NCBI GenBank assembly: GCA_900208305.1
Contig: OAPG01000001.1
Span: 1,116,001-1,180,000 of the forward strand
DNA length: 64,000 bases
Direction: 5' to 3'
Source of the DNA: Melanopsichium pennsylvanicum
Taxonomy: Eukaryota > Basidiomycota > Ustilaginomycetes > Ustilaginales
The notes under the pieces were generated by a model. The model searched no databases, had not been told where the DNA came from, and was given only the letters and a program-made list of their open reading frames with translations. A program made the position numbers and the translations under genes. Below are positions 1-64,000 of this stretch, piece by piece (position 1 is the stretch's first letter; the number at the start of each line of letters is the position of its first letter).

Positions 1-253
1 ACTCTGCCGGCGAGCATATGACGACGGTGAGGGTAGTGCTGCTGCATTCTGCAAAGAGTCGACCTATCGGATCAAAAGTGGAAGAAAAGCATGCCAACTC
101 GTGTTAGTTGATCTGCAAATTTGAGAGGAAGCTGCCGACGCCGCTACGCCCTTGTTTTGTGCATACCTTTGCTTCGAGATGAGAGTTCTTTATCTTGAGC
201 TCAGTGAGCTCGTCCAAGATCCGTGATAGGATTTGGTCAGTCGAGGATGTCAT
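1..253 (-). CDS. 5' end of an unknown coiled-coil protein gene, cut by the left edge
   Basis: A two-exon reading frame enters from the left edge on the minus strand. The start ATG is at 253-251, exon 1 is 253-167 (29 codons), the intron has a GTATGC donor at 166-161 and an ATAG acceptor ending at 64, and exon 2 runs from 63 off the edge. Both exons are whole codons (phase 0). The protein begins MTSSTDQILSRILDELTELK and continues with a heptad-like charged stretch, then a Ser/Pro region. The Leu/Ile spacing suggests a short N-terminal coiled coil. I do not recognise the family. The splice signals and open frame support a real gene, but only about 50 residues are visible. Confidence 0.5.
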
Positions 254-2064
254 CTGAGTGAGGAGGATGCTGCAGCAATTTACTCAACAGACCAAGCAGG
301 ACGAGCCGGTATGCGAATATGTGCTGGAAGTGATGTTGGAGATCCCCGGAACGATTCCCGCTGTCAATTGTGAGTCAACAAGCTAAGCTCGAAAAGACTT
401 GAGGATCTGTAGAGACCTGGCGAAATTTGAAATTTCGATCCTTAGAAATGCTTCAGCAGACTGATGGTGACGGTTGGCTATGAAGGATGGAGCAGCGGCG
501 AGTGCTTTTAAGTTGTGCAACAAGTGGGCGCAAGGGACTCCGTCAGAGCTTGCCCCCTCGGAGGTCTCCGAAAGCTGCTTCAGCAGGCCTATCTCGACTT
601 ATGACCAACAGAAAGTCAACAGACACGCACGTTGCACTGGAGACTACTCTGTACAAGTAATTTACAATATGCCGTCGAACAGACGAAAGGGCAGGGCCAT
701 GTTGGGTCAAGAGGGGGTCTGGGCACGGATCAGTCAAACCAGGCAATGCTCCTCTCCGCATACTGCACCCTGAATCGGATGCACCGAAACGAAATCGCGA
801 GCGCCCACTACGAATGCCAGGTCACGCAGGCGGAGTAGATAAGGGGGACTTTCTGATAAAAAAGCAATTGCACGCGACACCTCAGCCTAGAGTATTAGAG
901 ACGGCAGGAAGTTCGCTGAAGCCCTGTTTGTCTCGGGACAGGAGCGGCAAAGCAACGACACATCCGAGCATCCGTTCCACTCACCAATCCGCAATCACAC
1001 ACATGGAAGTAGCAGAAGCAATTATTTATTTGTGATCTTGCGGTTTTCTAGAATCGTCGAATCAGACGCTGGACCGAGACCAAACAGAACTGGAGATGCC
1101 CTCTGCTACGTGAACGAAATTTAAAACTTCAGCCTTTGGTCGCAGATCGTCGCAGTCAACTGTATCATCCTATTTGGTGTCGATACGGACAATTGAAGCC
1201 ACAAAGATGACGCGAAGCTGTCCGAAGCTCTCACAGGCAAGACCATTTGACAAATCAGGAAGAAGTGGCTATCTCAAGGTATCAAACCCGACTTGCCTCC
1301 AAGAGTTAGAGTAAGAGATAAGGAACCCGAGACCAAAATCGATTTGGCCCATCCCGATCTAAGCCACGTCACATGTCCCAGAATCTGTTTGTCATGATAA
1401 CAACACCAACGTCTCTCCAGCCTACTAAACTCTCGTGCTTCGATTCTGCTCTCATACAGATCGATATACTTTTTATTGTGACCCGGCCATAAAGCTCGAT
1501 CGGCTTCGCTTACTCTGATACCGATGCACTCAATAGGTTGTGACATACAAAAGTCCGCCGTCTCAATCACACGCTCGATTCCTCTCACAGCGCCTCGTCA
1601 CTTCCAACCATCACTCCTTTTCTGGGTCGAGGGATCAACTGACCTAGCTCTTGTGCTCGCAAGAAGACGGCGTAAGACAAACGCCGGCATCTTGCAACGG
1701 TCTCGTTCTCTCAACCACCTCCAATGCCTTTGTCTGGGTGTTTTCTTCTGTTGGCCTGTTCCCATATCAGGAAGATCATTCTCCACAAATCGTCGGCATC
1801 TGGTGGAAGAGCGTTCTGATTCGGTAGTATTGCGTAACGGGCACTAAGATGCGACGGAAGAGAGGGGTCAATATCCACATTTTCAAACTGCGCCTTAGGA
1901 CTTTTTTTCCGGGGCACTGTTTTGGTACAAACCATGGTCGCAGGTCATAATGAAGGTTCAAGTTCGTAAAGCGTGCGAGGCTTGACGCAGGTGATCCGAG
2001 TGACGCAATCTGTGTGCATCGTTGTGTGGGCAAAGCTCGCACAGAGACCCTTTCAGGCCTCAGC
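254..2064. other. Intergenic region without a supported gene
   Basis: This stretch lies between the start of the left-edge gene and the stop codon of ARF1, both on the minus strand. Its short open frames on both strands lack recognisable domains, and none continues across plausible introns. The part next to 2064 is probably the ARF1 3' untranslated region. I see no tRNA, repeat or mobile-element signature. Confidence 0.5.
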
Positions 2065-3122
<1,058 letters not shown>

Positions 3123-4878
3123 TTTGCAAAAGTGGTTTCTCCTGACCGAGAAGATTAAGGTCCTGTAGTAGTGACAGTTGGTGCGGAGAGGGAAAAAGTT
3201 GCGCAAAGATCGAATTGGCGAGATCAGCAAAATGATTCCAGTCGATCGTTTTTAACAGTAGTTGCAAAGGCGCAAAAGAGTGCCGAACTGCGTGCAGGCA
3301 CAGAGGATGCTGATACAAACAATTATGGGAGATGGGAAGTGGCGGGGGGACCAGTGAAACGAGGAGGTGGAAGGTCGATCGAAGATGGTGACGGTGATGT
3401 TGATGAAAATGCAATGAGACGCGGGTAGCTCCTTGAACAACAACGAGCGAAACTCAGAGAAAGGAAGGTGTGCGTGTGTGTGCTGTTCGTGAGCTTGGGT
3501 GCGCTGCGTGAACGGTCGTGCATCTGCTGGCTGCCCCTCTGAACTTGAATCAGACAGACACCTCTATCCAAGCCGCCCAGCTTACTGTACCTTCGCTATC
3601 GTGGCGATGCGGCTGGCAGTGACTTGAAAGTGCTTGGCTGCCCAGCAGCCTGGCCGTCTGCTGCCTTCCAGCTTCAAGCACAGCTCTCTTTAAAGATGAA
3701 CCAAGGAAGATGCGTGTCCAGTTGATTTTCGAAAACAGCGACTTTAAACTCGATTCTTAGTAACCGAATTCAATTGCCACAAGTGGGCTGAAATCTCGAT
3801 AACAAGATTTTGTTGCACCTTTCATATGAACTTGTAGCTGCTATATCTTTGACTTTAAAGGCAATTAGTAAATGGAATTTCCACAAATAGCAAGAACAAC
3901 ACTGAAGCGCTTGAGCCAGTTCCAGAATTTAATCCGTGTTTGGCACCTGAATACAAACAATTAACAGACCTGGGCTTGTCTGTGGTAGGCCTGCATTCTG
4001 TCCATTTTTGGCTTTCAATGAATCAAAAATCTTTTTAAAATTCTCAGCTGCTCCTCGGGTTGGCCTTGAAGCTCGGCCTCATTGTGTTGTGGTGTGTTGG
4101 GAGCACGTAAGCAACGTCAAGGCAGCTCAGTCGATGCGCAAGCTCCGAAGTGGTGTCCTCGCTCTTTTGAAAGCAAAAGGCCTCGTGCATAGTTCAACCT
4201 AGCTTCGAACAAGATACCAGGTCTTTGCAGGCTGGTCAATCTCTCTCAAACTGTGATGAAAGGTGATAAAGCTTGTACGGGTGCGGGATCGGGGCTCGTG
4301 AGCTCATCGTTTACGCCAAGAGTGACGTCTCATCATGTCACCAGAAGATGCGGTAGCTTCAGCGCCTGTCGCACCATCTCAAGTTGCAAGTGCCCGAGGC
4401 GTGCGACCCTGCGCGAAGACGTCTTCGGTGAATTCAATCAGACAGATGCGATAATCCGACTACGTTAACGAGGCAAAAGTGTAAGCTTGCCTCCAGGCTG
4501 CACACGGATCAACTTAACTTCTTCTCCATTCATCGGTCTTGTTATCGAAACCTCTTTGCAACCAGGCCCGATCGCAGCAAAAGATACCGACTTTGAGGCT
4601 CAAGCCTCGGATTGATTGACAAAGAGATGTGATTGGCATCCCGTCTTGGAGAGGCGCAAACATGTCCAAAAATGGCAAAAGCCAACTTTCCTCTTGGAAA
4701 TCAGAAAGACGCAGGAATAGGCGATCGCTCTCCTATGAGCGTGCCGGCTCGGTCATCCTGCGGCACGCACTCAGGATTCGTTTGCCCACAAAGTCGCTCA
4801 AACCCACGAAAGTGACATCAAGAGAAGCTAAAACCTGACGACGGGACCGAAACACAACCACTGTCGAAACTAGGCGGA
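3123..4878. other. Upstream region of ARF1 and left flank of the retrotransposon
   Basis: No gene is supported here. The part next to 3123 should hold the ARF1 promoter and 5' leader (minus strand); it has CA/GT-rich and CT-rich stretches near 3460-3560. From about 3700 to 4050 the sequence is AT-richer than its surroundings. The short frames near 4250-4840 show no domain. The retrotransposon entered the DNA at 4879-4883. Confidence 0.5.
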
Positions 4879-4883
4879 TATGC
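4879..4883. repeat. Target-site duplication, left copy (tatgc)
   Basis: The five bases tatgc directly precede the left LTR and recur directly after the right LTR at 9859-9863. Five base pairs is the usual duplication size for Ty1/copia integrases. This fixes the ends of the element. Confidence 0.9.
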
Positions 4884-4981
4884 AGTTGAAGATATTGCGC
4901 CGACCGAATTAGATGGGCAGATGAATTAAGGCATGAGGCGAATAAAGCTGAATGCGGACAAAGCGAAGAAACTGAAGGCGA

Positions 4982-5051
4982 TGGCTCCCAATAGGGGGCT
5001 CGAACCCCTGACATTCATGGCTCCCAATAGGGGGCTCGAACCCCTGACATT
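4982..5051 (-). repeat. Tandem copies of the 3' half of a lysine tRNA (complement), left LTR
   Basis: Two adjacent copies, 4982-5017 (36 bp) and 5018-5051 (34 bp), begin TGGCTCCCAAT. Read on the minus strand, the first is tRNA nucleotides 41 to 76: three bases of the anticodon stem, variable loop ATGTC, T-stem AGGGG/CCCCT closing loop TTCGAGC, acceptor strand ATTGGGA, discriminator G and CCA. Fungal tRNA genes do not encode CCA, so the source was a mature tRNA copied by reverse transcription. The body closely resembles yeast tRNA-Lys as I recall it. Each copy contains a full B-box (GGTTCGAGCCC on the minus strand), the TFIIIC binding site. This is not a tRNA gene: the 5' half and A-box are missing. 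Confidence 0.85.
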
Positions 5052-5142
5052 AATAAGAGGGAAATATTGTAATACGTGTATAGCGAACGATACTTGACAA
5101 GATTACCCTGTCTTTGCCGAATTTTGGGGGCCGCGACGAAGG

Positions 5143-5150
5143 TATATAAA
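5143..5150 (+). promoter_or_regulatory. LTR TATA box
   Basis: The sequence TATATAAA lies 70 bp before the end of the left LTR, the place expected for the retrotransposon's RNA polymerase II promoter. The same box is in the right LTR at 9781-9788. Confidence 0.65.
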
Positions 5151-5220
5151 CCCGAAGATTCAGCATGTAAATAGTCAGAAAAATCAAGCAAATAAGAACC
5201 AAGAATAACAACCTTCAACT

Positions 5221-5240
5221 GATTAAGAGTCTGAATGCTC
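5221..5240 (+). other. Primer binding site for a half-tRNA (Lys, anticodon CUU)
   Basis: The 20 bases gattaagagtctgaatgctc start at the first base after the left LTR. Their complement reads as tRNA nucleotides 21-40: end of the D-arm (GAGC), then the anticodon arm with loop CTCTTAA (anticodon CTT, lysine). A normal primer site pairs with the tRNA 3' end and begins TGG; this one pairs with the anticodon arm. Drosophila copia works the same way with a cleaved initiator-Met tRNA cut after nucleotide 39. Here the cut would follow nucleotide 40. The match ends at 5240, where complementarity to a standard D-loop stops. Confidence 0.8.
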
Positions 5241-5295
5241 AGAACGACGAGCTAACAAGAACAAGAAACAAGAACAAGAAACAAGAACCAAGAAA

Positions 5296-6270
5296 ATGTC
5301 CAGCGTCGAACCACAGACTATGCCAGTCGAGGCTCAAGGCATAGCTAAGAAAACTCGAGCAAGAAGAAACAAGAACACCGCCCCCACTCATAACGACGAT
5401 GAAGAAGAACTCGAAGACGAGTGTGACTTCCAGCCGATCCGAAACCTCGACCCAATCATCATGCAGAAACATTTCAGCAGCCTGGGCGAACTTACGAGCA
5501 AGAACTGGGGATTTTGGAATTCAGATTTTGAACGACTAATGTTATCCCTCGAGGGAGTCGCCGAATATATTACAGGCGAGAAAAATCCCAACAGCGAAGG
5601 TTGGAATAAACATTTGGATAACATGATGTGTTCAATCATCATTAGCAAGATGAAAACCGGAGGCGAGGATGGACTCGACTCGCTCAAGAGCAAAATCATC
5701 GGATTAAAAGTTGCTCATGTTGGAAAGCTCTGGAAGCTGATCAGAGAAGATCTCACGGTCGACAACGAAGAAAGGATTAAATTGATCCTGGATCAAATAG
5801 TATGTGCGAGGGTCCTTCACAACGATGTGAGGAAGTACATCAAGTACATCGAGGACCTTTCCAACGAGGCAACCTTAATTGGATATCCGTTCATCGACCA
5901 CACTCTTACGCATTACGTGCGCCAGCAACTGTACGGAAACCCAATTTACCAGGTAACCTTAGATATGCATCCGACTTCCTCGTTCAAAGCTCTTTGCACG
6001 GCTTTAGAATCCAAGCAGATCCAGCACGAGACACTCGGACCTGGTACATTTGTTAGAAGAAACCCAATCCATTATCAAGCTCGGGCAGCAAATGTAAGTG
6101 GTCCCAAGGAGGCCAATACTCCCTACTATTGGCAAGGACGGCGCGATCCCAGTAAGCCTAATGAGAGGCCGAAATGTTATAGCTGTGGACAAGTTGGGCA
6201 CATTGCTAGGCAGTGCTCATACCAGCAACAAAACAACCAGCCGGCCCCGGACGCCAAAACGAGCCAGTAG
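5296..6270 (+). CDS. gag: Retrotransposon Gag polyprotein
   Basis: 324-residue structural protein of the copia element, which packages element RNA in virus-like particles in the cytoplasm. The N-terminus is basic then acidic (about residues 15-45). The middle holds the copia Gag region, with W-rich GFWNSDFERL near residue 75. Near the C-terminus is a retroviral-type zinc knuckle, CYSCGQVGHIARQC (residues 294-307), followed by a Q/N-rich tail. The frame ends in UAG at 6268-6270 and stays open beyond it into pol without a frameshift. The start ATG is 76 bp after the LTR and is preceded by AAGAA-type repeats. Confidence 0.92.
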   Translation: MSSVEPQTMPVEAQGIAKKTRARRNKNTAPTHNDDEEELEDECDFQPIRNLDPIIMQKHFSSLGELTSKNWGFWNSDFERLMLSLEGVAEYITGEKNPNSEGWNKHLDNMMCSIIISKMKTGGEDGLDSLKSKIIGLKVAHVGKLWKLIREDLTVDNEERIKLILDQIVCARVLHNDVRKYIKYIEDLSNEATLIGYPFIDHTLTHYVRQQLYGNPIYQVTLDMHPTSSFKALCTALESKQIQHETLGPGTFVRRNPIHYQARAANVSGPKEANTPYYWQGRRDPSKPNERPKCYSCGQVGHIARQCSYQQQNNQPAPDAKTSQ

Positions 6271-6327
6271 GAATTTTGGTGCACCCTCACGAGCTCGCAC
6301 AAAGAAATTAACCCAGATACTTGGGTT
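6268..6327 (+). promoter_or_regulatory. Candidate stop-codon readthrough site between gag and pol
   Basis: The gag stop UAG sits in the context CAG TAG GAA. Pol continues in the same frame. A short hairpin, AACCCA (6310-6315) with TGGGTT (6322-6327) and a six-base loop, lies about 40 bases downstream. Some retroviruses make Gag-Pol by UAG readthrough with downstream structure. The hairpin is small and may be chance. The alternative is a simple nonsense mutation in an originally single gag-pol frame, as in copia itself. Confidence 0.4.
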
Positions 6328-9300
6328 GTGGACTCTGGTGCGAGCATGCATATGGTAAATGATTTCTCATTGCTCGTTGACCCAAAACCTTTTTCAGGCC
6401 AAGTTCACACGGCCGGAGAAGGATCATTGGAGATCAAAGCAATTGGAGATATATTCGCTCATGTAGGCATTATGCAAGTTCACCTGCGTAATGTATTATA
6501 TGTTCCAAAAGCGAATATAAAATTATTATCTGTTATTGCCTTGATGAAAGAGAGTGGTGCACGAGTGATTTTTGAAAATTCAGGAGGAAAGATTTATTTC
6601 CCAGATGGTGTGATTATTGGAGTAAAAGAAAATGTTGAGAGAAATTGGTTGGAAATTCGTACCAACCAGCGTGAGAATTATGGGCTACATCAGACAGAAG
6701 AATTATTCGAATGCCTACCAGAAAAAATGCAAATTCGCGAACCGAGCAGAAAAGTATCCAAGGAACACCTATGGCACGAAAGGCTCGGCCACCCAGGCCG
6801 AGATAAAGCTAGAGCAATCATCAAGAGATTTAGTGAATCAAGCGAAGTCAAATTGGACCCTGAAGATTCATTGGATTGTCACGAGTGCATCGCTGCCAAA
6901 AGCACACAGGCAAGAATGGGAAAGGGCAGTGGAGAAAGGGACAGCGAAGTACTCGGATTAATTCACGTCGATTTAATTACAGATTTATCAGGGACATCTG
7001 AATATCGGAACATCCTTGTAGCTGTTGATGACCATAGCGGGTACATATTGGCTACGCCAATTTTCAAGAAAAGCGATGCACTCGGGTGCCTACAAAATTG
7101 GACGAAATTCATGGAAAATCAAACAGGCAACAAGGTCAAAAGAATCAGGTCAGATAATGGTGGAGAATGGGCCAGCACTCTAGCAGATCAATGGAGCGCG
7201 AATGAAGGAATTCTTTGGGAAAAGACCTCGCCATACACCAGTACTCAGAATGGGCGTGTAGAGAGGATGAATCGCACACTCATGGAGAGAGTGCGAGCGC
7301 TGCTTAGCCAACGAGAATTACCAGCAAACCTGTGGCCATTTGCAGTCCAAGCAGCGGCTTTCACCATTAACCTCACTCCAGACCAACATGGACTCACACC
7401 GTACGAAAAGGCATTTAAACGGAAACCGGATCGATTTGTCCAACTACTCAGGGTATTTGGTTGTCTTGCATGGGTATTTATTCCTAAAGGAAGGCGGGAA
7501 CACGGCAAAATCGATGCTCGAGCTGTTGCGGCGGTACTGCTTGGATACAGTCTGACAAGGAAAAGTTGGCTATTTTACAGTCCAAACTACAAACCGGATT
7601 TATTCTGGAGTAATTCGGCTAAATTCCTCGAACAACAAAGTTGGCAAGATAGAACAGAGTTCCTCCCATTAAAAATCTATCCGCCAAAAGCACCGGTTGA
7701 CAATGCAGAAATTCCAGATCTAGGATACGAGGATCAAGACGCGAATTACGAAGATTACGAGGATGCCCTAAAACACCTAGTGGATGATGATTTCCCAGAA
7801 AACCAAGGAGAAATTCAGGAGGAGATTCCATCTGAAGAGCTTCAGCGCGAGGAAATCCCTAATTCGTCAACAGGAGCCAAAATCGATGAAAGCGAGAATA
7901 AAGCAAGAAAATCATCAAATGATAGGCGAAAATACGCTCTCATCGGTAATCCCAAAGTAGAGACGCTAGATTTGATGCCCACGGTCAAAGAGGCGATGGC
8001 ACGCGAAGATGCACAAAAGTGGAGAGAAGCGATAATGAAAGAAGTCGAGGGATTAGAAAAGAAAGGGACATGGGAAATTGTTGACAGACCATTAAACGTA
8101 AGGCTGGTTGATTCCAAATTAGTACTCAAGATCAAGACGGATGCAAATATGAAACCAACAAAATACAAGGCAAGACTGGTAGCACGAGGATTCACACAAC
8201 AGCAAGGAATTGACTATGACGAAATATTTGCGCCGGTTGCACCTATGGAAGCAATACGAGCTGTGCTCGCGATAGCGGCGTTCAATGATTGGGAAATTGA
8301 TTGCATTGATGTGGTTCAAGCATACTTGAACTCAGAATTGCATCACGAGGTGTACCTCAAGCCCCCGCAGATTACACAAGTACCGGAAGGTAAGGTTTAC
8401 AAATTAAAGAAAGGACTTTATGGGCTCAAGCAATCTGGGCGAGAATGGAATAAAATATTGGATCAACATTTGAAAGACATAGGTTTTAAGGGACTACCTT
8501 GTGCACCGTGCATCTACCTCAAAGGACAAGGCGATAAAATGGTAATTATCACCACCTATGTTGACGATATGCTGATAATTTCTCCAGACAAACGAGAAGT
8601 AAACAAAGTAAAAGACGACATAAGGCGAAAATGGGAAATTGAGGACAATGGACCCGTAACCGAATTTTTGGGTATAAAAATTACCAGAGACAGATACAAG
8701 AAAATCCTCGATCTAGATCTAGCAGCATACATCAAGAAAATGATCAGTAAGTGGCTACCAAACGGCGAGAAATCATGGCGACCAATGATATGCCCACTGG
8801 ACGCAGAAGAAACAGAAGAAATAATTGGGGAAAAATCGAAGAATTATCAGGAATTGGTTGGTCAACTATTATGGGTATCAAATACAGTGCGACCAGACAT
8901 AAGCTTCGCCGTTGGGTCATTGGCGAGGTACATGTCGAAACCGAGGGAAGGAGCTTGGGAAGCAGCTATTCAGGTATTAAAGTATTTAAATCAGACAGCC
9001 GAAAACACTTTGCGATACGAAAATAAAGAGGAAAATAAGCATCCAATAACAACGTACACAGATGCGAATTGGGCTTCAGAGAGGGCGACGAACAGAAGGA
9101 GTACCTCAGGATCCACGACGTTCATTTTCGGGAATTTGGTCAGTTGGAAATCGCAGGTACAGAAATGTGTGTCGCTATCGGCGGTGGAAGCAGAATTCGT
9201 GGCAGCATCAGACGCGGCGAGGGAGGCATTATTTTTCAAATATTTGCTGCGAGATTTGGGGGTTTCCGAAGAAAAACCGTTAATGTTGACCGATAGCATG

Positions 9301-9567
9301 GGATGCGTCCAAGTCAGCAAAGACGCGGCGAAACATTGGAAACTCAAACACATTGATACTCGGTACCATTTCATTAGGGATAATGTGCAATCCGGATCGC
9401 TGGAAATCAAGCATATCAGGACCGAAGAAAATTTGGCGGACATGTTGACCAAACCAGTACCAAAGGCAATCATTATGCGAACGTGTAACGGGATAAATAT
9501 GGTACGGCCGGCGAGGGGGGGAGTTGAAGATATTGCGCCGACCGAATTAGATGGGCAGATGAATTAA
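6271..9567 (+). CDS. pol: Retrotransposon Pol polyprotein (protease, integrase, RT, RNase H)
   Basis: About 1,098 residues downstream of the gag UAG, in the same frame. Domains, counted from 6271: aspartic protease DSGAS (near residue 21); GAG-pre-integrase with HHCC pattern (HERLGHPG near 168, CHEC near 206); integrase core with Asp in HVDLITD (about 232), Asp in RSDNGGEW and Glu in GRVERMNR; copia reverse transcriptase (from about 580) with YVDD (about 764); RNase H with TYTDANWAS (about 929) and SAVEAEFVA. The last 15 codons lie inside the right LTR. The first ATG (6346) is after the protease Asp, so initiation there would lose the active site; synthesis as Gag-Pol is implied. No other disabling change is seen. 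Confidence 0.93.
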   Translation, partial: EFWCTLTSSHKEINPDTWVVDSGASMHMVNDFSLLVDPKPFSGQVHTAGEGSLEIKAIGDIFAHVGIMQVHLRNVLYVPKANIKLLSVIALMKESGARVIFENSGGKIYFPDGVIIGVKENVERNWLEIRTNQRENYGLHQTEELFECLPEKMQIREPSRKVSKEHLWHERLGHPGRDKARAIIKRFSESSEVKLDPEDSLDCHECIAAKSTQARMGKGSGERDSEVLGLIHVDLITDLSGTSEYRNILVAVDDHSGYILATPIFKKSDALGCLQNWTKFMENQTGNKVKRIRSDNGGEWASTLADQWSANEGILWEKTSPYTSTQNGRVERMNRTLMERVRALLSQRELPANLWPFAVQAAAFTINLTPDQHGLTPYEKAFKRKPDRFVQLLRVFGCLAWVFIPKGRREHGKIDARAVAAVLLGYSLTRKSWLFYSPNYKPDLFWSNSAKFLEQQSWQDRTEFLPLKIYPPKAPVDNAEIPDLGYEDQDANYEDYEDALKHLVDDDFPENQGEIQEEIPSEELQREEIPNSSTGAKIDESENKARKSSNDRRKYALIGNPKVETLDLMPTVKEAMAREDAQKWREAIMKEVEGLEKKGTWEIVDRPLNVRLVDSKLVLKIKTDANMKPTKYKARLVARGFTQQQGIDYDEIFAPVAPMEAIRAVLAIAAFNDWEIDCIDVVQAYLNSELHHEVYLKPPQITQVPEGKVYKLKKGLYGLKQSGREWNKILDQHLKDIGFKGLPCAPCIYLKGQGDKMVIITTYVDDMLIISPDKREVNKVKDDIRRKWEIEDNGPVTEFLGIKITRDRYKKILDLDLAAYIKKMISKWLPNGEKSWRPMICPLDAEETEEIIGEKSKNYQELVGQLLWVSNTVRPDISFAVGSLARYMSKPREGAWEAAIQVLKYLNQTAENTLRYENKEENKHPITTYTDANWASERATNRRSTSGSTTFIFGNLVSWKSQVQKCVSLSAVEAEFVAASDAAREALFFKYLLRDLGVSEEKPLMLTDSMGCVQVSKDAAKHWKLKHIDTRYHFIRDNVQSGSLEIKHIRTEENLADMLTKPVPKAIIMRTCNGINMVRPARGGVEDIAPTELDGQMN
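9513..9521 (+). other. Polypurine tract
   Basis: The purine run gaggggggg ends directly at the first base of the right LTR (9522). This is the expected position of the plus-strand primer. Confidence 0.75.
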
Positions 9568-9858
9568 GGCATGAGGCGAATAAAGCTGAATGCGGACAAA
9601 GCGAAGAAACTGAAGGCGATGGCTCCCAATAGGGGGCTCGAACCCCTGACATTCATGGCTCCCAATAGGGGGCTCGAACCCCTGACATTAATAAGAGGGA
9701 AATATTGTAATACGTGTATAGCGAACGATACTTGACAAGATTACCCTGTCTTTGCCGAATTTTGGGGGCCGCGACGAAGGTATATAAACCCGAAGATTCA
9801 GCATGTAAATAGTCAGAAAAATCAAGCAAATAAGAACCAAGAATAACAACCTTCAACT
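9522..9858 (+). repeat. Right (3') LTR
   Basis: A 337-bp repeat matching the left LTR at all positions I compared. It carries the same two tRNA-derived copies (9620-9655 and 9656-9689) and a TATA box at 9781-9788. The stop codon of pol is at 9565-9567 inside it. Confidence 0.95.
9620..9689 (-). repeat. Tandem copies of the 3' half of a lysine tRNA (complement), right LTR
   Basis: Same arrangement as in the left LTR: a 36-bp unit at 9620-9655 and a 34-bp unit at 9656-9689, corresponding on the minus strand to tRNA nucleotides 41-76 and 43-76 with CCA. Each has a B-box. Confidence 0.85.
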
Positions 9859-9863
9859 TATGC
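9859..9863. repeat. Target-site duplication, right copy (tatgc)
   Basis: Direct repeat of 4879-4883 at the other end of the element. Confidence 0.9.
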
Positions 9864-11069
9864 GCGCTCGACTGAGACAAGAACGCGTTCCTCCAACGAG
9901 CACAGCGTGGCTAATCAGCTATGTGGCGGGCATCTTGAAGAGGGTTCACATGCTCTCTCGCTCCTGAGTAAGTCTGCGGACAACGGCGGTGCGGTTCACC
10001 AATCCGCCCCATGCTGGACCCTGATATACTGCTTGGGGGGAAGCCTGTGACATGCCTTTGCTGCGAAATCTGATCATTTCCATTCCAGACAAAATTGCCA
10101 AAAATTTCGACTGCTCGTCTGTGCGGCGATCTTGGCCAAGTTCGACAGGTGAATCTGATATGCTCTGTGCTTCGTGTCGTGCATGCTTCTAATCTTCTGT
10201 CTGTCATTGCATCTCCCTTTGCGCTTCGAGGAGCTCTGTTTACTCCGCTTGACCAACACCTTGTCCCCTTTACGACCATGTCGTCCCCGACTTGAGGCTG
10301 ATGAGACGCTCCCCGTCCGCGACTAAGCGAAGCTAGCCTGTGCCTTCATCTGCACGACGTCGATCCTTCGTTTCAAAGAAGGCCTAGGAGTGTCTCAGTT
10401 GCCTCCTTGAGGGAAAAGCCGGAACTGAGAGGGCTATTCCATGACTGCCTCCCATCTGTAGTGATCATCATCACACGATAGCATTGCCATGGATGCCTCG
10501 GCTCGCAAATTCAAAGTCGGCAGGTTTCGTCAAACCAGCCCTTTGAGCTGATCAGTATGGACGAGTGCCATAGCTGAAAGCAACCTTTCAGGCATGGCAG
10601 TCAATTGCAAACATACACTGCAAGAATGATATCTCAATATCAACTTAGCCGACATTTGCCACTCTTCGGTATCCTCATATACACAACAGGGTTGCTCGAG
10701 GTCTCCATCAGGCATCCCTGTGCCCCTCCTCTCCTCTCCTCTCCTCTCCTCTCCTTTCTTCTCTTCTTTCTTGACCCTCCTTCCTCCCCATTCTTAGTTT
10801 CTTCTTGCCACTGTTTTTGGCTATTCAGCTATTATCGACAAAGCTTTTCCAGCTCACGTACTTGGTTCCAATCTATCATCATCCATCAATCACCCATCTT
10901 TTTGACACGCTGACAAAGCACTTATCCCGAGATCCTCGCTATTCTTAACGGCTTTCTACCATTCTGGTGATCTGAATTGTCTATTACTATCCAAGCATAC
11001 CGAACCATATTGATACATCACTGCAAACAGAGTGCTTTGCGGTAAAATTGCATTTAGTTCTCGTTCAAA
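9864..11069. other. Right flank of the retrotransposon and promoter of the next gene
   Basis: No gene is supported. A pyrimidine microsatellite with unit TCTCC covers about 10724-10755, followed by CT-rich DNA to about 10800 that probably belongs to the promoter and 5' leader of the gene at 11070. Short open frames on both strands around 9911-10295 have no recognisable domain. Confidence 0.5.
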
Positions 11070-12680
11070 ATGCCATCATTCTCTGCGAATCGACAGGGTC
11101 ACTCCAGGCCCTCCAACATTTCTTTCGGACGCAGGCGTTCCAACGACAAATCGATGCCTTCGCCCTCTTTCAACAGCTCAATGTCTCTCGGCCATGTCGA
11201 AGATGTATTTTGCGACACATCGCGCTCTGTGGACCGCCTTCGACACCACTATGTAGCTATGCCGGTGACTCCTTCCAGTCTCTCTGGTAGCAGTTCGCCC
11301 ATAGCTCGAACGCAGCGTTTACCAAGCCTCACGGATTTATTTCATTTCGACATCCTATCACCTCCCAATAGCGAACTTGCCCTGACCGGCTCGGTCAGAT
11401 CCGATTCGGGTGGAGAAAACATGCAGCGAACGGACTCAATGTCTTCGGCTTCCTCTGGTCGCAGTAGACACTGGACACCGACGTTTCGCAGCGAAGGTCA
11501 ACCTGGTTCCATCGGTCCACCCGCCACTCCTCTTTCTCCGTACTTCGGCGTCTCAAGCGGAGGACCGCTAATGTCTCCGACAACAACCTCTACCAATCGT
11601 ACTTCGATGAAAGGCCACAGCGACGGCGAAAGAACACCACGGGCAGTGTCAAGGCCTTCGTTCGACTTCACTGTGTCATCCGAGGGCAGAGATTCTCCCA
11701 AGTGCCCTGGTGCGCCACTTGTTGACGCTCAAGCTCGCGGTCATTTCGAGACGCAGACCTGGCAACATCGAGACGGAGCGCCCTCGTTGGGCTCCTTTGA
11801 ATCCTTGCGACAACGCAGCTCTTACACGGCGGATACAGCGGAACCAATGTCGACCCAGACACTCGCAAAAGAGAGAGAGGCGATGGCTAGACTGGAGGCC
11901 AACATGCCAAGAAGAGATGGACTTAGCGGTCTCGGCATCTACATGGACGAAGAAAATGTTCAATCGCCTTTCCGGAAAGCGGCAGCCTCAACAAGACCGA
12001 TCGAGGCTCACGAGACTTCGCCGCATGGCCGTCGTGCTGTGGCGAACACGCATACAGGTCTGACTCCGCTGGTCAAGGCATCCAAGGTAACTGACACATC
12101 TTCGACGCCGACACGACCGAGGAGCAAAAAGTCTCCAAACGCCCTTAAAACATTTTCGCTTCAAACTGCAAGCTCGACTCAAGCGAAGACGCCGCCCTTT
12201 GCGACGGCGGCAAAGAAGCGAGCCGAAACTGCCAAGACACCGCTCAAAAAGTCACGACCTATGTTCAGGCTCGATACTGGCTCTGGCAAGAAACCCTCAA
12301 AGCCGCAAGGTCATAACATGAACCAGAATACATCGCCTTGGGGAGTGTTTGGCGCCAAGGATGGCTGGAAGCCGCTTGCTCCTCCCAACGTATCGCGAGC
12401 GATTTCCGAGGCCAACAAACTGGTTTCTGAGATAGCTGCCGCAGCACCTCCTATTGCACCTAAAGCTTCGCCTCCGAACAAGAGACTTGCGCAAGGTAAA
12501 CCCGAGGCTGTGAGCCCCTCTAAACGCTTGCGAATGACAGAGTCTCGTGCGCAGTCGTCACCCTACAAGGAGAACATGGCACCGTCCGCGCATGCCATGT
12601 CTCCATCGAAGAGAGCACAATTGAAGTCACCAACATCCCGGAATTCACCCACTGCATTGCCGCTATCCACTGTTCGCTAA
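11070..12680 (+). CDS. Unknown Ser/Pro-rich, probably disordered protein
   Basis: A single 536-codon frame with no domain I recognise. The protein is rich in Ser, Pro, Thr and Arg, with many SP and TP pairs that could be cyclin-dependent or MAP kinase sites (for example KSPNALKTF, KTPLKKSRP, VSPSKRLRM). A KEN tripeptide (YKENMAPS, about residue 500) resembles the APC/C degradation motif, and basic clusters near the C-terminus could be nuclear localisation signals. Such features fit a phosphorylated nuclear regulator, but this is only an inference. The long frame and normal codon use beside short random frames support a real gene. The upstream neighbour is the retrotransposon; DBF4 follows on the same strand. 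Confidence 0.75.
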   Translation: MPSFSANRQGHSRPSNISFGRRRSNDKSMPSPSFNSSMSLGHVEDVFCDTSRSVDRLRHHYVAMPVTPSSLSGSSSPIARTQRLPSLTDLFHFDILSPPNSELALTGSVRSDSGGENMQRTDSMSSASSGRSRHWTPTFRSEGQPGSIGPPATPLSPYFGVSSGGPLMSPTTTSTNRTSMKGHSDGERTPRAVSRPSFDFTVSSEGRDSPKCPGAPLVDAQARGHFETQTWQHRDGAPSLGSFESLRQRSSYTADTAEPMSTQTLAKEREAMARLEANMPRRDGLSGLGIYMDEENVQSPFRKAAASTRPIEAHETSPHGRRAVANTHTGLTPLVKASKVTDTSSTPTRPRSKKSPNALKTFSLQTASSTQAKTPPFATAAKKRAETAKTPLKKSRPMFRLDTGSGKKPSKPQGHNMNQNTSPWGVFGAKDGWKPLAPPNVSRAISEANKLVSEIAAAAPPIAPKASPPNKRLAQGKPEAVSPSKRLRMTESRAQSSPYKENMAPSAHAMSPSKRAQLKSPTSRNSPTALPLSTVR

Positions 12681-14405
12681 AGTCGTTTTTTTTAACATTG
12701 CTGCGTTATACTCGTCGCACTGCAATCCCTTTCGCGTGTCCAATTAATGTTGGATAAATGAGGCTTGAAATTACGTTTGTTGACTGGCCAGGATCGTTGT
12801 GATGAGTTGTGGAATCTTGCACAGCTGCTTGTAGCGAACTGGGTTTGGGAGATCTTCACAGTCTCTCGGAGCTCGACATGATTCTGTGATCTGAGAGCAA
12901 AAAGAGCACCGGACGATTGACACGTTGACGTTGATGATTTTGTGAGGTACTTGGGACATGCTTTACAACATCGAAACGGGAAAATGGCGATTTCGCCGAT
13001 CTTGACAGATGTGACGATCCGAAAAAGTGAAATTGTGACTTCGCGCGGTGTGAGGTGTTGATGTTGTAAATTTACTGTAAGAATCACTTTCGAGACGCGT
13101 CCGCGTTCCTCTCTTTTGTCACACGAGGCCAACTTGCTGCCGAGGCTCCTGCAGCACCGCTTGATTGGAGCGAATACGATCTTCTGAGCTGAAAGGCAAA
13201 GGGCAGAGTCAAGTACGTCGAATTGACTCACAAGTGTGATGAGATGTAGAGCATCGGACGTGATCACGAATGCTGTTTTAGCAGCTCGACGCTGGAGCCT
13301 CTGATGTCAGCCAAAACAGCGCACTTCGACATTGTCTGCGAAATACAGACAAGCGAAACATTTGTTGGCAAGATTCAAGGAGAATCTTGTCTACTTGTCT
13401 TGCACTTCTATATGCTGTTCGCAACACTTCATCTTAAGCATAGACAGCAACAAATGCTTGACGCACTTCTGCTACGTTTGATGACGTCCAGGGCGGGCGA
13501 GACTGAGGCGTAGTCGACTGAATGCCGTTCACAGAGTCTCGATGCAGCGACCTGACGTGTGGAGACGCGGTTGAATTTTTTTGGGCAGCAGGAGCGCAGC
13601 AGAAAATCAACAACAGACACGGAATCGCAAGAGAGAGGCGTAGGCGAGAAAAGTGTGTGTGTGTGTGACACAGTGACACGAAGATACAGCTGTCCAGAAC
13701 TCACCATCATCATCTGTCATAACCTTTCCCAGAGCACCCAGGCCGTTGGACGCAGTTTCTATCTTACTTCCTGGCATCATCAGGCGCCACAACAGCACCC
13801 TCACCGCTGTCGCTTGCAGCCACTTCAGCCTTTGCCGCGGCGCACATTTCGACTCATCCTGTGATCTGATCCTTTCTGCAAAATCTTGCCCCGCCAGCAA
13901 CGCCCGACCCGAGCTCTGCAGCCCTGCCATCCCTGCTGCCTATATCTTGGAAGAGCATCAAGGGAAGGACAGCATCTTTTTCTTCAACCTCCTCACGCTA
14001 CTCCTCGACACGTCCTCTGATCCCTTAAAGTTACCGACCTCACATCCGTTCACGCAGCTGTGAACCCAAGCTAACAGCTTGCACCAAGCCTCGTCTAAGC
14101 GCATATACCTCCGCCGCTCAGCGCATACATTTGTCTTTGCTGAACTACAGGCGCATATAGTCCATCGTCTCCCATCAACTCGTTCTGACAGGACAGCAAC
14201 ATCCATTGACTCGCACTCATTGCCAGCTTCCCTCGACATTCCATACCCAGGCCTTCCCCATCGAGCAACAACAAGCATCTTTGAGACCGCCGCTCAGATT
14301 CCTTCAACATATGCGTCGCTGATTTCATTGCACAATCGCCTTTGGTCGCCGGCTTTTCATCTGCTACTGCCCACTGTCGTGTAGGTCATTTGCGGGAATA
14401 CCGTC
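12681..14405. other. Intergenic region and long leader of DBF4
   Basis: Between two plus-strand genes. It holds a GT-repeat (about 13653-13666), a copy of gtaaatttactgta at 13066-13079 and, from about 13700, CT/CA-rich DNA typical of a 5' leader. A 191-codon minus frame at 12692-13267 has no domain and unusual composition, and I do not take it as a gene. Confidence 0.45.
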
Positions 14406-16760
14406 ATGAGCACCAAACGGGACAACACCAGCTCGCGGATTCCGCTGAGCGTGAAGAACGTGCCGACTCAAGATGTGCCCTCTCGTGACACCTCCATGCT
14501 ACGCAAGCCCACGTCACAGCAGCTTCTACGAGGCTCCGTAGCAACAGCCACGTCGACATCTGCATGCCCTCGTGCGACTGCGTCCCGCCTTCCCAGCTTC
14601 GTGTCGCGCTCACACCTTGGCTTTGATCGCTCAAATCAGGAGAATATACCTCTAGTGCCGACGACTGCTACGCCGAAAAAGCGAGCGATACCAACCGACG
14701 AATCTCACTCTCGTAACATCGTTGTTGATAGTCCAAGCAAGCGCAGTAGATCGTCCAAAACAGGCACCGACAGCAGCAATACGGAACAGAGCATCAGTGT
14801 TGCTCTAGCCAGTGATCTCAATGGCATTCGTGTCAACGAATCCCGCAAGCTTCCATCGACCCATGTAGCTGCATCAGCCACCGCACGCTCGCGCCGTCCA
14901 CAGCAGGCTCCGAATCCAGTTCCTGCGGCTGCCACCGCCACCTCTGTCAAGACAAACCGCACTCTGCGTGAACCTACAGAGGAGTTTGCAATGGAGGCTC
15001 GAAGGCGTCAGAGTGAACAGGAGATCTGGCGTCAAAAGTCTTTGCGAGCATTTCCCAACTTCATCTTTCATTTCGATTCGGTGGATGACAGCACGGCCAG
15101 GAAGTACACCAACCTCATCCAACAGCTCGGCGGTCATGTAGACCAGTTCTTTTCGAGGAAAGTCACGCATGTCGTAACAACCAGACGAGTCCCAGACGGA
15201 CCCACCCCAGAGCCGGTCGGCGCTACCGGCGGACCTAGCACTACCGAGAAGGCTGGTGCTCACAAGCTTTTCCGACCCAGCTTCTTGGCAGCACGCACAT
15301 CGTCGACCAAGATGGGGGGGAACGGAGCTCGATCACGTCCCATCCCCCTCTACTCGGAGCGAAACCCTCTTCAAGATCGGCCGACACGTCATTACAGTCC
15401 CAATGACATTCTAGTCAAGGCGCAAAGTTTCGGCATCAGATTATGGCAGCTTGAAAAGCTTCAGAATATCTTGACACGACTGATGAAGCTCTCACTCCGC
15501 GACCTTGACACTCCGTCCAAGCAAGAAGATCTCGGGCAGATGCTGGAGAAGGAGAAGGTGTATGGTACTTCGGAGCGAGATCCGGCCACAGCCAGATCCA
15601 CCTTCTACTACTTTGAAAAGTCAGCACGCTACGTATTCGTGGAAGATGCAACACTCGAACATCGACCCATCATGTGCATCGAGTTCCAATATACCCAGGA
15701 GGATCGAGCACAACGCATCCCTCCCCCTTGGCCTGTCGTCTACGGTCAGACCCCTGGTCGATGTCCATTCACCTACTATCCACCAAAGAAGAGCAGTCCT
15801 ACGCAGGATGAGGGCGAACCCCTGTCGGCTAATAAACTCAATACCCAGCAAAGCCTCCGCAGAGCTGTGTCTCTCAACAACATGGTTCGTTCCAACCTTG
15901 GGCCCACGTTCAGGCCTCGAGTGGCAACGATATGCACCAACGATCAGAGGCAACAAGACTATCCTATGGCATCCGGCAATAGTGTCTCGATTACCTCGAA
16001 TATCGCTTCGACGACTTCCAACGTCTTCACAGACCAGCAGGCTGGCGCGACGATTGGTCTACCTCAGGATCGCCGCGTGGCCGAGCTGAACCGTAGAATG
16101 CACATGTCGAACGCGCCTCACCGTCCATTGCGCACCCTGAATGCTAGTCCAGCGAGCGTGCTGGTCGGAAGCACCGCGAGCGGGCTTGGCATTCGCCGCG
16201 AGAGTGGAAGCCCCATCGTTGGGAGTATTGCTTTCCAGCGGGGCGGGCCCGAGCAGGGTGCCACCGTGCGAAGGATGTTGGGTCTCGAAGACAAGGAGCG
16301 CAGATTCGAGACCGGTACCAACGGCAGTGGCCTGCAGCGTAGCATGAGCACGAGTGCGATCAACAGACCTCCATCTACCAAGAAGCCTGGATACTGCGAG
16401 AACTGCCGTGTCAAGTACGAGCACTTCATCGACCACATCAATGATCGCAAGCACCGCAAATTCGCTACCACCGAATCGAACTTTGTCGACATTGATGCCC
16501 TCATCATGCGTGTTCAGCGCCCGTTGCGTTCGGTGTCGGAAGACGAGCCCTCTGCGAATTACTTTGACCTGGATGCCATTCCATCGTCTCAGCCCGAGGA
16601 GAATGTCCCTGACCAGGAGTCCGAGGACGAAAGTGTCTCTGCTGGCTCGCCCGATGGGGAAGATGTACACTTTGGCATGGCGCTGACGCACGAGCGCGGC
16701 GATTCTTATGATGAACAAGGTTTTGAAGCCAGTCATGAGGCGGTACCAGTCGCCATATGA
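14406..16760 (+). CDS. DBF4: Dbf4/Dfp1, regulatory subunit of the Cdc7 (DDK) kinase
   Basis: Activates and targets Cdc7 kinase, which phosphorylates the MCM helicase to fire replication origins in the nucleus. 784 residues. Motif N is a BRCT-like fold at about 213-263 (FIFHFDSV, QQLGGHVDQFFSRKVTHVVT). Motif M is around 419-427 (RPIMCIEFQ). Motif C is a CCHH zinc finger at about 662-690, CENCRVKYEHFIDHINDRKH, the most diagnostic part of the family. The N-terminal 200 residues are Ser/Thr-rich and disordered, and the C-terminal 90 are acidic. The start ATG opens the frame and follows a long leader. The Nbl1 gene lies tail to tail downstream. Confidence 0.93.
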   Translation: MSTKRDNTSSRIPLSVKNVPTQDVPSRDTSMLRKPTSQQLLRGSVATATSTSACPRATASRLPSFVSRSHLGFDRSNQENIPLVPTTATPKKRAIPTDESHSRNIVVDSPSKRSRSSKTGTDSSNTEQSISVALASDLNGIRVNESRKLPSTHVAASATARSRRPQQAPNPVPAAATATSVKTNRTLREPTEEFAMEARRRQSEQEIWRQKSLRAFPNFIFHFDSVDDSTARKYTNLIQQLGGHVDQFFSRKVTHVVTTRRVPDGPTPEPVGATGGPSTTEKAGAHKLFRPSFLAARTSSTKMGGNGARSRPIPLYSERNPLQDRPTRHYSPNDILVKAQSFGIRLWQLEKLQNILTRLMKLSLRDLDTPSKQEDLGQMLEKEKVYGTSERDPATARSTFYYFEKSARYVFVEDATLEHRPIMCIEFQYTQEDRAQRIPPPWPVVYGQTPGRCPFTYYPPKKSSPTQDEGEPLSANKLNTQQSLRRAVSLNNMVRSNLGPTFRPRVATICTNDQRQQDYPMASGNSVSITSNIASTTSNVFTDQQAGATIGLPQDRRVAELNRRMHMSNAPHRPLRTLNASPASVLVGSTASGLGIRRESGSPIVGSIAFQRGGPEQGATVRRMLGLEDKERRFETGTNGSGLQRSMSTSAINRPPSTKKPGYCENCRVKYEHFIDHINDRKHRKFATTESNFVDIDALIMRVQRPLRSVSEDEPSANYFDLDAIPSSQPEENVPDQESEDESVSAGSPDGEDVHFGMALTHERGDSYDEQGFEASHEAVPVAI

Positions 16761-17295
16761 AACACTGTTTGTCTTCCCACGCTCTCCGCCTCTCGACTTT
16801 AGGACTCGTCCGTCCGCATCACCTCCAGAGTGGTTTCTCCGTTTTACACCCACGATCATCGCTCTCGCAATCTCGTTCGCAAACACAGTTTTCTTTTTCT
16901 CAATCCACACATAGCACACTAAAACATGCACAAGCACTCACACACACACACACGCACGCACAAACCACGCTTACGCTCACACATCGTCTCTGTCATGATC
17001 ATGTCCGGTTCCTTCATCTCTCGCATTGTTTTCGTCCTTCAATATTGTTCTGCGGAAGCACTTTTCAATCTCAATGGTTCTTGCACACTTTTTTTTTTTC
17101 TTTTGGCAGCCCTGCGGCCGGGGTCAAGGAACGAGTCTTTTTTGATTGGTGCCAACTTGTTGAAGGATGAAAGGACCGAGCTGGGACTGGGATGGGTATG
17201 ATTGCTGAAAACGAGATGCGCAGAAACAGAACGTAACACAATGAGATGCATGAAAGAAGGATATGCCAGAACGAAAGTGAAAATGAGATGTTTGG
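16761..17295. other. Tail-to-tail region between DBF4 and NBL1
   Basis: Both 3' untranslated regions should lie here. It contains a CA-repeat at about 16938-16966 and T-rich runs at 17089-17102. No gene or RNA seen. Confidence 0.5.
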
Positions 17296-18345
17296 CTAGG
17301 CGAAGGTGACGGGGCGTACGACGCCATCTTCGCTAATGATGCCACAGATTGGGGAACCATTGATGCTTCGCCATTGTATGACTTCGCCTGGTCTTGCCAT
17401 GCGTGGCCTTGGTGTCTGCAAAGCTTCTTTCGGTAGATCGGGTTGGAAGGTGGATAAGCTCGGTGCAGGCTTGGACGATGAGGTGGGCGGTGGTGATGTT
17501 GGAGCGGCTGAAGTTGAGCGTGAAGAAGATGCCTTTGCGGACCTCGTCACTTTCTTCTTTCCACCTGCTGTTGGTGGTGCGGTGCGTGATGTGCAAGCAG
17601 AGGCTGTGGAGTTGATGGTACGTGCTGATTTGGTGTTTCGATCGGCTTTGGAGGCAGCCTCTTCGTCCTTCTTGCTGCGCTTGGGCTTGATTGGGGACCG
17701 CTCTTTGATCTCATCCCATTCCTTTTGTGTTTCTTCGAGATGCTGGACAGGTGCACGACCCATGAAGGTGTGAATGTCTGCGCCGTAATCGTCGATAAAC
17801 TCGGCCAAAGTGAGTTCGCGCACCGCCCTCGGAATACGTTCAATGGCAAGGCGCATGCGTGTGAGAGATGATTGGACCGAGATCTCCAGGGAGGTTCTTA
17901 GGCGAGACAGACGAGCTTGCGCTTCCAAGTCGTAGTTTTGGAGGAATGCTTGCACCTGCTCTTCTGGTAATCGCTTCTTTAGTGGTGAGGATGGTACAGG
18001 TGTTGTGGCGCGTGAGTCCGAAGAATGCCTGCCTTGTTTGACATCGTCGAGGGCGGTGTTGTTGCCTCTTTCTGGCTTTGATGATTTGATTTTTGCTGCT
18101 TTCCTCTCTGCTGTCTGTGAAGATGCTTCATTGGGCAGGCTGAGCTTGTGGCTATTGGGTGCATTGCGTTCGCCGAGGACCTTTTTGTTCGACGCTGCCG
18201 ACTTGGCAGATTTTTTCTTGGCATCCACGAGCCCTACCGAGCCATCAGCATTCTCGTTAAGGACGAAATCTGAAGATGCAGAATTTGACGATGCTTTGGT
18301 GGTGCGTGTCGCTCGCGTTGAGCGGGTGGCCTTTTTGACCGGCAT
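17296..18345 (-). CDS. NBL1: Borealin/Nbl1-type chromosomal passenger complex subunit
   Basis: 349-residue nuclear protein. The N-terminal borealin domain, which binds survivin/Bir1 and INCENP/Sli15, is at about 128-192: LQNYDLEAQARLSRLRTSLE followed by RMRLAIERIPRAVRELTLAEF and DDYGADIHTF. The pattern of a helix with many Leu/Arg positions and the closing L-x-E-F is characteristic. The first 120 residues are basic and disordered, and residues 210-320 are Ser/Lys-rich. The end (PGEVIQWRSINGSPICGII) looks like a small conserved tail. Yeast Nbl1 is under 100 residues, so this form is closer in size to animal borealin. It is transcribed toward DBF4 and shares an upstream region with the Mit_KHE1 gene. 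Confidence 0.82.
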   Translation of the reverse strand: MPVKKATRSTRATRTTKASSNSASSDFVLNENADGSVGLVDAKKKSAKSAASNKKVLGERNAPNSHKLSLPNEASSQTAERKAAKIKSSKPERGNNTALDDVKQGRHSSDSRATTPVPSSPLKKRLPEEQVQAFLQNYDLEAQARLSRLRTSLEISVQSSLTRMRLAIERIPRAVRELTLAEFIDDYGADIHTFMGRAPVQHLEETQKEWDEIKERSPIKPKRSKKDEEAASKADRNTKSARTINSTASACTSRTAPPTAGGKKKVTRSAKASSSRSTSAAPTSPPPTSSSKPAPSLSTFQPDLPKEALQTPRPRMARPGEVIQWRSINGSPICGIISEDGVVRPVTFA

Positions 18346-19336
18346 GGCATGCGAATACGAAATCCAAATGACAACAAGGATCGTGTTGTTCTTGCGTGCG
18401 GCTCTGCGATGCTCAGAAGCTAGGCTCTGAGATGGATGCTGAGACTTTTAGCAGGATAAGACGGACGGAGCCACGAGAGGATGGAAGCGTGGGAGTGGGA
18501 GAAGGACGATGGCGATTGTCATGAATGCTTGCATATGACCGCAAGAGCATATCGACCATCCTCTGAGCATCCATGGTCGGGACGTCGAAAATGTTAGATT
18601 TAGGTTTGGCTCGGCTGTCCGAAGAAGTACACAAACAGCGTGTTTTCCAGGTGGCAAGACCGCGACGTGGCCAAGAATTTCACGTGATTCTGGCCGGTAG
18701 CCAAGCACCTACACACATGTGGAGGCTCAGACAGTTAAAAATTGGAAAGGAAAAAGGGCGACGCCAAACCCAAAATTCAGCTGGATCCAAGGCAACTCTG
18801 TACAGGGCCTTGTCATGCTCAAACGCAGCTTGATACTGTGCCATTTTGCTCGATAGAATGGAAAAGCTTGGGTTGCAGTGTTGCTCATGTATTGACTTTC
18901 AATCGAAATGGCTATTTGTAAGGACAACGATATTCTGTACAAGCTAAGAGATCACTAATGCTGTGTATAAGCGGAGAAGACCAAGATGGCTGTGGGAACA
19001 AGAATTTCATTATGTAGTCTGGCTGGCTGGCCGACTGACTGAGTGACTGAGTGACGGACTGAGTGACTGTCAAATGCCGTTGGATGACGCTGCGTTTTGT
19101 CCGCACGTGCATATTCGAGATTTTGGAGCTTCAAACATCTTACAGCCTTGCAATCTTCTTCCTACAAGCCTACCCTCACTTGTCGACGCTCACCTTTGCA
19201 AGACACTCTTTCATAAATTCGAGACCTGGATCCGCCAAACATTTCGAGCGGTCCCCCTTGCCATTACTAGCCCGGATCTTGAGCAGGAAGCATTGTCTCG
19301 ACTCAGCGACACCCTCCCTGTCAACGCTCTCTCTTC
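18346..19336. other. Divergent promoter region of NBL1 and the Mit_KHE1 gene
   Basis: 991 bp between two head-to-head genes. A simple tandem tract of GGCT then GACTGAGT-like units lies at about 19020-19070. Short open frames near 18448-18708 and 19063-19340 have no domain. No gene supported. Confidence 0.5.
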
Positions 19337-20405
19337 ATGAACCCCTCATTTCCGGCCAGGATGAGGCTCATAGCAGTCCCGCTGGCTCGCGCGAGACCGA
19401 CCTCGCATCCCATCTCCACCTTTGTTGCACAGACAGCATCTCGAGCCGCGGAGAAAGCGGTAGCTGATGCAGCGACAATCCACAAAGATGACGCCAAACA
19501 AGCGCAATTACCCTTCACCACGCGCATGTTGAATAAAGCTTCGGCTTTCTGGATGGATCTAGGAAGAACGGATCAGAAAAGCACATTGGATTGGAAAAGG
19601 CGTACATATGTGCTCGGTGAGCGATTGATGGATCGCATCGAATACCAGGAGTGGGCGCTTAAGGGTATTGATCCTGCTTTGGGCCCACACCTCATTCGTA
19701 GAGAGGCAAAAGATGCAGTCGCTGTAAAGTCGGACGGTGGCATTCCGAAGCTCGACCACGTGCCATTGCTGTATCCACCCACGTTGCTGGATCCGAAGAA
19801 GTTGATGAAGAGTTTGAAGAACTTGACGGATCACAGGACCCCGCATCACTATCGCCGTTTTTGGTACTGTGTGGTTGGTATGCCCATCACCATTCCTTTT
19901 GCTCTAGTCCGTTAGTATCCACGCAACTTTGACTTTCTTTTGATTGCCTATTGAGCATTGTGCTGACACCAGCGCCGATCCATCTTTTTCATTTGCAGCC
20001 GTCGTACCAAATCTTCCATTCTTCTATCTCGTATACAGAGCATGGAGCCACTGGAAAGCATACAAATCCTCGCAATACCTCTCTACTTTGATAGCTCAAG
20101 ATCGCGTCCATCCAACAGAAAGCAAAGAACTCGACGCCATCTTTGCACAGACTACTCCTCCTGCGACACCGGCAATTTCAGAGTCGCCTGCAGAGAAGGC
20201 GACAGAACCAGCACCGGTTGAGGATGAGCACATGCTCTTGTTGCAGCAACACATTGCAACGCTCATGGACAAGATGGATTTCCCCGAATGGGTCAAGGCC
20301 GATCTGCGTCGAGCGCGGTTGCAGGTGGAGAAGGCGGTCGCTGACGACAAGCTGGATGAGATTGAGAGCAGTGCAGAGGACGTTCATCCGGAAAACAAGA
20401 AGTGA
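19337..20405 (+). CDS. Mitochondrial K+/H+ exchange-related protein (Mit_KHE1 family)
   Basis: 326 residues from two exons, 19337-19910 and 19999-20405; the intron has GTTAGT and TTTGCAG signals. The joined frame reads FALVPVVPNLPFFYLVYRAW across the junction. The family is a fungal inner-membrane protein group linked to mitochondrial K+/H+ exchange. Visible: an N-terminal Arg/Ser-rich presequence; a family region with WKRRTYVLGERLMDRIEYQE (about 87-106) and P-x-LYPP; a hydrophobic segment after HHYRRFWYCVVGMPITIPFA; and a second, VPNLPFFYLVYRAW. The C-terminus is acidic and helical. The family call rests on the RR-x-Y/ER-x-MDRIEYQEW block and the paired hydrophobic segments. Confidence 0.8.
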
Positions 20406-20607
20406 AGGAAGAGGGCCTCGACGATAATTTTTCTCAAATGTATAGACAGCTCAATATGGCCACCATCGAATCTCATCTACTCCAGGTATCACCATCTTTT
20501 TTGTCTCTGTCGCGGCTATTGGACTAGCCTCACATGACGCACACACCGGTGCACCGGTGCGAACTGAACGTACAAAGTGACAAAAATGACCCATTGCAGA
20601 GAGTGGA

Positions 20608-21239
20608 TCAGTACTCGAGAGAAGGCAGCTCAAACAGACCACTAGAGCTAGAGCGCTTGATCTCGATAGGGCCAGAGAAGTCCACCTCTGGGTCAATGCT
20701 CTGTGAGACACAATCATAGCGCAGCAATAGCGGTCAGACGCGGTCCAGAGTTGATTCATCGTCCAAGTAAGGCTACAGAAACTCACCCCATAAATGTGGC
20801 CAAAGACAGTGCCAACAGCAGGATCAAACTGCAGCTTAATGGGGCTGCTGCGCTGTCTGTCAACGTTGCATCTCTTGAACGTGTAAATGTACAAGGTGTT
20901 ACCGCAGCCGCTGGAGGAGCTGAAGAATCGTTCGAGGGTGCCAGGGAGTTGATCTGCGGATGAGAGATGCATGAAGCCGTCCTTGAGCTGCAGAGAGGGA
21001 ACGCATGTGACGGGGAGAGTGAAAAAGCTAGTATCTGTAAGCGCGACTGGATCCCAAATGCATCTGAGTCTGCTACTTACATCGAGAGCAGTTCCCGACC
21101 AACTGGAGGCGGGCATGTCGGCCTTTTCCTGAGGGGTGAGGATCTTGTAAAGTACAGTGCTGGTCGTAGGGTCTCTCATGCTAGCGAAATCACGGACGCT
21201 GAAGATGATGTGGGGTACAAAGGATGATGAAGTTGGCAC
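20608..21239 (-). CDS. DUF952 family protein
   Basis: 150 residues from three exons on the minus strand: 21239-21081, 20987-20787 and 20700-20608, all phase 0 with GTAAGT or GTGAGT donors and CTGCAG or CACAG acceptors. Domain core: TVLYKILTPQEKADM, then DGFMHLSSADQLPGTLERFF, then LQFDPAVGTVFGHIYG, and a C-terminal strand DPEVDFSGPIEI. The family has no established biochemical role; the F-I/M-H-L-S signature is its hallmark. The protein has an N-terminal extension of about 25 residues. It is transcribed toward the Mit_KHE1 gene (202 bp apart) and divergently from SKI2. Confidence 0.85.
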
Positions 21240-21660
21240 CGGCTATAGTAGCTGGTGCAACTTTGTGGCTGATAGGTTTGCCTCTGCTCAAGCGCAAAAT
21301 GCGTCTTTGGTCTTGCGAAAGTTGAGCCAGATAGGTTGCCGTTCGCTGTTCTGCCGAACCTTTCTTATTAACGAAGGTCCGTGTCCCGAGAATTGAGCGC
21401 TGATGCTTAACAGCATTTTTATTTACTCCACCTCGCCTTTTCAGATGTGTGACACAAGCCAATATCAAGGCAGAGACCCCAACCCATCTTCAAGCTTTGC
21501 ATCATTTCGAGCTTACAACATCATCTTTCTAAGACCGCTTGCTCTGTTTCAACGGCTAATTGCAAGCTCGATCAGGTCAAAACGCGACCAGTCTTCACAA
21601 GCACTCGCAAGAGCATTCACTACATCGCTCAACTGATACTCACTCGAGCCCGTTGCATTC
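21240..21660. other. Divergent promoter region, DUF952 gene and SKI2
   Basis: 421 bp between head-to-head genes. No repeat or extra frame stands out. Confidence 0.5.
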
Positions 21661-24600
21661 ATGTCAGGAGCCACAGACACCTCATCAGGGGTAGTCGAAG
21701 CATACAACACCGCCATAGCCTCACTTCGCAGTGACACCAGCGTCTCGACATGTCTCCCTTCTCTTTTCAGTGGACCTGACACCATCGAAAGTCTCATCGA
21801 TGACTTCCTCACGCCCTCACAAAAGCTCTCTGCCCGGGAGCTAGCCCGCTCCCAAGTCCATTGGGAGCGCAAGCCCAAGCTCGAACACATGCTATGGGCC
21901 GAACCAGCCAAATCCCTTCACTCACTAGAGTTCATCCGTGCCGGTCTTGAAGGCCGCATCGTCTCTTATCGTGAAGTTTCGCACACTTCAGCACCACTGC
22001 TCGACTCCAAGTCGTCCGCATCCATGGCGAGGAAGCCAGCTACCTTCAGCAACTTTGTCCGAGGAAAGTCCGCATACGTACCATTCGCCCCCGGCGGGTT
22101 GGAGAACGAGGTGATGAAGGATGTAGATTGCGCAGAGGCTGAAGATCTATCGGATACGATCCGTGAGCAGGTCGCCGATATGGAGGAGACACTGAGCTCT
22201 GGTAGAGGGCTTCGGTCAAAAGCTCCCGGTCTGAGCCGTTCCTTCATCGATCCCAAATGTGAGGTCCTCGATGGTGAAGAGGATGAAGATCGTGATGCTT
22301 CAGCAAGAGTCAGAGATGCAGCTCAAGCAGTGGATGTGGGGCTCGGCATGGCGCCCATCCCCGTATACCGTCCAGTTGAGCAAGGTACAGCCGGACCATC
22401 CACCGCGCGCAAATCCCGTTCCCAACCCAACGCCGAAGCTTCGATCAGTGCAAAAAATGCTGAACTTGACGAGCTTCTGCCTGTCGAACGACCCCAGCCT
22501 CTCACCCACGCTCGTCGAAGTGCCAAGATCGAAGCCAAACGTGACTGGGCTCACGTAGTCGATGTCAATCAAAAGCTCACCAACTTTCGCGAGCTCGTCC
22601 CCCAAATGGCGCATACTTTTCCTTTCGAACTCGACACCTTCCAAAAGGAGGCTGTCTACCACCTCGAACAAGGCGATTCTGTATTCGTCGCCGCTCACAC
22701 CAGTGCTGGTAAGACAGTAGTTGCTGAATACGCCATTGCTTTAGCTCAAAAGCATATGACTCGCTGCATCTACACTTCCCCAATCAAAGCTCTTTCGAAC
22801 CAAAAATACCGCGACTTCAAGCAGACTTTTGGCGCCGCCAACGTGGGTATCCTCACCGGTGATGTGCAGATCAACCCGGAGGCACCCTGTCTCATTATGA
22901 CCACGGAGATCCTTCGCTCGATGTTGTACCGTGGTGCGGACTTGATTAGAGATGTGGAGTTTGTCATCTTCGATGAGGTGCACTACGTCAACGATCAGGA
23001 GAGAGGAGTCGTCTGGGAAGAGGTCATCATCCTTTGCCCTCAGCATATCAATCTGATTCTGCTGTCGGCTACAGTACCGAATACCAAAGAGTTTGCCGAC
23101 TGGGTGGGTAGGACGAAGAAGAAAGACATCTACGTCATCAGTACACCCAAACGTCCTGTGCCGCTCGAGCACTTCTTGTATGCAGGCAAGGAAATGTTCA
23201 AGATCGTCGACGCACGCGCGCAATTCCTCGGTTCGGGTATCAAAGAAGCAGGTGAAGCGCTGAAGAGGAAGCAAGAGAAGGAAAGGGAGGCCAACGCTGC
23301 AGCCGGGGGCGCAGGCGGGGCACGAGGTGGACGTGGCGGAGGTTCTGCCGGCTCCAACTCAAGAGGTCGTGGAGGCATGACCCCGGCTCGAGGCGCCGCA
23401 CCCCGAGGCCGCGGTGGCGCAGTAGGCAACCGAGGTGGATTCATAGGACAAACTACCGTCCGCACTGGCCTCGACAAAAATCTATGGGTTCACCTCGTCG
23501 GCAACCTCAAGAAGAAAGACCTCCTCCCGTGTGTTGTTTTCGTCTTCTCCAAGAAACGTTGCGAAGAATATGCCACATCAATGCCGAACACAGACCTCAA
23601 TACCGCCAAAGAAAAGTCTGAAGTGCACATTGTCATTGAGAAGTCACTCACACGGCTCAAAGGCACCGACAAGGAGCTACCTCAAATCAAACGCATGCGC
23701 GATCTCCTTAGTCGGGGCATCGGCGTCCATCACGGAGGCTTACTTCCCATCGTGAAAGAAATCGTAGAGCTGCTCTTCCAGAGAGGATTGGTAAAGGTAT
23801 TGTTCGCAACAGAGACGTTTGCAATGGGCGTAAACATGCCTGCGAGATCTGTCGTCTTCTCTTCGATCCGCAAGCACGATGGGCACGGATTTCGAGAACT
23901 CCTCCCAGGGGAGTACACCCAAATGTCTGGCCGAGCAGGTCGACGAGGCCTCGATGCAACAGGAGTGGTCATCATCAATGCAGCTGACCAGCTTCCCGAA
24001 ACAGCCGTTCTTCACAAAATGCTTCTAGGGCAACCGACAAAGCTGCAATCCCAATTCCGACTCACGTACAACATGATCCTCAACCTACTGCGAGTGGAAG
24101 CTTTAAAGGTGGAGGAAATGATCAAGCGTTCCTTCTCCGAGAACGCCGCTCAGAAGATTCTGCCGGACCAACAGCGAAAGGCGCAAGAGTTGGAGAAGAA
24201 ATTGACAAAGGCGCCTCGTCCACAGCCGATAGAATTGGATGAAGAATTAGCAACGTATCACGATCTGTGCGCGGCGGTGGTGACGAGCAACCAATCGCTG
24301 TTCGAGCTCTCACTGGGTCATCAGCAGGGTGCGAAGAACTTTAGTGCTGGTAGAGTGGTGATCTTGAGGGATGGACACTTTGACTTTGATGTCGGCGCAA
24401 TTGTCAGGCAGGTGTCTAGTAAGGAGTTTTTGGTGCTTGCTGCAGTCACGCAGTCCCGCAAGAAAGGCGATTACGACGTTGAATCCGAAGACGGCACACC
24501 TCCGCTCTGGCCGCCTAGAGTAGCTGCGATCGACAACCCGCAAGATCTGGTATATGACCTTCGCGAAGTACCGCTGACGAGCATCAGCTATGTCACGGAT

Positions 24601-25509
24601 CATACGATTAAGCTCGAAGTTCCCTTGATTACCGCTCACAGAATTAGCGCTATGAATCGCGCCCTCTCCTCCCTCGTCTCTCTTCACATTTCTTTCTCCT
24701 CAGAAGATTCGCTTCGTGAGGCCGAGTGGTCCAAGCTGAAGAGATTGGACTTCCAAGAAGTGGTTCGAAGTCGAGACTCGTACGCTCGCAAAGTCGACCA
24801 GCATCTTTCCCTCCTGGACTCGCCCGATTTCACATCGAACTACGCCATGGTGGCACGCTACAAGACTCTCACCGTGGAACTCGAAAGGGTTCTTCGTCTG
24901 CAGTCGGACGAGAACCTCGAACTGCTGCCCGACTACGAGCAGAGAGTATCGGTACTGAAAACGCTGCGATACGTGGATCCAATTACCGAGTCTGTGCTTC
25001 TTAAAGGTAGAGTAGCATGCGAAGTCAACTCGGCCAATGAGCTAGTCTTGACCGAGCTGATCCTCGAAAATGTGCTCGTCGACTATGAACCCGAAGAAGT
25101 AGTTGCATTGCTTTCGATCTTTATCACTCAGGAAAAGACGGATGACATTCCCGCACTCGAAGGTCGACTGTTGCAGGGATACGACAAGATTCTTGAAATC
25201 GCAGAACGAATATCTAGCGTACAGCTAGCCAATCATTTGGCTAGTGAAGACTTTACTGCTCCCAACAAGATTGCGTTGGTTGGAGTGGTGTACGAATGGG
25301 CTAAAGGAACTGACTTTGCAACCATCGCCGCCATGACGGATATTCAAGAAGGTTCCATCGTCAGAGTCATTACTAGGCTCGACGAGACGTGTAGAGAAAT
25401 CAGGGATGCAGCCAGGGTCATCGGAGATAGGGATTTGGGCGAGAAAATTCAAACGTGTCAAACATTGATCAGGAGGGACATCGTCTTTGCCGCCAGTTTA
25501 TACTTTTAG
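21661..25509 (+). CDS. SKI2: Ski2, DExH RNA helicase of the Ski complex
   Basis: 1,282 residues, uninterrupted. In the Ski complex (Ski2-Ski3-Ski8) it unwinds mRNA and feeds it to the cytoplasmic exosome for 3'-5' decay. Motifs: Q-like FELDTFQKEAV; motif I AHTSAGKT (about 344-351); Ia TSPIKALSNQKYRD; II DEVH (about 437); III SAT; VI QMSGRAGRRGLD (about 753-764). The long C-terminal part holds the arch/insertion and the Ski2-Mtr4 helical domain ending RRDIVFAASLYF. The N-terminal region has the Ski2 ERKP/LE and SFVRGK-type sequences absent from Mtr4. A Gly/Arg-rich stretch of RGG repeats (about 543-597) lies between the RecA domains and may bind RNA. The N-terminal start is the first ATG of the frame. 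Confidence 0.94.
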   Translation: MSGATDTSSGVVEAYNTAIASLRSDTSVSTCLPSLFSGPDTIESLIDDFLTPSQKLSARELARSQVHWERKPKLEHMLWAEPAKSLHSLEFIRAGLEGRIVSYREVSHTSAPLLDSKSSASMARKPATFSNFVRGKSAYVPFAPGGLENEVMKDVDCAEAEDLSDTIREQVADMEETLSSGRGLRSKAPGLSRSFIDPKCEVLDGEEDEDRDASARVRDAAQAVDVGLGMAPIPVYRPVEQGTAGPSTARKSRSQPNAEASISAKNAELDELLPVERPQPLTHARRSAKIEAKRDWAHVVDVNQKLTNFRELVPQMAHTFPFELDTFQKEAVYHLEQGDSVFVAAHTSAGKTVVAEYAIALAQKHMTRCIYTSPIKALSNQKYRDFKQTFGAANVGILTGDVQINPEAPCLIMTTEILRSMLYRGADLIRDVEFVIFDEVHYVNDQERGVVWEEVIILCPQHINLILLSATVPNTKEFADWVGRTKKKDIYVISTPKRPVPLEHFLYAGKEMFKIVDARAQFLGSGIKEAGEALKRKQEKEREANAAAGGAGGARGGRGGGSAGSNSRGRGGMTPARGAAPRGRGGAVGNRGGFIGQTTVRTGLDKNLWVHLVGNLKKKDLLPCVVFVFSKKRCEEYATSMPNTDLNTAKEKSEVHIVIEKSLTRLKGTDKELPQIKRMRDLLSRGIGVHHGGLLPIVKEIVELLFQRGLVKVLFATETFAMGVNMPARSVVFSSIRKHDGHGFRELLPGEYTQMSGRAGRRGLDATGVVIINAADQLPETAVLHKMLLGQPTKLQSQFRLTYNMILNLLRVEALKVEEMIKRSFSENAAQKILPDQQRKAQELEKKLTKAPRPQPIELDEELATYHDLCAAVVTSNQSLFELSLGHQQGAKNFSAGRVVILRDGHFDFDVGAIVRQVSSKEFLVLAAVTQSRKKGDYDVESEDGTPPLWPPRVAAIDNPQDLVYDLREVPLTSISYVTDHTIKLEVPLITAHRISAMNRALSSLVSLHISFSSEDSLREAEWSKLKRLDFQEVVRSRDSYARKVDQHLSLLDSPDFTSNYAMVARYKTLTVELERVLRLQSDENLELLPDYEQRVSVLKTLRYVDPITESVLLKGRVACEVNSANELVLTELILENVLVDYEPEEVVALLSIFITQEKTDDIPALEGRLLQGYDKILEIAERISSVQLANHLASEDFTAPNKIALVGVVYEWAKGTDFATIAAMTDIQEGSIVRVITRLDETCREIRDAARVIGDRDLGEKIQTCQTLIRRDIVFAASLYF

Positions 25510-25835
25510 CGTAACAGACAGACAGAGCTCGCTTTTTTTGTTTTGGGGGGGGCTGCAATCCAAAACAAGCCCCAGGACAAATCTGGTCACGTAGTAAGGC
25601 GACTAAATTCACACGACCCCGACCTGCTACCAGCACTCGAAGAACTCAAGCACGCACTTACATACACACACACACCCATCTCAATGAACAGCAAAGTGAT
25701 TGCTTTCAACATGCTTTGATCAGAAATTCAGGCAAAACCGTAACATCAGAGCGAAAACGTTGACACAAAGCGACCGTGAGACTGAAATTAAAATCGACAA
25801 ACATGGAAAGATGTCAAATAACTCGCCTGACCGAG
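25510..25835. other. Tail-to-tail region after SKI2
   Basis: 326 bp of 3' flanks with a G-run after a T-run at 25533-25552 and a short CA-repeat at about 25661-25675. No gene. Confidence 0.5.
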
Positions 25836-27668
25836 TTAGGCGACAGGCGGACCACCAGGGACATCAAATGGGATGTGCTCCTTCGTGAACTCATTCTCTT
25901 CCATAGCGCTTGCCACCGGCTGAGTTTCCTGGGCAGCTGCAGCTTCGTGCAAGGTCTTATCATGTCCCGTAGCAGCAAGGTTGCTTGCCTGCGCCTCAAG
26001 CAACCCCGCCGAGCTTGTCTCAGTTTCAGGATATGATTCTACCAAATTTGTAATGGCGGATGCTTCGAGAGGCTTTTGGACCGTCTCCTTCGGCATATTC
26101 GTCCCATCAATGGCCAACATGGCCTCAATGTGGTTGTGCTGCCCGACTTGAGGCCCATCAGTCACGTGTTCTGTCTGGGATGTGGCAAGGTGTGGCTGGC
26201 TTCCATTGGCAGCGTGCTCGCTCCTCGCGGATGCCAGAGGGGCAGGATTAGATGCGGACGATGACAAAGGCACAGAGAGCTGAGTAGCGACTGTCTTTTG
26301 AGACGGTGTGCGATGCAAACTGACCCTGTCAGAAGGCGCGCCAGGGGCGGCGAATGTACCAGCTTGGGCGTACATGGCCTGGTTCGAGGTCTGTCCCGTC
26401 GAGCTCGCCGCTACCGAATCACGCGTACGGGACGACGAATCGCTTCCGCGCCTGCTCAGTGGTGGCAGCGCCCGCAGCGAAGCATACGTGTCACTGCTGT
26501 TGCGGCGATCGCCCATCAAACTGCCGCCGATGCTCCTTGCTCCACCCAGGCTTGGTGCATGGTGATGTCGGCTAGCGCCACCCAAGCTCACTCCGGCGGT
26601 AGATGAGGCGAGTGTCAACACACTGGCGTTGTCAGCGGGAATTCCGGACGGATGCGGGTTGTTGTTCGGATGCGGTCTTGAATGAGTTGGAACATTGATA
26701 AAGTTGGGGCCTCCCTCGTTGATGATGCTGCCGCTGGTGACGATCTGCCCGCTGCTGTTGCGGGAGGCATTGTTGGAGGCGAAGTGGATGGCTGAGCCTT
26801 CGCGTGGTCCAGTGCTGAGATGGGGTGAAGCACCGAACGAGTCTTCACCAGCGCTCCGACGAGGCTGAGCAATGTGGGTGGTGGGCAGCACCGTAGGCTC
26901 GCGCGTTTCCAAGCTCATGAGTGTGGTAGGCTTGGTGCTGGCGCGGCTCTTGGAGGTGTCCATGGTGCGATTGCCGATCGAATCGCGGCCAGCAAGGCTG
27001 CTTTCGTCGTCGGTGTCCGCCTCGATAGCCTCGGAAGTAATCGAAGTAGCGGAGATGATTGCTCCAGGTATAGAGGCGGCTGCACCAGGAGTCTGAGTTG
27101 GCCCCGACGTTGAGGTGGCACCTGAATGTACCACGGTATCAGTCGCGCCAGATTCACCATGACCGAGCGGCGTCATGTTGATGTCGGCGCTGGGTGAGAG
27201 CGTGCCAGCTTCCTTATCCATCAGCACCGGGGAGTTGTCCGGACGAGGCGACCTGGGCAGGTCGATCGCGCCAAGCGGCTCCTGACTTGGGATACCGTCC
27301 AGTTGCGGTGGAGGCGTCAACCTGCCTTGGGCTGGCGTATCGTCGTTGGAGACTGTAAGCGTGTTAGCAAGGCTGTGTGGCTGGTTGAAAGTGAACGCAG
27401 AAGCGGATTGGGGCTGTGGACCTCCATTCGCAGTGTTGGCGCCTCCATTGATGTTGGATAGGGTGTTCACTTTATCGTGAGGCGCGTTTCTAGCTCCCTT
27501 TCTGAGCGACATGGTGCCAGTTGCAGAAGAGTTGTTGGCAGATTGTGAGGTAAGTGCATCGCTTGTCCTCCGACCGAACTTCTTTGAGAACCAGCTGCCG
27601 ATCGAATTCTTTTTAGGCCGCCCATTGGGCTGAGCCTGTGGTGATGTATTCTCGCTCATTCCTGCCAC
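25836..27668 (-). CDS. Unknown Ser/Ala-rich protein
   Basis: 610 residues in one frame, without a domain I recognise. The N-terminus has a basic patch (RPKKNSIGSWFSKKFGRRTS, about 17-36) that could bind membranes or serve as a nuclear signal. The rest is low-complexity, rich in Ser, Ala, Thr, Pro and Gly, with RxxS/T-P sites (LHRTPSQKT) suggesting phosphorylation. It ends in an acidic segment and PGGPPVA. The length and normal composition for this genome support a real gene. Its start is 846 bp from the stop of the Rds1-like gene, same strand. Confidence 0.72.
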   Translation of the reverse strand: MAGMSENTSPQAQPNGRPKKNSIGSWFSKKFGRRTSDALTSQSANNSSATGTMSLRKGARNAPHDKVNTLSNINGGANTANGGPQPQSASAFTFNQPHSLANTLTVSNDDTPAQGRLTPPPQLDGIPSQEPLGAIDLPRSPRPDNSPVLMDKEAGTLSPSADINMTPLGHGESGATDTVVHSGATSTSGPTQTPGAAASIPGAIISATSITSEAIEADTDDESSLAGRDSIGNRTMDTSKSRASTKPTTLMSLETREPTVLPTTHIAQPRRSAGEDSFGASPHLSTGPREGSAIHFASNNASRNSSGQIVTSGSIINEGGPNFINVPTHSRPHPNNNPHPSGIPADNASVLTLASSTAGVSLGGASRHHHAPSLGGARSIGGSLMGDRRNSSDTYASLRALPPLSRRGSDSSSRTRDSVAASSTGQTSNQAMYAQAGTFAAPGAPSDRVSLHRTPSQKTVATQLSVPLSSSASNPAPLASARSEHAANGSQPHLATSQTEHVTDGPQVGQHNHIEAMLAIDGTNMPKETVQKPLEASAITNLVESYPETETSSAGLLEAQASNLAATGHDKTLHEAAAAQETQPVASAMEENEFTKEHIPFDVPGGPPVA

Positions 27669-28514
27669 GGTTGCGACTTGCGTGGAGATGGAGAGCTGCT
27701 AAGGGTAGGGCAGATGGTCCGGGTATGTTGTCAAAGATTGTGCGCCTGGAATGGATAGGCCTCCGAGCTGAAGAACGGGCCCGATGATCGAGTGTGTACG
27801 AGGATAAATGGGCAAGTTGCGATAAGAAAGCTACACAAAAAGCTGAGACCAGGAAGGGTCTGATGAAAAGAGTTGGGAAGACCGCTTTTGAACGCTGTAG
27901 CCAAGACAAGCCAGCCACATTAAGCTGCAGATACACGGCTGCACAGTACAGTAGTGTGTACAACATGCCTATCCAGCCTGTGAATGCCGGTAAAAGAGTC
28001 TCAGTCAAGTGTGGAGAAAAAGCTTCAGACACTCGGATTTTTGTGCACACCCTGCCTACCGCGTTTTCCCTTCTCCCCTTCCGTTCCAAGCTCCTACACA
28101 GTCCTCAAACCCGTACGGACAAACCCTGAAGAGCGTCGAGATTAAATTGGACAATAAATAATAATACCGTAAAAAATCTTAAGAAACGGCTTTCCAAGCT
28201 GCAGCCACACGGTTCGTCTTGACCGGAATCAGACTGCCGCACGACGTCGACTCTCTGCCGAACCAGAAAAGTGCCGATAACGATCCCGCCCTATCTGACA
28301 TTTCAAGTTTCGGCGCTGCACACACACCCAAGACACTTTTGTGCGCTCCCATATCTATTTCGATTTTACATGCCAAGCAACCTCGATGAAATTTAGAGAA
28401 TCGTCAGGTCAATTTGTGCTTAGATTGGACGAGTACAAAATGAGAAACAATCTGCGAGCGGATACAAGGTTTGGTAGGAGATTATGCGACGAACTTAGCA
28501 TTGTCGATCGTGCT
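27669..28514. other. Intergenic region upstream of the Ser-rich gene
   Basis: 846 bp between two minus-strand genes. It should hold the promoter of the gene at 27668 and the terminator of the Rds1-like gene. Frames at 27613-28089 (minus) and 27794-28129 (plus) show no domain and are not taken as genes. Confidence 0.45.
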
Positions 28515-29699
28515 TTAACCAGCCTGATAGATAGCAGGACCAGCGACAACGTGGTAGTTGATCAAGCTTAGGTTTGCAGGTGTGTAAAAGTCCGAAGTGT
28601 CGGTGAGTGCCACGAAGATGGTGCTGTTGATCAGCGAAGGGCCTTGAGGAAATACGGTTCCTCCCGGCTGCCTCGCTTTGGCAGTTCCAGCATTGGTATC
28701 CACATCGTACAGTGGCGCGTAGCTAACATTATACTGTGAGACGTACGCGGCAAACTTGGGAACACCCGAAGTGTGAGTCATGGTCTTCTGCTGGTACGGA
28801 CCTTGCGTGTTTCCTGGCTTCTCCCAGACAAAAGTGTCCTCCTGACCTTCGTGGGTCAAGGCTGTGACGTTGTTCGTGATCGAAGGTCCGCCAGCAGCCT
28901 TGCCGGCCGATATGGCGTCAGGCTGATTGGTCCAGTTGAGGGCCGGGTAGATCTCAAATACAACGGGCTGGTTCTCCTGTGGGCAAGAGACGATCCAGGG
29001 GCTCAACAAAGTCCAAGCCCACGACTGGGGAATACCAGTCTCGAACCACTCGGGCATGGGGAAGAGACCTTCGAACTGGCGGAATGCCATCTGCTGCCTA
29101 GCCTCGGTGGTGATGGACTGTAGCAAGATCTGGGCACTTGCGCGGTTGTCGAGCAGATTGAGGAAGCCATAGACCCCCGACTCGCCCCACTTGGTGAGAC
29201 GCTGGCTGAAGTCGATGAATTCGGGCACCGTCTGGAAATCGTATCGGTAGGTGCACTGCTTGGGTGCCTTGGCTCCCAGCATGTTGGAAAGCGCGACTGC
29301 GTGACCGATCTCCTGCTGAGCCATGTGGCGGATGAGGTGACGGTCCTCGGCATCAAGTCCTACTGCATCGTAGTCGGCATCCGAGAACTTGACCAGACCG
29401 TAGTTGAACAGGTCAAGTTCAATGTATTCCTGGTGCAAGGCAAGCGCAATAGACTGGAAGTCAAAATCGGAGAAAACTTGGTAGGTCGGCGTCTTGACCT
29501 GCAAGGAGGAAGTGGGCTGGTAGCTATTCGAGATATTCATGCCCGCTTTGCGAGGGTCTGCACCGGCACCAAGCTGGTCAGCAGGCACGATAGGGGTCTT
29601 CCTCTTTTCTTGAGCGGGTGCCGCCGAGGAGATGGTGAACAGAGAGGCGCACGAAACTGCAAGGAGCAGAAGAGCTCGATAGCGTGGGATCACAACCAT
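28515..29699 (-). CDS. Rds1-like secreted ferritin-fold protein
   Basis: 394 residues. An N-terminal signal peptide of about 26 residues (RYRALLLLAVSCASLFTISS, then AAPA) directs secretion. A ferritin-like domain lies at about 70-235: LALHQEYIELDLFNYGL, then LIRHMAQQEIGHAVALSNML with the E-x-x-H pattern of the metal-binding helices, then the third helix around RQQMAFRQFEGLFP. The C-terminal part is a beta-rich region (NVTALTHEGQEDTFVWEKPG). The S. pombe namesake rds1 responds to nutrient and other stress; a catalytic role is not known. The Glu and His positions look intact. No intron is needed. Upstream is 1.66 kb of gene-poor DNA. Confidence 0.85.
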   Translation of the reverse strand: MVVIPRYRALLLLAVSCASLFTISSAAPAQEKRKTPIVPADQLGAGADPRKAGMNISNSYQPTSSLQVKTPTYQVFSDFDFQSIALALHQEYIELDLFNYGLVKFSDADYDAVGLDAEDRHLIRHMAQQEIGHAVALSNMLGAKAPKQCTYRYDFQTVPEFIDFSQRLTKWGESGVYGFLNLLDNRASAQILLQSITTEARQQMAFRQFEGLFPMPEWFETGIPQSWAWTLLSPWIVSCPQENQPVVFEIYPALNWTNQPDAISAGKAAGGPSITNNVTALTHEGQEDTFVWEKPGNTQGPYQQKTMTHTSGVPKFAAYVSQYNVSYAPLYDVDTNAGTAKARQPGGTVFPQGPSLINSTIFVALTDTSDFYTPANLSLINYHVVAGPAIYQAG

Positions 29700-31354
29700 G
29701 TTGATGTGTGGGGCTAGGATGTGGATCAGATATGATCTTGAGTTTGCGGTAAGAGGAAAGGGCTGGAACTCGCTCCTTATATGACTTTGAAGAGCCCAAA
29801 TTAAGCCGACCCTGGCAAGAACAACTAAGCATGTGCAGGAGCCGCTCTACCAAACTTTAGGTCATTCGATGGACGATCCATGGCTGATTCGCCAAAGTCT
29901 GGAAGCTCTGCGACTCATGAATTCTCTTGTGGATAGCTTCGGTGTGCGTCACAACAAGGGAGGCCGCAAGGCGGTGACGGAGAGAATGCAGGAATGAACC
30001 AGAGATTGTCGTGGCTGCGATCGTCGGCCCGACTAGCAGTGTCGATGATGTAAATTTACTGTACTGTCTCCCGCGAAATGGCACTCTGACGGTGACACTA
30101 TCTCGTTGCTGACTCTTCAGCATGACGAGATAATGAAGGACGCGGAAACGGGTTTTCCTCGATTCACAAATACAGATTTTCGATCATGGAAAAAAGAGAA
30201 AGGAATTAAGAAAGGGGGAATGCTAAATGTGTGCAGCCGGATCCAGTAAGATCGGTGAGGTCTTCACTAAGTGGCCGTCAGACCACATTCGGCCTCGCAT
30301 GGGCAAAAATATTGCTTGAAGGCATGCTCAAATTTCCCGGACTTTGCGGAGAACCTTCCTCGCGACTCATCAATACTTGCTTTGTAAAGTTGATACAGAA
30401 AATACCTTGGCCGGAGCATAAATGTGGTTTGTTCGCATCTGTCGGCTTATGCGAAACCTCTGGAAATGGGGACGGGACGGAAAAAGCACTGAAGCGGTCG
30501 TTATTCATCTCGAGCCAAGAGGTGGATGCGGTCACCACGTCGCAGGCTTTCGGGGACATGGGGGCTGGCTGATCGAGCCAAATTAGGGGTGCCAAATTAA
30601 GGGTTCGAGCCCTCCAAGCGAAACCTCACAGCGTCGAAACTTCGCTGCGAGACTCTTCGAATCGATCGAAGCGAGACCTTGCAGGATCCAAAGCTCGCTG
30701 CGAGATTTTTCAACACAATCGGAGCGAAAGACTTGGTCATCGTATGGCGTAGCTTAGGTGCATGGAAAAGTTCGCTTTGGACGTCGTGATCCCCACACCA
30801 GACATGCTATTGGACAATTAGCCAGATCGAAGAGATCTTTCAATGTCAGTCGCCGAAAAGCTGATACTGCAATTCAAACCTCATCCTGGTATCTTTTGCA
30901 ACGTGTGAAAAGGCGTCAAGGAGCGAATGATCGTTCAATTGCGCTCAGAACAGCATCAGTCTCTCTAGCTGTTAACTGATTCAGCAAGTAAAGGAAGCAT
31001 CACAGAATACAATCAGGCAAGTTGCACGCGGACACAGCGAAGGCTGACTGATTTCGTGTGACTTTTTGAGACGACATGCATGACCGCTTTTCTCCATCCG
31101 CCCTAAACCTCCACACCTGCACGTCAAAATGTCACGACAGACTCCACACGATTTTCTAGTAAGGATAACCGGTGCTTAGTGTAATTTATTTTATTTCCTT
31201 TCCTGTGCTGCTGAACACAGTGTTCCGATTCATGTCGTTGTGAACCTTTGACTAGCAAGTCGCCAATCAACGCTTTTGCAACGATGACGCTGCTCATCTG
31301 AGCCGAACGGCCTTTTCCGCCGCTCCAAAAAATCCTGCCGATCGCCCTGTCGGG
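29700..31354. other. Long divergent intergenic region
   Basis: 1.66 kb between the Rds1-like gene (minus) and the next plus-strand gene. It holds a motif copy gtaaatttactgta (30050-30063), a T-arm-like GGTTCGAGCCC at 30602-30612 without the rest of a tRNA, and a 53-bp imperfect tandem repeat at 30616-30721. No coding gene is supported. Confidence 0.5.
30616..30721. repeat. Imperfect tandem repeat, 53-bp unit
   Basis: Two adjacent 53-bp units, 30616-30668 and 30669-30721, both begin AAGCGA and share CTTCGCTGCGAGA/CTCGCTGCGAGAT in the middle and ATCG at the end. A third unit begins (GAGCGAAAGACTTGGTC) and fades out. The unit length is not a multiple of three and no frame runs through, so the repeat is non-coding. 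Confidence 0.75.
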
Positions 31355-33028
31355 ATGCCGCCGACCGAGCCGCGTTCTCATCCTAAGCCAATCTCACCGT
31401 ACATCACCCTACACTTCCTGACTATTATCCGCCCGCAGGAAGCAAAATCCGGAACCAAAGCGATCGTCATGCGTCAGAAACGACTTGACGAAAAGCGAAG
31501 CAAGGAATCGTGCAAAAAGAACGACATTTCGGACGAAAAGGAAGAGGAGCAACCCAATATCGGCACCAAGAGGAAAGAAACTGCCTCCGCTGCTGACGAA
31601 GAAAAGCCAAAGGGCGAAGGATGTGATGATCGTGCCAAGAGTCGCAAGATGGAAAGATCTGAAGACGATCGCGATGAACAGGTTGAAACCAACGATCAAG
31701 AGGTCGAGAATAGAAAGACGGAGCCGGCGAAACTGTCTGGTCACCAGCGAAAAATAGATTGTATAGTCGCAGGTAATGATGTCGAAGTCAACATGGATGC
31801 CAACTCTGCCGAAAAGAAGCCGAGGAGCTCCAAAGAGATTCCTTGGCACGTATCAGAGAAGGGGCACATCTACTTCTTCTATCGGCCCAAGGTGAGATCT
31901 GCTGACAAGGCTGAGTCCAACAATACCGAATCTTTGGATGATGTGCAAAATGCATTCATGTTGCTTGTACCTCGAGCAAGCGAGTCCGAAACCGCACCTG
32001 CGTCAGAGGCAAATGGCAAGAATGGCGCAGCAAAAGTTGGACAAGAAGACAAAAGAAAGCCGCCTAACCCAACTGCATACCGTCTCATATCGCTTGGTAA
32101 GAAACGGATGCCTAGCCCTGAAGCTGCGCTAAAGAGCGGACAAGAGCCAGGCGGCATCGGTGGACGTCACAGCGAAGCGATCTGGGCGACAATTGCGGAT
32201 GTCGACCAGGATCTGAAGAAAGTCGCGGATGGTATAGGCGAAGGACACTACTCGACGAAAACCAGAGGTGGGTTCAAAATTCATGGCTTTGCGTCCCATC
32301 TCGGATGCTCACTGTCTGACAAAACTCTCAACCACTCTGCTATTTCCGCACACAGGCGACCGCATCAAGCCTGCTGCCAGACCTGCAGGCCGTGGTCATT
32401 ATGCTCTGAGCATCAAGCAGACTAATCCACCCTCATCACGCGAAGCACGACTCACGTATCACCTTTCACACCCAAGCAGACAAGATTTTGGTCAAGTGCA
32501 GGAAGAGCTTGGATTGCACCCATCTTCCTCAGTGCTCATGCAGATGCGAAATCCGACACTGGCCCCAACCGGCCCTGAGGCACCACCAGCGGGTCTTGCT
32601 GAGGACAAACGTGCTATCTTGACAAAGGAAGAGCTGCAGGAGAATTTCGGCGGCGATGTCAACAAGAAGGGCAATCGATACGCTCGACCAGAGAAGCCGG
32701 AGCTGCTCGATCGACAGGGCGTTGAGCTGTTGCTGATCAAGCGGGGACAGCAAGAGGATGATAGCCTCAAAGGCCTTGGCAATGAACAAAGTGAAGGTGA
32801 GTTTGTTTACACTCTCTTAATTCCATTCCATCGATGAAAAATCCGCCTCTGATGGCGCAACGAGTACCGACGATGGCACTGACACAATGATGCTGGTGCG
32901 ATGTTGCAGCGCTTGCCAAGCTGGCCAAACAGGATAGTGACAGGCTTTCCGACGATCAGGTCTTAGAAGAATTGAAGCTTTCTAGCAAAGGCATCGAAGT
33001 CGAAGCTCTGTCAGGCAAGTGGATCTGA
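31355..33028 (+). CDS. Conserved fungal protein (family often labelled BTB domain transcription factor)
   Basis: Three exons, 31355-32267, 32356-32796 and 32910-33028, joined by GTGGGT/CACAG and GTGAGT/TTGCAG introns; both junctions restore the frame. The 490-residue product starts with a highly charged region (about 1-165), then WHVSEKGHIYFFYRPKV, YRLISLGKKRMP, a helical part, and after the first intron RGHYALSIKQ, LTYHLSHP and VQEELGLHPSSSVLMQMRNP. This order matches a widespread ascomycete/basidiomycete family of unknown function; I see no BTB fold, so the database name may mislead. The start is uncertain: an internal ATG at 31469 would remove 38 residues. Likely nuclear, by its basic and acidic tails. 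Confidence 0.75.
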
Positions 33029-33196
33029 TTGCCACACGGCGGTCCGACGATCAACCTGAAGCTTGTCATTGCCTGCACTTCAGTGCAAACACAGGCAGCT
33101 TGTCGCTTGCAGCTGTCTACGATACTGACACGTATTCAAATCCATAGTCGCTGCAGAAGGTCGGCTTTAGTGGCTTGAGCCAATCTAAAAAGACTT

Positions 33197-33634
33197 TCAG
33201 AGAAAAACGCCTTGTGGATCTTCCTGCATCGGAGCTGAGTCGGAAGAAATCTCGACAGCGGTCTGTACCGGCGCCTTGTTCCAAGGTCTCGTGAGACCGT
33301 AGTGGCCTGATGCATCCTGGTTGCCCGTCTTCTCTTCTAGCACGCCGAAGAGCATTTTTACAACGTTATTCTGCTTTGAGATGGTGCCGTCGTTGTCAGA
33401 ACAAGCATTGCGCATCTCTTTGAGATCATTGTGATCAAGATCGTTGCCGGATTCTTGAACGAATTGCTCAATCTGGCGATTAGAGTCTTTGAGTCGAGCA
33501 ACGCTGTCTTGTAGTCTGTTGATCTCATGAATGAGGGTGTCCGCATTGAGCCCACGAAGAGCCTCGGTGGAAACTGTTGAGTAGTCTCCCACGACGGTGG
33601 GCACCTGGCTTAAATCTGGAATCACGAGCGGCAT
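33197..33634 (-). CDS. Small coiled-coil protein, probable Tma17/Adc17 proteasome-assembly chaperone
   Basis: 145 residues in one frame. It has two helices, NADTLIHEINRLQDSVARLK-DSNRQIEQF (about 30-58) and DLKEMRNACSDNDGTISKQN (about 71-90), and a C-terminus ending QGVFL. The layout (E-I, L-x3-S, RL, SN, then an acidic break, EN/DN-x4-I-x-Q, and a short hydrophobic C-terminus) resembles Tma17/Adc17, a chaperone for the proteasome base ATPases Rpt6-Rpt3. The match is by pattern from memory, so the assignment is tentative. It is tail to tail with the gene ending at 33028 and divergent from the class II aldolase gene. Confidence 0.6.
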   Translation of the reverse strand: MPLVIPDLSQVPTVVGDYSTVSTEALRGLNADTLIHEINRLQDSVARLKDSNRQIEQFVQESGNDLDHNDLKEMRNACSDNDGTISKQNNVVKMLFGVLEEKTGNQDASGHYGLTRPWNKAPVQTAVEISSDSAPMQEDPQGVFL

Positions 33635-34598
33635 CTCGATGTGCTGGAAATGCTATCCGTTCAACCTCTGCCGAATCAAATTGACGAGAGATGGTTGCAA
33701 TTTATGCTGTGATATAGCTCAAGTCTGTCGTACTGTGGCAGGTCGACAGACTAAGATGACTCGTGAAACGAAGTTGAGACGAGAGTTCAGAAAGGAATGG
33801 ATGACGAACTGCTTCATATTCATCTTGTGTGCGCGCGCAATCATCTTCAAAGCCCGAATTCCGAGAATACGACTGCAGTCGGTCACCAGAATGGCAACCT
33901 CGGAAATAATGTAGAAGCAGCAAAGAGGGCGCGCGCACCTTGGCTTGTGGGGCTTGAAATTTGCTTGACTTCATTGCAGCGAAACACTACTCTCTTTTGA
34001 CTTGCCAATTGAACACTACTGATTTCTTACTATTTGTTTCAGCCTTCCCCGCAATTTGTTCCTCAAAAATCGGTTGCGGGATTGGCCCGTCTCGAAAGGT
34101 CGGTTCTGTGTTGAGCTGGAGTGCATGACTTATGTGCTTTTGAAGCTTGGTGGCGTCAGGGTCGTGAGCTTGCTTCCCATGATCGGGTAAAAACCGTCAA
34201 GTACTGTAAATTAACAACGCTGCTTGTTTGCCATGGCTTCATTTGGTCACCTTTCCCCACCGGCACACAAGGTCATGTCGATGACAAGTTAACTTAGGCA
34301 AGACCCGGTAGCAGATGCCCGACGTACCAGCATTCATCAAGTGCTGCTGCGCAAGCCTTTGTGAGTGACGTGTGATAATTGCTTGCCAAGTCGGTGAGGC
34401 CAAATTGCCACCGTATTCCTCTTGGAGTGGGAGGATCGAATCGCCACACGCCAAACCATTTCTGCTGGCGTGCCTCGACCACACATGCGCTTATTGCACT
34501 TGGCCACCCGTGTCATCACTATCGCTTTCCTTCTCACCATGACACAATCCATTCCTCCCTGATCGTCGATCTTCTCATATCCACCAAATTCAATCGAC
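33635..34598. other. Divergent promoter region
   Basis: 964 bp between head-to-head genes. It contains a variant of the gtaaatttac motif on the minus strand (about 34201-34218). Open frames near 34239-34651 have no domain. No gene supported. Confidence 0.5.
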
Positions 34599-35632
34599 AT
34601 GTCGCCTCCTGTTGCTACTGACAACGTTCCTGCCTCTGAGCCCGGAGCCAAGGAAGTTCAAAAGGGTGCTCCCAAATTCAAGTTTCCCAAGGTGAGTCGC
34701 TCAAGTTGGCGGCATCGCCCTTGAAAGTCGTACTGACTGGAAATTTTTCTTCCTCCTTATGCGTAACTTTCAATTTCCAGCCGGTCACCTACGACAGCCC
34801 TGAAAAGGAGCGACAGGGCCGAAAGGAGAGACTCGCTCAAGCTTTCCGAGTCTTCGGTATGCTCGGCTTTGACGAGGGTGTTGCCGGTCACTTGACCTTC
34901 CGAGACCCCATCTTGAAGGACCACTTCTGGGTCAACCCATTTGGTGTTCCTTTCCGGTTCATGACCGTCTCAGATCTCCTGCTAATCGGTCCTGATGGCA
35001 ACATCGTAGACGGCGGTCGCCCCGAAAGGATGCTCTACAACCAGGCCGCTTTTGCTATTCACCACGCGATCCACACCGCTCGTCCTGACCTAGACGCTGC
35101 CTGCCACTCTCACTCGATGTACGGCAAGTCCTTCTCTACCCTCGGCAGGAACATCGAGATTACCACGCAGGACAGCTGCGCATTCTACGACCAATGCGCG
35201 CTTTACGAGAACTTTGGCGGTGTTGTGCTCGCCGACGAGGAGGGCAACAACATTGCCAAAGCCCTCGGAGACAAGAACCGTGCCCTCATCCTTCAGAACC
35301 ATGGCATTCTTTCGGCTGCTACCTCAATCGAGGCTGCCGTTGGCTATTTGTAAGTCTGGCTTGACTCAATCCCGTACATGCCTACTTGAACGATTACTGA
35401 CTCGAACCTAATCTTTCTTTTGAACTTCAGCATCCTGCTCGAGAAGCACTGTCAAGTAATGCTGCTCTCTGAGGCCGCTGCTGCTGCTCGTGGCACCAAG
35501 CCTATCGTAATTGGTCACGAAGAGGCAGAGTTCACCCGAAGTCAGGTGGGTACCGATCAGGCTCTCGCATTCCAGGCTTCAGTTTACTTTGACACTGTTG
35601 CCCGCCTTGACAAGGGAGCATGGAAAGAGTAG
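34599..35632 (+). CDS. Class II aldolase/adducin family protein
   Basis: 287 residues from exons 34599-34691, 34781-35349 and 35431-35632; introns GTGAGT/TTCCAG and GTAAGT/CTTCAG restore the frame (VGYF|ILLEKHCQ). The fold binds a divalent metal through three histidines: HSH in CHSHSMYGKS and the later QNHGILS. Other family features are GVAGHLTFRDP, WVNPFGVPF and DLLLIGPDG. Bacterial relatives are fuculose- or ribulose-phosphate aldolases/epimerases; fungal ones are mostly uncharacterised, so the substrate is unknown. The N-terminal 31 residues, encoded by exon 1, are hydrophilic and not part of the fold. Confidence 0.9.
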
Positions 35633-36588
35633 TTATCGCATTTCCCTTTCATCAATACATCCGCATCTGCCGCCCTTTCTGATGGCCCCAGCCTGTCCTG
35701 TCCGCCATTCTGTGTTCTTCTAAGTAGGCGTTCTCTAGTACACTGAGCAGTCATCGGCAGCGTGCGACCTGGAAAAAAATGAAGATTGTGTTAGGCCGTG
35801 TGTTGCTTTGGTTGCCCATCTAGCAGCGTCAAATTTGAATCGCACACGCTGACAGCAGCCAGCTGTTGCAAGATTTTGGAATTTTTGGAGGCAGCCTACA
35901 CAGTGGCGGTCCAGGCAAGCTGTGGATGGCTTGTGATTTCCAGAGAGGGAAAGAGAGAGAGAGAGGGATGGCACGCTCGATTTCCTCACCTTCTGTGTTT
36001 GATTTGGATAGGATTCAAACAAGCATTTGCAACCGATTCGGTCTGAGTCGTGATTCACTCTGAAGACCCTCCTTATTTGCTACAACCTCGTGGTGTTGGA
36101 GCGTCCACTTTACCCTCCTCTGGTTCTGCTCAGCCAACATCCTCTCAGCTATGCTCTTCCCACACCCAAAGCCAGATCATTTCTCCATCCCATGACATTG
36201 TTCCCTTCAGCATCGACTTGACCGTCTCCATTTTCTTCACGCAGCAACTCTATTCAAGTCTATTTCCAGTCACCTCTGTTGCTGCTGCCAGCTCCCAATT
36301 CAATCTTGTTCGCGCCTGACACCATCTTTCCGCCTGCATCTCAGTTCTGCGAGCCTTCCGTCCAGCAAGAAGCGTACCTCGTAACGCCTACATTATCGAT
36401 CTCGTTCTTCCTTCCACTCACTCATCAACATTGCCTCGGCGTCACCAGTCAGTGACCAGCTATCAATCCGCCTCGCTGATTGTGGCCGCACCGCGCTTAT
36501 CGGCAAGACGAATTGAGCTCTATTGTCGGCAGCACGATCGACCTTTGCCCTTTCCTACCTCACCAATTGTACTCCGTAGCACAGCAGC
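35633..36588. other. Intergenic region and CT-rich leader of the PHD gene
   Basis: 956 bp. A GA-repeat (about 35944-35967) and, from about 36100, CT-rich leader DNA precede the PHD-finger gene. No gene supported. Confidence 0.5.
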
Positions 36589-39354
36589 ATGGCGGGCAAA
36601 GTCAGCAGGTCGGGCCCAGCGGAGGCACATGCGAAACCTTCAGAACCATCAGTAGCCAGCAGGCCTGACAACAACAATGGCAGCAACGACGCTTCTCTGA
36701 AGATGCAGGTGGCTGAGTCATCAGATGCCGGCGCAGAAGCAATCTCCGCACAAGCAGAGGCGGCCGGGACTGAGGCTGCTAAGCCATCTACAGTCGCTGC
36801 CCAAGACGACACCACCTCGCGCGGATCGCCCGAATCGGACGACAAAGCTGTCATCTCATGGCCTTCCAAGAAGACCACCAGCAGATCGAAAAAGGGCGGC
36901 AGGACCTTCCAGGGCAAGCCGTCCAGTTCCAAACGCAGCAACGAAGAGCAGGAGGTGATGGAAGACGATGCCGTCGATACCTCTGAGGCAGCTGATCCAT
37001 CCGGCTCCAACGGCAGCACCAACAACACCGACGCAGAAACTCAAGCCAAACAGGTCGGCACGCCAGCTGAGTCCACAGAGGCTGAAGCACAGTCTTCCTT
37101 GGCTCCAGGGGATCAAGATTCAATAAAATCTGGCAACGCGATCAGCAACGAGCGAGACGATGCTCAGCCAAAGAGTACCTCTACCAACAAAGAGCTCGCA
37201 AAGCTCGGCAGCTCGTCTGGTGATGGCGCAGACGAGGGGGTGATGGGCCCTCGACGTTCTCGACGCGGCCCAGGCGCTTCACCGGACCTCAAAGCGCGGA
37301 TTCCGAAGACTGAACCCGAAACGGAGTTTAACTCTCTGCAAGGTGTTGCTTCGGCTGACCAGAACGAAGCGAATGCATCTGAGCAGCCATCGATGATTGG
37401 AAAAGATGCCAATGCCGCCGAATCACCGATCGAAGATGACCGGATAGCAGCCGAAGATTCGACAGCACCGGAAGAGGTTGCTCCCGAGGCACAGACAGAG
37501 CCGAAGGCCGAGATCGAAGACGAGCAAAGGCTTGCGCCAGAGGCGGACGCGGCACAAGACCCTCGCACCACAGAGGCGGATTACGGCGCGGGCGAGCCAG
37601 ATGAAGCTGACTATGCCGATGCGGACGACCACGGCGACGAGGACGGCGAGGAAGCTGGCGATGAAGGCGTCACCCGATGTGTCTGCGGTAGCGCAGACGA
37701 AAACGTCGGTCTGATGATCCAGTGCGAGACGTGCAAATGCTGGCAACACTGTGTCTGCATGGGGATGCAGGTCGAGGAGGACTGCCCAGACGTCTACTTC
37801 TGTGAGCAGTGCCGACCCGAACTTCACATCCCTCTGCTACGCTCGCTCGGCCTGTTACCAAAGTCGTCCAAGAAAGGTGCTGGGAAGGGCGCGAAATACT
37901 CGGCGAGAGAGCTTAAGGAGGCCAAGGATGCCATTGCCATGCTTGCTCAGGAGAATGCGCGCAGAACACAAGCGGCCGAACCTGCTGCAACTTATAACTC
38001 GCGCGACAGGAAAAGCAGCGCCAACCCGCGCAATGAGGCTGCGAAAGACATACCGAAAAGTCCCAAGAGGCGTAGCACCATGAACAGCCGCGATTCGGCG
38101 TATGGCGGTTGGGAGCCTCTTCCACCCGGCTTACTTGCCGACGGTGAGGTGTGGGAAGGTGTCGATGATAAGAAAGGCGGCAGGAAACGCAAACGCGGCC
38201 TTCCTGATGACAGCCTCGACAGCGCTGCAGAGACAACGGAGGCAGGTGAAGGTGCTGCTGACTCCGTCACAGATGCATCCAAGCGAAGACGCATGAGCGC
38301 AGGTGCCAGTCTCGATCAAGAAGGCGATGCTGAAATGGACGAGGACGACCTGTCCGGCGGTGCAGATCACTCAGCCTCGACGTTCAAGGGCCTCAAGAAG
38401 AAGAAGGGCAACAATCAGTACACCGTGCGGGAGAGCTCGGTCACTGCCGACTCCGCTTCCAAGCCCCGCCATCCAAATCAGTATACCTACCGCAACAAGG
38501 AACGCAATGGAGCAACGATTGCAAACGGTCAAAAGACGAGCTCAAGCTCGACGTCGAATCTCACCTCACACTCGCCAAGTCCGAGCCCGAGCAAGGGCAG
38601 AGCGGAGAATGCACGTCGTGCAGCTGTAAGGGACAATGGAAGTCAAATAGGCGCTTCCGCACCTGGAGAGTCCTCTAGCGGTGCTGGTCGTGGCGCACAT
38701 CAGACATCGACGACGCAATGGGGCCTGCCCGAGCATCTCACGCACCTCGCTTATTTGCTCCCGAACGCAGGCTCTCGAAATTGTTCTGCCAGGTCGTCCG
38801 TATTTGCGACGGAAAATGGATCGGCGAATAGTGGCAAGAAGGGGTCCTCAACCACTTCGAGTGGAGGACCTTCGCCACCATCAAGCTCTAAATCCCCATC
38901 GCCGTTTCAGGTGCTGTCCTCCATCGAGTCATCCACCAAAGTTCGCTTCCCGAGTCGTCGTATGACGATGGGCGAGATGCGCAAGCGTGTTCGCAACATT
39001 GGCGAATACGTGACACGAAGCCAGATCGAAGCGGTCGAACGCGAGAAGCGTATGAAGTCGCTTGGTATCGTGCCTCCGTACCTGGATGAGCTGGAGGACG
39101 AAAACGAGGCTGGCAATCAAGCTGAGATGATGCAAGACGATGTTAGGAATGCGACCGCCACCACAGGCGAGTCATCGACAGAGCAGAGCACGGAGGCAGA
39201 AGCGAAGAAAGAGTCGTCGGTGAAGGTTGACCAGCTGCCGTTGAGCATGCGTTTGATGGAAGAGCTAACACGAGAATTGATCAATTTCCAGCGCAGGTTT
39301 TCGGGCATCAACTATAGCATTGGCAGCTCGCATCATTCTGCAACTGTCAAGTGA
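36589..39354 (+). CDS. CTI6: PHD-finger protein, Cti6-like (Rpd3L histone deacetylase complex)
   Basis: 921 residues, no intron. A single PHD finger at about 362-410, RCVCGSADENVGLMIQCETC followed by KCWQHCVCMGMQ and YFCEQCRPE, has the Cys4-His-Cys3 ligand order and the Trp of H3K4me-binding fingers. After it comes HIPLLRSLGLLPKSSKKG. A conserved C-terminal block VRFPSRRMTMGEMRKRVRNI-GEYVTRSQIE (about 783-812) matches the second conserved region of fungal Cti6, which links the Rpd3L deacetylase to promoters. The first 350 residues are acidic, Ala/Glu-rich and disordered. Likely a nuclear corepressor subunit. The name Cti6 is inferred from the PHD plus this C-terminal block. Confidence 0.78.
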   Translation: MAGKVSRSGPAEAHAKPSEPSVASRPDNNNGSNDASLKMQVAESSDAGAEAISAQAEAAGTEAAKPSTVAAQDDTTSRGSPESDDKAVISWPSKKTTSRSKKGGRTFQGKPSSSKRSNEEQEVMEDDAVDTSEAADPSGSNGSTNNTDAETQAKQVGTPAESTEAEAQSSLAPGDQDSIKSGNAISNERDDAQPKSTSTNKELAKLGSSSGDGADEGVMGPRRSRRGPGASPDLKARIPKTEPETEFNSLQGVASADQNEANASEQPSMIGKDANAAESPIEDDRIAAEDSTAPEEVAPEAQTEPKAEIEDEQRLAPEADAAQDPRTTEADYGAGEPDEADYADADDHGDEDGEEAGDEGVTRCVCGSADENVGLMIQCETCKCWQHCVCMGMQVEEDCPDVYFCEQCRPELHIPLLRSLGLLPKSSKKGAGKGAKYSARELKEAKDAIAMLAQENARRTQAAEPAATYNSRDRKSSANPRNEAAKDIPKSPKRRSTMNSRDSAYGGWEPLPPGLLADGEVWEGVDDKKGGRKRKRGLPDDSLDSAAETTEAGEGAADSVTDASKRRRMSAGASLDQEGDAEMDEDDLSGGADHSASTFKGLKKKKGNNQYTVRESSVTADSASKPRHPNQYTYRNKERNGATIANGQKTSSSSTSNLTSHSPSPSPSKGRAENARRAAVRDNGSQIGASAPGESSSGAGRGAHQTSTTQWGLPEHLTHLAYLLPNAGSRNCSARSSVFATENGSANSGKKGSSTTSSGGPSPPSSSKSPSPFQVLSSIESSTKVRFPSRRMTMGEMRKRVRNIGEYVTRSQIEAVEREKRMKSLGIVPPYLDELEDENEAGNQAEMMQDDVRNATATTGESSTEQSTEAEAKKESSVKVDQLPLSMRLMEELTRELINFQRRFSGINYSIGSSHHSATVK

Positions 39355-40618
39355 AGATAGTGTACTGTCTTACCATTTTATGTCTTGAACAGTTGCTTAC
39401 GTCAGATTCAGGTCAACGTTTAGTCGCAGAAGTCGTCAACTCGCTTCGTACTGTTAGTTTGTTCCAATCGCCGTCCATGGGAATCGGTCTATTTGCAAGC
39501 ATCTCATTGAAGACAAGGTAATGCCAAGCTGGCCATGTCCATAGAGCACATTCTTTCCAAGTCAAAGATGCTCTGAATCGCCAATAATCTGTGAACCTTC
39601 GCTCATACATCTGCTCGACCAGTGCTACAAAAGGCCAATAGTCATGCGGGAAGAAGAGGAGACTGTTGAAATTTCTAGTTTTCAAGTGTCGAAATTCAAC
39701 GACGCTATGCTACACCAATTTGAGCTTGCTTCTTTATTTTACCAACGAGTTGAATTTCCGTCGTCGCTTCATTCTCCTAAAATTATTACCCTACATATCT
39801 AGGCTCTTGCCCAAACACATAACACAGGAACGCGTGCACAGGCTGCTCTTTGAACTGTGTCTTGGGGGTCAGTCACGCTTGAAAGCCGAGGCAAGCAAGC
39901 TGGCATTCAACCAGCAGCAACCTAAACCAGCCAGCTCGTCTGAGATGCGCCCAAACAAGCATGTGCTCGCGTCCAAAGGGTGCTAGTAATTTACATTAAT
40001 AGTTAAAATCACAAATATGTACATCACTTGCATTGCAGTGCTCAGCAGCCAGTCAGTCGCCTTACTTCCTGTCCAAACCCATCGTTAGGCGTCGCATGCT
40101 TTCCCCGTTTTCTCACCCTTTCCACCAACCAAACCGTTCGCTTGCTCAACTCTTACCTCCCTCCCACTACCACCTTTTTTCGACTTCGCATCGCCCTCCA
40201 TCGTCGTCATTCGTCATATTTCCTCGTCTTTCCAACATTCGCACTAACTCTCCAATCTTTAATGCTTCGAATCTAGACTCCATATCGACAACACCTTTGC
40301 CAAATTTGTCAATCTTTTATTTGTTTTTTTTTTCGGAATTTGTATTTCCCTGACGAGACACCCTTTCAACCCTGATTAAGGGTGCAAAATTGACGCGAGC
40401 AACAAGGCACTATGTGCACTCATCAGTAGGCATCCATATCTGGATCATCCACCTTTGACCGCGTCAATCTCGACAGCAGCTACTCAATATCGCGACGAGC
40501 TTCAGTCCAAGTCGTCGTATTCTCACTTCAGCACGTTCTACTACATCTTCTGTCAGCACGGGATCCGGTCAACATTACCTATGCTCTAACGTGGATCTGC
40601 AACCACTTTCGGCGCACC
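39355..40618. other. Intergenic region with an orphan Trp-rich frame
   Basis: 1.26 kb. The minus frame at 39413-39685 (90 codons) encodes a Trp-rich, protein-like stretch (YWPFVALVEQMYERRFTDYW) in AT-richer DNA; it may be a gene relic. From about 40030 the DNA is CT-rich leader for the SET gene. Confidence 0.45.
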
Positions 40619-43600
40619 ATGGCTCCCGCACGTAGGACAGCTCGCTCGAGCTTCTCGGCCTTGTCCAGCTCTTCGAATATCGGCTCGACCGCCAACAGAT
40701 ACCACCAACGGTCGTCCGCCTCGTTCACGCCTAGCTCAGCTTCCAAATTGACCACAACTTTAGCATATCGCCCTGCTGCCAATGCTGCAAGTACAACCAT
40801 GCAAAGTACTGATCAAAGTCATCCACCCTCGCCATCAAAGTCACAAGCCAGCAATTCGTATGACGACCCTATAGATCTATCCGACACCGATACCGATCTA
40901 GATGCTGGGTTCGAGGTCGTGAGCCCTACACACATAGCTTCGATTGCCACCACCGCGCTTCTTCCGAGCTCCACCGGACTTGCCCGCAACATGTCGCTGC
41001 TCTCGCCCTCTCCTGGCAACATACACATCGAGAGAAGTCACTCGACCAGTAGTCTGGATCGTTCCTACGCAACATCGCTGAACAGCGATCTTCATGCTAT
41101 CTCCGACGGGTCGCTGTCATCACTCAGCTCAGTTGACTCGGACAGCGATGGACCCGACGCCGCCGCAAAGGGAGTCAAGAGCGCCAGTTCCCCAACGCGT
41201 GACTCCTCACAGACACAACACAATAGACCGGCAAACACGCTCATGCGCGCCTCTGAAGAATCTTTGGGCATGCACAGCCACTCGTCCTCTTCGGCTCCCA
41301 CTCCCAGCCGCAGATCAGCTCGCATCGTGTCTTCCGGCTCAAGCGTTCAGAAGGCTTTGCAAAGGCGGGATGAGCTGGACGCTAAACTCACTGGCAGCTC
41401 GGTGCGTCGAAAGCTGGACTCTCCTGAAGCGTCGCCCCAGAAGAGACGACCTGGCAGACCGAGGAAGTCGGCGACCGACGCCAGCCTTGTGCAGGCTCTG
41501 AAGTCTCCTTTGGCAGCAGTCCAAACGGCGACTGCGACAGACCCGCACAGCTCGCCAGCTGCTGCCTTCACCCGACGCAGCGCTCGGCTGTCTCTGCCCT
41601 CGAGTTCGATCGCAGCTGCATTGATCGCTTCCAAAGACGTCGCGGTGCAGCATAGCTCTGAGGTTTTGGAGGTCGCGTCGCAAGAGCCTGTACCCGAACT
41701 CAGGCGAGGGAGGCGTTCATGTGGCTCACGGCTGGCAGAAGATGCCAAGGATGGATCAGCGTCTTTGCCAGGGCCTTCCGCACTGCCCACCACGCCGGCG
41801 TCATCCGTAGTACCTAGTACGAAGAAATCAAAGGCAAGAAGCAGTAATGACGCAGCGGACAAGGAAGGCCAAGATGTCTCGGTCACGCCTGTAAAGCGAG
41901 GTCCTGGCCGACCACGATTATCACGCAATGTAGTCTCTCCTTCGCCTCTCGCTCCGGTGGGCTCGCTCGCGAAGCACAAGGAAGAATTGACGACGAGACG
42001 TCTTCGCAAACGAAGCCTATCATCAGCCAGCGCAGGTGTCGATGCGGCTACCTCGACCGCTAGTCGAGATGCGACAGAAACGCCGCGAAAGAGGAGCAGA
42101 CTTTCGCGCAGGTCGTTGAACTCTGAGCCCGAGACGAGCAGCAGTGCGCCCATCGCCACACCAGAGCCAGACCGCGCTGCACAGACGGAGGTCATTGTCA
42201 GCAAAGACGTTGTCGATTTGCTCGACGACGACCTCAGCGAATTGAGCGACGTGAGCGACATGGACTTTGGGTCACCTGGATCCTCCCAGTCAGGCTCACA
42301 TTCCCGTCGCAGGGGTCGACCGTCCGGATCACGCAATGCCGAGGCGAGCAAGCTGAAGCGTGCTAGCAGACCAAAGGACGGCAAATCTTACCACTTCACC
42401 GGTCTATATGCTGGCGAGGCCGATGCCGTGGCTTCCATCTCTCTGCTTCGTCCTGGCGAGATCCAGAACGCCGTCTTCCCAACCCCTGTCCACTTCGGTG
42501 CCAAGCTTCTCACAGAGGAGCGCGACTTCTGCTTGCCGTATCCCATTCATCAGAAGATGGACCAGCTTCGTGATCGCGTCAATGCAAAGCGGAAGCCTCC
42601 TCGCTACCAGCAAATCAGCAAAAACAAGTACTACTCGCGACCCAAGTTGCAGGGTGAAGTGCAGACGTGCAGTTGCAAGGCTGGCAGCGGATGTGGAGAT
42701 GGCTGCATCAACCGCATGCTGATGTACATCTGCGATCCTAGAACCTGTCCCAGCGCAAGCAACTGCACCAACGTCAGTCTCGGACAGCGACCCGCCATTA
42801 AGACAGCGGTCGCCTACTACGGACGCCGAGGCTTTGGTTTGAAGACGCTTGAGCCGATCAAAAGGGACGATTTCATCGACGAGTACCGTGGTGAAGTCAT
42901 CAATCTCGGCGAAGCTGCTAAGCGAGTAACCGAAGAGTACAAGGCTACCGGCAACTACTACTTGCTGGATTACGATTCTGCCGCCGGGGAACTGCTGGAT
43001 GGAGGTCGCAAAGGTAACATCACCCGTTTTGCCAATCACTCGTGCGACCCAAATTGTCGCATCGAAAAGTTCATCATCTGCGGCACTGACGAGGCGCTGT
43101 CAGCCGAGTTTCAGATCGGTCTTTTTGCTATTCGCGATATCGACGCGGGCGAAGAACTTACTTACAACTATGGCTGGGCCGCTTTTCAACCTCGTGATAT
43201 CACCGGAGCTCCTACGGCTCAAGTTCCGACCGAACAATGTTTGTGCGGAGCTGCCAACTGCTCGGGCATCCTCGGTGGAAAGAAAGCACCGGCCACCAAA
43301 GCTGCGGTCGAGGCGGTCGAGGCAAAATCTCGCAAGAAGACGGCTAAAGGTAGAGGCAAAAGCAAGGGAAAGGGGAGAAGAACTGCTCAAGGCTCACGTG
43401 TGCGCATGCGGGCCATGACGCCAATGTTGACCGCATCTCAACTGTCGGCCGCAGCTATGCCCACTTCTACGCTCTTGCCTGCGGCAGCCGGGCGAAAGAT
43501 GCGCCAAGAAGCTCAGCCGACTCTGCGCAACAAAATTGTCGTCAGGCGTCGCGAGCGCTTGGCACGTGAGGCCAATGAGGCTTCCTCATCTACATCGCTA

Positions 43601-44686
43601 GTGGGAACTGGCTCAGAGGCCGCTGTGGAGGCAATGAATGCGGACGGCCCTACCATGGCAGCTCACGTTCAGCGCACTGAAGCAACGAAACAGGCCTCGT
43701 CGTCCTCAAAGCAAGGAAAACGACCTGCAGCGGCGCGAACATCTCCTGCTGCGAACCCGCAGGAGGCACAGGCGAGCACGTCGGGATCGGAAAGTGGGAG
43801 CGGACAAGCGACCACGTCTGCTGCCGGAAGCAGCAAAGCATCCGCTTCAGCACCGGACGGAGCATTCCCACGTCTGCGCCTACTGAAGCGACTGGCTTCC
43901 TCGAAAGTCGGGAACGCTGTCATCGGCGCTGCAACAGCACCCTGCGGCGCTAAAAAGGATCGAAGATGGTCGGCAGCTGGTGGTTTGAACTCTGACAATG
44001 ACGATTCTTCTTCTTGGGACCGAGATCTGTCGGATACCGAAAGTCTGGAATCGGATTTTCAGAAGCAGGATGATGTTCCGCAGCAGCGTCCTGCTTCGAA
44101 GAAGACTGGCGGCAAATCGGCTCGTCGTGGTCGTCACAAGCTGCAGCTGAGTAGCGAGGAAGCGGAGCGCCGAGCTACAGACAGGCGCGCCCGTAATGCT
44201 TTCCTCGCACGTGTGCGGCGTGCGTCGAAGCGCGGTATCGTGATCGAAGATCCGACCCAACATCCTCTCAAGAAGATTAGCATTCAATGCACTGCAGCTC
44301 CCGAGAACACGTATATTCCGGATCTGCCCTCGTCGCTCGTGACACTGGGTATGTCGACGGCAGACGCGCGTCGAGCTAGAAACGCTTTCCTTGCCCGCGT
44401 GAGGAGAACCATGAAGCGCGGCTACCCCAAGGACGTGGCGATCAAGATGGCAGCCAAGCCACTGCCAGGGGATCCCGCGCGAGACACGCCAGTGATGAAA
44501 GCTCAACGGGCGTATATGGAGCAATTGGAGCGAGAGGCGGTCGACGAGCTTTCTGCTTCGGTGCACGACAGCTCTCAAACTGCCCAAGGATTGCGCACAG
44601 AAAGCGGCAGCCAGCCACCAGCAATAGCCGGCGCAGGGAGAAACGACGGCTGGGTGGATGAGTCCAGCTGGTCACTTGCTCAGTGA
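40619..44686 (+). CDS. SET-domain histone methyltransferase, Ash1-like (probable H3K36)
   Basis: 1,355 residues, no intron. Order: disordered Ser-rich N-terminus; AT-hooks RRPGRPRKS (about 277), RGPGRPRLS (427) and RRGRPSGS (564); AWS domain (about 680-725, CSCKAGSGCGDGCINRMLMY); SET (about 727-857) with GFGLKTLEPI, EYRGEVI, ANHSCDPNC (806) and LTYNYGW; post-SET QCLCGAANCSGILGG (872). AWS-SET-postSET is the Ash1/NSD/Set2 group, which methylates H3K36. No WW or SRI domain is visible, so it is not Set2; AT-hooks favour Ash1. The C-terminus holds two copies of RRARNAFLARVRR about 62 residues apart. The catalytic NHSC and Tyr are intact. Confidence 0.85.
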   Translation: MAPARRTARSSFSALSSSSNIGSTANRYHQRSSASFTPSSASKLTTTLAYRPAANAASTTMQSTDQSHPPSPSKSQASNSYDDPIDLSDTDTDLDAGFEVVSPTHIASIATTALLPSSTGLARNMSLLSPSPGNIHIERSHSTSSLDRSYATSLNSDLHAISDGSLSSLSSVDSDSDGPDAAAKGVKSASSPTRDSSQTQHNRPANTLMRASEESLGMHSHSSSSAPTPSRRSARIVSSGSSVQKALQRRDELDAKLTGSSVRRKLDSPEASPQKRRPGRPRKSATDASLVQALKSPLAAVQTATATDPHSSPAAAFTRRSARLSLPSSSIAAALIASKDVAVQHSSEVLEVASQEPVPELRRGRRSCGSRLAEDAKDGSASLPGPSALPTTPASSVVPSTKKSKARSSNDAADKEGQDVSVTPVKRGPGRPRLSRNVVSPSPLAPVGSLAKHKEELTTRRLRKRSLSSASAGVDAATSTASRDATETPRKRSRLSRRSLNSEPETSSSAPIATPEPDRAAQTEVIVSKDVVDLLDDDLSELSDVSDMDFGSPGSSQSGSHSRRRGRPSGSRNAEASKLKRASRPKDGKSYHFTGLYAGEADAVASISLLRPGEIQNAVFPTPVHFGAKLLTEERDFCLPYPIHQKMDQLRDRVNAKRKPPRYQQISKNKYYSRPKLQGEVQTCSCKAGSGCGDGCINRMLMYICDPRTCPSASNCTNVSLGQRPAIKTAVAYYGRRGFGLKTLEPIKRDDFIDEYRGEVINLGEAAKRVTEEYKATGNYYLLDYDSAAGELLDGGRKGNITRFANHSCDPNCRIEKFIICGTDEALSAEFQIGLFAIRDIDAGEELTYNYGWAAFQPRDITGAPTAQVPTEQCLCGAANCSGILGGKKAPATKAAVEAVEAKSRKKTAKGRGKSKGKGRRTAQGSRVRMRAMTPMLTASQLSAAAMPTSTLLPAAAGRKMRQEAQPTLRNKIVVRRRERLAREANEASSSTSLVGTGSEAAVEAMNADGPTMAAHVQRTEATKQASSSSKQGKRPAAARTSPAANPQEAQASTSGSESGSGQATTSAAGSSKASASAPDGAFPRLRLLKRLASSKVGNAVIGAATAPCGAKKDRRWSAAGGLNSDNDDSSSWDRDLSDTESLESDFQKQDDVPQQRPASKKTGGKSARRGRHKLQLSSEEAERRATDRRARNAFLARVRRASKRGIVIEDPTQHPLKKISIQCTAAPENTYIPDLPSSLVTLGMSTADARRARNAFLARVRRTMKRGYPKDVAIKMAAKPLPGDPARDTPVMKAQRAYMEQLEREAVDELSASVHDSSQTAQGLRTESGSQPPAIAGAGRNDGWVDESSWSLAQ

Positions 44687-45599
44687 TGCAAAATCGTTTC
44701 TATCAAAGCTTGTCGCGAGACTTTCTAGTCACGCTCCTGAGGACCACAGAGAGCATTGCGACTTACTTAGCAACCACATAGGTTATCTTGTCTCTTGTAG
44801 TAATTCACGGTACCAAATATTCAGCAACGCATGATCAGCGGTAATGACACTTTGCGTGTTCTCGATGCGCTCGAAACAAGTCTGACATCCTGCATAGCTC
44901 TACAAAAAACCATCGTAAAGGTTGCAAGTTCGGCGATACCAGCTGCGAGTGAAAGCATATTCAAGGCTCGGCTCGGGACATCCGTGTCAGTCGAGTTGGG
45001 GTCGCGTCAGACGGACACACTCACACACAGGCAGAAAACGAGCGGACCGGAAATAGAGGAAAAGCAGTATGGAAATTCCAGCCGCCCGGCCACAGACAGA
45101 TCTGGAGATGCGAAGATCAATTCAGATCTGCTTCGTCTTGCAGAGGGATGGATGACCAAGTTACAGTAGCTGGGCAAACGAGCCGATTTTTGGATCCGAA
45201 TAAGAAACTACCACACCTGTTTGCTCGTCACCTCTCGGATCCGCTCTTTCCACCCAAATTCGATTTGATATCCCTTCAACCTCGTTCTCGGACCCGCAAG
45301 CCTCCCCCGCATCCTCGGCCCCCACACTCAAGTGGAGCACGTCCCGAAGCCGTCAACATCACACCCTTCCGCCAACCTTGACGGTGCTACCCACGGGCTA
45401 GGCCCAGGTGCCCGCTGGCTCAATCACGTCCTCGCTGTCATCGACATCGCCCAGGCTTGCAATCATACCGCACAATTGTCATCGTCTTCATTCTCCCAAA
45501 CAGGATAGGACAGGAATTTGTCACTTTCGGAGACTTCATATGCATCCGTGATAAAGTCTGGGCTGTTAAAAGCAGTGATTTCGTCGAGCTCGCTGCAAT
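44687..45599. other. Intergenic region before the Zn2Cys6 gene
   Basis: 913 bp, tandem arrangement. A 112-codon plus frame at 44831-45169 has no domain and is not taken as a gene. The part from about 45200 is CT-rich leader sequence. Confidence 0.45.
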
Positions 45600-48464
45600 A
45601 TGGACGCTGAATTACTTGAGACCAAGTCAGATAGTCATGCCGGTGCTGAAGCATCCATGTCAGCCTCGTCGACTGCATTCCTAGCAACCATGGCTGTCAG
45701 CGCAGAGTCGAGCAGGCAAGGCTCGGCATCAGCAGAAGCACCCGCATGGAACGAACAATCCGAGACGCAGCAGCAGCAACAGACCGGCTCAATCTTGAAT
45801 GACGGATCTGGTGATGACATTGCCCAGCGCCACTCGCACGACGCTGAAGTACACGCAAGTTTGGAAAGCGCCAGTGCCACTAGAGAGCACCAAGATGGCA
45901 GTCCAGCGCAGAGGCTCTTAGACGTTTCACCGTCGTCTAACGCGGCATCAGCAGCACTCAACAGCGTATGCGACCTCACTAATCATAGCGCACAACAGTC
46001 TTCTCCCTACGCCGTTGGCAATCACACCAGCAACGGCAACCATGGCACTGCAACCAGCAGCGTTGAAGATGATTCGGCGTATCAATTTCCGAATGCGCCT
46101 CCGTCGACGTCTGCATCCCCCAGCAAAGGAGGGGCTACCGTTCTCATGGCTTCGCGCAAGCAAAATAGTGCATGCGATGCGTGTCGTAGCCGCAAGGTAC
46201 GATGCAACAGAGACCATGGTGAAGCCAAGTGTAACCACTGCAAGGCCAAAAACATTGACTGCACCACGCTTTACGTTCAATGGGCCACCTCATCCTCCAA
46301 GCGTCCCACCAAGCGTGCCAGATCATCGATGCACGCCCCAGTGGACGAGAAGAGAGAAGGGGTCAAGCCACCAGAGATCCTCGATGCCGCAGTGCAGGCT
46401 CAAGACCGCTTGCTCAACGCCCTTTTTCAGCGCGATACAGAATACGCGCCCGCCGACAACCGAGTCTATCTCTATCAGAACCTGCCGTGCAATGCACCAC
46501 TATCAGCGACCGGATATACCACGCGGAACGTCTTGCCAGCAGCCTATCTGCCGGGTCCCAAGCCGGCAGCAGCCACCAGCGCTGAACTACACTTGCTTGA
46601 TCGCCAACGAAGGGAGGACTTTGTCAACGATCTGGTCGAGACTTACTTTTCGGTGGTGCATGCAAGATTGCCGCTGTTGAACCCTCAGACATTCCGCAAG
46701 CGCTACTACGAGCGAAGTGAAGAGTTAGGAGGGCCTCCATCCGACATCATCCTTGCTATCGTGATCGCATGGGGTGCCAAGTTCAGCGAAAATCCGCTCA
46801 TCGCACAGGATCGTCAAGAGAGCGCGGTAGAACTGCAGAAGGCACACTTTCAGGCCCAAGCGGCACTTCTCAAAGGCGAGACCGAAAAGGCCAACCAAAT
46901 CACTGGTGTCAAGGGCGGGATTGAACAGCCCATCCTCACTGTACCCGAGGAACTTCGGGAACAAGGTCGCAATAGGATCGCGGATCACCTCACGTGGCGA
47001 GCTCAAGATGTCATGGACCGTCTTCGCGTCGCAAGGGTAGCCACGCTTGAAAACGCTCAGGCTTGTTTCCTGATGGAATCCTTGCTGTTGCATCCTTCTG
47101 TCTATTTCAATGGCAATCCCAATATCTCGGGAACACCAGTGCCCGCCAAGCATCGAAGCTTGCTCGCGTACACCAACGGTCACTGGTACGTCATTGCTAT
47201 CAAGCACATGCTTGATCTCGGCATCAACTGCAAGGAGAAGGTCATGACCATCAAGGATGCCGCTCTGCGCGGAGAGACGCTCTTCGCTTGGTGGCTCGCT
47301 TGCATGGCCGATGCCGCTTCATCGCTCTACTTCCAGCGGAGATGCCTCATCTCTGTTGAAGACTACAACAGTGATCCTCCCGCAGGCGATGCGGATGACA
47401 GGTGGGAAGCGCCTCACCCACTTGGCAGCCAGGACTCGTACCTTGCCTTCTTCGGCTCTGCGCACGACGCCGTGACGTTTCAGCGCAAGCTTTCATCCAT
47501 GTATTTCGCTCCGCGGAGCCACATTGAAGGCGTCCGCTTTGACAAAGTGGTCGACATTACGGAGATGCTCAAGAAGTGGAGGGTGGATCACCTCGAAAAG
47601 GTTGGAGTGCCCCTACCGCACTGGCCGCCTCACTGGGATTACATTGCCGCAGTGTCCGCATGTACCAGCGATATCAATTATCACGCTAATTGGATCGTGC
47701 TATGGCGCCTCGTCGACGAGATGGGCATCTACTGTACCGACCGATCCGATGCGACCTCACCTATTCATCAAGACCGCCTCAAACGTCGAACGGACTCAGA
47801 CGCCGGTCTTCGCGGCGACATTCCCGATCCTGAACGAGTCCAAATTGTTCTCGCAACAATCCAAGAAGAGGCTCTCAACAGTGCGCTTCGCATCGCCGGT
47901 CTAACGGAAATCCTTCGCAGCAACCAATACCTGCGTCTAGACCCGTGCAACTCGCTTCAGAGCTTGGAGCAGGCTGCACACATGCTGATCCGGTTCCAAC
48001 GGAGCGAAGTCGACATTATTGTAGCCGGATTTCGTCAGTACGGATTGTCGTATGAGGACTGCTTCGACAAGGCTGATCTCATGGAGGATCTGGCGGCAGC
48101 GTACAATGAAAGGGCTCGCACCGATCCGAACTTTGTACCTGGATCTGCGCTTGGTCTTGCGCTTGAACGCGATGCGAACAATGTTGCTGAGAATGAAGGT
48201 ATTCCCGGGTTGGCTATTGCCGCTGCGGCCTTGTCGAATGCTGCTGCTTCGGCGAATGCAGATGAAGAGGTTGGGGCGGCGCCATACGATTTCGAGACAC
48301 AGGCGGCACCGATTCATCCGCAGGCGACGGTGGGACAAGATGACGTTCCGGGAGATGTCAAGGATGTCAACAATGCTGCTGCCTTTGACAGTATGTTCAC
48401 TACTGAGGGCGATTCGATTGCGAGTCATGCAAGTCCGTTGAACGATGATGAAGGGCAGAAATGA
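45600..48464 (+). CDS. Zn(II)2Cys6 transcription factor with fungal-specific regulatory domain
   Basis: 954 residues, no intron. The DNA-binding zinc cluster is at about 191-222: CDACRSRKVRCNRDHG, then KCNHCKAKNIDC, with the six cysteines in C-x2-C-x6-C-x9-C-x2-C-x6-C spacing. A basic linker (KRPTKRARS) follows. The fungal_trans regulatory domain (about 345-700) starts VETYFSVVHARLPLLNPQTF and contains LFAWWLACMADAASSLYF. The C-terminus is acidic with an Ala-rich stretch. The target pathway cannot be read from the sequence. The N-terminal 180 residues are Ser/Gln-rich and probably disordered. Convergent with MDH1. Confidence 0.92.
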   Translation: MDAELLETKSDSHAGAEASMSASSTAFLATMAVSAESSRQGSASAEAPAWNEQSETQQQQQTGSILNDGSGDDIAQRHSHDAEVHASLESASATREHQDGSPAQRLLDVSPSSNAASAALNSVCDLTNHSAQQSSPYAVGNHTSNGNHGTATSSVEDDSAYQFPNAPPSTSASPSKGGATVLMASRKQNSACDACRSRKVRCNRDHGEAKCNHCKAKNIDCTTLYVQWATSSSKRPTKRARSSMHAPVDEKREGVKPPEILDAAVQAQDRLLNALFQRDTEYAPADNRVYLYQNLPCNAPLSATGYTTRNVLPAAYLPGPKPAAATSAELHLLDRQRREDFVNDLVETYFSVVHARLPLLNPQTFRKRYYERSEELGGPPSDIILAIVIAWGAKFSENPLIAQDRQESAVELQKAHFQAQAALLKGETEKANQITGVKGGIEQPILTVPEELREQGRNRIADHLTWRAQDVMDRLRVARVATLENAQACFLMESLLLHPSVYFNGNPNISGTPVPAKHRSLLAYTNGHWYVIAIKHMLDLGINCKEKVMTIKDAALRGETLFAWWLACMADAASSLYFQRRCLISVEDYNSDPPAGDADDRWEAPHPLGSQDSYLAFFGSAHDAVTFQRKLSSMYFAPRSHIEGVRFDKVVDITEMLKKWRVDHLEKVGVPLPHWPPHWDYIAAVSACTSDINYHANWIVLWRLVDEMGIYCTDRSDATSPIHQDRLKRRTDSDAGLRGDIPDPERVQIVLATIQEEALNSALRIAGLTEILRSNQYLRLDPCNSLQSLEQAAHMLIRFQRSEVDIIVAGFRQYGLSYEDCFDKADLMEDLAAAYNERARTDPNFVPGSALGLALERDANNVAENEGIPGLAIAAAALSNAAASANADEEVGAAPYDFETQAAPIHPQATVGQDDVPGDVKDVNNAAAFDSMFTTEGDSIASHASPLNDDEGQK

Positions 48465-48884
48465 CGTTTCTGCCGTGAAGTATCTTGTATACTGCAAATT
48501 AGCACGCAAAACGAGCGTTAAGGCCCCACGACTCTGTATTTTTTTTTTAATCAAATCATGCTTCAAGTCTGGCTAAATATCATACTCTGATTCTTATAAC
48601 TTGCCGCATCTGTCATGATTGTGACGGTTGAACCCTTCTTCTAACCACCTTCGTGAGATCAAGGTGGAGCTCGCAAGCAGCAGAAGAAGATGAGATTAAG
48701 AAAGGGTAAAAGAAAATTTTGGCATTGATCATGATCAATATGTGTACAATGTATTAGGTTGAAAGTTGACTTTCAGGCACTTGAGAGAATCGAATAGCAT
48801 GTATCAGATTCATGCTAAGCGATGAAAACTAAGCTGTCTCCGTCACCATGCGTTCCAAACTACATCAAAGAATGATAAGAGTTT
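48465..48884. other. Tail-to-tail region before MDH1
   Basis: 420 bp of 3' flanks with a T-run at 48539-48549. No gene seen. Confidence 0.5.
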
Positions 48885-49916
48885 CTAAGGGTTAGCAGCT
48901 ACCCACTCGACACCCTTCTTAATGTTCTTTGCAAGTTCAGGAACGGCGGCCTCAAGGAGCTTCTCCTCCTCGGCGCTGACCTTGCCTACGGGGTGGATTT
49001 CCTCAACACCGTTCTTGCCGAGGGTGACGGGAGTAGCGAAGAAGGTGGCACCCTGGTCCTTGTAGAGGGGCGATTCGACGTAGGCGCACTCCTTGATGCC
49101 CTTTTCGCCGTTGAGGGCCTTGAGGAGCGAGTCGGAGAAGACGGCGGCGGCGTAAGCCATGGAGAGGGTGGCGGAACCAGCACCGTCCTTGGCCTTGACG
49201 ACCTCGTCACCACCAAACTGGATGCGGTGAACAAGCTTCTCGTACTGCTCACCCTTGGCGACGGCGTCACCGCCGTTGGCCTGGGAGAGCAAGGGAACGA
49301 TGGTGACACCCGAGTGACCACCGACGACGGGGACGATGGTGTCGACAGGCTTCTTGCCAGAGATGCCGGAGAGGAAGGTGGAAGCACGAGTGACGTCAAG
49401 GGTGGTGACACCGTAGAGCTTCTTGGGGTCGTAGACGCCGGCCTTCTTGAAGACCTCGGCAACGATGGGGACGGTGGAGTTGACGGGGTTGGAGATGATC
49501 AAAAGGTGAGCGTTGGGGGCGACCTCAGCGGCCTTCTTGGCGAGGTCACGGACGATGGAGGCGTTGGTGTTGAAAAGGTCGTCACGGGTCATTCCAGGTT
49601 TACGGGGAACACCGGCAGGGATGACGATGACCTCGACATCCTTGAGGGCCTCTCCGAGCTGATCAGCCTGGTAACCGGTGGTGGTGGAGGGGGTGTTGAC
49701 GTGCGAGATGTCGGCAGCGACACCGGGAGCGAGACGGACATCGTAGAGGCGAAGATCGCTGACGAGGGGGTTTTGCTTGAGCAGAAGCGAGAGGGGCTGT
49801 CCAATACCGCCCGAAGCACCGAGAACGGCGACGGCACGGTTGTTGACGGCCGAAGAGGAGAAGGAGCGGACGGATGCCTGGGGCAGAGCCGATCGGAGAG
49901 CCTGACGAGCGAACAT
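48885..49916 (-). CDS. MDH1: Mitochondrial malate dehydrogenase
   Basis: 343 residues, no intron. NAD-dependent oxidation of malate to oxaloacetate in the TCA cycle. A presequence of about 24 residues ([20 protein letters not shown]) is rich in Arg and Ser without acids, for mitochondrial import. Then the Rossmann motif [14 protein letters not shown], substrate Arg in [32 protein letters not shown] and the catalytic His in PVVGGHSG. Length fits the family. Codon use is strongly biased, which leaves a long stop-free frame on the opposite strand (48993-50258). The upstream region contains a 51-bp poly(A)/(T) run. Confidence 0.97.
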
Positions 49917-50339
49917 GACGATATAGGATCAAATACGAAAGGTGATGAGATGGAAGTGGTAGCGAAGGATGGCCTTGACCAACCGGCAGAAATTGACCGA
50001 ATTGAATCTTGCACACAGGAGGTATCACGAAATAGAATCACGAATGGGATGCTCAACTCGACGGGCCCAGTCGGAAAGTCACACACACATACAGCAAGCA
50101 GACTTTCCAACTGGGTAGCGCTCATAGAATTTGAAAGCGGCAGAGGAGCGAGCAAAACGATGAGGTGGTGTTGGCAACTTGAACTGGGCATCAGACCTGT
50201 TTGTTTGGACTTTGATTTCTTCTTTTTAGGTCAGAAAAGCTCCACCTCAATATCGTGATAGTGTTGCTGCCTGCCCCAAGCGCGCGAATTGCACTGGTCT
50301 GCCGCCTCTCCCAAGTTCCCAACGGAAGGATCAGGAAGG

Positions 50340-50391
<52 letters not shown>

Positions 50392-51281
50392 ATGTTTTCA
50401 TCGATCCCTGGATTGCGCTGCAGTTCAAATCCGCTCGCCATGCGCCTCCAAAATCGATTTCAAGGTTGGGCTAAAACCCAGCTTCGCACGTAATCAAGCA
50501 TCCAGAACCGGCCTCTGCTATCGAATCCCATCATCCTTAATTTGTTCCCCTCTCCGCTCATATCGGGTGGCAGCGCCTACTGTGACTGTAGGTTACTGTA
50601 CTGCACGACAGCATCAGATCTTACTTCTCCCTTCGAGTTTTTATTGCCCAGAGTCATGCATAGGACAACATCGATGTTAGCGATACTGAGATCCTCATTC
50701 GTACTGTCTCGTCTCACACGCCATCATTGCAATGCAAGTTCATGTCCTTGCAATACATGTCTGTGTACACCAATCCCATGTCGTACCACTTGTGACCAGA
50801 GCGATGCTGTCCGCAAACATCAGCACCTCAATTCAATGTTGGATGGCGTCCTTTGCATGTTGTCATTGCTTGCAGGGGGGCCCTTCCGCAAGGTGGGGAC
50901 GTGCTGCAGCGATCATGCTCTCGCAAATCTCATGGCTGGCCCCTTCTCCAGCCTCGGCTTTCTCAGGAGCAAGCATACGCTAAGGTGCTTGTCAAATCGG
51001 CGATGCAAAAAGATGATCGATATTATCGATACATGTTAGACCGACGTGACTGTGTGGAGTGCGAATCCAAGAAAAGCGAGCACGTGATATATTTTTGTGC
51101 TCGGCCGAGCTTCTAAATTTGCGCACGCATATATCCAAATTGCCGGATGCCATGCCTCAGCAGACCAAGCGTGCAAAATTCGACTGGCATGGCGAGTTCG
51201 AGGTAAGTACGTCGCCAGCTTTACATCCCTCCTCCATATTCACCATCATCTCTTCTCTTCAAGATTGTTCATATCTCCAAA
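49917..51281. other. Divergent region MDH1 to eL8, with a 51-bp poly(A) tract
   Basis: 1.37 kb between head-to-head highly expressed genes. At 50340-50390 the plus strand has 51 consecutive A residues. Both 5' leaders and promoters should lie here. A plus frame beginning near 51151 ends before the eL8 start and could be a small upstream frame. I see no other gene. Confidence 0.5.
50340..50390 (+). repeat. Poly(A) homopolymer, 51 bp
   Basis: Uninterrupted run of 51 A on the plus strand, about 424 bp upstream of the MDH1 start, where it reads as poly(T). It is the longest homopolymer in the window by far. Length may be affected by assembly. Confidence 0.9.
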
Positions 51282-52828
51282 ATGGTACGCATCTCGGCAC
51301 ATGTGGCTCCGAATCGCACCATGGATGTCGGAGGCCCCGGAACATGAGTACAAGATGCGGTGCTCTGATCAATAATACCCTCGCCTACAGCGGCTTTTCG
51401 CATACCGACAACGCCGCCGCGGCCATACCCGATAAAGCGCCAACCGTCTATGCTTAGCAATTCGACCACAATGTCCTGCAGAATTCGTCGAAAGGAGTAG
51501 CAGAAGCCTGAGATCATCATTCTGTGGTGCTCAAACACGCGTCCTTCCCACACTCCGCTTCGCGACTTTCCGGCTCTCGCTTTGCAGTTACGGTTTCACT
51601 TGATCGTGGGAAGGTGGACGATATTGTCTCGGCGGAACGCAATGTCGCCCCTGCAGCCTAGTCCACCTGACCTGTGGTACCAAAGGGGATGAGGTGACGG
51701 GTGCTTGCTCTTGTACTCTTTGGACGAGGTGCTGGTCAGCTGTCGAAGCCTCGCTTCCACAGGTCAGCCTTTGTCTCCGCTCCGATGCGTACATTTGCCG
51801 CCAATCACCTCTTTTAGAGCGCCGAGTCTGTCTCACTCCCGTCGCCGTTCCATTGTCTGCTTCCCTTTGCGGTTCAAACATGGCGCAGGATGCTGACTCG
51901 TCTCAATGACCCCCACGCTTTCTTGCGTTATGCAACGTTTGATTGTTCTGTGATCTCTCTTGTTTTTCTCGTTTGTATGTTCTTTTTACAGCCCAAGGCC
52001 AAGACTGGATCCGCTAAGAAGCCTGCTGCTGCCCCCTATTCTAAGGGTAAGGCCACCAAGGCTCCTAAGAACCCTCTCTTCGAGAAGCGCCCCCGTAACT
52101 TCGGTATCGGCCAGGACATCCAGCCTCCTCGCGACTTGAGCCGCTTTGTCAAGTGGCCCGAGTACGTTCGTCTTCAGCGCCAGAAGGTTATCCTCAACCA
52201 GCGTTTGAAGGTTCCCCCTGCGATCGCCCAGTTCGCCAACACTCTCGACAAGAACACTGCCACCAACCTGTTCAAGCTCCTTAACAAGTATCGCCCCGAG
52301 TCCAAGCAGGAGAAGAAGGCTCGTCTCGATGCTGCTGCCAAGGACATCGCCGACGGCAAGAAGGCCGATGCCAAGGCTGACGGCAAGAAGCCCCTCTTCG
52401 TCAAGTACGGTCTCAACCACTGTGTTGCTTTGATCGAGGCCAAGAAGGCTGCTCTTGTTGTCATCGCCGCTGACGTTGACCCCATCGAGCTCGTCGTCTT
52501 CCTTCCCGCCCTTTGCCGCAAGATGGGTGTCCCCTACGTCATTGTCAAGTCCAAGGCCTCCATCGGTGCCCTCGTTCACAAGAAAACTGCCGCTGTTGCC
52601 CTGATTCAGGAGGTCCGATCCGAGGACGAGCGTGAGCTTGCCAACCTCGTCTCCGCCGCCAAGGCCAACTACCTCGACAAGGCCGAGGAGATCCGCCGTC
52701 ACTGGGGTGGTGGACACCTCTCGCAGCGATCCAACCACAAGCTCGCAAAGCGTGCTAAGATCGCCGCTCTCCAACCCAAGCCCGTCGCTGCTCCCGCTCC
52801 AGTCGCCGTTGCTGAGGACGACGAGTAA
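51282..52828 (+). CDS. RPL8: 60S ribosomal protein eL8 (yeast L8, human L7a)
   Basis: 279 residues. The body lies in one exon, 51992-52828, opened by the acceptor TTTTTACAG. It contains [42 protein letters not shown] and [20 protein letters not shown], all typical of eL8, which sits near the peptide exit of the large subunit. Exon 1 most likely codes only the initiator ATG (51282-51284), directly followed by the intron (donor GTACGC, 707 bp). This gives [11 protein letters not shown], matching the family N-terminus. An intron right after ATG is common in fungal ribosomal protein genes. The family is certain; the exon-1 placement is an inference. Confidence 0.9.
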
Positions 52829-53390
52829 ATGTTTTTTCCTGCATCTGCTCTTCTCTTGCCACGTAGCTTCGGCATGCCGGGCCGTTGCACTTCAAAAGCT
52901 GGATTCTAGTTTCCTAGAGCCAACACCCCTTTTTTTAACCTGGTCGATGTCATGTTCGCTCCTTGTTGCTCAGTGAATGGATCGTGATGCCGTACCGTAT
53001 TTTCAGAGTATCCGAGTCGATCGGATAAGCCGTGTGCATTTCGATCGTTGGATTCCTGTGTCTCTGCAATCTTTGGTGTTGCCAGTCTGTCGGCGCTGGT
53101 CACACTCTGTACAATACCCTCGAATTTTTCATCTGCGCTATCTCGCCGACTCTCCTTAGCTCGAATGTGATCGCTTTGAACGGTGAAACGTGTGACGCTT
53201 GCGAAGTGAGATGAGTTGCTCCCGCGAGGCTGCGACGTTGAAAGATGACACGGTTGCGGTACGTGATGCCCGTCGGAGTCGCCGACGAGAAGCACAGGTC
53301 GATGGGACATATCGGGAATCCGATGGCGTTATGAAAAGAAAGAGAAAAACAAAAGGCCAAAAAAAAAAAACAAAAGCCTGACGCACAGAC

Positions 53391-53418
53391 CCTTTTCACG
53401 CAACGCCGCGTGAAAAGG
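53391..53418. repeat. Perfect inverted repeat, 11-bp arms
   Basis: CCTTTTCACGC (53391-53401) and GCGTGAAAAGG (53408-53418) are perfect complements with a six-base loop AACGCC. Transcribed on either strand it would form a stable hairpin. It lies about 560 bp after the eL8 stop, too far for a simple 3'-end signal. Confidence 0.75.
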
Positions 53419-53660
53419 TCGAACACGGTTGTTCCGACGACATGGAACCAAAATTTTGCTCTGCTTGATCGCAATACACGCTCTATCTAGAGAAAGCGAT
53501 CTTTGAGGGGACTCTTCCATCACGTCTGAGGCCTATGCCATACTGCCAGCAACGCTCAGGACCGGTCATTTGTTCGAAGTCGATGGGTCCGATGTTGAAA
53601 AGAGCGGTGGAAACCTCCACATCCAAAAAGTCCACGCGTGGCTTGGTAGACTTTGCAAGG

Positions 53661-53701
53661 AAAAATTAAAATTAAAATAAAATTAAAAATAAAAATAAAA
53701 A
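53661..53701. repeat. A/T-rich simple repeat
   Basis: About 40 bp of AAAAATTAAAATTAAAA-type repeats on the plus strand. Confidence 0.85.
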
Positions 53702-56217
53702 GTGTGACTTCGACATTCGAATGTCTCACCCAATGTGCTTGGACCCTGAGTGAAAAAAGTTGTCGAGATGCTTTATATCGCCTCTCAGCCAGATGATGTT
53801 TCGTCACTAGTGCCATGCTGGAGCGAGTTCGAATCGAGCAGTGCAGCGAAGCATGGTCCCAGTTCTGCATTGACCTCGCGCATAAAGAGCGACTTGCATG
53901 AATTGTTTGGTAGACAGCTAGCTCGCCTTCGTAATGTATAAAAGAAAGAAAGGGAGGAGATTAAAAATTGTAGCTCTTTTTTATGAGAAAAAGGAGCCAA
54001 GCGGGCTCAAGAGCCGAGACGAACACAGTCGAAGGAAGGGTCCAAGTGAGCGTAACAGAAAATCTGCTGGCAGCATGGGCGAGGAGACAAGCCTCCGAAG
54101 ATCGTCAGCCTTTTCACTCCTCCGACGAACGGGCCAACGAAGAACATCAAAGCGGAGCAAGCAGGCTCGAAACGAGATGTGTGGGCTTCAAGGTTCGTGG
54201 AAGCGAACCTTTCCAAAGCGAGCTCCGATCGACGTTTTGCGATGTGACTGTGTGAGTGGTTTCACACAGCAATCCGCCTTGAGGATATGAGAGAGTGAGA
54301 TGGAGATCGCATGCCGAGTCTCGCTCCTTCTTTGCTTTTTTTGCCATCTTATGCCAGCCTTGGCATACATTCGCCGACATAGTTCTTACAAGTTTTGGCG
54401 TTACGGAGGACAAGACTCGCAAGGCTGTGTTCGTCGGGTTGACCGCGAAAGCTGACAGTGCAGCTGTTCGATCCCTTTGTTGACACTGAGCAGCTTGAGC
54501 GAAAACGGAATGTCGCTCTAGTACGAGTCAGCAGGAGTGGGGTGCGCCTCGCTCTCTGTCAGCGTTTCTATATTCAAGGTACAGGACAAAGAACGCTGCG
54601 AGCTGGATCGGAGAAGCCGTTCGTTCCGTTCTACTGCTTTCATGGGGCCGAAAACTTCATTTTTTAATAGTGCGAGGTCTTTTGCTTTCGTCGGTCGACC
54701 AGACGGTACCCATCTTCTTGTCCTCCCTTCGCACCGCCCCTATCGGAATCACAGAATCATGGTGTCGGTTGAACAGGTCTTGTGACCCCCCGATCCATTG
54801 AATGGCTCCAAAGCCGCCTGAATTGCATCGGCTTGGATCCGAATGGTGAGAAACAGCAACATCTGCTCGTGCGACACAGACCCCTTTCGCTCTCTTCGTG
54901 GCTTTATCAGCGCGAAATGGGCTCCTCACACTGCCTGTCCCTCCCTGCCTACAGAATTCTTATACCTCTGCTCTGCTCATCTTAGGGTTCGAACGATTCC
55001 GTTCCACACTTTTCACAAAGCGCTAGCTTTTCGGGCTTGCCTTCTGCGCAGAAACACAAATTAAAGCCGACGAGTGAAATAAGAACCAAATGATGTCAAC
55101 CGCAGCTCATCATTATTTGCTTTTTTCTCGTTGGCTGGTTAGAAGACAGCGTTTTTTTCTTCTCCTTTTGTCGACACAATAATATAATTCTTTAAATCGA
55201 AAATGTATTTCTCAGCCTTTTTCAGGTCCTAACGTAGTATTGGCTGCTCTTGCCAGTTTGCGACCTTGCTGGCCTGCAGTGACGCTTCAAAGCCGCAGAC
55301 TGGCAAGGGCGCCTGTCCGCTTCCTGATCCGCTCTTTCCCTGCTCTCTCTTTGACCGACCTCAATGCCTTCCTTTCTTCCTTCCCTCTCCATTTCATCGC
55401 CGTCTGAGCAGGTCTTCAAAACCTCAGCCATAAAGCTTTCTCTAGCTTGCACGCTTTACGGCGACGTCAAGCCAGTGTAAATCGCATCACCACTCGCTCA
55501 CTACCACGCACGGCACTAGCAGTTGCGCTCAAGCAACAGTGTCTTTTCGCCAGTACGGTGTCGACTCTCGTGACATCGTCTGAAGCTGCAAGCTGCAAAG
55601 CAAGAGCGCGATCCGAAAGCAATCTTCTTCAAGAGCAAACGTAGGTCTGGTCTGCTCGCAACCGCCACCCCTGCCTCGTTCCTTCCAAGTCCGTGATTTT
55701 GCTCTACTTTTTCGGTGAGGTCTGACATAGCCTGACAATTCAATATCCCTCTACGACGTAGCGCAAACCCGAAATCCTCTCTCCTAAACTTCCCCATCCA
55801 CGATCCGGCTCGCCTTCGAATCACGAAACATCACGATCCTCACGACTCATCCCTTAAGCACCCCTCAGTAGCTACTGCTGAAGCTTCAGCTCCAGCTCCA
55901 GCTCCGACTCCACCTTGCTGCCCTCCTTCTCCAGAACAAAGAAATTCTTCGACGATCCGCTTCAACTTTCTTATGACCAAACGTCAAATCGCTTGAGCTC
56001 GACTCATTCTCGACGTCCGTCTTTCAAACGGGCACCCTGCTTCGCCATCCGGGGCTGCCAACCTTCGCAGATCTCGCTGTCTGACCCGGCCCAGCTTCTC
56101 CTCAAACGAGTCGAGTTGCCCTCCTGATCTGTTTTGCGCAGCCGATTCTGCTTTGTGAGGCTGTTTCGGAGGTCTATCGGCGCTACTGCCAATTGAGTCC
56201 TCGCGGGTAACGTCAAC

Positions 56218-58968
56218 ATGGTCGATCATCAGAATGAGGTCGGGCTTGGACTAAAAGTGGATGCAACGACTCATTTTAATGACCTAACAAACCTCGTCAC
56301 CTCTCCTAGAAATATGGTGTCCAGTACTCAATCGGATGCCGCTTCGGGTCACCAACCTCACAACGGCCTGACTCAGCAGGCTCACCTGAATACGGCTCGA
56401 GGAGTTACGTATGACACGAGCTTACACGACACGCTCTTGAAGCACGGTGCCACCGATCTCAACGTGTTCAGCGATACGCCGATTGGAGGCGACGACTCGC
56501 ACCTTGCCACTGTGACGTCGCAGGTCCAGCAGCTCGAAGGAGACGGTCAACCTCGAGAAGAAGATACTCAAGCCGCTGCTCGTCCATCAGAAGGCCTCGC
56601 GCAGGCCTTTTGCGTCGACATGGGCTCCCAGTCCAGCTCCCAAAGGACGGTTCAGGGCAACACAGACATGCACGGGTACTTCTGCTCCTCTCTTCAAGGC
56701 CCTGACTCGCAAAGGACCTTTCAAGGTCAGCCCGAAAACGAGAAAGCCACGCACTCAGCTCAGATGATGGACGACCAGGCACATGCTGTAAACGTTCAAC
56801 TCAAAACGGAGTCGTGCCCCGTTGTGGAGCGACACCAGGTGAGGTCCTATCCGTCATCACCCCCTTCGAGGCACCAGATGCTAACGCAATCGGATCTTCG
56901 CTCGTTTGAGGGTGGTGTGAAGCCTGCCGAAGGTCGCCACGTGCCCTCGCACCGGCCAAGTCACAGCCTGGGACAGGCTGCAGCTTTCATGTCAGGTGTG
57001 CCTAATCGCGAGATGTTTGCGCACAACCATGTCGTCAGTGCCCCCGTCTCACCCTCCGAGGGCTTCGGCGCAGGGCCCTTCCCCGTCCTCTTTCATTACA
57101 TGGGACAGCGGCAAGAAATCGGACCCAATCTGACAGAACACAGCCCCATGTTCAACCAAAACCATCAGATTGCTTTACGAAATCCGGGTCAGTTCTCAAG
57201 GTCGTGCGCACCGTCTATTAGATCGACATCGCCTTCGGCCAGTATGGCTTCTACCTCGATAACTTCGATCTCGCCCCTCGGCAGCGCTCGCATCAATCCT
57301 GATGGATCGTTCACATCACAGGAGACTTCATTCGATAGCCTGTCGAATGCCGCTTCTGGCTCATTCAGCCGCGCTTCATCCACCTCGGAGGACGTCTTCT
57401 CGTATGAGCTTGGCTCGCTGGGTCTTTCTTCTTCTTTGCGCATGTCCAAGCAGAAGAAGAAGCTTCTCAACATTGACCGCAAGATGATCTGCGATTACTC
57501 TGTGGCCAATCCCAACGTCAAACAGGATGCCATCGCCAACGAGTTTGGTATCGAACGCAGCACCGTCAGCAAGATCTTAAAGCAGAAGGACAAGTGGCTG
57601 GCGATCGATCCCCGAAGCGACGCGGCGAAGATTGCGAAGCATCGAGCTGTCAAGTTCCCAGCCGTTGAGGACCGTTTGACTAGATGGGTTGCTCAATCGA
57701 AGGCACAGGGAGAGCCTATTCGCGACTCTCATATTCGAACTGAAGCACTGCGTATTGCACGTGAGCTTGGTCTCGGCGAAGACAAGTTTAAGGCCTCAGG
57801 GGGTTGGATTGAGAAGTTCAGGGAACGCCATGCCATTCCGAAACCCAGCGCTGACATCCCCAGCAAGACGCCTCAGGGGTCTGAGCAGCAACGAGAACCC
57901 ATTCCTTCTTCAAGCACGGGCGCTGTAGTTCTCGCGCCTCAACCAGAGTCTCAGATAGAGTCAGCGGTCGGCTCGGCGGACATGGACGGGCAATCTCAAC
58001 CCGCTCGTCGCCAATCTGTGCGAGGAAGCAAGGCGAAAGGAACACCCCAGAAGCGGGCCAGAGACGAAGAAAAGACGCAGTTAATCCTTGGCGTGTCTCC
58101 TCTGAGTCACGACTTGGCTCGCATGCAGTTCCACCAAAATGGGGCCCCTGCATCGATGCCTGATGCTGCCTTCTTCAGACCCAACTTCTACGAAGGACAC
58201 CAGCAACTGCCGCAGCAGGCCGAGCAGCACTCTGATGTGCTACATGATGGTATTGGTATCCCTCAACAGCCTCAATTCTTGGACGATGCCGATCATGAGC
58301 GCAAGAGAAGACGAGCAATGCAGGAATTCCAAGGCCAACAGGCTGCCATGGGCCTCGGTCCCGCGATCGAGTTTCAGTTCCCAGCGCCTCAGCCTGGTGC
58401 CCCGGGTCCATCGTCTCAAATGACCATGTCTTCGCAACTCTGTCAAGCTATGAGCCAAGGAGAGACCAGTCCACAGAAAGGCAGTCCTCGAAGTCGTCGA
58501 GCGGCAGCCAAGCCTGTGGCTGCGGGACGAACGCGGCGTGGAAAGGGCCGTCTCTCCAATGCCAACCATACACCACAAACCCCATCTCCGCTGTCCATGT
58601 CACCAGCCGATGGTAGAGGAGCAGAGATCAACCTCCATGGTCTTGACCCGGCTGACGCCGAGCAGTACACTGCAGCTGCTCTCGAGCGTCTTCGAGTCTT
58701 GTCAAGCGACAAGTCGTCTATCGTGACCGCACAGCAGGCGCAACAGTCTCTGGAGACTGTGCTTAGGTTCTTGAGCGAGCAGCCAAGTGGGTTCGTGCCA
58801 ACCAACCACTTTGTTGTGTTTGGTCATCTACAGGCTAATATTGAACAGAAGATCAAGGACCATTCGAGTCAGAGTCCCGTCTCTGAGGAGTCTGGCTCTC
58901 AGCCGCATCTGGAGGACGCTACTCAGTCTTATCGCGAGGCTGTTGCTGCAAACTCTGTTGAACAGTGA
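56218..58968 (+). CDS. CENP-B-type HTH DNA-binding protein without a transposase domain
   Basis: 916 residues, no intron. A Psq/CENP-B N-terminal helix-turn-helix at about 410-465 (KQKKKLLNIDRKMICDYSV, then AIANEFGIERSTVSKILKQK) is followed by a second CENP-B/Tc5 HTH at about 486-540 (RLTRWVAQSKAQGEPIRDSH, ALRIARELGL, ASGGWIEKFRERH). These are the paired DNA-binding domains of pogo-like transposases. No DDE catalytic domain follows; the rest is Ser/Gln/Pro-rich with a basic patch near residue 600. This suggests a domesticated transposase or CENP-B-like transcription or chromatin factor. The N-terminal 400 residues are disordered. Role unknown. Confidence 0.82.
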   Translation: MVDHQNEVGLGLKVDATTHFNDLTNLVTSPRNMVSSTQSDAASGHQPHNGLTQQAHLNTARGVTYDTSLHDTLLKHGATDLNVFSDTPIGGDDSHLATVTSQVQQLEGDGQPREEDTQAAARPSEGLAQAFCVDMGSQSSSQRTVQGNTDMHGYFCSSLQGPDSQRTFQGQPENEKATHSAQMMDDQAHAVNVQLKTESCPVVERHQVRSYPSSPPSRHQMLTQSDLRSFEGGVKPAEGRHVPSHRPSHSLGQAAAFMSGVPNREMFAHNHVVSAPVSPSEGFGAGPFPVLFHYMGQRQEIGPNLTEHSPMFNQNHQIALRNPGQFSRSCAPSIRSTSPSASMASTSITSISPLGSARINPDGSFTSQETSFDSLSNAASGSFSRASSTSEDVFSYELGSLGLSSSLRMSKQKKKLLNIDRKMICDYSVANPNVKQDAIANEFGIERSTVSKILKQKDKWLAIDPRSDAAKIAKHRAVKFPAVEDRLTRWVAQSKAQGEPIRDSHIRTEALRIARELGLGEDKFKASGGWIEKFRERHAIPKPSADIPSKTPQGSEQQREPIPSSSTGAVVLAPQPESQIESAVGSADMDGQSQPARRQSVRGSKAKGTPQKRARDEEKTQLILGVSPLSHDLARMQFHQNGAPASMPDAAFFRPNFYEGHQQLPQQAEQHSDVLHDGIGIPQQPQFLDDADHERKRRRAMQEFQGQQAAMGLGPAIEFQFPAPQPGAPGPSSQMTMSSQLCQAMSQGETSPQKGSPRSRRAAAKPVAAGRTRRGKGRLSNANHTPQTPSPLSMSPADGRGAEINLHGLDPADAEQYTAAALERLRVLSSDKSSIVTAQQAQQSLETVLRFLSEQPSGFVPTNHFVVFGHLQANIEQKIKDHSSQSPVSEESGSQPHLEDATQSYREAVAANSVEQ

Positions 58969-60010
58969 AGCGGCTTCCTATGGGTCCTTGATGTCCAATG
59001 TCTACTGGTACTCTTTCCTGCGCTGTCATTCATTTCAGGCTGCACCATATAATACGCCCAAAGTTCGCGCCTCCGTCGCTTCGTCACCGTGCCTCGCTTC
59101 TCATCATCGTCCTTGCATCACCTCTCCGTCTTTTTTGTTTTTTTTGGCATCAACACTCGACATCGAGCTTGTCTCACGCCCAAAAGGTCCATGCAGACCA
59201 CAACGTAGCATTTCGGGTCATCCGAGATTCCATTCATCTAGCATCTTCAAACATTCAAGCGATCGACCATTCTCATCCAATCACTCACTAGCATTCTTTT
59301 CAGTCGTCCATCATCAACAACATCATCATTATCACTAGCATCGCATTGAACATTCTCACATTCAGTTTCCGCCACACAATCATCAGTTACGATTCCGTCA
59401 ATGATCAGCTCTATTCTGCCGTGTGATACCGCCTGTTTTGATCGTGGAAAGGATGCGAGGGCATGTTGCCCAATCACTGTGTGTCGGTTGTGGTGTGGGC
59501 AGGTCTCGCGGTTCAAGCGGAAGCCAGCCACCACTTTCTATAGCTGGGGGTGGAAGGGACGGATGTGGAGGATTCCTCGAATTTCAGGAATTTTTTTTTT
59601 TTTGAGAAATCATGCGACTTCGTGGTATACTCTACTGCACACCTGGAGTGGCTCGTGCGGGTTAACGTCACAGGGTGCGGCGAAGGCCGGCTTTTAGCAA
59701 AGTCAATCTCGGCCCTAACCGATCAAAATGTGAGAGTAGGAGCACAGCAGAGTGACGGTAGGTTGAAGGTAGTTGCTTGTCCGACGATCAGAAGAGTTAG
59801 GTTGCGGGTGCAACCCTGTGATTGAGTCACCGCCTGCCCGCTCCATCCTTCGACCACCCTTCGGGTGGATCTTCTGAGCCGCCGAGGCTGGAAGAAACGC
59901 CTATATAATAGAGGTCAATAGCCAGCTTTTCTTTAGGTTTCATCACATCGTATCGCCATTCCCAACCTAGTTTTTGTTTGGTCCCACAAAATAAGATTCT
60001 ATCCGCCACA
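58969..60010. other. Intergenic region before the MAPEG gene
   Basis: 1.04 kb, tandem arrangement. T-runs at 59132-59146 and 59590-59602. No frame with a domain was found; the plus frames at 58787-59338 and 58998-59291 are 3' flank of the previous gene. Confidence 0.45.
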
Positions 60011-60583
60011 ATGTCGATCTTCTCCGGATCCAGCGCCCTCGGCCAAGTCGCGAACTATTCCTACTACACCATCCCTGCAGCATGGATTCTTTCCATTCTT
60101 CCTCACTTCCACGCCATCGGATTGTCCAAAGGCCAGTTCAAGAACACTTCCCCCCGTCAGTTGCTTCACGACCTCATGGCCAAGAAGGACAAGACTGAGC
60201 TCGACAAGAAGATCATTCGTGCCGAATCTGCCCAGCTCAACGGCTTCGAGAACCTCGGTCTGTTTGCTTCTGCCGTCGTGGCAGCCAACATGACCGGAGT
60301 GCCTAACCACCAATTGAACCGCTTGTCTATTGGCTATTTGGCTTCCCGAGTGCTCTTCAACCTGTGAGTGAACACATGTCTAATATTGTGACACCTTTTC
60401 TTCTTCTTGCTTACTGACGTCGGCGATGCTTTCAAGGTGTATTATTTTTCTTGGTATCACGATAACAGGCTGTACATCTTTGTCACCGACGAAGCAACCG
60501 CCAACCTCCGCAGTACATCCTTCATCACAGGAGTCGGTATCATCTGGACTCTGTTTATCAAGGCCGGTCTTCGCTCCGTCTAA
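60011..60583 (+). CDS. MAPEG-family membrane protein
   Basis: 155 residues from exons 60011-60363 and 60469-60583 (GTGAGT/AACAG); the junction reads VLFNL|LYIF. MAPEG proteins are four-helix membrane enzymes, including microsomal glutathione transferases. Hydrophobic segments: IPAAWILSILPHF (about 21-33), LGLFASAVVAANMTG (about 81-95), LSIGYLASRVLFNLLYIF (104-121) and FITGVGIIWTLFI (136-148). The motif RAESAQLNGFENLGLFASAV (about 70-89) matches the family's R-A-x2-N-x2-E-N core. Fungal members of this subgroup are usually uncharacterised. Likely in the ER or another internal membrane. Confidence 0.85.
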
Positions 60584-60730
60584 GTGCAGATCGAACCAAT
60601 CTTGCTGTTGTCAAGATACACACCAACGCCATGGCTTGAAATCCCAACGTGCTCTCCATTCCGTTCCTGATAGTGCTCTGAAACTCAACGTGTCTGAATA
60701 TGATTGCAACGCAGCTTAGTGAACACGACT

Positions 60731-61810
60731 CTACACAGTCTTGATGGCTTCTGCGATAGCGTCTCCCAGCTTCTTGGTTGTGCCCTTTCCCTTCATATCG
60801 GGGGTCAACACATCAGCTCCTCCTTCGCCCAATACCTTGTCGATGGCATTCAACATGGCCTCTGCAGCTTCCCTCTCGCCAAGATGCAACAGCATCATCT
60901 GACCAGCCCAAATCATGCCTACTGGGTTTGCAATACCCTTGCCCATGATGTCGGGCGCAGAACCATGCACCGGTTCGAACAGGCTTGGGAACTTTCTCTC
61001 GGGATTGATATTCCCACTGGGCGCAATTCCGATTGTCCCGGTCACCGCCGGTCCCAGATCCGACAAGATGTCACCGTGCAAATTGGACCCTACGACCACA
61101 TCAAAGTAGCTAGGCTTAGCCACGAAATGTGCGGAAAGAATGTCGATGTGAAATTGCTCCGTTTTGACGTCCGGATAATTTTTTGCCACGTTGTGAAAGC
61201 GACTGTCCCAATAAGGCATTGTGATCTTGATGCCGTTACTCTTGGTCGCACTGGTCAATTTCTTGCGCTTTGTAGTTTGCGCTAGATCAAAAGCATATTT
61301 GAGGATTCTATCGACACCAATACGTGTCATGATGGTTTCCTGAATCACCACCTCTCTTTCAGTCCCTTCAAATATCTTTCCCCCCACTTCGCTGTACTCT
61401 CCCTCAGTATTCTCCCTGACGATCCAGAAATCGATCTTTCCCGGTTCCGCGAGCGGGCTAGGCACACCTTTGACCAATCGACATGGTCTCAGGTTCACGT
61501 ACTGATCAAAGTGCCTCCTCATCTGCAACAAACTTCCCCAAAGCGTAACGTGATCCGGATGACGTGCAGGATCGCCAACAGCGCCAAAGTAGATCGCATC
61601 AAATGGGGTCAGGATTTCGATCCAATTGTCCGGCATCATCTTTCCGTGCTTGTCATAGTAGTCGCACGAGGCAAAGTCGAATGTCTTGAAGTCCAGATGG
61701 AAGCCGAAACGCGAAGAGGTGGACTGGAGGGAGGAAAGACCAAGCGGCATGACCTCTTGGCCGATGCCGTCGCCTGGAATCACGGCAATCTTATAGGTCT
61801 TGCAGCTCAT
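60731..61810 (-). CDS. Tartrate/D-malate dehydrogenase-type enzyme (isopropylmalate DH family)
   Basis: 359 residues from the ATG at 61810 (MSCKTYKIAVIPGDGIGQEV). An upstream ATG at 61879 would add 23 unconserved residues. NAD-dependent beta-decarboxylating dehydrogenase. Motifs: GDGIGQEV; FGAVGDPARHPDHVTLWG, typical of the tartrate/D-malate branch; FDQYVNLRPCRL, substrate arginines; RENTEGEYSEVGG; LTSATKSNG; metal Asp residues in GDILSDLG; cofactor loop EPVHGSAPDI. It lacks the signatures of LeuB and isocitrate dehydrogenase. Tail to tail with the MAPEG gene and divergent from uL13m. Substrate preference (L-tartrate, D-malate or meso-tartrate) cannot be fixed from sequence. Confidence 0.85.
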   Translation of the reverse strand: MSCKTYKIAVIPGDGIGQEVMPLGLSSLQSTSSRFGFHLDFKTFDFASCDYYDKHGKMMPDNWIEILTPFDAIYFGAVGDPARHPDHVTLWGSLLQMRRHFDQYVNLRPCRLVKGVPSPLAEPGKIDFWIVRENTEGEYSEVGGKIFEGTEREVVIQETIMTRIGVDRILKYAFDLAQTTKRKKLTSATKSNGIKITMPYWDSRFHNVAKNYPDVKTEQFHIDILSAHFVAKPSYFDVVVGSNLHGDILSDLGPAVTGTIGIAPSGNINPERKFPSLFEPVHGSAPDIMGKGIANPVGMIWAGQMMLLHLGEREAAEAMLNAIDKVLGEGGADVLTPDMKGKGTTKKLGDAIAEAIKTV

Positions 61811-62291
61811 GTTGGCCGTGATAAGATGATGAGCCTGTACAGACAACGGCTCAAGAGTGTGATGGTGAGAGGGTCGCAAGAAGATGAGGAAGGGCGAGCG
61901 TCTATGGGATGAGAGAAGCTGACCAGAAAGTAGGTACAGGTTTGTGCGTAGTGGGAGTGCCGTCTGTGGGAACCTTTTGTGGATAGCCGCGATGGATTAG
62001 TGTGGGGGAACATGCGTAAGAGCGGACCATCCGGTCGGGAGGTCGCCGTGGAAAATCGCCGGTTCGAACTTTTCTTGAAGTGTCGAATCGAAACGCCGTA
62101 ACATTGTCACTTTTGCAAAATCTCGGACCCGAGGTTTGTGAGAAGGATTGCAATTTTTGGTATTCACACCGCCCAATCAAGTTGGTTTTTGTAAGCTGCT
62201 GCTCACCATCACGACCTTCTCTAACACTACAGTGGCCACATCGCTCTTACAAACAACATCAGTAACGTGAACGGAGAGGAGCCTACAGAGA
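61811..62291. other. Divergent promoter region before uL13m
   Basis: 481 bp between head-to-head genes. No repeat or extra gene stands out. Confidence 0.5.
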
Positions 62292-62929
62292 ATGTCCCAA
62301 TTTGTAGGAAACGTAAGTCTCAAAATCCAGACTCAGAACGAATAAAAGATAGTAAGGCAGTGCTAATCCCTTTCTCTTATCCTTTGCACTCACTCGAATT
62401 CGGATGCTCAACGAAACCAAACGCATCGCTTTACGAATGCTCTACGTGTATGGACACCTTCAATTCGTATATTCAGTCTACACTAGCATTCGCCAGAACA
62501 TGGCATGCAGTATCAGCAAAAGATCGAGTGCTGGGCCCCCTCGCCGTCAATATTGCCAAACTTCTTATGGGCAAGCACAAGCCTATCTATGACCAATCCA
62601 AAGATCTCGGAGATTATGTGATTGTCACTGAAGCGAAACAAGTTGTCGTCACAGGACGTAAGGCGGACCAGCGAGTGTACAGGCACCACACCATGTTTCC
62701 GGGTGGATTGAAGGAAATCAAGTACAAAGAAATGATGGAGAAGAAACCTGAAGAGATCATCAGAAAGGCTGTTAGCGGCATGTTACCTAAAAATACTTTG
62801 CGGGATAGAAGGCTGGAAAGGTTGAAGATTTTTGGTGGTGAAGAGCATCCATATGCGCAGAATGTCGTCAGGAGGTATGAGTCGGGGGCAAACAGCGTCG
62901 ATGCTTCTCAGCCCGCATCAAAAGCATAA
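62292..62929 (+). CDS. MRPL23: Mitochondrial large-subunit ribosomal protein uL13m
   Basis: 157 residues from exons 62292-62312 (seven codons, MSQFVGN) and 62477-62929; the intron has GTAAGT and ATTCAG signals. The first exon's MSQ start resembles yeast Mrpl23. Body: STLAFARTWHAVSAKDRVLG, LAVNIAKLLMGKHKPIYDQS, DYVIVTEAKQVVVTGRKADQ and AVSGMLPKNTLRDRRLERLK, the signature of uL13. It works in the mitochondrial 54S subunit. The C-terminus has a short extension after YAQNVVRRYE. No cleavable presequence is apparent. Confidence 0.88.
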
Positions 62930-63508
62930 AGTATATAGTATCGGATCGACATTCATACCGTCTTTTCTTACGGCATAACGTGATCGTAATTCTTTCTGAC
63001 ATTGCACCGTAATGACCGAAGAAGGAGCCTGAACATACATGCCCTCACCTTAAACCTCATTATCGCACATTTCTATCGTTCTGCCTTCAAGGGCATCTGT
63101 ACTTGTACCGTCACTGCCTTTCCGAAATGATCTCAAAGTAGTCATACTCGCTCACATCACAATCTGTCCAGTTGCAGACATACTTGACATCGTGTGCAGC
63201 TCCAAAATCTCCATCCAAGGAAGTTGGACTTAGGCAGCGAAGCTTGAGGTTGGTGTATTTCTTACTGCGAAATCCGGTCATCAGCGGGAATGGGCTCACT
63301 CGTGTGAGGTGGAGATTTTCTGGTTGGCGTGCCTGCCTCGCCAGGAAGCCGCCTTTGGACCCTGACACGTGGTTTTTATATGATTCAGCGAGCCTTTGTC
63401 TTGAAACAATAATCTCCTTTGGCTGCTTGCAACTTCGAATCCTGTGACCACCATCAACGTCGCCACCACACTCGTGATTGTAATAAAGCAAGAACGAAGA
63501 TAGAGAAG
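62930..63508. other. Intergenic region after uL13m
   Basis: 579 bp between the uL13m stop and the next plus-strand start. A doubtful minus-strand frame overlaps it (63111-63542, listed separately). Confidence 0.45.
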
Positions 63509-63542
63509 ATGTTTCCAATACAATCCATCGCCTCATCTTCAC
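63111..63542 (-). CDS. Doubtful hypothetical protein
   Basis: 143 codons on the minus strand. The second half reads like a real protein (GFRSKKYTNLKLRCLSPTS, then KYVCNWTDCDVSEYDYFEII) and has paired cysteines. The start overlaps the beginning of the right-edge gene by 34 bp. I recognise no family and cannot exclude a chance frame or a missed intron. Confidence 0.25.
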   Translation of the reverse strand: MKMRRWIVLETSSLSSFLLYYNHECGGDVDGGHRIRSCKQPKEIIVSRQRLAESYKNHVSGSKGGFLARQARQPENLHLTRVSPFPLMTGFRSKKYTNLKLRCLSPTSLDGDFGAAHDVKYVCNWTDCDVSEYDYFEIISERQ

Positions 63543-64000
63543 GGTTGACTCTCAGCCGCAGTTTCGAATTGACAACCACCATTCGTCAGCTCCACAACTC
63601 AAATCGAGTACAATGGTCTTTGATGAGCTTTTTCTCACGCAACTCCCAATTTTACGATCTTGCATCGAAAGATTCTTTCAGCACTATACAGAAATCTTAT
63701 CAGACACCTTCCATAACTATTTCTACGACAAATGTATACGCGAACCCAAAAGCAAATCAAGCAGCATTCAACACCAACACAATTCCAAACCCAATCACCA
63801 AAGTAACAGCTTCGTACGACCACACAACAGCTACTTCCACAATAACAAATGTAGTGCGACAAGTTGAAGCGCAAAAGAAAGCACAAGCGGCAGATTTTAG
63901 GGGCAAAATGCTGGCTCGCGATCAGGAACTTCTAGCCAAACTTCTAGATCGAGAAGGTGGATCTGCAGGAGTCTCGATCGTCAATGGTTCTTACGAGGAA
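63509..64000 (+). CDS. N-terminus of a putative mitochondrial protein, cut by the right edge
   Basis: A frame open from ATG 63509 to the right edge, 164 residues so far. The N-terminus MFPIQSIASSSRLTLSRSFE and ELTTTIRQLHNSNRVQWS is rich in Ser, Arg and hydroxyl residues and has no acid in the first 19 residues, fitting a mitochondrial presequence. The middle is Thr/Asn-rich (ATSTITNVVRQVEAQKKAQA) and then turns helical and charged (FRGKMLARDQELLAKLLDRE), suggesting a coiled coil. Family unknown. Absence of any stop over 492 bp and this biased composition support a real gene. Confidence 0.6.
   Translation, partial: MFPIQSIASSSRLTLSRSFELTTTIRQLHNSNRVQWSLMSFFSRNSQFYDLASKDSFSTIQKSYQTPSITISTTNVYANPKANQAAFNTNTIPNPITKVTASYDHTTATSTITNVVRQVEAQKKAQAADFRGKMLARDQELLAKLLDREGGSAGVSIVNGSYEE

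Follow-up and report, generated by a model that had tools for sequence, protein, structure and literature searches.

The tRNA of Drosophila copia is cleaved near nucleotides 39/40. Copia is primed from a half-tRNA, and in Ty5 RNase P cleaves within the anticodon loop to make the end from which copying starts, according to the accessible text of one source (PMC5371799). The accessible part of another describes Puccinia Copia families with a primer site complementary to the anticodon stem-loop, intron-containing tRNA genes, and 5-bp target site duplications (TSDs) (PMC10886601, Kojima 2024). Neither the making of half-tRNA primers nor the fate of the discarded 3' half is easy to observe directly. 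Other retroelements are associated with tRNA sequence in different ways. Helenus elements (TRIMp3), found also in basidiomycetes and with 5-bp TSDs in fungi, have tRNA-derived sequence in their LTRs. They are short and non-coding, contain A and B boxes, and have been proposed to originate by SINE insertion; the accessible text reports that their tRNA-like part and their primer site are not complementary (PMC10886601). For LINE-1, the available portion of a recent study lists 21 tRNA/LINE-1 chimeras, typically half-length and mostly antisense (PMC13174262, 2026). Finally, Ty3 primes from the native tRNA 3' end and has primer-site segments both at the 5' primer-binding site and in the 3' U3, where the sequence binds the primer tRNA, as far as the text at hand describes it (PMC5371799).

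The window, a stretch of 64,000 nucleotides (C1:1116001-1180000) of the Melanopsichium pennsylvanicum genome (21.1 Mb scanned, 61 contigs), contains a two-LTR Ty1/copia element at 4884-9858, with LTRs, a TSD, and an integrase preceding an RVT_2 reverse transcriptase. Judged by its sequence, this is a recently active retrotransposon. Like Drosophila copia, yeast Ty5, and the Puccinia Copia families, it combines a copia-type pol with a primer site complementary to an anticodon stem-loop. It differs from these half-tRNA-primed elements in that the tRNA is tRNA-Lys, the predicted cut lies at 40/41, and 3' halves of the tRNA are present in the LTR. Its features, in window positions, are the following (nt, nucleotide).

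4879-4883, no strand: TSD TATGC, 5' copy (TSD comparison)
4884-5220, plus: 5' LTR, 337 nt, ends AGTTGAAG...CTTCAACT (boundary set by TSDs in 8/8 two-LTR elements)
4982-5017, minus: tRNA unit 1, complement of tRNA-Lys(UUU) nt 76-41 including CCA, 36 nt
5018-5051, minus: tRNA unit 2, complement of tRNA-Lys(UUU) nt 76-43 including CCA, 34 nt
5143-5150, plus: TATA-like TATATAAA (from sequence)
5221-5234, plus: primer-binding site, complement of tRNA-Lys nt 27-40 (CUU 14/14; UUU 13/14 plus G.U)
5235-5256, plus: primer site continues imperfectly, with similarity to the complement of the D arm (score reached by 5/2000 shuffles)
5296-6270, plus: gag with zinc knuckle, ending in TAG (6268-6270)
6271-9567, plus: pol frame (integrase, RVT_2 reverse transcriptase), in frame with gag past the TAG and extending into the 3' LTR
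9513-9521, plus: polypurine tract GAGGGGGGG, adjoining the 3' LTR (from sequence)
9522-9858, plus: 3' LTR, 100% identical to the 5' LTR
9620-9655, minus: tRNA unit 1, 3' LTR copy
9656-9689, minus: tRNA unit 2, 3' LTR copy
9859-9863, no strand: TSD TATGC, 3' copy

The LTR termini (4884-4891 and 9851-9858) form an 8-nt perfect inverted repeat and are not the usual TG...CA. The TAG separates gag from pol within a single frame, and its 21-nt context is identical in all eight two-LTR elements of the family, which suggests stop-codon readthrough rather than a broken frame; pCal/Tca2 is a stop-codon element. One copy, C15a, has a single-base insertion in gag, upstream of the TAG. A protein search with gag returned four rows: the element itself, a 235-aa M. 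pennsylvanicum protein (68% identical across 68% of the query), and two unnamed, distant proteins with 29% and 26% identity.

The 34-nt core of the tRNA units occurs in four exact copies in the window (4982-5015, 5018-5051, 9620-9653, and 9656-9689). None of 100 shuffles contained any match to it at three mismatches or fewer, and a chance origin was therefore rejected. Unit 1 reads TGG...TTCA and reaches nt 41, an exact edge that it alone has, since unit 2 ends at nt 43. Pattern searches of the genome identified a single gene for tRNA-Lys(UUU) and five for tRNA-Lys(CUU); in each of the six, an intron follows the anticodon. The units are identical to tRNA-Lys(UUU) over nt 41-73 (33/33; nt 43-73 in unit 2), with CCA on top. 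The UUU gene continues ...GGGAG-TCT and hence does not encode the CCA; neither do any of the five CUU genes found. This supports the mature 3' sequence of tRNA-Lys, with its CCA, as the probable source of the units. We rejected three other candidates: tRNA-Lys(CUU), whose 3' half has five differences from the insert (nt 49, 50, 64, 65, and 66); an inserted tRNA gene, because CCA is present and the 5' half absent; and a conventional primer site for a full tRNA that had been copied into the LTR, because the match spans 36 nt down to nt 41 and the true primer site is at the LTR end. A genome-wide search with nt 39-73 (at most three mismatches) gave 32 matches, namely the tRNA-Lys(UUU) gene itself (no mismatch) and 31 in the insert-bearing LTR family. 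ARAGORN called no tRNA in either the window or 19 loci, a result that is uninformative because it also misses the intron-containing tRNA-Lys(UUU) locus. The Lys genes are not listed in an Rfam tRNA search in which 63 of 1,080 candidates were scored.

The primer site GATTAAGAGTCTGA lies directly 3' of the LTR in all eight two-LTR elements. Its single imperfect position against tRNA-Lys(UUU) is the G.U pair, at nt 34, and the resemblance to the tRNA continues for 22 nt past it. Complementarity to an internal part of the tRNA, in the anticodon stem-loop, starting directly at the LTR end is the arrangement of half-tRNA-primed copia elements, and by its primer site the element would use a half-tRNA as primer. 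The LTR ends are set by 5-bp TSDs in the eight two-LTR elements and in both solo LTRs examined; hence, the first position of the primer site pairs with nt 40, which marks the end of the primer on the presumption that integrase does not trim the LTR end. The edge of the insert (nt 41, unit 1) and that of the primer (nt 40) thus meet at one bond, although they are read from different places in the element. The first-pass annotation had described the tandem 36-bp and 34-bp complementary copies with CCA in each LTR, the meeting of the two edges, the anticodon stem rebuilt from primer site and insert (TCAGA/TCTGA), and a CCA added after transcription, and we confirmed all of these. It had also taken the two pieces to come from one tRNA. 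Both are indeed tRNA-Lys, but the insert is of the UUU type and the primer site fits CUU best; in place of the same tRNA, the comparison indicates two isoacceptors with nearly identical anticodon stem-loops. The clear difference between the insert and the host tRNA-Lys(CUU) 3' half counts against that idea as it was worded, and the UUU isoacceptor rescues it in altered form.

The coincidence at 40/41 is notable; the junctions are few, and some are perhaps common by descent. In an inverted form of the insert, described below, one unit also ends at nt 41, before LTR sequence. Such an edge might arise without cleavage if a whole tRNA-Lys had been copied, or had mis-primed at U3, from its CCA end, with a stop near nt 41 caused by structure or modification. 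The CCA and the antisense orientation would be explained equally well, and the end of unit 2 at nt 43 suggests a loose stop. Yet this stop coincides with the end of the primer, the unit reads correctly through A58, and the insert-free relatives have no TGG at the site with which the CCA could pair, all of which make whole-tRNA copying unlikely. A58 of tRNA is often m1A, which is blocking, and we know of no strongly blocking modification at nt 40.

To follow the insert across the genome, we searched for the LTR, obtaining at least 37 match rows (28 candidates, all scored), and typed the insert in the 20 best, which have 89-100% identity. All 20 carry it, in four forms. The two-unit antisense form is the commonest (11/20 LTRs, two of them with one base changed just outside the insert). 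Two LTRs, both from one element on C12, have the two units with a two-base patch of the CUU type. The inverted form is found in six LTRs, belonging to three two-LTR elements on C4, C6, and C17 with three different TSDs. The last form, with one unit, is that of a solo LTR on C2, where one unit may simply have been lost as the solo LTR formed. The insert is absent from the seven other LTR relatives or fragments that we fetched (L022-L028). Among them, L022 spans nearly the whole LTR at 83%. GGCRAAYAA runs uninterrupted across the insert site in five of the seven (L024, L025, L026, L027, and L028), and in L022 and L023 both flanks are close to the LTR of the window and the centre is different. 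LTRs without the insert, for which the first-pass annotation had suggested looking, thus exist, and the counts of zero, one, and two units that it had proposed to search for all occur, within the LTR family of this genome. It had not seen the inverted, one-unit, and CUU-patched forms. Amplification of the insert along with the element is likewise supported. Whether the captured half was then duplicated, as it had put it, is uncertain, as two successive template jumps would explain the TTCA|TGG junction equally.

The eight two-LTR elements differ from one another at 1-9 positions when about 4.3 kb of internal sequence are aligned; of the 16 variable columns, two are single-base insertions (C15a and C6). 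Seven have identical LTR pairs, and the pair on C4 differs by one base. They nevertheless include three forms of the insert, which means that the insert changed form while the rest of the element hardly did. The inverted form occurs on differing internal backgrounds (C6 versus C4 and C17), and the two-unit element on C11 has variants in common with C4 and C17. This suggests that element copies exchanged sequence or that the form arose more than once. In the unit on C12, nt 64-66 are of the UUU type and nt 49-50 of the CUU type in both LTRs, with the switch within the common T arm; given exactly two random substitutions in the unit, this pattern has a probability of about 0.002. A jump onto a CUU 3' half would explain the patch, and so would gene conversion from a CUU gene. 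A rival view puts the origin of the whole insert at the DNA level: tRNA cDNA would have been inserted where the LTR had broken, or tRNA genes would have converted the site, and reverse transcription by the element would have taken no part. On this view, one of the five CUU genes found could have donated the patch as a conversion tract. We regard such an origin as improbable because the genes lack the CCA, the edge of the insert coincides with the primer end, and nt 39-73, at up to three mismatches, are found nowhere outside the LTR family except in the tRNA gene itself.

The units lie upstream of the TATA-like box, which would place them in U3; in the RNA, they are thus expected only near the 3' end. 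In the main form, U3 therein offers 36 + 34 nt of perfect complementarity to tRNA-Lys(UUU), which recalls the U3 sequence that binds the primer tRNA in Ty3, with the difference that here only the complementarity is observed. The units could be part of a split primer site of the Ty3 kind, holding the 3' half or a nicked tRNA in U3 with the 5' half at the primer site, so that the ends of the RNA would be brought close to each other, as described for Ty3. The predominance of the two-unit antisense form, 13/20 LTRs if the patched ones are included, is in line with this. However, the segment is reversed in 6/20 LTRs, the elements of which have the tRNA sense in their RNA and lack most of the complementarity, yet moved, as their three TSDs indicate. 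Antisense units would thus not be required for movement, unless these elements were helped in trans. The segment is also missing from 7/7 other relatives fetched, and the insert is UUU where the primer site is best CUU. We find a split primer site improbable here.

The T arm of the units contains GGTTCGAGCC, which we take to be a B-box-like motif. A role as a Pol III promoter element might have preserved the units, by analogy with a proposal for Helenus, whose LTRs are tRNA-like and in which GGTTC is given as conserved in the text available (PMC10886601). We consider this very improbable: the units cover no more than nt 41-76 and so have no A box, 14/20 LTRs carry them in antisense orientation, and the element possesses a TATA-like box along with its gag and pol frames. 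The element shares tRNA-derived sequence in the LTRs with Helenus, from which it otherwise differs. It is a coding element and not a short non-autonomous one, has a partial tRNA in place of an A box plus B box, includes the CCA, matches a host tRNA exactly, and has an insert edge that meets the primer end.

The best reading of these observations, to which we give a probability of roughly 0.62, is that 3' halves of tRNA-Lys were captured into U3 by a jumping reverse transcriptase, probably more than once. The tRNA-Lys molecules would be cut at 40/41; the 5' part would prime minus-strand DNA, and the 3' parts (nt 41-76) would stay with the enzyme. During plus-strand synthesis of U3, the enzyme would leave GGCGA for the CCA end of a 3' half, copy it down to nt 41, move on to the CCA end of another 3' half, and re-enter the element at (A)ATAAG. 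The CUU-patched and inverted forms would stem from later template switching, either between element copies or onto tRNA halves. At the insertion junction, no sequence was lost and at most one A is repeated, and this lack of an added duplication fits a template jump, unlike integrase or LINE insertion. In the main form, the plus strand carries the tRNA copy, and the antisense orientation agrees with copying during plus-strand synthesis. Jumping is also favoured by the perfect match (33/33) to the single tRNA-Lys(UUU) gene found, together with a CCA that this gene lacks. The meeting of the two edges at 40/41, the five relatives with an uninterrupted site, the mixed unit on C12, and the three forms among nearly identical elements point the same way. 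Several points argue against it: with a UUU half captured beside a primer site that is best CUU, cleavage at one bond would have to occur in two tRNA species; unit 2 stops at nt 43 instead of 41; and the CUU patch could come from gene conversion by a tRNA gene. Minus-strand copying of tRNA halves could account for the inverted form, although most of it would also follow from strand switching on an existing insert; its last junction (TTCA before TCATCGCC) is the sole part that speaks for a new tRNA copy. A more tentative extension, which we think doubtful though worth stating, is that U3 is a recurrent recorder of 3' halves from both tRNA-Lys isoacceptors, which would be co-packaged and regularly taken as templates by the reverse transcriptase. 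The array of UUU units, the patch of the CUU type, and the inverted array would then be separate writing events.

If template jumping is the correct explanation, both sides of one cut are legible in DNA, the end of the primer at nt 40 and the captured 3' halves from nt 41. The 3' halves would then remain near the reverse transcriptase, retain their CCA, and be available for copying into the element. Genome sequence could in that case serve to assay tRNA cleavage in this group, and LTRs would have a means of gaining new sequence. Under the recorder extension, the LTR would be a readable log of primer-making tRNA cleavage. The tRNA-half/LINE-1 chimeras offer a parallel, as tRNA halves captured, mostly antisense, by the reverse transcriptase of a retroelement. 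In the part of that study available, they are single-locus insertions, frequently of nt 1-37 (PMC13174262), whereas here 3' halves lie inside an LTR and are inherited by a family. Among the matches listed in our literature search, none described an LTR that had captured tRNA halves, which is weak evidence of absence because most subscription literature lies outside it.

Several relatives of the element have features of their own. In L024, 72% alike over 1.5 kb, the primer site is GATTCAGAGTCTGA (around 4312, minus strand); it would fit an anticodon loop reading CUG, perhaps of a tRNA-Gln half, making a primer switch possible. L025 has gag/primer-site sequence in both orientations (3264-4028, an inverted duplication) beside an insert-free LTR. 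In L022 (4796-5246), an insert-free 3' LTR of the family runs straight into TTAGGG telomere repeats at the contig end, and L026 is near telomere repeats on C22. A genome search for captured tRNA 3' ends (TGG plus B-box pattern) gave 134 matches versus 122 in the reversed control. Besides the units of the LTR family, the matches listed include one repeated tRNA-like sequence at four places: TGGTGACAAGAGTGGGATTCGAACC, at C1:691993, C2:1617528, C3:733331, and C5:248747, looks like a tRNA 3' end with CCA after the gene.
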